Below, piece by piece: positions 1 to 64,000 of a stretch of 64,000 bases of DNA. Source of the stretch: Xiphophorus maculatus. Its lineage: Eukaryota; Chordata; Actinopteri; Cyprinodontiformes; Poeciliidae. Under the pieces are notes generated by a model. It worked only from the letters and a program-made list of their open reading frames with translations, was not told the DNA's origin and made no database searches. The stretch is from contig NC_036447.1 of assembly GCF_002775205.1 (NCBI RefSeq), forward strand, positions 22,116,501-22,180,500, in the 5' to 3' direction. Each line of letters begins with the position of its first letter. Position 1 is the first letter of the stretch. The translations under genes and the position numbers were made by a program.

Positions 1-1137
1 AAAAAAGTCACGTTAAGAAATGTTTACTTTGACAACAAAATCACTTGTAGCATATACTAGCTATGTTTTCTGTCCAGATTCTGCATCTACTCATTTTTGT
101 AGTTTTTGTTTAAAATTGAACATTTTGCAGTTAATTGCATGTATTATAACAAGGTTAACAGGGCATTTGGAGGAAAAAAAGGCCTAAGTTTGTACCTAAA
201 ATTATTCAATCCCCATTTCAAATGAGGGTTACTGGCAAAATTCTAACTTGTTCACACACTTGCAATAATCAACTTACACAAGAATGGTTTAAATGTTTTT
301 GGGTTTTTTTCCTGATTCTTCAAGCTTCTTCAACCGCTTGAAGAGACTACTGTGTTAGAGGACACGTTTCCAAATCTGGCCCGGTCTCATGCACACATGA
401 TGCAACAACTTCATTAATGGCATCCAGAGTGCTGAAGATCAAACATCTAAAAAAACCCTGGACTGTAGCATTGTGTTGCTTGTTAGAAATAAGTCGAGAG
501 AATTGCTCAAAGAGTTTAGAGATAGTCGCACTGCAAAAGCAAATGGAACGGGACACAAAGAGGCAGCAAAGGTTACGAAATGTCCCTAGAATTAAACCTG
601 GGATCATAGTTTAGGGGTTTAAAGTTGAAGGAACAGTGGAACAGTCTGCCCAGAAAGACGAAGCTATCAACAGATGCCACAAGATTTCTGAGAACACGGG
701 AGGTGAAAAACTTTCTCGTGACTGAAAAATGGCAGCAGGCACTGAAGTTTCAGTTTGACACACCAGTTCAGTGCTGACCCAAAAGAAGAAGAAAAGTTAG
801 CTCCAATTTTCATTCAGCAAGATAAATAAGAACTTTCTTTCCTTTCTTACACAGTGACTGATACGACGTGTATTTACCCAAAGTCTCCACTCAAGGGATG
901 CTTTAAGAAATAATGCAGAATTGCCTAGTACTGGGATTTGGATATAAGTTGTAATGCACTGATACTAGATTACTGTCATGATTCACATAACCCTCTATGT
1001 GTGCTAAAGTGTCTTAGGTTTCCTTAGTCTTATGACATATGAGCAGTGAGGGTGCAAATGACTGCATATCTCACTCACATATTTTCCAATGTTTCTCATC
1101 TTTCTTTAAATAACTGCGGGTCATAATGTGTCTGCAG
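1..1137 (+). other. golga7b intron, upstream of first visible exon
   Basis: AT-rich non-coding sequence ending in a normal acceptor (tctgcag) at 1137. The N-terminal golga7b exons (initiator Met and the KVFIQRDYS-type segment of the family) are not visible here, so they must lie left of the window. Two short overlapping open frames near 347-614 have no recognisable domain and are taken as chance. Confidence 0.6.
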
Positions 1138-2179
1138 ATTGAACTGACTCTGTTTGAGGAGACTGTGAAGACACTGAACAACTTCTATGCAGAAGCAGAA
1201 AAGATTGGAGGCCAGTCTTACCTGGAGGGCTGTCTGGCGTGTGCCACGGCTTATCTCATCTTCCTCTGCATGGAGACTCGCTACGAGAAGGTCAGATTTT
1301 TAGGTTAATGCGTTCTAAAGGTTTAGGTTAATCGGACATAAACGCCAAACAGGTTCTTGCCTTTTCTTGTACAATCTGTTTGTCAGGTGTTGAAGAAAAT
1401 AGCAAAGTACATTCAAGAGCAGAACGAGAAGATCTATGCTCCCAGAGGTCTGCTTATCACTGATCCCATCGAAAGGGGAATGCGTGTTGTATCCTTGCTT
1501 GCAAGTATGCGTGGACTTCCAGTTAGTACGGAGTGGGCGCTCATGAGTTGGCAATAAATCTCAGTGTCGTATGAAGTGCACTATTCAGCATTTAAAGTCA
1601 ACTGAACTGCTTGTTGTTGCTATTAAGGTTATTGTTAAGGTCGCCTGTAAAGATACGATTTGTTTCTTTTTTTCTTCTGCATTTCTGCGCGTAGGTGATA
1701 GAAATGTTCTTTTAGTTTGTCAAAAGTATGTTGGAGATTCTCAAAATCCTTCAGAACCCACTGTCTGCATGGAAGTAAAAACCTTAGGTTGAAATACTCT
1801 GTTTTGGTCATTTATTTATAGCAAAAGTATTGTGCCAAGAACTGAACCTTGCAGAACTCCCTTTTGTAGGGAGAACCTACATAAACAAACAATCCAAGAA
1901 TTGCTGGTTTACAAAATTATGTAAGATGTTCAATCAACATCCAGGGAGAAATTGTATGAAAGTCTTTAAAGGAACTTAAATGTATAAAAATACAGAAATG
2001 TGTCCACAAGAGATTTTGTTGTACCGTTGATGATCCTCCTAGCAACAAATTTCAAGCTACGTCACATTTTTTTGGCCCCTAACTACGTCCTCCAGATTGA
2101 GATATCCATCTACGAAGACCGAGGTTCCAGTGGCTCCAGCTCCGGCAGCAGTTCGGTGTCTGGCAGCACCGCTCGATGA
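1138..2179 (+). CDS. golga7b: Golgin A7 family member B, C-terminal exons (partial)
   Basis: Small palmitoylated Golgi/vesicle-associated protein of the Erf4/GOLGA7 family. GOLGA7 is the accessory subunit of DHHC palmitoyl-transferases such as ZDHHC9, and GOLGA7B is known as a partner of ZDHHC5. Three coding exons are visible: 1138-1290, 1387-1488 and 2096-2179 (stop TGA 2177-2179). All are bounded by AG/GT and join in phase 0. The translation carries the family core [18 protein letters not shown], the cysteine-bearing [11 protein letters not shown] segment, [15 protein letters not shown] and DPIERGMRV. It ends in a Ser/Gly-rich tail after IYEDRG. GOLGA7 ends shortly after that point, while GOLGA7B carries a Ser/Gly-rich extension, so the paralogue assignment is B. 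The 5' exons are outside the window. The gene runs tail-to-tail with crtac1, as in human. Confidence 0.9.
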
Positions 2180-3569
2180 CTGGGCGCAGAGCTCTCCCTG
2201 CAGGAAAACTTAGGACAATAACAGCACTCGCGTTCCAACGGCCTTCACATCCCATTTACATTCACACCAAGCACTCGCCAACCTCCATGACAATGTTTGT
2301 CACCTTGACCTGTCATCACACAGTTGTTCCACAGTAGCCTAAACACGCACTTTAGCCGTCTCAAAGATGTAAACACGTAACAATGCACCTCAGACAGGAC
2401 TCACCCACTCAGTGCAACAGTAAGGAATCAAGATAAAGCAAGTGTCCCAACAAGGTACATATGCTTTTTTTGCACCACGTGACATGACGCCAATGCAGTT
2501 TGCTGGCTAAAGAAAACCAAATTTATGCTTAATTGTTTTTAATGAACCAGTTAAGAACAATTCCTTGTGCAAAAACCAGATCTGTTGTAGCATTGGAACC
2601 AACCTGGGGGGGGGAAATCCCTATTGGTTTTCAGAGATGATGCTGTACCTTTAACATTAGACGAAATGTGACCTCGTTTGCTCAATGGGACCGTTCGTTT
2701 ACCTTCCTGTTCCTTTAAGAACTATCCTTTACGATCTATGAATGGGATCTGTTGTCTACATATACAGCTACAATTTCTCAATCTTTTCTTTCTGCCCTCA
2801 AAACAAAAAGAAAGAAAGAAAGAGGTGCCAAGCCAAGAAGAACCATAAGCTTCACTAAACCTTTATACCTCAACTAACATCCAGTAGGTACACAACAAAG
2901 CCCAGATCCCTCGCCAATTAAAAGGCTTTACTGAACTCATTCAAATCAACTCTTCGCCGTAGGAAGGTTTTTTTTTTTAACGTCAGGTTTTCTGTTATTC
3001 AACCTGACTCCAGAGGTAGCTGTATTCAGTGTGACGCCACGCTAAAGTTCACTTGCCAAAAGCTCAGTTAACCAGGGTCGAGCATTTCTTCCTGTTTTAC
3101 CTCTGATGTTTTCCACACTGCCTGAAAGCAGATGAATGTCAACCCACTCTATAATGTAGCATACCTTCTGTATTTTTCACTCTTACGCCTGCATTTACTT
3201 TGCTGGACATGAAGACACCTGCAAAAATACGAGAACTACCCTGTTCAGTTTTAGCGAGAGAGGCAGACTCTTCCTAAGTGTAGATTATGCAAGGGCTCAC
3301 TGTGAGTTATGTCTGGATGTAAGGAGAGAAAGAATAGGTCAAAACGTCTTCCAGAATATTACTTTGTCATTTTGAAAATACACCTGCCCTTCCTTGATTC
3401 AAACTTCCAAAGAACCGTAACTGCCAAAAAGAAAACAAACAAACAAACAAACAAACAGATTCTCATAAATGTGAATGTCACTTTTATTTTCATGATGTTT
3501 TCAGAAAGTACAAGATTTCATACTGCTTGTTTGCTACATGTGGCATAAAGGTCAAACCAAAAGGTGTGG
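2180..3569 (+). other. golga7b 3' UTR (inferred)
   Basis: No exon-like open frame follows the stop. The stretch up to the AATAAA at 3570 contains short A-rich runs and an (AAAC)n run near 3434-3457. Treating it as one long 3' UTR is an inference from the first strong poly(A) signal downstream of the stop. Confidence 0.45.
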
Positions 3570-3575
3570 AATAAA
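3570..3575 (+). promoter_or_regulatory. candidate poly(A) signal for golga7b
   Basis: Canonical AATAAA, followed within about 20-60 bases by TGTT/GTTG-rich sequence of the kind found at cleavage sites. Its pairing with golga7b is inferred from strand and position. Confidence 0.45.
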
Positions 3576-6111
3576 CTGTTTCATCACAACTTATGTTGTT
3601 GATCTTGTTATTCATCTGTATTTTAATTGCGTTTTATTTGTCAAATCATAATTCAACGGATGAGAAGTCAACACTGAATCCAAGCAGCTTCTTGATAAGT
3701 TTTATATTATGTGGTATCATCAAGACTAAAATAACAACAGGAAGCTTAATATTAGTTTTGCTGGGCTTTCATTTGAATAGCATTGTTTTTGCTCTTTCCA
3801 AACTGCCTGATTTAAAGATATTATCCGGTGCTGTCTGTTTAAAAAAAAAAATTTTACTGCGAGTAAAAATACAAGTAATAAAGTTTGAATGGCCTCAAGA
3901 TTTTACCCTATTTGTAGATTTGAGTTTGTCTTCTCAGTTTCTTCAAAAATGCTTCATGTATTTGATGGGATTTAATACATAGGTGTACCCAAGTCTGCTT
4001 CTAAGTAAAAGTCACTAGATGTTTAAATTCCCTTTTTTACTATTCAGTTAAAATAAAAGCAAAAAGTAGAATCAGTAAAAGATGAATACATCAAGTCATA
4101 GCGAATATCTTCCATATTTAAAACACTAACTTGCCCTTCATTATTCTGAAAAATAACATTTTTGCAAGTGAAATATTTGCTTTCGAATTTAGTATGGTAA
4201 AAATAAAAATTTAATAGAATAGAATAGAATAGAATTACTTTATTCATCCCATCAGGGAAATTATTTCGCAGTTACAGCATAGAGACAAGACACACAACAA
4301 CCACCACTGAGTAGCAATTGTAGACAAAATAAAAATAAAATATAACATGCTGTCAATAATAAAAATTATACACATAATGGCACAGGACAAAATATTCAGT
4401 GTTATGGATTCGATGTTGAAAAAAGTCTGAATTAAATGTTATTGTTAATAAGAAGGCAAACAAAGCCCAATCAAATTTAACCAAGGGAATGGGAAAGAGA
4501 AATGTGAAGGGTGCTGCAGCGGCCTCTTGTGGATCTAAATGAACATGCATATTTAAAATATTAATCAGCATCAGTATTAATGGGCAAGATTATGTAATTG
4601 CTGTTTCTAATCTGCTGTAAGGACAGAAAATCAGTCTTGTGTTATTCTGTCAACCTTTATTCCAGACACAAGAAACGTCCTTAGTAAAAATGGAGACAAA
4701 ACAAACGCGTATCAAAAGAAAAATAAAAGGTTCTAAAAAACACAGCATATGACGTTGTTCATTGAGTCACAAATTGACGACGATGCCAGTGATTCCACAG
4801 TCTTGAGGTAAATCTCATAATCTTATTCGCCAGCCAGAAAAAATAAGTTTCCAATTCTAAGTAAATCTGAGCACAACAGATTTATGTGTTGCTTTTTTTT
4901 TTTTTTTTTACTAAAACAGCTCACCCAGCAGAGTTTTCCCCTCGTCATCTTTGACTCTGTCCATCAGTAAGTGCAAAAACAACTTGATCTACTTTAGCTT
5001 TGCAGGCACATTTTATGAGCTATAAGAAATATATCAACCATTATTAACCAATACTGTTATTTTTTCCTCTTCATCTAATCTGTCTTGCATTAATCAGGTG
5101 AAAAAACATTATCATAATGAGTAGATTAGTGACAAATTTAAAGAACTGAAAGTATTATTAGTTGCTATATTGAGCCTTTGATCTGTTGATGGGCATCTTT
5201 AAATATTGATTTACCCTCAATACATGCTCTAATACTTTAAACTTGTGGCAAACTGTTGATGCAAAGTTCACTGTGTGCATTTATGTCTCCCACCACCAAA
5301 ACCTCCAGGAAAGAACAGATCACAGTTTCCGCATGCAGTCATTTCAGCCGAAACAAAGCGGTAACACCCGGGCAGCAGGATGTCAAGGACTGTGAGCCGT
5401 TTCAGTCTTTCCATATGCTCTTTGGTCCCGGCGTGCGGCGCTTGATGAAAACTGTGTTGTCGGCTCTCTGCAGACAACTCTCACCTCAGATCTGCCAGCG
5501 CAAACAGCACCGTGACACACAAGAGTGACAATGTGTCACAACGGGACGCTTCAAAGGAGGCCACCGAAGAACGGAGGCCATAGTGAAAAGATGCTAACGC
5601 TGCATGGATGGAGAGAGACAGCAGAGAACAACAAAAACAATGAAAGGGTGACAACAATATGGAATGAAGACAAAGGTCTAAATAGTGGACTAAAGGAACT
5701 CAATTTTCCAAGCAAAACATCAACCACAATCACACTGGCCTCGTTTTCTTCTCAGCTAAAAACCCAACATACTAAATGTTTAAGTTTTTGTTTTCAGCTG
5801 CTACCAAAGTATACTGAATGCTAAAGCCCTGCCGCACTTTCCGGATTGTTTTTATTCAAAATTTTGAAAAATATTTTCTATTTTGCTCCTACTTAGCCAT
5901 TAAGTTGTTTGTTGTGTTGATCTACTGCGTAAAATACTTCGAAGTTTGGGGTTGTAACCAGACAAAGTGGGAAGGTTTAAGGGGTGTAAAGAGCTTTTCA
6001 AGGCTTTGCAAGAGAAGAAACCTGAAGCAAAAAAAAAAAAAGACAGACACACTGCGATTCCACAAAACAATAATCTGACCCAACGTAGTGAAATAAAGCA
6101 CTTTATTTAAC
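3576..6111. other. intergenic spacer between golga7b and crtac1
   Basis: AT-rich sequence between two convergent genes. It holds a LINE 3'-tail remnant near 4214-4310 and a more GC-balanced patch near 5260-5560 with overlapping open frames on both strands. No splice-bounded or family-recognisable coding sequence is seen. Confidence 0.5.
4214..4310 (-). mobile_element. LINE 3'-end remnant with ATTCT tail
   Basis: Read on the minus strand, the segment ends in a gggatgaataaagtaattc-like stretch followed by (ATTCT)n. This is the common 3' terminus of fish RTE/Rex-type non-LTR elements. On the plus strand it appears as (AATAG)n, then ACTTTATTCATCCC. Only the tail is present and no ORF remains. 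The exact family cannot be fixed by eye. Confidence 0.5.
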
Positions 6112-6117
6112 AGCTTT
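6112..6117 (-). promoter_or_regulatory. candidate poly(A) signal for crtac1
   Basis: TTTATT on the plus strand, i.e. AATAAA on the minus strand, about 180 bases past the crtac1 stop at 6298. It is the first canonical signal downstream of that stop. Confidence 0.45.
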
Positions 6118-6297
6118 TTAACGCAGTAAAAATAAGAAGTTAGTGAAAATAAGGGAAACTAAAACAATAAAACTACTCATAGAGTAAGAAAACAAGATGG
6201 CCTTTTCAAAAGCACAGATCCACAGGGAAAGTATTCAAAGCCAGACTCTCTGTGGTCTGTCACAGAAACCCTTTAATGCTTTTTAATGGGATTTTCC

Positions 6298-9200
6298 TCA
6301 AATACCTGCTGACACAAACAAAAAAGTAGAATGTAAAGTAAAAATAAAACAAATTAATATCTAAAAATATTTTAAGTATTTTTGTGTTTATTCGACTTAC
6401 CTTCACAACGCCCATTCCTGACAGTAAAGCCGTTCCCACACTAAACAAAGGAGAAAAACGTTAAAATCAAGACAAAATGGACTTTTTCTCATTCTGTTCT
6501 ATTAAGGCAGTTTTATGAGTGAAGACAAATTAAAGAGGAAAAGACCGAGATGTGTTGGTTAAATTCTTAAATCCACTTACAGTAGAGCTACACGTGTTCA
6601 CAAGTCATGCCGTGCATCGGTGCTGTGTACCTGCGTGTCGTTGGCAAGCACAGATACGTCTCCGTCTCTGGGGTAGGCTACTTCCACCACAGAGTTCCTT
6701 TCTCCAGCCTCAAGAGCCCGAGTCATGGTGGTGCCGTCTGGCCAGGAGACCTCCAGGACTTTTGCCTCGTCTGTTCCTGGAAGTTGCATGCGTTTAAAAA
6801 ATATATATAATAATAATAATAAGTTGAGCGTCACTTAACCAGAAATTAAACTACAAAGTTAAAGGAAACAGTTATGCTAGCTGCTTTAGCCTGATCCCAG
6901 ACTTCATGCCAAGACGGGTGGATACAGCAGCTCAAAAAAAAGCTTTTAGTTCTGCTACTTGCAGTATGAATTTTGTCATAAGAAACTCAATGTTTGGCCT
7001 TTAACTTCAGGAGTAAGGAATATTGATCAATTTTCTCTTTTGATTTCTGGCAAGTTTAAGCAGTTTGGTTGAAACTTGTGTGTATGACAGGAGAGCATTG
7101 GTAGAACAGCAGTGCTATCGGTACCGTGCTCAATGACCGTTACTGTGCTTGACATGCGAGCAAGCTGCTCTGACCTGAGGGCTGCTAACAAGCCAACCTG
7201 GCTTTCCATCCAATTGACATGCAAAGTTTGAACAAACTTTTACAATATTGTAAAAAAAAAAAAAGAGAGAGAGAGACAAAATGCGAATTAGGCGTGTTTC
7301 CCTCTACTGGAATTTTGCCATTTCCATCAACCTTTTCTAATGCAATATTTAAAAATGCCCATTAAAGAAAACACATTGATGGAAATACGGTTGCAGTGAT
7401 CTTATTTGAAGAGAAGCTGAATTTTTAGCTGTCATTATCTGTAAACCTTAACCATAAAAATAAACAGAAATGCATGTTTTAAATACAGTTACTTCAGTAC
7501 AGAATGAATGTATGTAGTACATGTTCTGCACCTACACTAATAAAACCAACATATTTACTTGGATACTGTATTTCGTTTACAGGAATTGCTACAATTATTT
7601 AATTGAGATCTTCCTAGTCAACATCTTCAGTAGCATGTTGAAGTATTGTACCCAATCCAAAGTGGGCGACAGGCTCCATCTCACACAGGTACCCTGAGCC
7701 TCCGTCGATGATGCGTGTGAGAGACCCACTCTGAGCGGTGAAGACTGTAACCTTGGCACCACGAGCAAACGCCCCAAACTGGGTACGAGGAATGACCCGC
7801 AGCCAATTGTTGGACGCTCCCTGACGACAAGGATAATCGATTATCAGCCTGACGTTGAGCCACTTCAGGCCAGAAATGAACAAACGTGCAGAGACACACA
7901 CCTGTTTGACCTTAAAGACTGAGATTGGCTGCTGGGCGCTCTCCCCATGAGCCAGCAGCAGGTCCAGCTGTCCGTCCCCATCCAGGTCCGTCACAGTTCC
8001 ACCTGTCAAACACACAGACTCCTTTTTTTTTTTTTTTACTGTACTGACCTGATCTGGCATGTAGCTGCAGTTTATCTCATGTATTGCTCAGAAACAGACG
8101 TCAAATCTGAAATCCAAGACAACCGACCTGTTCCTCGCCCCTGCGGCTCCGCAGCATCTCCCACTTTAAGCTCATCGATCGAAGGGTCTGCATTAACTCT
8201 TCTTGACACCCTGCAGATAATCACAAACTGCTAAAAACAACAAATTAAAAAAAAAAACAGCCTGAGTTTACCTCTGAGTTGCTAAATAAGTATGATTATA
8301 CATTGTATTTCTGAAAATCTTGAAATGTAACCTGAACACTCTGTTTGGTGCATCTCCTCTGTAGGCAATGTTGTTAAAGAACACCTCCAGCTCCTTGTCA
8401 TTATCGAAGTCTGCAGCGATGACGGTGCGGATAGGGGACGGAGAAGCAAAATCTCTACTGGCAACATTCTGTCCTCAAAAAATATAGAAAGTCTCAACTT
8501 TATATAAGCCAAGATCTTGAAGATTTTTCCAAATGTTGTCCCTTTTTTACTTACGCGGAACTTGAAGTCGCTGGTCTGAAGGTAGAGTCTGTGTGGGCCA
8601 TTCCAGTTGCCGTAGACGATGTCTGTCTTTCCGTCACCGTTGAAGTCAGCCAGAGCTACTCCCCTGCCATGCTGGGCCCGGTCCTCCACACCTTTACTCA
8701 GGGAAACAATGAAATTGAAGAATGTTGGCCCTTTTTTTAATAGGGGAAAAGGTTGAAGTGTGATAACAAAACCTGAAAAGTGTAAAATGCAGGAAATATT
8801 GTTTTATACCCATTAGGTTAAATTTCATTTTCTTCTCTTTCAAGTTTTTTTCTTACCTGCCTGTTGGGCCATGTCCACAAAAGTCCCATCTCCATTGTTC
8901 TTGAACAGGAAGTTGGCACCGTTCTCATTGTCGCAGAACACGTCAGACCTCATGTGGTTGAGGATTGGTCCAACAACCACGCCGCGACCACCTGAAGAGT
9001 GCGGAGACCACCGTGAAGCTTTCAGCTCTGGTTAGGATCACTTTATAAGAAGTGGCATGCTCCAGCTTTGCAGTTTCCTCTCTGACCTGTGAACTTGTTG
9101 ACTCCAGCCTGAGCAGCGACGTCGGAGAGGGCAATGACTCCCTTGGACACGTCACTGGCGCTCTCGTCCATTTCTAAGAGGGCAAATGGACCGACCCTTC

Positions 9201-10033
9201 CTTGGGCGTAGTTCGCCACGTAAATGGAGTACCGACCTGTTCCCTGGAAAACACCATCAGGTTGAGTGGAACATTTTTTTAAATAGAAAACAACAGATGA
9301 AAACCACAGAGGATCCCTGAGCAGAAGACCTTTCTGTCGACACAAGCAACTGAACGTCCAGCCATTTGATTGGCGACACCCCGGCGGACATTGACTTCGT
9401 CGCTGAGCAGATCTTCATAGCGACCGTTGCGAAGCTTGAAAAGCTTGTCTGAATACGTAGCCCGTCCTGCACAGACAGGCATTGAGTAAATATATTTGCA
9501 GAAATGTTGCATTGCTGAGTTTTGTTGTGTTCAGGAAGTCATGTTTACCAGAGTAGGCGTTGTTGGTGTTGAGGAAATAGATCTCTTCACGTCCATCTCC
9601 GTCCACATCGCAGGCAGTCACTCCAATAGCATTTCCTGCCCTGTCCCTAAGTGCATAGTATGGGGAGTCTGTGTTGTCGAGGGCGATGTTTACCAGCTTA
9701 TTTTGGGTGCGGTCGTACTTCAGCACCAGATTCGGACCGTTGTATCTGAGAGAGAGAGAGAACATAGCAGGTGTTTCTTGTACTCACGCGTCATTCTCCC
9801 ATCACCACACCCACCTCTGCAAATATTGCCACATACCCAGCAACCACCACTTCTAGGTCTCCATCACCGTCCACATCCGTCACCGCCATGCCGTAGTTGA
9901 GCTGTGTGGGGTTGTGCACGCTGTCAGGTGGCAGCATGGTCTGTGTTACTACCTGGAACATAGACTCAGAGTTCTGGCCATCGGACCGATGCCACACCAA
10001 GAGCAGGACGAGCAGCACTCCTGAACCCAACAT
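6298..10033 (-). CDS. crtac1: Cartilage acidic protein 1 (CRTAC1/ASPIC)
   Basis: Secreted, calcium-binding extracellular-matrix glycoprotein with an FG-GAP/VCBS beta-propeller. Thirteen coding exons (complement): 9837-10033, 9549-9745, 9330-9466, 9087-9243, 8857-8991, 8691-8555, 8468-8332, 8210-8128, 8002-7902, 7820-7652, 6776-6631, 6440-6401 and 6308-6298. The phases chain without a break to 1,647 nt, or 548 aa. Residues 1-20 are a hydrophobic signal peptide. Calcium-loop motifs DVDGDGD, DVDGDGREE, DFNGDGKTD, DFDNDKELE and DLDGDGQLD recur through the propeller. Residues about 427-520 form the ASPIC/UnbV domain (NNWLRVIPRTQFGAFARGAK, IDGGSGYLCEMEPVAHFGLG). Start: ATG at 10033, just inside an exon whose acceptor (ttctttctaacag) lies 12 bases upstream, so a 5' non-coding exon exists further right. 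The exon-3 donor (AAAG|gtcttc) is weak. The C-terminus is short: a 40-nt Cys-containing exon (CGNGF...RC) and an 11-nt final exon replace the full EGF-like region of the long human isoform. The last two exons are the least certain. Confidence 0.92.
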
Positions 10034-11822
10034 CACTAAAACCTGTTAGAAAGAAGGAAGCTGGTTAATGCAGCTCTGTTTAAAATGAGTGAATCTATTG
10101 ATTTATTATTGGGATAAATTAAACAAGTTATATTATGTTGGATTTGATTAATTGTCAAACAGTATTTTTAGCAGTATAGTAATAGAGCGCCAATGCATCC
10201 ACATTCCTTAAGGTTCTCCACATTTTGTGACATTACAGCCACAAACATCCATGTATTGTCTTGTGATTTTATGCAATAAATTCAAGCAAAAAAGTGCAAA
10301 TTATGAAGAAAGAAGAAAAGCATCCATGAAATTGACAGATATAAGTTTACACTTCTTTCTGCAGCTTTGCATTCATGATTTCTTTTAGTTGTTTCATAAT
10401 CTATTCAACTGTATTATTGAGTGAATGGAATAAAAAAAATAAAAATAAAATAATTCAGTCATAATAAAGCTGTGCATTTCTGTTCAAGCCCTTTTTACTC
10501 CAACTTCTAAACCCCTTTATTTAGAAGTCAGCTAAATAACATAAATAGAATATGTGGATACGTTTGTACGGCGGTCGCAAACAAAGCAAATGCTCTGTTA
10601 CTCTCTTACCGCGTCAGTGAATAGAGATGCACAAATGTAATGCCTCTGCAGTGAGCTGTGTGTTCACAACTCAGTGTTTCATCAAATGTGTTCAGTGCTA
10701 TGCACCTTACACAACTGCAACATTTGTCATTTATGAAACATCTTGTGTAACGTTTCCAAATCTGACCAATCATGGAGCACGTTTCTGAAGCGTAAAATAT
10801 GTTTGTCCAATGGGTGTCCCGTATTTTTGTGGGCGGGACGTTGAGCCGCTGGGTACGTTCCTTTACAGTCAGCCGGGAGACGATTCATTTGAAAGCGATG
10901 AGAAAGCGGAGCGAGTGGATGGGTAATATGTGCTCACTGGCCACTTTTATAGGTACAGCTGTTCTATTGCTTACTAGCACAAACAGCGAATCCACCAATC
11001 ACATACATTGAGGCATGTAGATGTGACGCAGATGACTTGCTTAAGTTCAAAATAATAGAATAGGAATAAAGGGGTATTGACATGACAAATGTAGTTTTGG
11101 CGTTTGTACCAGAGACACTGCTAAAGAGTGCGTCAGAAACTGCTGATTCACTGTGGTTTCTATACACAAACCTTTCTCAAACAATTGTGTGGACAAAATG
11201 TTATAATCTAACACTTTATACTTAAAATGTATACACACAGCACTGTTGAACACCTTTATGTATACCACTACTGGTTCAATCTGAGTTTGTTAACTCATTT
11301 ACCATGGACAATGTAATGAAGAATGAAACATATATGGCCAAAGATTAGGTTCTGGCTATAATCAAGTCTGTATTAAATATTCTGCCAATTCACTAGTATT
11401 AATTTAAAACAATAATTTTTTTGTCTTAGTCAACAAAGAAAATTAATCAAACAAACAAACCCTTAAGAATATTTGATAATATGAGCGCTGACTAAAAAAA
11501 AACAAAAACAAAAAAAAAAAACAGTAAATGTGCATCCGGGTTCTTTACCTACATGGTCTAATGCAGAGTTTGAGATTATACTCAAACCAACACCACCAGT
11601 CCAGCTTGCCACACTGTTTCCTGAGCGGGCAAAAAATGGTGCTCACCCAATAACATTTGTTTGACTTGTAATTTATATAAAGATACATATTTGTTTGTCT
11701 TTTGCAGAAACATCGGCCTATTAAGATAGACCATGTTTTTCTGACTTTCTATCTTGATATGTATCAACGCTGCTAGTAGTTGTAAGGTTGGTTGAGAAAT
11801 TCAGCACAGTCTATTTAAATCA
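10034..11822. other. crtac1 upstream region
   Basis: Starts with the acceptor (polypyrimidine, then AG) of the first coding exon of crtac1, which implies a 5' UTR intron and a promoter further right. I cannot place the first exon. At 10198-10330 there is a Tc1-associated repeat fragment (attttgtgacattacagcca). The rest is AT-rich with no recognisable gene. Confidence 0.4.
10198..10330. mobile_element. Tc1-associated repeat fragment
   Basis: Matches by eye the same family as 40851-41030 (attttgtcacattacaacca followed by a tttatgtgaaacaccaacac-like stretch). Decayed, with no transposase. Confidence 0.4.
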
Positions 11823-12309
11823 GGGCCGTGCAGAGACCTTTGGAGGGGCAGGGGCTCAAATTTAAAAAAGGGGCACATTGAACAAAAACTCCGTACAACA
11901 ACATAGCAACAACCCATATTAATCAAGAATCTAATTGGATCCTACTATCATTGCCATCATGTGGGAACAATGTAAACAAATATAGTCTATATTTTCCCCA
12001 ACAGATATAAAGTTTCTGTTTCTGCTGCTGACAGTCCTGGAGGGCTGAGCTGATCTGAGACTGTAGCTGTTAAACAGACCAGAGGAGAGAAAGTCGCTGG
12101 GTATAAAGTTATGAAATAAGTAATATTGCTGCCATTTTACTAATTAAGTCCTAATAATATCTATTTAACCTCTAGAACAACCTGGCTGCAGACTGATTTA
12201 TAGATCCAAAAAGCTCAAAGGGGTATATTATAGTTTGATGTTAAACCTCTGAGACCTAGAATTATAAGACTGGGATATCAAGGCAAAGAAAACTTAGTAG
12301 CTGCTGGTA

Positions 12310-12656
12310 GGGGCCATTCAGGGGCCTCTAGACACTCAGGGGCCTCCAGACACTCAGGGGCCTCTAGACACTCGGGGGGCCTCCAGACACTCGGGGGGCC
12401 TCTAGACACTCGGGGGGCCTCCAGACACTCAGGGGCCTCTAGACACTCAGGGGCCTCCAGACACTCAGGGGCCTCTAGACACTCAGGGGCCTCTAGACAC
12501 TCGGGGGGCCTCCAGACACTCGGGGGGCCTCTAGACACTCGGGGGGCCTCCAGACACTCAGGGGCCTCTAGACACTCAGGGGCCTCTAGACACTCGGGGG
12601 GCCTCCAGACACTCAGGGGCCTCTAGACACTCAGGGGCCTCCAGACACTCAGGGGC
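12310..12656. repeat. 18/19-bp minisatellite, about 19 units
   Basis: Tandem units of the form acactcaggggcctctag (18 bp) and acactcggggggcctccag (19 bp). They vary at three places: ctctag/ctccag, caggg/cgggg, and one extra G. TCTAGA (XbaI) recurs in about half the units. Reading the 18-bp units on the minus strand gives a periodic Cys-Leu-Glu-Ala-Pro-Glu frame. The 19-bp units shift frame, so this is not a protein repeat. Confidence 0.9.
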
Positions 12657-13107
12657 CCCTAGAAATGGTTTAATTGTAACACAGACCATAGATCTAAACC
12701 TGTAGCATCATTTATAGAGAATGACAATGTTATAAAATTTTATTTAATGCATTCAGCTGAGAAAAATAAATAGCACATTTAGGATTTTATTAGGACGTTT
12801 ACTTTGTAAAAGTTTAAAGAATCATCTTGATAGTTTGATTGTTGTGTTGCCATGGCTACAATATGTTGTAATCTTTTTGTTTGAATTGGGTTTGTTCACA
12901 AATACATCACAGCAAATAACCAATAATCAGTGATTGATTTTAAACTCTGCCAATAAAAAAGGTCTCCCTCTCACAGATTCACCGTATCTATATTTAAACA
13001 TGTTAGTAATTCTGAGGTTCTTAGTAGGACGGGTTCCAGAGGGAGGGGGTTCTGTCTAAGGCCCCATATTAACTTGGGCCGGCCCTGGAGCTGCTGCGAT
13101 GCGCATC

Positions 13108-13172
13108 TCTGGAACCTACCTGGAATCTACCTGGAATCTACCTGGAATCTAACTGGAATCTACCTGGAATCT
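13108..13172. repeat. 11-bp tandem repeat
   Basis: Five to six copies of ctacctggaat, one with a C-to-A change (ctaactggaat). Too short for a gene. Confidence 0.75.
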
Positions 13173-14097
13173 ACCTTTAATCCCCTGGTGGCCCCTGTCA
13201 GTCCCCCCGATGCTTTGGAGACATTTTGGTTCATTTTATTGTGGCATGTTTGGCTTTTTCCTGCGGTTCTAATTATTGCTACAATATTTTCTCTGATGTT
13301 TATTTTGTGAACTCTAAATGCTTTGGGCCGAATCTTCCTTTAACACTTGAGGTTCTGCAGTAACTTCTATTTACAGCCGCAAACCTCCAGCCCAGATCCC
13401 GTCAGCAGCGGATTTAAACCGCCTGGTAGAAATGTTAAGGAGAGGCAGAGCAAATAATCAGCAGGTGGTACCAGGTGGTACCGGGGCTTTGAGCTGCGTT
13501 GCGGCTCGTGTTGACAGTCGGTACCGTGTCTTATATCAGGATGTCTGATATAAAGACAGATATTCTTTATATCTGTAGCTGGACCGACTCAAGCTGCCTG
13601 TAGCGAACCGGGCTTTTAGCAGAATGATGAAGTTAAAGTCAGAAGTTTCTCTGCAGCTGAAGCATTTCTGGGTTTAGTGGTGAGGCGGGTTTTGTCCCGC
13701 TATTGCAAGGACGATTATAAAAATATAAATAGAAACAGTTTTTCTAACGTCAACATCAGACCTACGTTTTTATTCACAAACCAGTGTATGAAAAAATATT
13801 CTTGCCCATAATTTGATAGTTAGAGGTACAGATCCTCCTCCTCACCATGGACCCGGAGTCTGAAGAACATGGAGGCTCTGAGAGTCAATATTAGACTGAA
13901 GGCAGCCAGACTAGTTTATTTTTTTACTAAATTATTATATTTAGCTAAATATTATTGCTGAGGGGCACAAACAGGCCTTCTGACATATAGATTAAAAAAA
14001 AAAAAAGAATAAAAAAAAACTCAAAAAGGGCACTAGGGGCATCAAGGATAAAAAGGGCAGGGGCTCAAGCCCCCGTACCCTCCCCTCTGCATGTGCT

Positions 14098-14934
14098 GGT
14101 ACATTTATACAGAATAACCACAAACACATAAATCCCCCACAGAATCACATCATGTTTACTTTGTGTTTTCAGTGGCTAGAATCAATGCAAACGTGTTGAA
14201 CTCTGCTGATAGTAATGTGGAGATGAGAATCAATGATGTGAGTAAATTGAACATCAGCTATAAGATATTTGATGTTTCTTGAAAAGAGAATCTAATTAAT
14301 TTCATATATTATTATTTTTAGGTCTATGATTTACAAGAGGATGTTGGAGGAGTCGCTTGACCAGACCTGGGAGCAGAGGCTGAGGCCTGTGGGGGCAAAC
14401 CAGTCCATGACTGAGGGAGCTCTGCACCAGGTGGAGGACCAGGCCGAAGGGAGCACACGCCGGTGTAGCAGTTCTTGGGCTGCCGCCCACTAAATCTAGA
14501 CAATCATTTTAATAATAAATGCCTCTGAAGGGCTTAAAATGGTTCTTGTTGTCGTGTCCTCCCAGTTTCTTGTTGCAGTCATCAGAGTTGGGCCGTAACA
14601 TTGTGTAACAGATGTCAGATAAGGATATTTAATACTTATTAGTATTAAATATGTAATATTTAATACTACTTAATAACACCTCAAATGTTATTAAGGTGTG
14701 TTGACACTATATGCAGACAGAACAAGTCAAATTGACATGTACTGTCATATCAGCCTGGGCAGTGAAGGGCAGATGATCTGTTCACTGTGTCACAATATGC
14801 ATCTTTAGGCTCTGTTGTGTTTCTGAAACCAAGAAGGAATTTCAAAAGAAGTTTCAAAGAATCTACACATACAAAAAATTATTCACACCTATGGCAGATT
14901 TAGGAGTTGGGTCCTATTTTAATTTTAGCATTTT
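14098..14934 (+). pseudogene. Orphan 3' end of a C-type Ig receptor gene
   Basis: Nearly identical by eye to two pieces of gene C: its intron after the membrane exon plus the two tail exons (29861-30110), then its downstream region (30497-31093). The intervening ~385 bases are deleted. The 65-nt tail exon is intact at 14173-14237. The last exon begins at 14322 but is cut after VYDLQEDV, where the deletion joins non-coding sequence. No Ig, stalk or membrane exons precede it. The homology begins at the donor site of the missing membrane exon, next to the right end of the hAT-like region. It is a decayed remnant of another C-type gene. Confidence 0.8.
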
Positions 14935-15886
14935 GCTTTGAATGAAAGTAATTTTAACATTTTGGAGTTTCCCAATCTGAGTCTCAACTTGAACCACTAG
15001 AGGGAGCTAAAGATTAGTCTGATGTTAGGGCGACCTTCATACATTAAACACTTGGAGCTCACTATCTGATATAAAATTTTCTTTGAACAAACAGAAGCAT
15101 TCAGTGGAAGATGCAGATAAAGTTGGTGCTGTTTCCATGGTTACAGGTGTTACTTAGCATGCAGTGAACTTCCTTCTCTTCCACCAGATGTTTTCTGCAC
15201 ATGAACAGAATAAAGAAGCACCAATCAAGTTGGTTTTCCCTGAAAAATGATGTAATCTTGTTTTATTAATGTTAATATTTTTTAATAGCAAAAGCTAAAA
15301 AGTCTTTTTTCCAAAATTATACCTAAACTAAAATCAGTGTGTTATCAATAGATTATCTCAATTTTTTTAAGGTTCAGTGCTGTAATGATTAACCTCTTCT
15401 CATCACTAATGTCTTTAATCATAAATAAACAAAAAATTATTCAACTGATAAGTTTTTATGAATTCAACAGATAAAAGCAATAAATACTTGCCTGTGCCGA
15501 CTCGTTTCTTGGTGTGAGAACAAATCAAGTTCCTGAAGAAAATATTTAAGAAAAAGAACATCTGAAGTTCAAACATGAAGATCTGCACAGCTGAGATTAA
15601 AACCAGAAAACTGAGTGTCCCTCAATAATCCACCCAAACTTTGTTGTGGTGAAAAAAATCTATTTCCTGTATTTGTGAGTAAAGCCTGTGAGGTCATCGG
15701 TTGCAGAGTTATCACTTGACCAATGCAGAAACAAGACGTCTAAAACTTGTGAATTAAGTTGACACGTTCAAAAGCTGTTAAACTTTCTGAATGTCAGGAT
15801 CCTTAATAGCTCTGACGTTTCCTCTAAATGTCTCATTTTAAAATAACTTCTGCCTCAGTTTAACTCTGGTTTAGAAGAACAAAGAG
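14935..15886 (+). other. upstream region of Ig receptor gene A
   Basis: AT-rich, with no exon-like sequence. It ends at the ATG of gene A and presumably contains its promoter, but I see no convincing TATA or initiator element that would fix a start site. Confidence 0.35.
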
Positions 15887-18800
15887 ATGTGGAGCCATCA
15901 ACACATCATCATCTGCAGTAAGACATAATATATGATCTACAACAGTTTGCTTCAATCTTATGATGAAATTTATTTAATTTAAATTAAATGTGTTTTTAAA
16001 TAATATATCATTTACTTAAAGACTCGGTAGCACTTCCTGTTTGTGTTGTGACTGAAATGTGATCGTCTGATCTCATACAAACTAATTGTGCTTTTTATTT
16101 GAAAAAGTAGTTTTAAAAACTTGTAAAAAAAAATATTTATTGTTCAAATGTTGAAGCATAAAAACTAAACTGATGTTGTTTTCTGTCTGCAGCAGCTTTG
16201 AGTTTTGTGATCAGTGCTGAAGGTTTGATCCATGTGTTTGGATATGAGGGAAGAGATGTAAAGTTTTATTGCCACTATTATTGGGGATTTGAGGATAGTG
16301 AAAAATACTTGTGTAAGAATGACTGTGGCTCCAGTGGCGTTCTCATTACAACTTTACAGAAGAATAAAGGCAAATATTCCATCACTGATGATAAAAATAA
16401 CAGAATTGTCACAGTGACCATTTCTGATCTTCAATCACATGATGCTGGGAAATACTGGTGTGGAGCCACTAGGTTGTTTATTGATACCTACAGTGAAGTA
16501 AAACTGCACATAAAAGAAGGTAAATAATAAGTTCATGTTTCTATATTTCACTATAGATTTCACAGCAAATTAAAATGAATTAAATGAAGCATCAATGTCT
16601 AACCATGTTAATAATACACACTTTTAATCAATGTGTGGTCTTAAATTTAGCTGTTATTAGAAGCTAAATGTATTTTCTAATTTTGCTAGTTGAATTATCA
16701 TGTACTTGCAGATCTGGATCGTCTTCTATGTTGAAAATAAATACATGTTTAGACATCAATGCAGACATGTTAATACAAGACAATTGTACTAGTCTATAAT
16801 GTTAAATATAAATCTCTATCAAAAAAGTACAACTTTCTTTTATGTTTTAGATTTTTTTCTAGTTTTTCTTTCACTTTACATTGTTTTTTTAACCTCATGT
16901 CAGACAGATGCTGCAACACGGTAAATAAAACCCAAAATATTGAGGAAGGTTCAGTGACCATCAGCTGTCCGTACGACTCTCAGTCTGTCAACAAGCTGAA
17001 ATTCCTCTGCAGAGGAAACCGGCCCTCCACATGTCGACAGCAGGCAGTGATCACCTCTAGCAACACACAAAATGGACGATTCAGAATCTCTGATGACAGG
17101 AAGTCAAGAATATTCACAGTGACCATTTCCAGTCTGACCCTGAAGGATTCTGGGTCGTATCTTTGTGGAGTCCAGAGAAACCCAGGATTTGATGTTTTCT
17201 CTGCTGTTGAACTGAAGGTCAAAGGTGAGAGATCATTCTGCCTTTGCTAATTTGATATTGAATCTTAAGAAGTTTATAAATACAATAGTTATTAAAATTT
17301 CCTTCTCCAGCAAAATTGTTCTGTCTGAAGTCGTACAACATCAGTGGCATTGAGGGACGTCCAGTAACTCTGCAGTGTCCTAATTCAGGACAACAACATG
17401 ATAACAAGAAGTTCCTCTGTAAAGGAGACCAACACAACAACTGTACAGACATGATGGAGAACCAAACAAAGTTCAAGCTGCTCAATGTCTCCTCCACCTG
17501 TTTCTCTGTGATCATCACTGAACTGGAAGCAGCTGATGCAGGAACATACTACTGTGGTTCAGACTCTCAGCTGAGATTCATAAAGATACAGCTGGCAGTC
17601 GGTGAGACCAACACAGAGAGAGATAGAATAATAAAAAGCAACACAAAATCTAGGTTAAGGTTTTTTACCACATTATGTTTTGTATTTTCTCTAACAGTCT
17701 CTCCAAATAAAACCAGCTCTGTGGCTCCAACCAGCTCTGCTGAACATTTGACATCACAGCCACCATCATCACATAATCCTGGTAAACTCTTTAGATTTTC
17801 TGTTTCTCTGTGCCTTTCCTGATTTCCTTCTCTTAGTTTTCCACAAACAGCAGATATTCAAGTACTCAAATACATTAATGGAGTATTAGAGAATGTTGTT
17901 TTGTTGGATTCTCACAGCTTTTCCTGCCTTCACCTCACAGCCTAATGGTAATGCTTCACATGTCCACTGCAGTACACTAATATGAATTTAAGTCAGCCAT
18001 CAAATCAAATCAAATTTTATTTATATAGCACATTTCAGCACCAAGGTATTTCAAAGTGCTTTACATCATAAAAACTCAAACATACAAACTCATAGAACAC
18101 AAAGGCAACATTTGAAACATTATAATTTAGTCAACAAATTGTCTTTGTTAAATTTTCATTGATTATGTTTCAAAAGAAACTAAACAGGTGGGTTTTTAGT
18201 CCAGATTTAAGGGAACTCAGTGTTTCAGCATATTTGCTATTTTCTTGCAGTTTGTTCCAGATTTGTGGTGCATAGAAGCTGAATGTTGCTTCTCCATGTT
18301 TGGTTCTGGTTCTGGAGATGCAGAGCAGAACCAGAACCAGAAGACCTGAGAGGTCTGGAAGGTTGACACAACAACAACAGATCTTTAATGTATTCTGATG
18401 CTGAGCTGTTCAGTGATTTATAAACTAACTGTAGCAGCTTGTGCTCTTTCTAGAAGTTTTATCTCAGGTGTGTCCAATCTCCCATTAGAGACAATTGAGC
18501 CAACACAGGTCAATCCTGGACCTACCAGTCCTTCCTGTTGCCTGGACCTTCATAAATGAAGTCTGAATGTTTAGTGTTGATTTTTTGTAAACAATGTTTC
18601 GAATTGTTATTACATGCTTTTCTTCTCTGTGTCTGTTTTTAGGAAATTTTCTGTCCATGCCTATTGAATATTCAATTCTCTTCTTTTCAGATCTGACCTT
18701 ATTTTACATTCTGCGTGTCGTCCTGTTTCTGCTGTGGATCCTGCCGTTTGTCCTTCTGATGATTCTTAAAAGACAATTGAAGCAACAAGGTGAATTTAAC

Positions 18801-20058
18801 CAGAACATCAACCCACAACAATAAAGAACAAGAAAAAAAGGATCTATGATGTAAGACCACAAAGCTGCCGCTCTGAAAGATTTCTTCTTGCGAGGACATT
18901 AGTTAAGTTTTCATTAACTATAAAATAAATTTGTTTAATGGAAACACACCAATTTCCAAAAAACTTAAGAGTTTCAATAAAACGTTTTGCAGTAGGTATA
19001 TAATGTTTTCCAGTCGTGTTGAAATAGAAGTATTTCGCGAAACTGCAATGGAAAAACTTTTTTTGCATCACACAAGTAACATGATACATATCCAGATGTT
19101 ACTGCTGGCGAAAAAGTTAAAGATGACGACAGGAAACAGTAGCAGGATGATGGTTTGTTTTGGGGCTTTTTTGGGACAATGTGCAGCAGTCTCCACCAGA
19201 GCTCTCACAGTTCATAAAAAATACAAACGTGTAAAATCCACAGCTCTTCTGAGAAATCACAGACTGCAATTTACCCAAAACGCTGCATACAAAGCCGCTC
19301 CCAATAAGCAACTTGTCACTCCAGCATAAGATGCTGACGTCTCCTCTGATGGCTGATAGAGAAGTGCTAGCGCCAAGACTGAATGATGAAAATATCTCAT
19401 TATAACTTTAGTCAAGATTAGCAGAATATTGACAAATATTTGCACACAATTGTAACAGAAACACAGCTAGTGACTGCACTAGTGGATTTCTATATGTCTT
19501 ACTATCCTGGATAGATTACATAAATCTCTAAAACAAAAGTAAAAAGAAGTGATGACAACTGGATCCAAAACGTTTCCTGTTACTTATTTTTATGTCCACT
19601 AGGGAAAGTTTTCTGTTTCTGTTAAGTTTCTCCATGTCTTTGTCACGTCTCAAAAGATGCTTCATCAAAATTTCAACAGGTGGATTTGAGAAGTTTGATC
19701 ACAAATCGCAGCCTTTGAGGATTCAGTATACATTTCTCCTACATTAATAACTTTTTCATCACCCTCTACATTGGTTCTTTGCTCAATGAATGACTTTATC
19801 TTTGTGTTCAGATCCTTCAGGTTTTGTCCTGTGAGATTATGAACATTAATCCAGATTAGTTTTTCTGCTCAGTAATATAAATCTCATTTATCTGAATATC
19901 ATAAATGATTATTTTTCAGATTTGTGAAAATCCAGAAGACAGCTCAACCTTTGCATCAAAGCATCAGGAGCAACGATGAAGCTGCAGAATCTCAACATGT
20001 GAACCAAAGTCTCACCACAAATGAAGATCTTTATTCTGATTGTCGGAAAGCAAATTGA
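15887..20058 (+). CDS. CD300/pIgR-like Ig receptor, gene A
   Basis: Type I membrane receptor of the CD300 (CMRF35-like)/polymeric-Ig-receptor-like group of fish, presumably on leukocytes; the ligand is unknown. Exons: signal 15887-15917; Ig1 16193-16519; Ig2 16904-17224; Ig3 17311-17601; stalk 17698-17781; small stalk exon 17918-17947; membrane 18691-18789; tail 19920-20058. All joints except the last are phase 1. The TM exon ends in phase 1 while the tail frame needs phase 2. A 19-nt micro-exon at 19812-19830, with a good acceptor and a gtgaga donor, would bridge them and give 446 aa. Each Ig exon has the V-set Cys pair and the DxGxYxCG motif (DAGKYWCG, DSGSYLCG, DAGTYYCG), plus an extra Cys after KYLC/KFLC as in CD300/pIgR. 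The membrane segment (ILRVVLFLLWILPFVLLMIL) has an Arg near its outer end. The tail ends in NEDLYSDCRKAN. The Ig1 acceptor is CAGCAG (NAGNAG). Ig1 and the start of Ig3 are unlike genes B and C; Ig2 and the 3' half are nearly identical to gene B. Confidence 0.8.
18001..18470 (-). mobile_element. LINE-type repeat with ATTTG tail, copy in gene A intron
   Basis: Read on the minus strand it ends in tgctatataaataaaatttg followed by (ATTTG)n. This is a common 3' terminus of fish L2/Rex-like elements. Only non-coding 3' sequence is visible. The same insertion sits at 23730-24199 in gene B, so it predates the tandem duplication. Confidence 0.55.
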
Positions 20059-20873
20059 TGAGATGCACTGCAGAGGAAATTATTATATACATTTCAAGCT
20101 AATTTAAAGATTTAGATGCTAATTGCTAAATATTTTAATGATGCAACTTGTTTTATTACAGTAAGTTTCTCCACACAATAATACATAAGAGGTTTTTGAT
20201 GAACCAGCCTTTGTTTCTTTTTAAATTAAGACTAAATCATGAAGGTGATAAGGTTTTCTGTAGAGGAAAACACTTTTTATATCTGCAGTATTTTCATGGT
20301 CTTAAATTGTTCTAGTAATCTGTTTTATGTTTCTATATTTGTCATTTGTCAGCTTGACTGTAAAATAAATTTTAATTTAACCTCAATGTGTGGCAACATG
20401 TTTCTTCCTGCTCATTTTATTCACTAGATTCTGTTACTATAAGCAGTTTTGCAATGAGAGAAAGAGAACCTGGAGAACATCGATGAATGTTCTAAAATAA
20501 ATTATCAAACTATAGACAGAAAGTTCTGCTTCACTTATATGTAAACAGGAAATATTCTTGCTGAGATGATACAGCACTAACCACTACACCTCAGCCCTCC
20601 CACATTTTCTATAACCATTTCCTCCAACTTTGTAAACACTTATTTTAATTTTACTAATAATAAGCATGTCTTCTTACTGTTTTGGTTGTTTTGATAGAGT
20701 TTAGTTTTAGCATTTGAAAAATAGAGAAAATGATCATTTTACACATCATATATGAGGCCTGCTGATATGTGTGAAGGGCTGAACTCATCACACCAATGTG
20801 GTTTCCTTAAAATACGTCATGCTTCACTTCAACATTGTTTCTGGTTTAGTTTGTCGTCCTCAGTAATGCACAG
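20059..20873 (+). other. gene A 3' region and gene B promoter region
   Basis: A candidate poly(A) signal AATAAA lies at 20364-20369. The rest up to the gene B start at 20874 presumably holds the B promoter, including conserved tcacaccaatgtgg and acgtcatgcttc stretches shared with copies C and D. ACGTCA resembles a CRE core, which is suggestive only. Confidence 0.35.
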
Positions 20874-23800
20874 ATGTGGAGCTTCCAGATTGTGTTGTTC
20901 ATCTTGTCTGGTAAGTTTTAATATTTATTTGTTTTCAAATATAAATTAAACAGTTTCCATTGGCTTTAAAAAGCAGGAGTAGATTTTGTCATTTTAAAAT
21001 CATAAACATTTTCTTAACATTATAAAAATTTAGAATAAAATCAATTAGACAAGATGGCGCCCTCTGTAGCTGACATACTACTTTTGTTTTTCGATTTGCT
21101 TTTAAATAAATACGTCTAAAATCTATCCATTGTCTTTTACAGATACGACCTTTTCTATTTATATATTTACTGTTTGCTGAGGAGTCAGACTAAGAATTTC
21201 ATTCTATTTTTTTTACACATGACAATAATTTTTATTTAAAGTTAGTTGCGTTGAATTATATTTTTGTTCTCTCCTGTTTCCAGCTGCTGTGTGTTGTGTG
21301 AGCCGTGCTGCTGGTTTGATTCATGTGTTTGGATACGAAGGAGGAAATGTGAATGTTTCTTGTCCATATGACGAGGGTTATGAAAGTTATGAGAAGTATC
21401 TGTGTAACGACCCCTGTGGAAATAACGATGTTTTCACAAGATCCCAAAAACATAAGAACAAATACTTCACCTATGATGACAAAACATCAAGAATCTTCAC
21501 TGTGACCATCTCTGGTCTATATTTGGATGATGCTCAAACATACTGGTGTGGAGTGAGCAGAAGAGGAAAAGATCTCTACACTGAAGTAAAGCTGGAAGTA
21601 AGAAAAGGTAAATAGTTTTAACTGGAAGATTAAACATTTGAGGTAGCATAATAGATTGAACTTTACAGATGATACACAAAATAATGTATTAGCAGAAATG
21701 TTTTCATGAAGATACTCTGAAATGCAACATTTTGAACTTCCCTCATTCTGTCTCAGGGCAGTCAGACGGTCAGAACTGATTTACACTGACAGAAAATGTT
21801 GAATTATCTGCAAATAAATTCAACATTTACTATATAAGACTCTGAGGCCTTAGAAAGGAAAGCAAGAGAATGAAAACTGTGTGAAAACAGATTCAACACT
21901 GAATATCACTGAAATATTTTGAACATGGATATAAATATAACAGTTCTTATATTTACAATATTTCAAAAATATTTAAAGATTCTCAACAATCTTGGAGGTT
22001 TTTCTGCACCGGCAGTGAGTAGCGCATCATTGATAAGATAAAGATGAGGATTTGTCCCTTAAATGTTTCACATCCATGGCAACATTTTATATTGAATATG
22101 TCCTGATATACATGATGTTCTATAAACTACAATGGACTAAAAAACTACAACACAGCAGGAAGTTTCAGGAAGTCAGAAGACTTAAAAAAAGAAATCTTAA
22201 AAGTCTGAAATAAATGAAGCATCTTAACTTTTTACATATATATCAATTGGTCATTAAAAGAAAAAGGTAACAAAATTAATTGCATTTCATGGTATTGTTG
22301 TTGAAAGGAAAAATACTAATTTAGTTGTTGTACAGTAATGTAATTTATATAAAATCAACTTGGTTACACAGCTATACATTTCAAATATTGCTGTGTAAGC
22401 AAGTAAGCATGCATTGAATATAATTTCTTGTGGGCAATACGTTTTTGTTTTTTTACATTTTAATTTCACTCATATTAAGAGAATGTTATGAACTTTTATA
22501 TTCTAATTTACTTAATTCAAGTTTCTGGTGAACTGTACAGGTTTATGTATCTTTTATTATCTGACAGACTTTTTTATCTTCCTATCAGACAGATGCTGCG
22601 ACAAAGTGAATAAAACCCAAAGTATTGAGGAAGGTTCAGTGACCATCAGCTGTCCGTACGACTCTCAGTCTGTCAACAAGCTGAAGTTCCTCTGCAGAGG
22701 AAACCGGCCCTCCACATGTCGACAGCAGGCAGTGATCACCTCTAGCAACACACAAAATGGACGATTCAGACTCTCTGATGACAGGAAGTCAAGAATATTC
22801 ACAGTGACCATTTCCAGTCTGACCCTGAAGGATTCTGGGTCGTATCTTTGTGGAGTCCAGAGAAACTCAGGATTTGATTATTTCTCTGCTGTTGAACTGG
22901 AGGTCAAAGGTGAGAAATGATAACATTCCTTAATTTCCCCTCCCCCATTTTTGAATTAGTGAAAAGAGCACATATTTTATAAATTGATGCACAGACATTT
23001 GTACCACTAAATCTTATATAGATTCATGTATGAATAAAATCTCTCTGACAGAATTAAAGTCATACAACATCAGTGGCATCGAGGGACGTCCAGTAACTCT
23101 GCAGTGTCCTAATTCAGGACAAGAACATGATAACAAGAAGTTCCTCTGTAAAGGAGACCAACACAACAACTGTACAGACATGATGGAGAACCAAACAAAG
23201 TTCAAGCTGCTCAATGTCTCCTCCACCTGTTTCTCTGTGATCATCACTGAACTGGAAGCAGCTGATGCAGGAACATACTACTGTGGTTCAGACTCTCAGC
23301 TGAGATTCATAAAGATACAGCTGGCAGTCGGTGAGACCAACACAGAGAGAGATAGAATAATAAAAAGCAACACAAAATCTAGGTTAAGGTTTTTTACCAC
23401 ATTATGTTTTGTATTTTCTCTAACAGTCTCTCCAAATAAAACCAGCTCTGTGGCTCCAACCAGCTCTGCTGAACATTTGACATCACAGCCACCATCATCA
23501 CATAATCCTGGTAAACTCTTTAGATTTTCTGTTTCTCTGTGCCTTTCCTGATTTCCTTCTCTTAGTTTTCCACAAACAGCAGATATTCAAGTACTCAAAT
23601 ACATTAATGGAGTATTAGAGAATGTTGTTTTGTTGGATTCTCACAGCTTTTCCTGCCTTCACCTCACAGCCTAATGGTAATGCTTCACATGTCCACTGCA
23701 GTACACTAATATGAATTTAAGTCAGCCATCAAATCAAATCAAATTTTATTTATATAGCACATTTCAGCACCAAGGTATTTCAAAGTGCTTTACATCATAA

Positions 23801-25787
23801 AAACTCAAACATACAAACTCATAGAACACAAAGGCAACATTTGAAACATTATAATTTAGTCAACAAATTGTCTTTGTTAAATTTTCATTGATTATGTTTC
23901 AAAAGAAACTAAACAGGTGGGTTTTTAGTCCAGATTTAAGGGAACTCAGTGTTTCAGCATATTTGCTATTTTCTTGCAGTTTGTTCCAGATTTGTGGTGC
24001 ATAGAAGCTGAATGTTGCTTCTCCATGTTTGGTTCTGGTTCTGGAGATGCAGAGCAGAACCAGAACCAGAAGACCTGAGAGGTCTGGAAGGTTGACACAA
24101 CAACAACAGATCTTTAATGTATTCTGATGCTGAGCTGTTCAGTGATTTATAAACTAACTGTAGCAGCTTGTGCTCTTTCTAGAAGTTTTATCTCAGGTGT
24201 GTCCAATCTCCCATTAGAGACAATTGAGCCAACACAGGTCAATCCTGGACCTACCAGTCCTTCCTGTTGCCTGGACCTTCATAAATGAAGTCTGAATGTT
24301 TAGTGTTGATTTTTTGTAAACAATGTTTCGAATTGTTATTACATGCTTTTCTTCTCTGTGTCTGTTTTTAGGAAATTTTCTGTCCATGCCTATTGAATAT
24401 TCAATTCTCTTCTTTTCAGATCTGACCTTATTTTACATTCTGCGTGTCGTCCTGTTTCTGCTGTGGATCCTGCCGTTTGTCCTTCTGATGATTCTTAAAA
24501 GACAATTGAAGCAACAAGGTGAATTTATCCAGAACATCAACCCACAACAATAAAGAACAAGAAAAAAAGGATCAATGATGTAAGTCCACAAAGCTGCCGC
24601 TCTGAAAGATTTCTTCTTGCGAGGACATTAGTTAAGTTTTCATTAACTATAAAATAAATTTGTTTAATGGAAACACACCAATTTCCAAAAAACTTAAGAG
24701 TTTCAATAAAACGTTTTGCAGTAGGTATATAATGTTTTCCAGTCGTGTTGAAATAGAAGTATTTCGCGAAACTGCAATGGAAAAACTTTTTTTGCATCAC
24801 ACAAGTAACATGATACATATCCAGATGTTACTGCTGGCGAAAAAGTTAAAGATGACGACAGGAAACAGTAGCAGGATGATGGTTTGTTTTGGGGCTTTTT
24901 TGGGATAATGTGCAGCAGTCTCCACCAGAGCTCTCACAGTTCATAAAAAATACAAACGTGTAAAATCCACAGCTCTTCTGAGAAATCACAGACTGCAATT
25001 TACCCAAAACGCTGCATACAAAGCCGCTCCCAATAAGCAACTTGCCACTCCAGCATAAGATGCTGACGTCTCCTCTGATGGCTGATAGAGAAGTGCTAGC
25101 GCCAAGACTGAATGATGAAAATATCTCATTATAACTTTAGTCAAGATTAGCAGAATATTGACAAATATTTGCACACAATTGTAACAGAAACACAGCTAGT
25201 GACTGCACTAGTGGATTTCTATATGTCTTACTATCCTGGATAGATTACATAAATCTCTAAAACAAAAGTAAAAAGAAGTGATGACAACTGGATCCAAAAC
25301 GTTTCCTGTTACTTATTTTTATATCCACTAGGGAAAGTTTTCTGTTTCTGTTAAGTTTCTCCATGTCTTTGTCACGTCTCAAAAGATGCTTCATCAAAAT
25401 TTCAACAGGTGGATTTGAGAAGTTTGATCACAAATCGCAGCCTTTGAGGATTCAGTATACATTTCTCCTACATTAATAACTTTTTCATCACCCTCTACAT
25501 TGGTTCTTTGCTCAATGGATGACTTTATCTTTGTGTTCAGATCCTTCAGGTTTTGTCCTGTGAGATTATGAACATTAATCCAGATTAGTTTTTCTGCTCA
25601 GTAATATAAATCTCATTTATCTGAATATCATAAATGATTATTTTTCAGATTTGTGAAAATCCAGAAGACAGCTCAACCTTTGCATCAAAGCATCAGGAGC
25701 AACGATGAAGCTGCAGAATCTCAACATGTGAACCAAAGTCTCACCACAAATGAAGATATTTATTCTGATTGTCGGAAAGCAAATTGA
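20874..25787 (+). CDS. CD300/pIgR-like Ig receptor, gene B (hybrid)
   Basis: Three-Ig type I receptor of the same group. Exons: signal 20874-20910 (MWSFQIVLFILS); Ig1 21284-21607; Ig2 22589-22909; Ig3 23052-23330; stalk 23427-23510; small stalk exon 23647-23676; membrane 24420-24518; possible 19-nt micro-exon 25541-25559; tail 25649-25787. The total is 443 aa if the micro-exon is used. Ig1 (GLIHVFGYEGGNVNVSCPYD, then KYLCNDPCG, DAQTYWCG) and the signal peptide are almost identical to gene C. The membrane segment and tail are almost identical to gene A (tail NEDIYSDC versus NEDLYSDC in A). B is therefore best read as a recombinant: C-type outside, A-type membrane and inside. Sequons include NKT in Ig2, and NCT, NQT and NVS in Ig3. 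No frameshift or stop was seen in the assembled exons. Confidence 0.8.
21047..21231 (+). mobile_element. short LINE-derived insert in intron 1 of gene B
   Basis: Begins gacaagatggcgccctctg, resembling the 5' ends of some LINEs. It ends in gtcagactaagaatttcatt...gacaataat, resembling fish LINE 3' ends. With only about 185 bp between, it is probably an internally deleted or non-autonomous copy. The same insert lies in gene C (26776-26960) and copy D (31704-31884), but not in gene A. Confidence 0.45.
23730..24199 (-). mobile_element. LINE-type repeat with ATTTG tail, copy in gene B intron
   Basis: Duplicate of the insertion at 18001-18470, carried along by the 5,729-bp tandem duplication. Gene C lacks it at the equivalent place. 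Confidence 0.55.
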
Positions 25788-26602
25788 TGAGATGCACTGC
25801 AGAGGAAATTATTATATACATTTCAAGCTAATTTAAAGATTTAGATGCTAATTGCTAAATATTTTAATGATGCAACTTGTTTTATTACAGTAAGTTTCTC
25901 CACACAATAATACATAAGAGGTTTTTGATGAACCAGCCTTTGTTTCTTTTTAAATTAAGACTAAATCATGAAGGTGATAAGGTTTTCTGTAGAGGAAAAC
26001 ACTTTTTATATCTGCAGTATTTTCATGGTCTTAAATTGTTCTAGTAATCTGTTTTATGTTTCTATATTTGTCATTTGTCAGCTTGACTGTAAAATAAATT
26101 TTAATTTAACCTCAATGTGTGGCAACATGTTTCTTCCTGCTCATTTTATTCACTAGATTCTGTTACTATAAGCAGTTTTGCAATGAGAGAAAGAGAACCT
26201 GGAGAACATCGATGAATGTTCTAAAATAAATAAGCAAACTATAGACAGAAAGTTCTGCTTCACTTATATGTAAACAGGAAATATTCTTGCTGAGATGATA
26301 CAGCACTAACCACTACACCTCAGCCCTCCCACATTTCCTATGACCATTTCCTCCAACTTTGTAAACACTTATTTTAATTTTACTAATAATAAGCATGTCT
26401 TCTTACTGTTTTGGTTGTTTTGATAGAGTTTAGTTTTAGCATTTGAAAAATAGAGAAAATGATCATTATACACATCATTTATGGGGCCTGCTGATATGTG
26501 TGAAGGGCTGAACTCATCACACCAATGTGGTTTCCTTAAAATACGTCATGCTTCACTTCAACATTGTTTCTGGTTTAGTTTGTCGTCCTCAGTAATGCAC
26601 AG
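25788..26602 (+). other. gene B 3' region and gene C promoter region
   Basis: Duplicate of 20059-20873 with a few substitutions. Candidate AATAAA at 26093-26098. No other gene is visible. Confidence 0.35.
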
Positions 26603-29600
26603 ATGTGGAGCTTCCAGATTGTGTTGTTCATCTTGTCTGGTAAGTTTTAATATTTATTTGTTTTCAAATATAAATTAAACAGTTTCCATTGGCTTTAAAA
26701 AGCAGGAGTAGATTTTGTCATTTTAAAATCATAAACATTTTCTTAACATTATAAAAATTTAGAATAAAATCAATTAGACAAGATGGCGCCCTCTGTAGCT
26801 GACATACTACTTTTGTTTTTCGATTTGCTTTTAAATAAATACGTCTAAAATCTATCCATTGTCTTTTACAGATACGACCTTTTCTATTTATATATTTACT
26901 GTTTGCTGAGGAGTCAGACTAAGAATTTCATTCTATTTTTTTTACACATGACAATAATTTTTATTTAAAGTTAGTTGCGTTGAATTATATTTTTGTTCTC
27001 TCCTGTTTCCAGCTGCTGTGTGTTGTGTGAGCCGTGCTGCTGGTTTGATTCATGTGTTTGGATACGAAGGAGGAAATGTGAATGTTTCTTGTCCATATGA
27101 CGAGGGTTATGAAAGTTATGAGAAGTATCTGTGTAACGACCCCTGTGGAAAAAACGATGTTTTCACAAGATCCCAAAAACATAAGAACAAATACTTCACC
27201 TATGATGACAAAACATCAAGAATCTTCACTGTGACCATCTCTGGTCTATATTTGGATGATGCTCAAACATACTGGTGTGGAGTGAGCAGAAGAGGAAAAG
27301 ATCTCTACACTGAAGTAAAGCTGGAAGTAAGAAAAGGTAAATAGTTTTAACTGGAAGATTAAACATTTGAGGTAGCATAATAGATTGAACTTTACAGATG
27401 ATACACAAAATAATGTATTAGCAGAAATGTTTTCATGAAGATACTCTGAAATGCAACATTTTGAACTTCCCTCATTCTGTCTCAGGGCAGTCAGACGGTC
27501 AGAACTGATTTACACTGACAGAAAATGTTGAATTATCTGCAAATAAATTCAACATTTACTATATAAGACTCTGAGGCCTTAGAAAGGAAAGCAAGAGAAT
27601 GAAAACTGTGTGAAAACAGATTCAACACTGAATATCACTGAAATATTTTGAACATGGATATAAATATAACAGTTCTTATATTTACAATATTTCAAAAATA
27701 TTTAAAGATTCTCAACAATCTTGGAGGTTTTTCTGCACCGGCAGTGAGTAGCGCATCATTGATAAGATAAAGATGAGGATTTGTCCCTTAAATGTTTCAC
27801 ATCCATGGCAACATTTTATATTGAATGTGTCCTGATATACATGATGTTCTATAAACTACAATGGACTAAAAAACTACAACACAGCAGGAAGTTTCAGGAA
27901 GTCAGAAGACTTAAAAAAAGAAATCTTAAAAGTCTGAAATAAATGAAGCATCTTAACTTCTTACATATATATCAATTGGTCATTAAAAGAAAAAGGTAAC
28001 AAAATTAATTGCATTTCATGGTATTGTTGTTGAAAGGAAAAATACTAATTTAGTTGTTGTACAGTAATGTAATTTATATAAAATCAACTTGGTTACACAG
28101 CTATACATTTCAAATATTGCTGTGTAAGCAAGTAAGCATGCATTGAATATAATTTCTTGTGGGCAATACGTTTTTGTTTTTTTACATTTTAATTTCACTC
28201 ATATTAAGAGAATGTTATGAACTTTTATATTCTAATTTACTTAATTCAAGTTTCTGGTGAACTGTACAGGTTTATGTATCTTTTATTATCTGACAGACTT
28301 TTTTATCTTCCTATCAGACAGATGCTGCGACAAAGTGAATAAAATCCAAAGTATTGAGGAAGGTTCAGTGACCATCAGCTGTCCGTACGACTCTCAGTCT
28401 GTCAACAAGCTGAAGTTCCTCTGCAGAGGAAACCGGCCCTCCACATGTCGACAGCAGGCAGTGATCACCTCTAGCAACACACAAAATGGACGATTCAGAA
28501 TCTCTGATGACAGGAAGTCAAGAATATTCACAGTGACCATTTCCAGTCTGACCCTGAAGGATTCTGGGTCGTATCTTTGTGGAGTCCAGAGAAACTCAGG
28601 ATTTGATTATTTCTCTGCTGTTGAACTGGAGGTCAAAGGTGAGAAATGATAACATTCCTTAATTTCCCCTCCCCCATTTTTGAATTAGTGAAAAGAGCAC
28701 ATATTTTATAAATTGATGCACAGACATTTGTACCACTAAATCTTATATAGATTCATGTATGAATAAAATCTCTCTGACAGAATTAAAGTCATACAACATC
28801 AGTGGCATCGAGGGACGTCCAGTAACTCTGCAGTGTCCTAATTCAGGACAACAACATGATAACAAGAAGTTCCTCTGTAAAGGAGACCAACACAACATCT
28901 GTACAGACATGATGGAGAACCAAACAAAGTTCAAGCTGCTCAATGTCTCCTCCACCTGTTTCTCTGTGATCATCACTGAACTGGAAGCAGCTGATGCAGG
29001 AACATACTACTGTGGTTCAGACTCTCAGCTGAGATTCATAAAGATACAGCTGGCAGTCGGTGAGACCAACACAGAGAGAGATAGAATAATAAAAAGCAAC
29101 ACAAAATCTAGGTTAAGGTTTTTTACCACATTATGTTTTGTATTTTCTCTGACAGTCTCTCCAAATAAAACCAGCTCTGTGGCTCCAACCAGCTCTGCTG
29201 AACATTTGACATCACAGCCACCATCATCACATAATCCTGGTAAACTCTTTAGATTTCTTTCTATATCTCTGTTACTCCTGTTGTTTGTTCAGTCTTCTCA
29301 TTCCAATCATTAGAAATATCCAGATGTTCAGAGTTATCTTCTCTGAGCTGCTTTATAACGTAAAGTGGATTTCTGCATTATTAAACTGAAGTCTGAGTTT
29401 TATCAGTTTTGAATTGACTGATATAAACAACAATCCAGACCTAACCATCTACATTAACAAAGCATTTACACATTCATAAAAGGAGATTTTTTAGGTAAGA
29501 CAGTAAAGTTTCTCTTTTCAAGGAATCATGCCACTGAGGTTTGAACTTGAAGTGGTAGACATATTGACTTACCATAATGGATTTAAATGTATCAACAATA

Positions 29601-30180
29601 AGTTAAGAAAACCATCTAAATGTGGTGGAGATAGAACGAGAAAACAGGAACATGTCTATCAGGTCTGACTAAAATAAGTAATTCATGTCATTCTGTGATG
29701 TTTCTGTGGAGGGTTCTGTTTCTGTGAACCAGCTAAGTTCTCCATTTCCTTGTTTTCAGATGTTTCTTTATTCTACATTCTGCCTGCGGTCTTCGCTCTG
29801 CTTCTGATCCTGACATTTGTCCTTTTGCTGGTTTTAAAATACAAATCAAGGATCAAGCAAGGTACATTTATACAGATTATACACTAACACATAAATCTTC
29901 CACAGAATCACATCATGTTTACTTTGTGTTTTCAGTGGATGGAATCAATGCAAACGTGTTGAACTCTGCTGATAGTAATGTGGAGATGAGAATCAATGAT
30001 GTGAGTAAATTCAACTTCAGCTACAAGATATTTGATGTTTCTTGCAAAGAGAAACCAATTAATTTCATATATTATTATTTTTAGGTCTATGATTTACAAG
30101 AGGATGTTGTTTACATGAACTCTTCCTTTCCAAACATGTTGAATCGTGATAACAATGATATCTACAACAACATCCTTTAA
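26603..30180 (+). CDS. CD300/pIgR-like Ig receptor, gene C
   Basis: Three-Ig type I receptor, 435 aa, with all exon phases closing. Signal 26603-26639; Ig1 27013-27336; Ig2 28318-28638; Ig3 28781-29059; stalk 29156-29239; membrane 29760-29861; tail 29936-30000 and 30085-30180 (stop TAA 30178-30180). The ectodomain is nearly that of gene B. Two substitutions destroy sequons: NKT to NKI in Ig2 and NNCT to NICT in Ig3. The membrane segment (ILPAVFALLLILTFVLLLVL) has no charged residue, unlike A and B. The tail is unrelated to A and B and has three tyrosines, in VYDLQ, VVYMNSS and DIYNNIL. The last two fit the YxN consensus bound by Grb2-type SH2 domains; neither is a canonical ITIM because position -2 or +3 fails. 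The small stalk exon of A and B is not seen here. AATAAA at 30672-30677 may serve as its poly(A) signal. Confidence 0.85.
26776..26960 (+). mobile_element. short LINE-derived insert in intron 1 of gene C
   Basis: Same insert as at 21047-21231, in the same position of the gene. Confidence 0.45.
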
Positions 30181-31550
30181 AGGAGACCAGCAGAAGTTAA
30201 GAACCACGTGACCAATGTTTCTAACATCTTGGGTGTGATGATGGCCCCCTGCCTGCTGTTTTGCAATGTGGCCTGTTAATTTTCATTCAATGAGGGTCTT
30301 GGAGTTGGGAGTTGCTTATAATCACTGGTCCACCTGGATCATGTATCCAGGGGCCTGGATGACCATTCATGGACATCCAGGCCCAGAAGCAGAGAGAACT
30401 AGAGGTCAGATCGAGAGGCGGAGCCAGGAACCAGAAGGTGTGGGGTGCTTCAGTCGCTTGACACGATGTGGGAAAAAGTTTGTGGTTCGGATGGACCACA
30501 TGTGGAGGAGTCGCTTGACCAGACCTGGGAGCAGAGGCTGAGGCCTGTGGGGGCAAACCAGTCCATGACTGAGGGAGATCTGCACCAGGCGGAGGACCAG
30601 GCCGAAAGGAGCACACGCCGGTGTAGCGGTTCTTGGGCTGCCGCCCACTAAATCTAGACAATCATTTTAATAATAAATGCCTCTGAAGGGCTTAAAATGG
30701 TTCTTGTTGTCGTATCCTCCCAGTTTCTTGTTGCAGTCATCAGAGTCAGGCCGTAACATTGTGTAACAGATGTCAGATAAGGATATTTAATACTTATTAG
30801 TATTAAATATCTAATATTTAATACTTATTAGTTTTTATCTCAACTGTTATTAAGGTGTGTTGAAACTATATGCAGACAGAACAAGTCAAATTGACATGTA
30901 CTGTCATATCAGCCTGGGCAGTGAAGGGCAGATGATCTGTTCACTGTGTCACAATATGCATCTTTAGGCTCTGTTGTGTTTCTGAAACCAAGAAGGAATT
31001 TCAAAAGAAGTTTCAAAGAATCTACACATACAAAAAATTATTCACACCTATGGCAGATTTAGGAGTTTGGTCCTATTTTAATTTTAGCATTTTCTTTCAC
31101 TAGATCCTGTTACTATAAGCAGTTTTTGCAATGAGAGAAAGAGAACCTGGAGAACATCGATGAATGTTCTAAAATAAATAAGCAAACTATAGACAGAAAG
31201 TTCTGCTTCACTTATATTTAAACAGGAAATATTCTTGCTGAGATGATACAGCACTAACCACTACACCTCAGCCCTCCCACGTTTCCTATGGCCATTTCCT
31301 CCAACTTTGTGAGCACTTATTTTTATTTTACTAATAATAAGCATGTCTTCTTACTGTTTTGGTTGTTTTCACAGAGTTCAGTTTTATTATTTGAAAAATA
31401 GAGAAAATGATCATTATACACATCATTTATGAGGCCTGCTGATATGTGTGAAGGGCTGAACTCATCACACCAATGTGGTTTCCTTAAAATACGTCATGCT
31501 TCACTTCAACATTGTTTCTGGTTTAGTTTGTCGTCCTCAGTAATGCAAAG
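30181..31550 (+). other. gene C 3' region and copy D upstream region
   Basis: 30497-31093 is the block also found at 14340-14934. At about 31094 it switches to sequence homologous to the region upstream of genes B and C (from 20426), leading to the copy D start. The junction marks an old recombination or duplication breakpoint. The open frames at 30266-30661 on both strands belong to this repeated non-coding block and match no family I know. Confidence 0.5.
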
Positions 31551-32096
31551 ATGTGGAGCTTCCAGATCGTGTTGTTCATCTTGTCTGGTAAGTTTTAATA
31601 TTTATTTGTTTACAAATATAAATTAAACAGTTTCCATTGGCTTTAAAAAGCAGGAGTAGATTTTGTCATTTTAAAATCATAAAAATTTAGGCTAAAGTCA
31701 AATAGACAAGATGGCGCCCTCCGTGGCTGATATACTACTGTTGTGTTTCTTTTTGCTTTTAATTAAATACATTTACAATCAATCCATTATCTTTTATAGA
31801 TATGGCCTTTTCTATTTATATATGTACACTTTGCTGAGGAGTCAGACTAAGAATTTCATTCTATGTTTTTACAAATGACAATAATTTTTATTTAAAGTTT
31901 GTTGCGTTGAATTATATTTTTGTTCTCTCCTGTTTCCAGCTGCTGTGTGTTGTGTGAGCCGTGCTGCTGGTTTGATCCGTGTGTTTGGATACAAAGGTGG
32001 AAATGCGAATGTTTCCTGTCCATATGACGAGGGTTATGAAAGTTATGAGAAGTATCTGTGTAACAACCCATGTGGAAAAAACGATGTTTTCACAAG
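31551..32096 (+). pseudogene. Ig receptor copy D, 5' remnant
   Basis: Signal exon 31551-31587 (MWSFQIVLFILS) and the first half of an Ig1 exon from 31940, both clearly homologous to genes B and C but more diverged (GLIRVFGYKGGNANVSCPYD, KYLCNNPCG). The Ig1 exon breaks off after NDVFT/S, where retrotransposon sequence begins. No Ig2, Ig3, stalk or tail exons follow before r3hcc1l, so the gene is a truncated stub. The same intron-1 LINE insert is present at 31704-31884. Confidence 0.88.
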
Positions 32097-32758
32097 TGGC
32101 ATTGATATTTGGTTCTGTTGGGTACCAGCACATGAAGGTGTAAAAGGCAATGAAAAGGCAAATAAATTATAACAAGTGGAGGGGGCAATAACAATTACAA
32201 TTCCTTTTGGGACATGGGAAGGGAAATCGCTTATTAAGAGTAAAGAAAATGAAACATGGCAAAAAAGGTGGAATGAAGATAAGAAAGGAAGAAGATTATA
32301 TGAAGTACAAAAGTCAGTTTTTATTAGAAATATTAATGAGAGAAACAGAAGGGAAGAAATAATAATGATCAGATTAGGAGTAGGTCATACCTATTGAAAT
32401 GACATTTTATGTTTAATAAGGAGGAAAATAATGATAAATGTGAAAGATGTGGAGAGGAGGAAAATGTAGGACACGTATTGATGAACTGTAAGACATCTGA
32501 ACCTGAAAGGGAGAAATTGAGAAGAATGGTTGGAAGCACAGCTCAAGAATGGAGTCTTAAAGGGATACTGGGAAATGAAGGAAACATAATGGATATTTAC
32601 AGATTAAGGAAAGCATTATTTATTTATCTTCAGAATACAAAATTAAAAAATAGAATTTGATAGATGGAAAGTAATGTTGATACACACTCGTGTACAGTAG
32701 GTGGCGGTATTCACCTTAAATTTGCCTGCGATCTTCCATATTAGAAAAGAAGAAGAAG
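32097..32758 (+). mobile_element. 5'-truncated I-clade (RNase H-bearing) non-LTR retrotransposon
   Basis: Starts inside an RNase H-like domain (WVPAHEGVKGNEKANKL, the retrotransposon VPAHxGxxGNExAD motif). It continues with a degraded C-terminal region ending in a Cys-His cluster (CERCGEEENVGHVLMNC). The coding frame is broken by a stop after the RNase H motif and again near 32395. The 3' end has the ggtggcggtattcacctt stretch and finishes in an (AGA)n/(GAA)n run, typical of fish I/Nimb-like elements. No target-site duplication is apparent. The far side of the insertion does not continue the Ig exon, so a deletion accompanied or followed insertion. Confidence 0.8.
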
Positions 32759-33072
32759 GTTGGTTGAGGTGCGTAGAGAACTCCGTCTCCCATAATGCTT
32801 TGCTTTTGGTGGCGCTCTCGTCATAGAACGCGACAAAATCTGTTGCTAAACAAACCCAACACTGGTAAGCTAAAGCGAAAATGTGTCTCAGATTTGAATG
32901 AAAGAAGTATATTTTAGCGAAATTAGCCAAATGTGTCGAGTAAGGTTACATTTTAAGTGATGTAAACTCTAATACACTGATTTTAAGATTTCGAAAATGT
33001 TTCTCATTTTGTCCGTAGCTGTGAAAGTAATTATCTCCGCTTACTGCAATTTTTAGATATTTGAATTTAAAC
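32759..33072 (+). promoter_or_regulatory. r3hcc1l promoter and 5' UTR
   Basis: GC-richer stretch just upstream of r3hcc1l. It contains ctcccataatgctttgc, which resembles the CCCATAATGC core of ZNF143-type promoter elements. A likely 5' UTR intron runs from a gtaagc donor at 32865 to a ttttag acceptor ending at 33056, 16 bases before the ATG. Transcription start is not determined. Confidence 0.45.
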
Positions 33073-37580
<4,508 letters not shown>

Positions 37581-38264
37581 ATGGACACAAGAATTTTCTT
37601 ATTTTTTTTTTTATTATTTTGTTGAAAATTACTTGGAACTTCAATTCTGGTTTTCTTTCAACCAGTCATGATTGGAGCAAACATCTGGACTCGCGTTCAT
37701 CTTTATTAAAGCACAGAGACTCGAGGTGAAACTATTTGATCCAAAGCTTTTACGTTTGGCATTATAATGTTTCAAAAGAGGTTAATCGCTGCTTTAATTA
37801 AGACATTGTTGAATTTGATGCTAGCCTAGTGAGTAAAGAACACATTTTTACTCTAAATTACTACTGTTCCTCGGTAATAGCTAACATTTTTAAACTCATA
37901 CCAGACTCAGACCAACCACTGCCAACCACAAGCGTTACTTTCAAGACTTTGAGTTAGGACATCATGTGTCGTGCATCTTTTTTGTTTTGTTTTTGTTGTT
38001 ATTGTTGTTCAAGTCTTGTCCTGTTTGCTAAAACCCAGCTTACTGTTGAAATTCATTTGTTGATTTTATTTCAAATGATAAACATCGGGTTCAGTTTGTG
38101 CAGATTGTTCATGTGTAAAGATCAGATTGAGGATGTAAGAGACTTAATGAACTCATCTCCGTTGTTTTGTAAGTTTGAACGAATGGTTTCTTTTTTTTTT
38201 TTTTTCATTTTTATTCTGATACAAAACTGTTTCAGTAGTTTGAGTTGTGGCCTAAACAAGTAAA

Positions 38265-38270
38265 AATAAA
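38265..38270 (+). promoter_or_regulatory. candidate poly(A) signal for r3hcc1l
   Basis: AATAAA about 690 bases past the stop, followed by T/G-rich sequence. An ATTAAA near 37703 is an alternative, closer signal. Confidence 0.4.
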
Positions 38271-40850
38271 GCACAATCTTGGCTCAAGTTTTTGAGTTTT
38301 TACATTTTTTGTTTTCTGTCTGAGGAAATTAATTTAATGCAGAAAAAGTGGAAAGTGTGACAACAGATGACAAGTAGCCTGTTGGGCTAATTCTGGCACA
38401 TTTACAGAAAATGTTAATTAATGTGCATTGTCCCTATCAAATACATTAAATTAAAAGGAGAAAAGTTGCTTCTCAAATGTTTTTCCACAAGTAAAAATCT
38501 TATAAGTGTGCTGTTTAATCAATTCAACCCCCACGAATCTATATTTTGAAGAACCTCATTTTTTCATAATTATAGCTGCAAATGTTAGCTGTCTCTACCA
38601 GCCTGGATTTAAATTTTATATGCACCTGTCTTTTGTTTTAGGATTTTATTTGTAAAGAACGTTGAAGCAAGTATGTTTGAGCTACAATATTAGGAGCAAT
38701 TGGTACTTTTTGTTGTTTCATTAAAAATAGAAAATCACATTAAGACACATTAAGCTTTGTGGCTATATTATGACAGATTAGGTAAAGATCTAATGGGGTG
38801 TAGATATTTTTACAAAAGGTTATATAACAATTTTTTCCTGGAAAGTTTTGACTAGACTTTTTTTTTTCAAGCACCTAGCCTTCTCTAACATTACACTTTG
38901 AGATTCAGCCCTCTAATTCAGGCTAAGCTCTCTTAACTAAGCTTCCTTCTGAGTGCACAAACACACTCCCCCTGCCACACACACACACACCTCATGAACA
39001 GGAGCGTATTCTGGCAGATGCAGACCGACACCTCCTCTGCGGTTTCACCCAGCTGACTACAGACCATGTGGCACTGCAGCTTGCTCCCGTCTTCTGCCAG
39101 AAATCACGCCACGTTTGACCTGGAAAGGTGCATTCAGAGCTGTAGATCTGCCACCTTTTTATTAAACCCAAATATTATTAACTTGAGTGTAGTTGAAAGG
39201 TCAGCAAATCGATCTAACATCTTGTCCCGAGTGTAAATAAGTGGAAAAGAAAACATGCCGATCCTGTTGCTCTCAGTCATTCACAGACTTGAATCTTCCC
39301 CTGCGAAGCTTCTTATCAGGTCAGCGCAAAACTCATGTGAGAAATTTATTTTGGTTGCAGCCGGAGAGTGACAGAGACTTTGTGCCACGTTGCGCTTAAG
39401 AGAGCTAAATTAAAAGCAGCAGCTTCTGAGAAGGCATCATTATATGTTCCTTTAAAAAAACATGACTCTAAATGAGCTCACGGGAATTCATGTTGAGGGA
39501 CGTTTTTTCATATGAGAATCATCTGGGTCAGTGTTTTGAATTAGAAGTTGTTCAAAATGGATAACATTTCCTGATTCTGCTTGTTTCTACAGAAACAAAA
39601 AGTATTTCACCTGAGAGTAGGGTTTATCTGTGAACTCTAATCGAGTGGACAAATAAGGCAGATTTTGTTGATTGTAATTTACATAAAAACACAGAGAACA
39701 AAGTATGAAAACGGAGACGTGAAATCAGCCGTCGCAATTTTTTAAATCTCACTTAATGAAGTAAACGGCTACTTAAATGAAAAATCTTGGGCCAGACTAA
39801 AAGCCTGGCAACATATATGCCACACTTTTATTCGTAGATGAATCATGTGTCAGCTTGTTGGCACTTCTCCAATTTTGTGTGTGAACCTTTGCTAAAAATA
39901 TCAGTGAAAAGGTTCAGGGGGTGTGAGTCCATTTGGCAGGGAAAGTAACAATGCACGCAATACCAAAACTAACCGTGAGCTACTTAGAAGGAGGCATAAA
40001 GAGTTAGATCTTCAAAAAGTTTCTGGAAGGCAGAAACAGTTCTGATAGAGCTGGGCTCCACCTTCAAGAACGACACATGACGACAGTCTGGATCGCCTCG
40101 AGCGCAGAGTAGAATTTACTCAATTTCTGCACAAATTTTCAGCCGACCGCCCTGTTTGTTGTCTCTGTGGCTTAGCGACATACAGAGAGCAAGAAGCTGT
40201 GTTTTTTTTGTTTTTTTTTCGTTAACCAACGTCGTGTGAGATCCGAGCCCTGCCCACAATGTCATGCTTTTTATTGTGGCTTCACGAGGAGGTGATGTAC
40301 CGCAGAGCAGCGTACTTTGAGACTCGTACACAATCATTAGATTTACAACACAAACACAAACCACTACTGAGCAAGTGGTGAGCACAAGTGCAAGCTCTGC
40401 TCCATGCGTAGAAACGGGTTTCATTAAGCAAATGAAATGAGGCAGGGTCTAAATAAAGGAGTAATCTCATGTGCCGGCACAGTAAATGACCCCTGGAGGA
40501 GGAGGGTGTTGTGTATCCTAGCAGCAAACACTCAGAAAGTTTGTCTTACGTCATTTGATTCGCTTTTCTAATTTTCTAACTTTGTGTCTACAGGCATTTT
40601 TAGCGAAGACATTTATTTTATATTTTGTGTTTCTTTGTCCTCCGTTTTAAGCGCAAGTGCACAGAAAACAAAAGCAGGACTTTATTAGAGGTGACCTATT
40701 ATGATTGCTTGAGCAGGTTATGGTTATGGTAGATCTTTGGTCTATACAAAACATGTTCATTACATTCTTAGATGACGAGATTTTAGTCTATTTTGAGCTC
40801 CTTTCAGAATGAGCTGTTTTAGGGACTCTGCCACTTTGAATACAATCACA

Positions 40851-41030
40851 GTGGCTTGCAGAAGTAATCATAACCCCTTTCAATTTTCAATATTTTGTCA
40901 CATTACAACCAAAAAACATAAATATATTTCATTGGAATTTTATGTGAAACACCAACACAAAGTGGTATTCAGCTGTGAAGAAGTAGAAAAAAATACACAT
41001 GGTTCAAAACATTTTTTATGAATAAATAAA
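40851..41030. mobile_element. Tc1-associated repeat fragment
   Basis: Reads cttgcagaagtaatcataac, then attttgtcacattacaacca and tttatgtgaaacaccaacac. This is the left part of an abundant fish Tc1-like repeat. No transposase is present in this fragment. Confidence 0.6.
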
Positions 41031-41067
41031 CATAAAAGGAGTAATCTCCTTTTATGTATATGGGGTA

Positions 41068-41071
41068 TATA

Positions 41072-41114
<43 letters not shown>
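41068..41114. repeat. (TA)n microsatellite
   Basis: Two runs of alternating T and A separated by a single C (…tatacatata…). Confidence 0.9.
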
Positions 41115-42584
41115 CATAGGGGAAGTGTCATGCAAGAATAATATATATTGATAATTTATATTGCTATTTTCACCTGGTGTTTTGTACTATAAAGTATCAA
41201 TTTTTCATTTAGCTTAACAAATTTTAATTTTTAATACAAATAAGTATTTTTAGTCTGTTGCTCCTTTAAGACTAAAATCCGTAACACTGGTATGATGTGA
41301 CCTAATTACAAACGATGCTAATGATGTTACGTATGTTAAACACATTCTAGCAGAATAGCTTAGGAACGATAAAGCATCTGGTGTGGGCATGTTGGTATGG
41401 AGGCCCCCCAAATTAAAATCTGCTTAGTACCCCAAAAAGTCTTGGGTCAGCCCTGCAGATTCTTCAAGAAAAAGTACAGCAACAAAGTTTTATTCTCCAC
41501 TCGGTTTTAACTCTATGTTTCCAGCTCTATTTTTCCTCACAGAAGTCTGACATAGATGTAGCAAAAACTCTGAGTGGCTTGTGGCTTGAAGAACTGAGCC
41601 AGTGACAATAAAAACAAAAAAAAAAATGGAGCGAGGAATGAGACAGACACCATGTTGCACCTCTGACTGACTGCCTGAGTCATGCCCAATCTGTGACGAA
41701 AGTTAATGAAGTGAAGGAAAAGTCACATGTATCGGCCAAAGTAACCACAGAGTTAGGTTATAGAGTTAGATTGTGATTGGTTAAAAAATGACGAAAAAAC
41801 CCCCCCCAATAATAATCAACACGTCTTTGGAGGCAGCTTGCAAAATTTCCATATCCTGACTGAAAACTTTTAACTTTATTCTTATTTCTCTTTCGTTTTA
41901 GCTGGCAGTCTCAGGCCCTGCCCACAAATAACCAGTACTGACATGATCAGACATTTTGTAAATCTGACTTTTATTCTTTCGCTACTGTTACCAAGTACTC
42001 TGAAGCTCGATGCAATGGTACAACCAGATCTCATGTTGCTCCCTTGTGTTTGACAAGGAAAGATCAGACAAAGTGGAAGTATCTGTCATAATAAAATTAA
42101 CAATACAATCAAGTTTCAACTTCAAAGTACATTAAAATTCTGCATAAATTAAAGAACCTGAAGAACAATAGTTGAGAGAGGTAATATAAGACTGTACATG
42201 ACAATACATTTGCAATACATTACAGTATTTATTTAAAACAGAAGCAAAATAGCACCATGAGATGAAATAAATCTAAAAGAAAACTAAAATAAAGAAAAAC
42301 ACACAGTTCTGACAGTAAATCCTGGATGTTGTTACGTGGACGGTGAACGTACTGGAAGTCCATTTTGTTTACTTTCGTAAATATGTGGACAATTGAGTGA
42401 TGCACGATACAGGTTCTCCTCATGTGCCTTCGTCTCACTACTTATAACTGTGGCTATGATTTAAACAAGGCGTTAACATTTGTTAAAAAAAAAGGCATGT
42501 TTTTGAATCTGTAAACTGCTTTATCACAAATCATGGTCCAGCTTTTGTCTTCTTTTGCATCCCTTTCTCTTTCTACATGTATTC

Positions 42585-42590
42585 TTTATT
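42585..42590 (-). promoter_or_regulatory. candidate poly(A) signal for loxl4
   Basis: TTTATT on plus (AATAAA on minus), about 220 bases past the loxl4 stop. Another AATAAA at 42228-42233 would give a longer 3' UTR. Confidence 0.3.
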
Positions 42591-42809
42591 CCTATTTAAC
42601 GTTCAAACAAAAACCAAATCTTCTCACAATGCTCTATCACAGGACCCTAAAAAACAACAAAAATAAAAAGCCATTTCTGTCCTTTCCTTCCGTTCACTTT
42701 CTTCCCGTCTCTCTCAGCTTTTCCGATTTACTGTTGTTTACTCTTCGCCGCCTGACTTCTGAGGCCTGGAAAAGAGCCGTACAGTTCTTAAATGTACATG
42801 TTCCGTAAT

Positions 42810-60407
<17,598 letters not shown>

Positions 60408-63400
60408 CTGAAGGACAGAGAAGAGAGTATTTTTTTTTTAACCAACAATGTAACAATGTAGCTTTACGTTAAACATACTGAGCAATCCCACAGTCCAATA
60501 TGTTCCCACGGTCCCTCTTTCTCAGGGATCATTTTCTCCAGTCCTTTTGTGCAATGTGGTCCATTAAATTTTGAATAAACAGGGTGAAATTACAAACAAG
60601 AAGGAGGCAAAGCATGATCAAAGAGCACCTCTCAGAAATACCTAATGTTAGAAACAGAAATTTAGATTTTCGATTTAGTTGAACCGTTAGACTTTTAAAA
60701 AAAAAATTCCTTTCATTCCTTTCATTTCATTTTGTTGGACCTACTAGTTCTAGGGTTTATTTGTCATCTTGCCTCACTGTTTGTCTATATGTCCACAGTG
60801 AATTTCTGATTTGAGAAAACCATGCAATGAAAACAGAAGTTATGAATAGAGCAAAACGGGTCGCCGACAGGGGCTAATAAAAATTGTCTGACTCCAACCG
60901 CTGCATGTCAATCTCTGCAGAGTTTTTGCAGATGCCTGCCAAAACCAACAGGAATCTTTAAACTGTGTCTAGTTTCCTTCAGCAAGGGTCTCATCCAACA
61001 GGGGCAGCAGTGTTTAAACAAAACGGGGCCACGTACGTTTGGACTTGCTCCCGTGCAGAGAAACATTGTAGCTGACCGCTCGGGTCAGCCTGCGTAGCCA
61101 CAGACAGGTGCCATGTGACTGACTCTTTATGAATGAACAAAGTCAGTCAGAGAGCTGAATTTAGAATTTACTGAACAACCAGATGATTCTGGTTCATGAT
61201 TCATGATGCAATTAAATATTTAGCAACCTAAATAGAAAGAGACATTTCTTCTCCAGGAAAATCCAAGCGTTTCAGTGTTTCCCTAGTTATTTTGCACACG
61301 TCTGAGGCTGGATGGGTTCATGAAGAAAACAGATTAAGAATTGTTTCACCCGGACTGTATTTGTTTTTTTGTTGTTTTCTTTTTATAGGAGGAATAGTTT
61401 CAGATAACCAAGAAAACAGTGTTAAAATAATCAGTCCAATTTATTAAAGCCAAATAAGTGATGACATTGTCCAGGACAACGGAGAAATATTTTACAGTTA
61501 CAGCGCTGGCGCACTACCATGCATCCTTAAGGGACATCACAGAGTGGCCCCAGAAAACAGCATTCTACTGCCTTTACTCATCTAAGCTTCGCCCTGAAGT
61601 GAAGTCATTTCCTTTACTTAGCATGTGTGTGAGTGTGTGTGCATAAAAGCAGCTAAAAGAGATAGAGACAAAAAACATAGAGTCATATATTCCATAGCAG
61701 AATCAGAAAAAGGAAAAACTTTTGGTTTTCTGAGGATCGTACCTGAACTTAAAATATGAGTAAAAATAACATTTATTTTCATATTGTAGGCACTTCAGAA
61801 TTATGTGACTAGCTCAAACATCAGAGCAGGCATTTGGAAATGGTCATGTTCTGGTTGCAAGTCGGATAATTAGCTAACTGTGCTCAAAGACGAACTAATT
61901 GCTGTTAGCAATACATGCTAATGAGAGGTTAGCATGTTATACAGCATTATCTGGGTGAAAGATTTTGTGAGATTCATCATATCAAAGGTGCAAATAAAAA
62001 GTTTATAGGTTCACTATTAGTCTAACATGTGGCAGCCATATTGGATTTTGAGCTGGGAGATGGTTAGAAACCTTTGATGCTGACAAATCTCAGTGTAACC
62101 ACTTTCCAGTCAGAAAATCAGTAAGATAATTGTTGTGGTCTCTGACTTGCTAATTTTTAGCATGCTAACAAAAACTAGCAACAATTTATTTCTCTTTGTT
62201 TTATGTATTCAAAGGCTACAGGAATACATTTACAGATGTATATGAAAGCTTGAAGAGATTTACTGTATGACGGTCACTATCTAAATATTCCTGAGATTTA
62301 ATTTTTTTTTTTATTAAACTTCAGAGATTTTGACTTCTGAGGGAAAACTTAATGTTAAATTAAGCCTTCCCTGGTCTTAAGAGATGGAGTCATTTAGACC
62401 GCACAAGTTTTGGGGTCCAGTGGGATCACACTGACACCATGTGCACTTTTACAAACTTTTTCGTGTGGTTTCAGGCGTTTTCTGCTCTCCTTAGCGTCAC
62501 GCTAGGACCACATCTAGGAAACTAGAAACTACTTAAGAAAGTTATATTTCTATATTATTTGTCTTTTTAAGAAAAACACAACAAACAGACTAATTTCACG
62601 TGCTGCTAAACGGCTGTTTCAAAAATGTATTTCAGTATAGTTGTACTTGGAAACAGAGATATACAGATATGGTCCAGACTATTGGCGCCTGCAGGATATT
62701 ATCGGACGGTACACACAGTACTAACACTGCACCTGACCCACAAACCTAAACCACACAAATACAGGCCGCATGTGCATAATGCGCATGGCCCACAAAAACA
62801 TCGGCTCTAACAGGCTTTTTTTGAAAATCTTTTTTTCTTTTTTACAAATTATACTAAATAATAAAAACAGCCTATCCGTGTAATCCACGGGAGGATGGAG
62901 ATTCCCAGGTTCAGGTGCTGTGTCTTTGACTTACAGAGGAGTAAAAGGTGAAGCAACAAGTTTGCTAGATTTCTATACTTCTGGCAAAGTTTCGATTAAA
63001 TTGTTTAACCCTGCAGCATTCTTAGAGCGACACTCAGGAAGAGCGAGGCAAACGTCACGGTCGGCCAAGCAGGTGACCCGTCAGCTCTTCAGTTTGCGAA
63101 ACCACACACATACACACACAAAAAAGCTGTTAAATTAGCAACTCCGCCAGAACAGAGCACACGGTAAAAAGCTCAGGCGGGGTCCACTAAGGGAGGGTTA
63201 AAATTTCGCCTACTCATTTTTAGCTAGCTTCACTACATTGTCGCATTTAGCTTGCAGAAAGAGTGCCAATTTAACAACAGTAAACTGACACGCACAGTGT
63301 GGACAGCTGGACAGCTGCAGGCGCTAGATAAGATGCTTCCATCTATTTCTAGTTTAAGAGTAAAATTGGGTCAGAAAATGGGTTTTGAGATGCGGTATTT

Positions 63401-64000
63401 TAGGATATTAGTACTGCAGTTTAGCCTATTAATTTTATAGAGGCGGTTGAGGGGGGTTGTTTCCAATTTTTGCTTTTTCCTCAGTAAAAGCAAAAAGCGT
63501 TGTGGGTGGATCTCGGAAGGTGCCACATGAAATCCGCTGAGTCGAAGCTATACGTAAGTGGTGTGTTTCAGCATCTGTTTGCACGTGATTATGTGAGAGA
63601 GCCATATTTCTCTGCGTGTGTGCGTGTTTGCACCATTTAAAGCCTTACACAACATGGCGATAAATCAAAGTAAGAGAGACAGACTATGTGGGGGTGTTGG
63701 TTCATGGTTTGGAGGCAGGGGAAGAGGGGTGAGAGTGCTACCCATATAATTGCCTGCTCTGCTTGGCAGTGTCTGCCTTGTGGTCCAGCAGTAGCATGTT
63801 GGTTCACACACAGCAGACAGGGAAATATGCACGTACATATCTACTCCCCCTGGCTTCCCTCCTTGTAAACAAAGCTCTTTAAAGTCAAGGCTATAACCAA
63901 ACGCCATGAGAGCATGCTGGGAAACACAGAGCATATGATGTAAGACGGATGTCTCCAGCTTTTATTGGAAGGGTCCATCTTTTCTGTAAAGGGAGAAGTA
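60408..64000 (-). other. loxl4 intron extending beyond the window
   Basis: Upstream, in loxl4 sense, of the first visible SRCR2 exon. No further SRCR-like Cys/Trp-rich exon is seen on the minus strand. It includes a (CA)n-rich patch near 63106-63120 and long AT-rich stretches. The missing 5' exons must be right of 64000. Confidence 0.45.

Follow-up and report, generated by a model that had tools for sequence, protein, structure and literature searches.

We analysed a window of 64,000 nucleotides from Xiphophorus maculatus (NC_036447.1, positions 22,116,501 to 22,180,500), in which a receptor gene, B, lies between two others, A and C. The cluster was followed 130 kb further along the contig (194 kb examined in all). 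The genes and the exons of B are as follows.

15,887-20,058, + strand: gene A; signal, A-type Ig1, Ig2, Ig3, C-type stalk, arginine membrane exon and A tail; 436 aa predicted
26,603-30,180, + strand: gene C; C-type ectodomain, uncharged membrane exon and tyrosine tail; 435 aa predicted
20,874-20,910, + strand: B signal exon with ATG and GT donor (MWSFQIVLFILS, phase 1), the same sequence as in C
21,284-21,607, + strand: B Ig1 exon, C-type V-set (Pfam V-set 32.5 bits, cut-off 26); 108/109 aa to C, 57/108 to A
22,589-22,909, + strand: B Ig2 exon, V-set (Pfam 47.6 bits); 105/107 aa to C, 100/107 to A
23,052-23,330, + strand: B Ig3 exon, V-set (Pfam 35.8 bits); the change from C-type to A-type falls here or in the next intron
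23,427-23,510, + strand: B stalk exon; 84/84 bases identical in A, B and C
24,420-24,518, + strand: A-type membrane exon of B, bearing arginine: DLTLFYILRVVLFLLWILPFVLLMILKRQLKQQ, the same as in A, against DVSLFYILPAVFALLLILTFVLLLVLK in C
25,541-25,559, + strand: B cytoplasmic micro-exon of 19 nt (predicted from splice-site scan and frame, uncertain)
25,649-25,787, + strand: B last exon (predicted from frame), A-type tail ending ...NEDIYSDCRKAN

The predicted receptor B and its family

Gene B runs from the ATG of its signal exon at 20,874 to the stop of the A-type tail frame at 25,787. It is an intact predicted receptor of 433 residues, open through its predicted exons, and all of its predicted introns are GT-AG. 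Its ectodomain differs from that of C at 5 of 348 residues (Ig3 agrees at 91 of 93), while its membrane segment and tail differ from those of A at 1 of 85. The ectodomains of A and C, in contrast, are unmatched in the window (57/108 in Ig1, against 108/109 for B and C). Each of the coding differences, five relative to C and one relative to A, replaces an amino acid. Such differences are too few to separate weak constraint from selection.

The tail of B is a prediction, because the chosen acceptor at 25,649 scores -0.5 on a simple splice scale, below the scan threshold. The scan favoured 25,697 and kept two models, both with the last exon from that position and with tails of 33 and 36 residues (...IYSDCRKAN). 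The micro-exon was placed because it brings the last exon into frame. Joining the A/B last exon straight to the membrane exon was rejected as out of frame. Read-through of the membrane-exon donor may provide an alternative A/B tail, the short end GEFIQNINPQQ at an AATAAA. The A-type tail peptide, 44 residues with one tyrosine, is unchanged in A1-A3 and has one change in A. The predicted C tail holds three tyrosines (YDLQ, YMNS and YNNI), with two YxN motifs.

Judging from their domains, the cluster genes are pIgR/CD300-like V-set receptors. Pfam V-set exceeded its cut-off in all four exons scanned (Ig1, Ig2 and Ig3 of B and Ig1 of A), and the three domains of B matched, among PDB sequences, pIgR best (secretory component, E=1.1e-36) and then CMRF35-like molecule 1 (E=4.6e-12). 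Neighbours of the cluster resemble CRTAC1 and a LOXL gene, with ASPIC/UnbV, lysyl oxidase and SRCR domains over cut-off and FG-GAP below it. In humans, CD300 lies on chromosome 17 and PIGR on chromosome 1, according to excerpts of PMC12447643 and PMC3031540.

B and C resemble paired receptors in two respects: their near-identical ectodomains stand on different membrane exons and tails, and the putative activating partner carries a charged membrane residue, the arginine of B. Searches with two queries only, one A-type and one C-type membrane exon, found arginine in six of six A-type exons (A, B, A1-A3 and a gene at extended position 158,450) and no charge in six of six C-type exons. Neither predicted tail contains a canonical ITIM (the C tail has no [SIVLT]xYxx[ILV] match), and no ITAM was found on reading both. 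The arginine membrane segment had no PDB sequence match at E up to 10; it may resemble the membrane segment of FcR-gamma, a likeness on which nothing here depends.

The tandem period and the switch inside B

A tandem duplication in head-to-tail order, 5,729 bp per period, spans the locus, and gene B (20,874-25,787) forms its joint.

17,328-23,527, no strand: first duplication copy; 3' part of A, intergenic DNA and 5' part of a C-type gene
23,057-29,256, no strand: second duplication copy, an ungapped match to 17,328-23,527
23,057-23,527, + strand: block common to A, B and C (the joint), about 470 bp; Ig3 exon, short intron and stalk exon
20,503-20,755, no strand: upstream patch into which 7 of the period's 22 differences fall

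The two copies align without a gap at 99.58% identity (26 mismatches in 6,200 bp), and a single exact period contains 22 mismatches (23 if cut further right), or 0.38-0.40%, and no indels. The first copy overlaps the second at the ends. In the upstream patch, the C flank agrees with a remnant, D, at six of the seven differences. A private T is present in A at B-position 23,080. The sequence-only reading had placed the overlap of the three genes at 23,060-23,516 (about 457 bp), and we recovered essentially that block, at 23,057-23,527 in B coordinates.

Of the 54 aligned sites up to 23,080 that separate A from C, B agrees with C at 53, and from 23,169 onwards it agrees with A at all 30; two sites private to B (one in Ig2, the other in Ig3) are omitted from this count. 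One site in Ig2 has the state of A rather than that of C. These counts bear out the earlier description of B as C-like from its upstream flank to Ig3 and stalk and A-like thereafter. The Fisher p value for the switch, 6e-22, overstates the precision because most sites fall in the intron before Ig3 (40 of 54 on the C side) or past the right block edge (28 of 30 on the A side), where the alignment of A with C is poor. Nevertheless, the direction of the switch, from C to A, is clear. The sliding-window comparison that had been proposed also shows an identity switch near 23,060-23,516. In 200-bp steps, A and B agree at 45% (intron), 77%, 97.5% (Ig2 exon), 77.5% (intron and start of Ig3) and then 100%, and B and C at 99-100% as far as the stalk, then 83% and 50%. 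Sites polarised by paralogues bound the switch between 23,062, a derived state common to B and C (last C-type), and 23,422, a derived state common to B and A (first A-type); within this interval its position depends on these two sites only. The A/B state at 23,422 is present too in a more distant gene (159,742).

Origin of gene B

Overall, we consider it highly probable that B was born by unequal crossing-over between an A-like and a C-like gene, which left the order A-B-C and made B a possible activating twin of C. Neighbouring head-to-tail A and C genes would misalign at their near-identical Ig3-stalk segment and cross over unequally. In the product, B would combine the 5' flank, signal exon and Ig domains of C with the membrane exon and tail of A. 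Splicing and frame would survive because the exons around the joint all have phase 1. Since B inherited a copy of the C flank, it would be transcribed like C. It would presumably bind the ligand of C and signal through an ITAM adaptor associated with its membrane arginine, for instance FcR-gamma or DAP12, and thus act as an activating twin of C. The description "activating twin of an inhibitory receptor" is half supported, because the C tail lacks a canonical ITIM. The swap of a signalling module under a binding module, as it had been put from sequence alone, is seen in the predicted proteins, but its meaning for signalling is our inference.

Crossover is the best account because the period is ungapped, the joint lies in the longest near-identical segment of A and C, and A-C pairs without B exist. 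The latter are three inverted pairs in the downstream cluster, all of them lacking B; the two-gene arrangement is judged from paralogous pairs of the same genome. Only two of the three are independent, because the middle unit is a composite. It equals unit III on the left (2 substitutions, 95-106 kb) and unit I on the right (1 substitution, 108-116 kb), with about 50 indels. This stretch (extended 95-116 kb), nearly free of substitutions and with clustered indels, suggests either an error of assembly or a very recent duplication.

That block bears on whether B itself could be an artefact, with both alleles of a single A-C locus placed one after the other across the near-identical Ig3-stalk block and B present on no chromosome. 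Identity alone would allow such a false duplication, because two alleles can differ by 0.38%, which falls in the range of heterozygosity, and the composite unit lends the idea some weight. However, the copies around B differ by substitutions without indels, unlike the suspicious block. The shared block of about 470 bp is far below long-read length (long-read assembly being presumed from contiguity), and there is no N within the 194 kb examined. Moreover, among the 62 matches listed (40 scored out of 6,980 candidates), every one on another contig was to the intron repeat. We therefore regard an artefact as unlikely, although it is the main reservation about B.

Exchange of sequence is common among the A and C genes of this cluster, with Ig2 and Ig3 96-100% identical among nine genes, and it speaks for the crossover account. 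Such frequent exchange would also suit gene conversion, in which a whole duplicated C was overwritten by the 3' part of A, without a single unequal crossover. However, the period is uniform and ungapped from the Ig3 of A to the Ig3 of C, and no leftover 3' end of a duplicated C or 5' end of A lies between A and C, which makes this origin very improbable.

Unequal crossing-over does not cover everything at the locus. The sequence-only reading held that one crossing-over explains both edges; the crossover stands as the best account, but the C-type stalk of A requires an extra exchange. Counted on the exact stalk exon, A equals C at 84/84 bases, C1 at 79/81, A3 at 64/81 and A1 at 57/63 with a 21-base gap, and it has the C state at all four neighbouring stalk sites (23,431-23,435) that separate A1/A3 from C/C1/C3. 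From 23,529 onwards, A carries the A state at 10 of 10 sites. The stalk of A being C-type already implies a second exchange, with C or B, which would form part of the same history, before or after the crossover. Within the crossover account, it is possible, though we hold it only tentatively, that the crossover fell at the right block edge (about 23,511-23,528) and that the Ig3 and stalk of A were converted by B afterwards. The C-type stalk of A and the identity of A and B over 17,395-18,798 accord with this order. It brings no gain in parsimony, with one exchange in either order, and the private T of A is explained no better by either. A crossover at that edge would join a C-type stalk to an A-type intron.

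Whatever the order, B may be real and yet a neutral by-product of copy number without a function of its own, which is compatible with its origin by crossover. Its youth and the restriction of its coding differences to replacements would fit this, and we give it serious weight, somewhat short of an even chance. In contrast, its frames, splice signals and upstream flank are intact, and matched ectodomain pairs recur in the cluster. The A and C partners of the downstream pairs have one ectodomain type in common; the protein comparison covered seven of nine genes, A2 and C2 being left out for frameshifting indels. We speculate, with no great confidence, that the cluster repeatedly regenerates matched pairs and that B is a newborn activating partner, possibly still polymorphic in copy number. 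On this reading, the downstream pairs would be matched through the reverse swap, their C-type genes having an A-type ectodomain, and in the window one crossover at the Ig3-stalk segment would have given C a matched partner again by making B.

Comparison with known receptor systems

Several receptor families, cited here from excerpts, share features with this locus. Like CD300A/CD300C, whose ectodomains are kept alike by gene conversion, B and C have similar V-type ectodomains over differing membrane and tail parts, with one partner charged (PMC12447643). However, CD300 has one Ig domain and the cluster genes three, the membrane residue of CD300C is a glutamate rather than an arginine, CD300A has ITIMs and C none, and B is a third gene made by crossover, not by conversion alone (PMC12447643). 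Siglec-11 and Siglec-16 are likewise inhibitory and activating partners with extracellular parts extremely similar through gene conversion (PMC5701461). They differ from B in being primate sialic-acid lectins, and the start of the abstract describes no hybrid third gene (PMC5701461). Carp SITR resembles the cluster as a teleost multigene family with CD300/pIgR-like V domains, but SITR lacks a membrane segment and has two Ig domains, and the excerpt reports no hybrid gene (PMC3031540). Among the PMC matches listed, judged by title and start of abstract, none described such a hybrid from a CD300/pIgR-like cluster of a teleost.

Hybrid receptors from unequal crossing-over are already known from the KIR genes. 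In primates, head-to-tail KIR genes undergo unequal recombination, and binding and signalling domains enter new combinations in the fusion genes (excerpt of PMC7516082). Like these fusion genes, B mixes the binding and signalling parts of tandem neighbours, and it shows a tandem period, two intact partners and a single switch in shared sequence. It belongs to a different receptor family, and its joint lies in a conserved Ig3-stalk segment; in the few human KIR fusion genes that are fully sequenced, the breakpoints lie in intragenic transposable elements (excerpt of PMC7516082). The birth of innate activating partners has mostly been inferred from pairs of greater age. At this locus the event is recent enough for the two parents, the hybrid and the joint to be resolved to within a few hundred bases, and pairs without B and genes from the opposite swap are available in the cluster for comparison. 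The idea that a single crossover can place a new signalling output under a binding module that already exists thereby becomes directly testable outside KIR, LILR and Siglec.

Gene models and the C-to-A switch in gene B

The three head-to-tail pIgR/CD300-like receptor genes were modeled from the sequence and its splice signals (window coordinates):

15,887-20,058, gene A, 436 residues
20,874-25,787, gene B, 433 residues
26,603-30,180, gene C, 435 residues

Each gene is predicted to encode a signal peptide, three V-set domains (Ig1-Ig3), a Ser/Thr-rich stalk, one membrane segment and a tail, and the predicted introns are GT-AG throughout. Pfam assigned the Ig domains of B and Ig1 of A to the V-set, and the PDB sequences nearest to the B ectodomain are pIgR, followed by CMRF35-like molecules. 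The exon boundaries from the signal to the membrane segment are in phase 1, so exon exchange within this range preserves the frame. The tail models are less certain than the rest; the A/B tail requires a predicted 19-nt exon (25,541-25,559), and 25,649 was used as the last acceptor of B, with the splice-site scan favoring the later 25,697. An out-of-frame ATG at 20,866, 8 bases 5′ of the B start codon, may affect translation; the open frames of C and of a remnant gene, D, have the same upstream methionine. A dispersed repeat, present on many contigs at 81-85% identity, occupies the stalk-membrane intron at 23,725-24,162 and 17,996-18,433.

The window self-comparison was dominated by a tandem duplication, in which the 6,200 bp of 17,328-23,527 differ from 23,057-29,256 by 26 substitutions, the alignment being ungapped. 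The copies are offset by 5,729 bp and, across exactly one period, differ at 22 positions (0.38%). In 200-bp steps, B is 99-100% identical to C as far as the stalk and then falls to 83% and 50%, while its identity to A, 45-77% in introns, is 97.5% across the Ig2 exon and complete (100%) from Ig3 onward. This switch bears out the sequence-only reading, which had described B as a C-type ectodomain on an A-type membrane segment and tail. At discriminating sites, counted from the Ig2 exon to ~70 bp past the right edge with two B-private sites left out, B carries the C base at 53/54 through 23,080 and the A base at 30/30 from 23,169 onward, many of these sites being intronic, where the A-C alignment is poor; in the Ig2 exon by itself, B agrees with C at 10 of 11. 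When sites were polarized with other cluster genes, the last derived state common to B and C was at 23,062 and the first common to B and A at 23,422, the latter also occurring in one more distant gene. By these polarized sites, the crossover most likely fell within the Ig3 exon or the following intron. As far as the stalk, the predicted B protein departs from C at 5/348 residues; in the membrane segment and tail, it departs from A at 1/85.

Organization of the surrounding cluster

The genome search listed 62 matches to B, with 40 of 6,980 candidates scored. Among the matches listed, all gene-part matches lie on the same contig within 161 kb, and those on other contigs are one intron repeat. 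When exons were located by tblastn in the adjoining 130 kb, three pairs of A-type and C-type genes (units I-III) were found in an inverted block downstream (extended coordinates, the window plus adjoining DNA):

89-81 kb, A1-C1 pair
111-103 kb, A2-C2 pair
134-125 kb, A3-C3 pair

By this placement, no B lies between the partners of any of the three pairs. The middle unit (contig positions 22,211,500-22,232,500; extended 95-116 kb), in which A2 and C2 are frameshifted, is nearly substitution-free against units III (left) and I (right); it differs from them by about 50 indels, which lie in clusters, and either it was duplicated very recently or its assembly is faulty. Since it matches III and I, the independent unduplicated pairs were counted as two.

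The main rival explanation, that B is itself an assembly or allelic false duplication, would fit the 0.38% divergence, and the composite downstream block means that the cluster may be hard to assemble. However, the block shared by A, B and C (Ig3-stalk), which forms the joint of the duplication, is short, there is no N within 194 kb, the B copy is without indels, and a second locus elsewhere is absent among the matches listed. We regard a false duplication as unlikely and unequal crossing-over as the probable source of the duplication.

A search for A-type and C-type membrane exons located six copies of the arginine-bearing A-type exon (in A, B, A1-A3 and the gene at extended 158,450) and six of the uncharged C-type exon (in C, C1-C3 and two fragments). 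From the membrane exon to the tail, the identity of A and B to A1-A3 is 97.3-97.7%, and that between A and B themselves is 99.5%, so B is much younger than the A1-A3 copies.

Several other loci were noted. A further gene (extended 161,192-155,282, minus strand) carries a third Ig1 type, 54-55% identical to those of A and B, on an A-type arginine membrane exon, and its tail frame holds a stop. Remnant D (window 31,088-32,096) retains the C-type 5′ flank, the signal and about half of Ig1, at 92-93% identity to B and C, and is interrupted at ~32,096 by unrelated sequence in which no Pfam match was found. DNA far upstream of D (30,500-31,097) matches that far upstream of A (14,341-14,939), so an A gene was seemingly lost between this DNA and the remnant. 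A C-type cytoplasmic exon fragment 5′ of A (14,098-14,346; 94% to 29,861-30,109) is a leftover of an earlier C-type gene. The flanking genes encode a CRTAC1-like protein with ASPIC/UnbV and FG-GAP-like domains (7.6-9.8 kb, minus strand) and a LOXL-like protein with lysyl oxidase and SRCR domains (46-52 kb, minus strand); the gene at 33.0-34.9 kb gave no Pfam match and presumably resembles R3HCC1L, and we take the gene order to resemble human 10q24.

Further exchanges within the cluster

Each downstream pair has one ectodomain type (Ig1 identity 101/109 for A1-C1 and 89/109 for A3-C3). In the window, Ig1 is unmatched between A and C (57/108) and matched between B and C (108/109); thus, the crossover restored the matched arrangement found downstream. 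C1-C3 pass from C-type 5′ sequence (to window-equivalent 21,280) to A-type sequence (from 15,561) and then to a C-type membrane exon, with the C-type first intron meeting A-type upstream sequence at extended 84,310/84,311, 106,682/106,683 and 129,028/129,029. The layout opposite to that of B, in which the ectodomain is A-type and the tail C-type, thus also exists. Judging from these junctions, C1-C3 are reverse hybrids predicted to carry two tandem signal exons, the first C-type and the second A-type. Ig2 and Ig3 are 96-100% identical across all nine genes, and the Ig1 domains of B and C show 67-70% identity to those of the remaining seven, which points to frequent exchange among cluster genes that would make misalignment at Ig3 easy.

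The stalk exon of A is identical to that of C (84/84 bases) and nearly so to that of C1 (79/81), compared with 64/81 for A3; against A1 it matches at 57/63 and has a 21-base gap besides. Where A1/A3 can be told from C/C1/C3, A carries the C state at all four stalk sites, which are neighboring bases (23,431-23,435); from 23,529 onward, it carries the A state at 10/10. A single crossover leaves A unaltered, so its C-type stalk needs another exchange. Accordingly, the one crossing-over proposed from the sequence alone remains the probable source of the duplication but does not account for this stalk. The additional exchange may have preceded the crossover, supplying homology, or followed it, from B. 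Just 5′ of the start, seven positions within 253 bp (20,503-20,755) differ between B and C, with C sharing the D base at six of the seven, a probable conversion patch.

Predicted properties of B and comparison with known receptors

In the proposed mechanism, B, which has received a copy of C's upstream flank together with its ectodomain, would through this inheritance be expressed like C and bind like C. The membrane segment of B has an arginine close to its outer end, a feature of receptors partnered by FcR-gamma or DAP12. C has an uncharged membrane segment and three tail tyrosines, and no canonical ITIM was found at these tyrosines in the predicted tail. We tentatively propose that B may act as an activating partner. 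All six coding differences of B are replacements, a number too small to argue selection, and that B is a neutral by-product without function is a real possibility.

In the excerpted text of PMC7516082, the binding and signaling domains of KIR fusion genes are shuffled by chromosomal recombination, and B resembles these genes in that recombination joins the binding part of one gene to the signaling part of another. The paired ectodomains of CD300A and CD300C are described as held alike by gene conversion (PMC12447643, in excerpt). No B-like hybrid in a teleost CD300/pIgR-like cluster was found in the literature searched (licensed PMC texts). B belongs with the known recombinant receptor fusions and is an unusually fresh and clear case.
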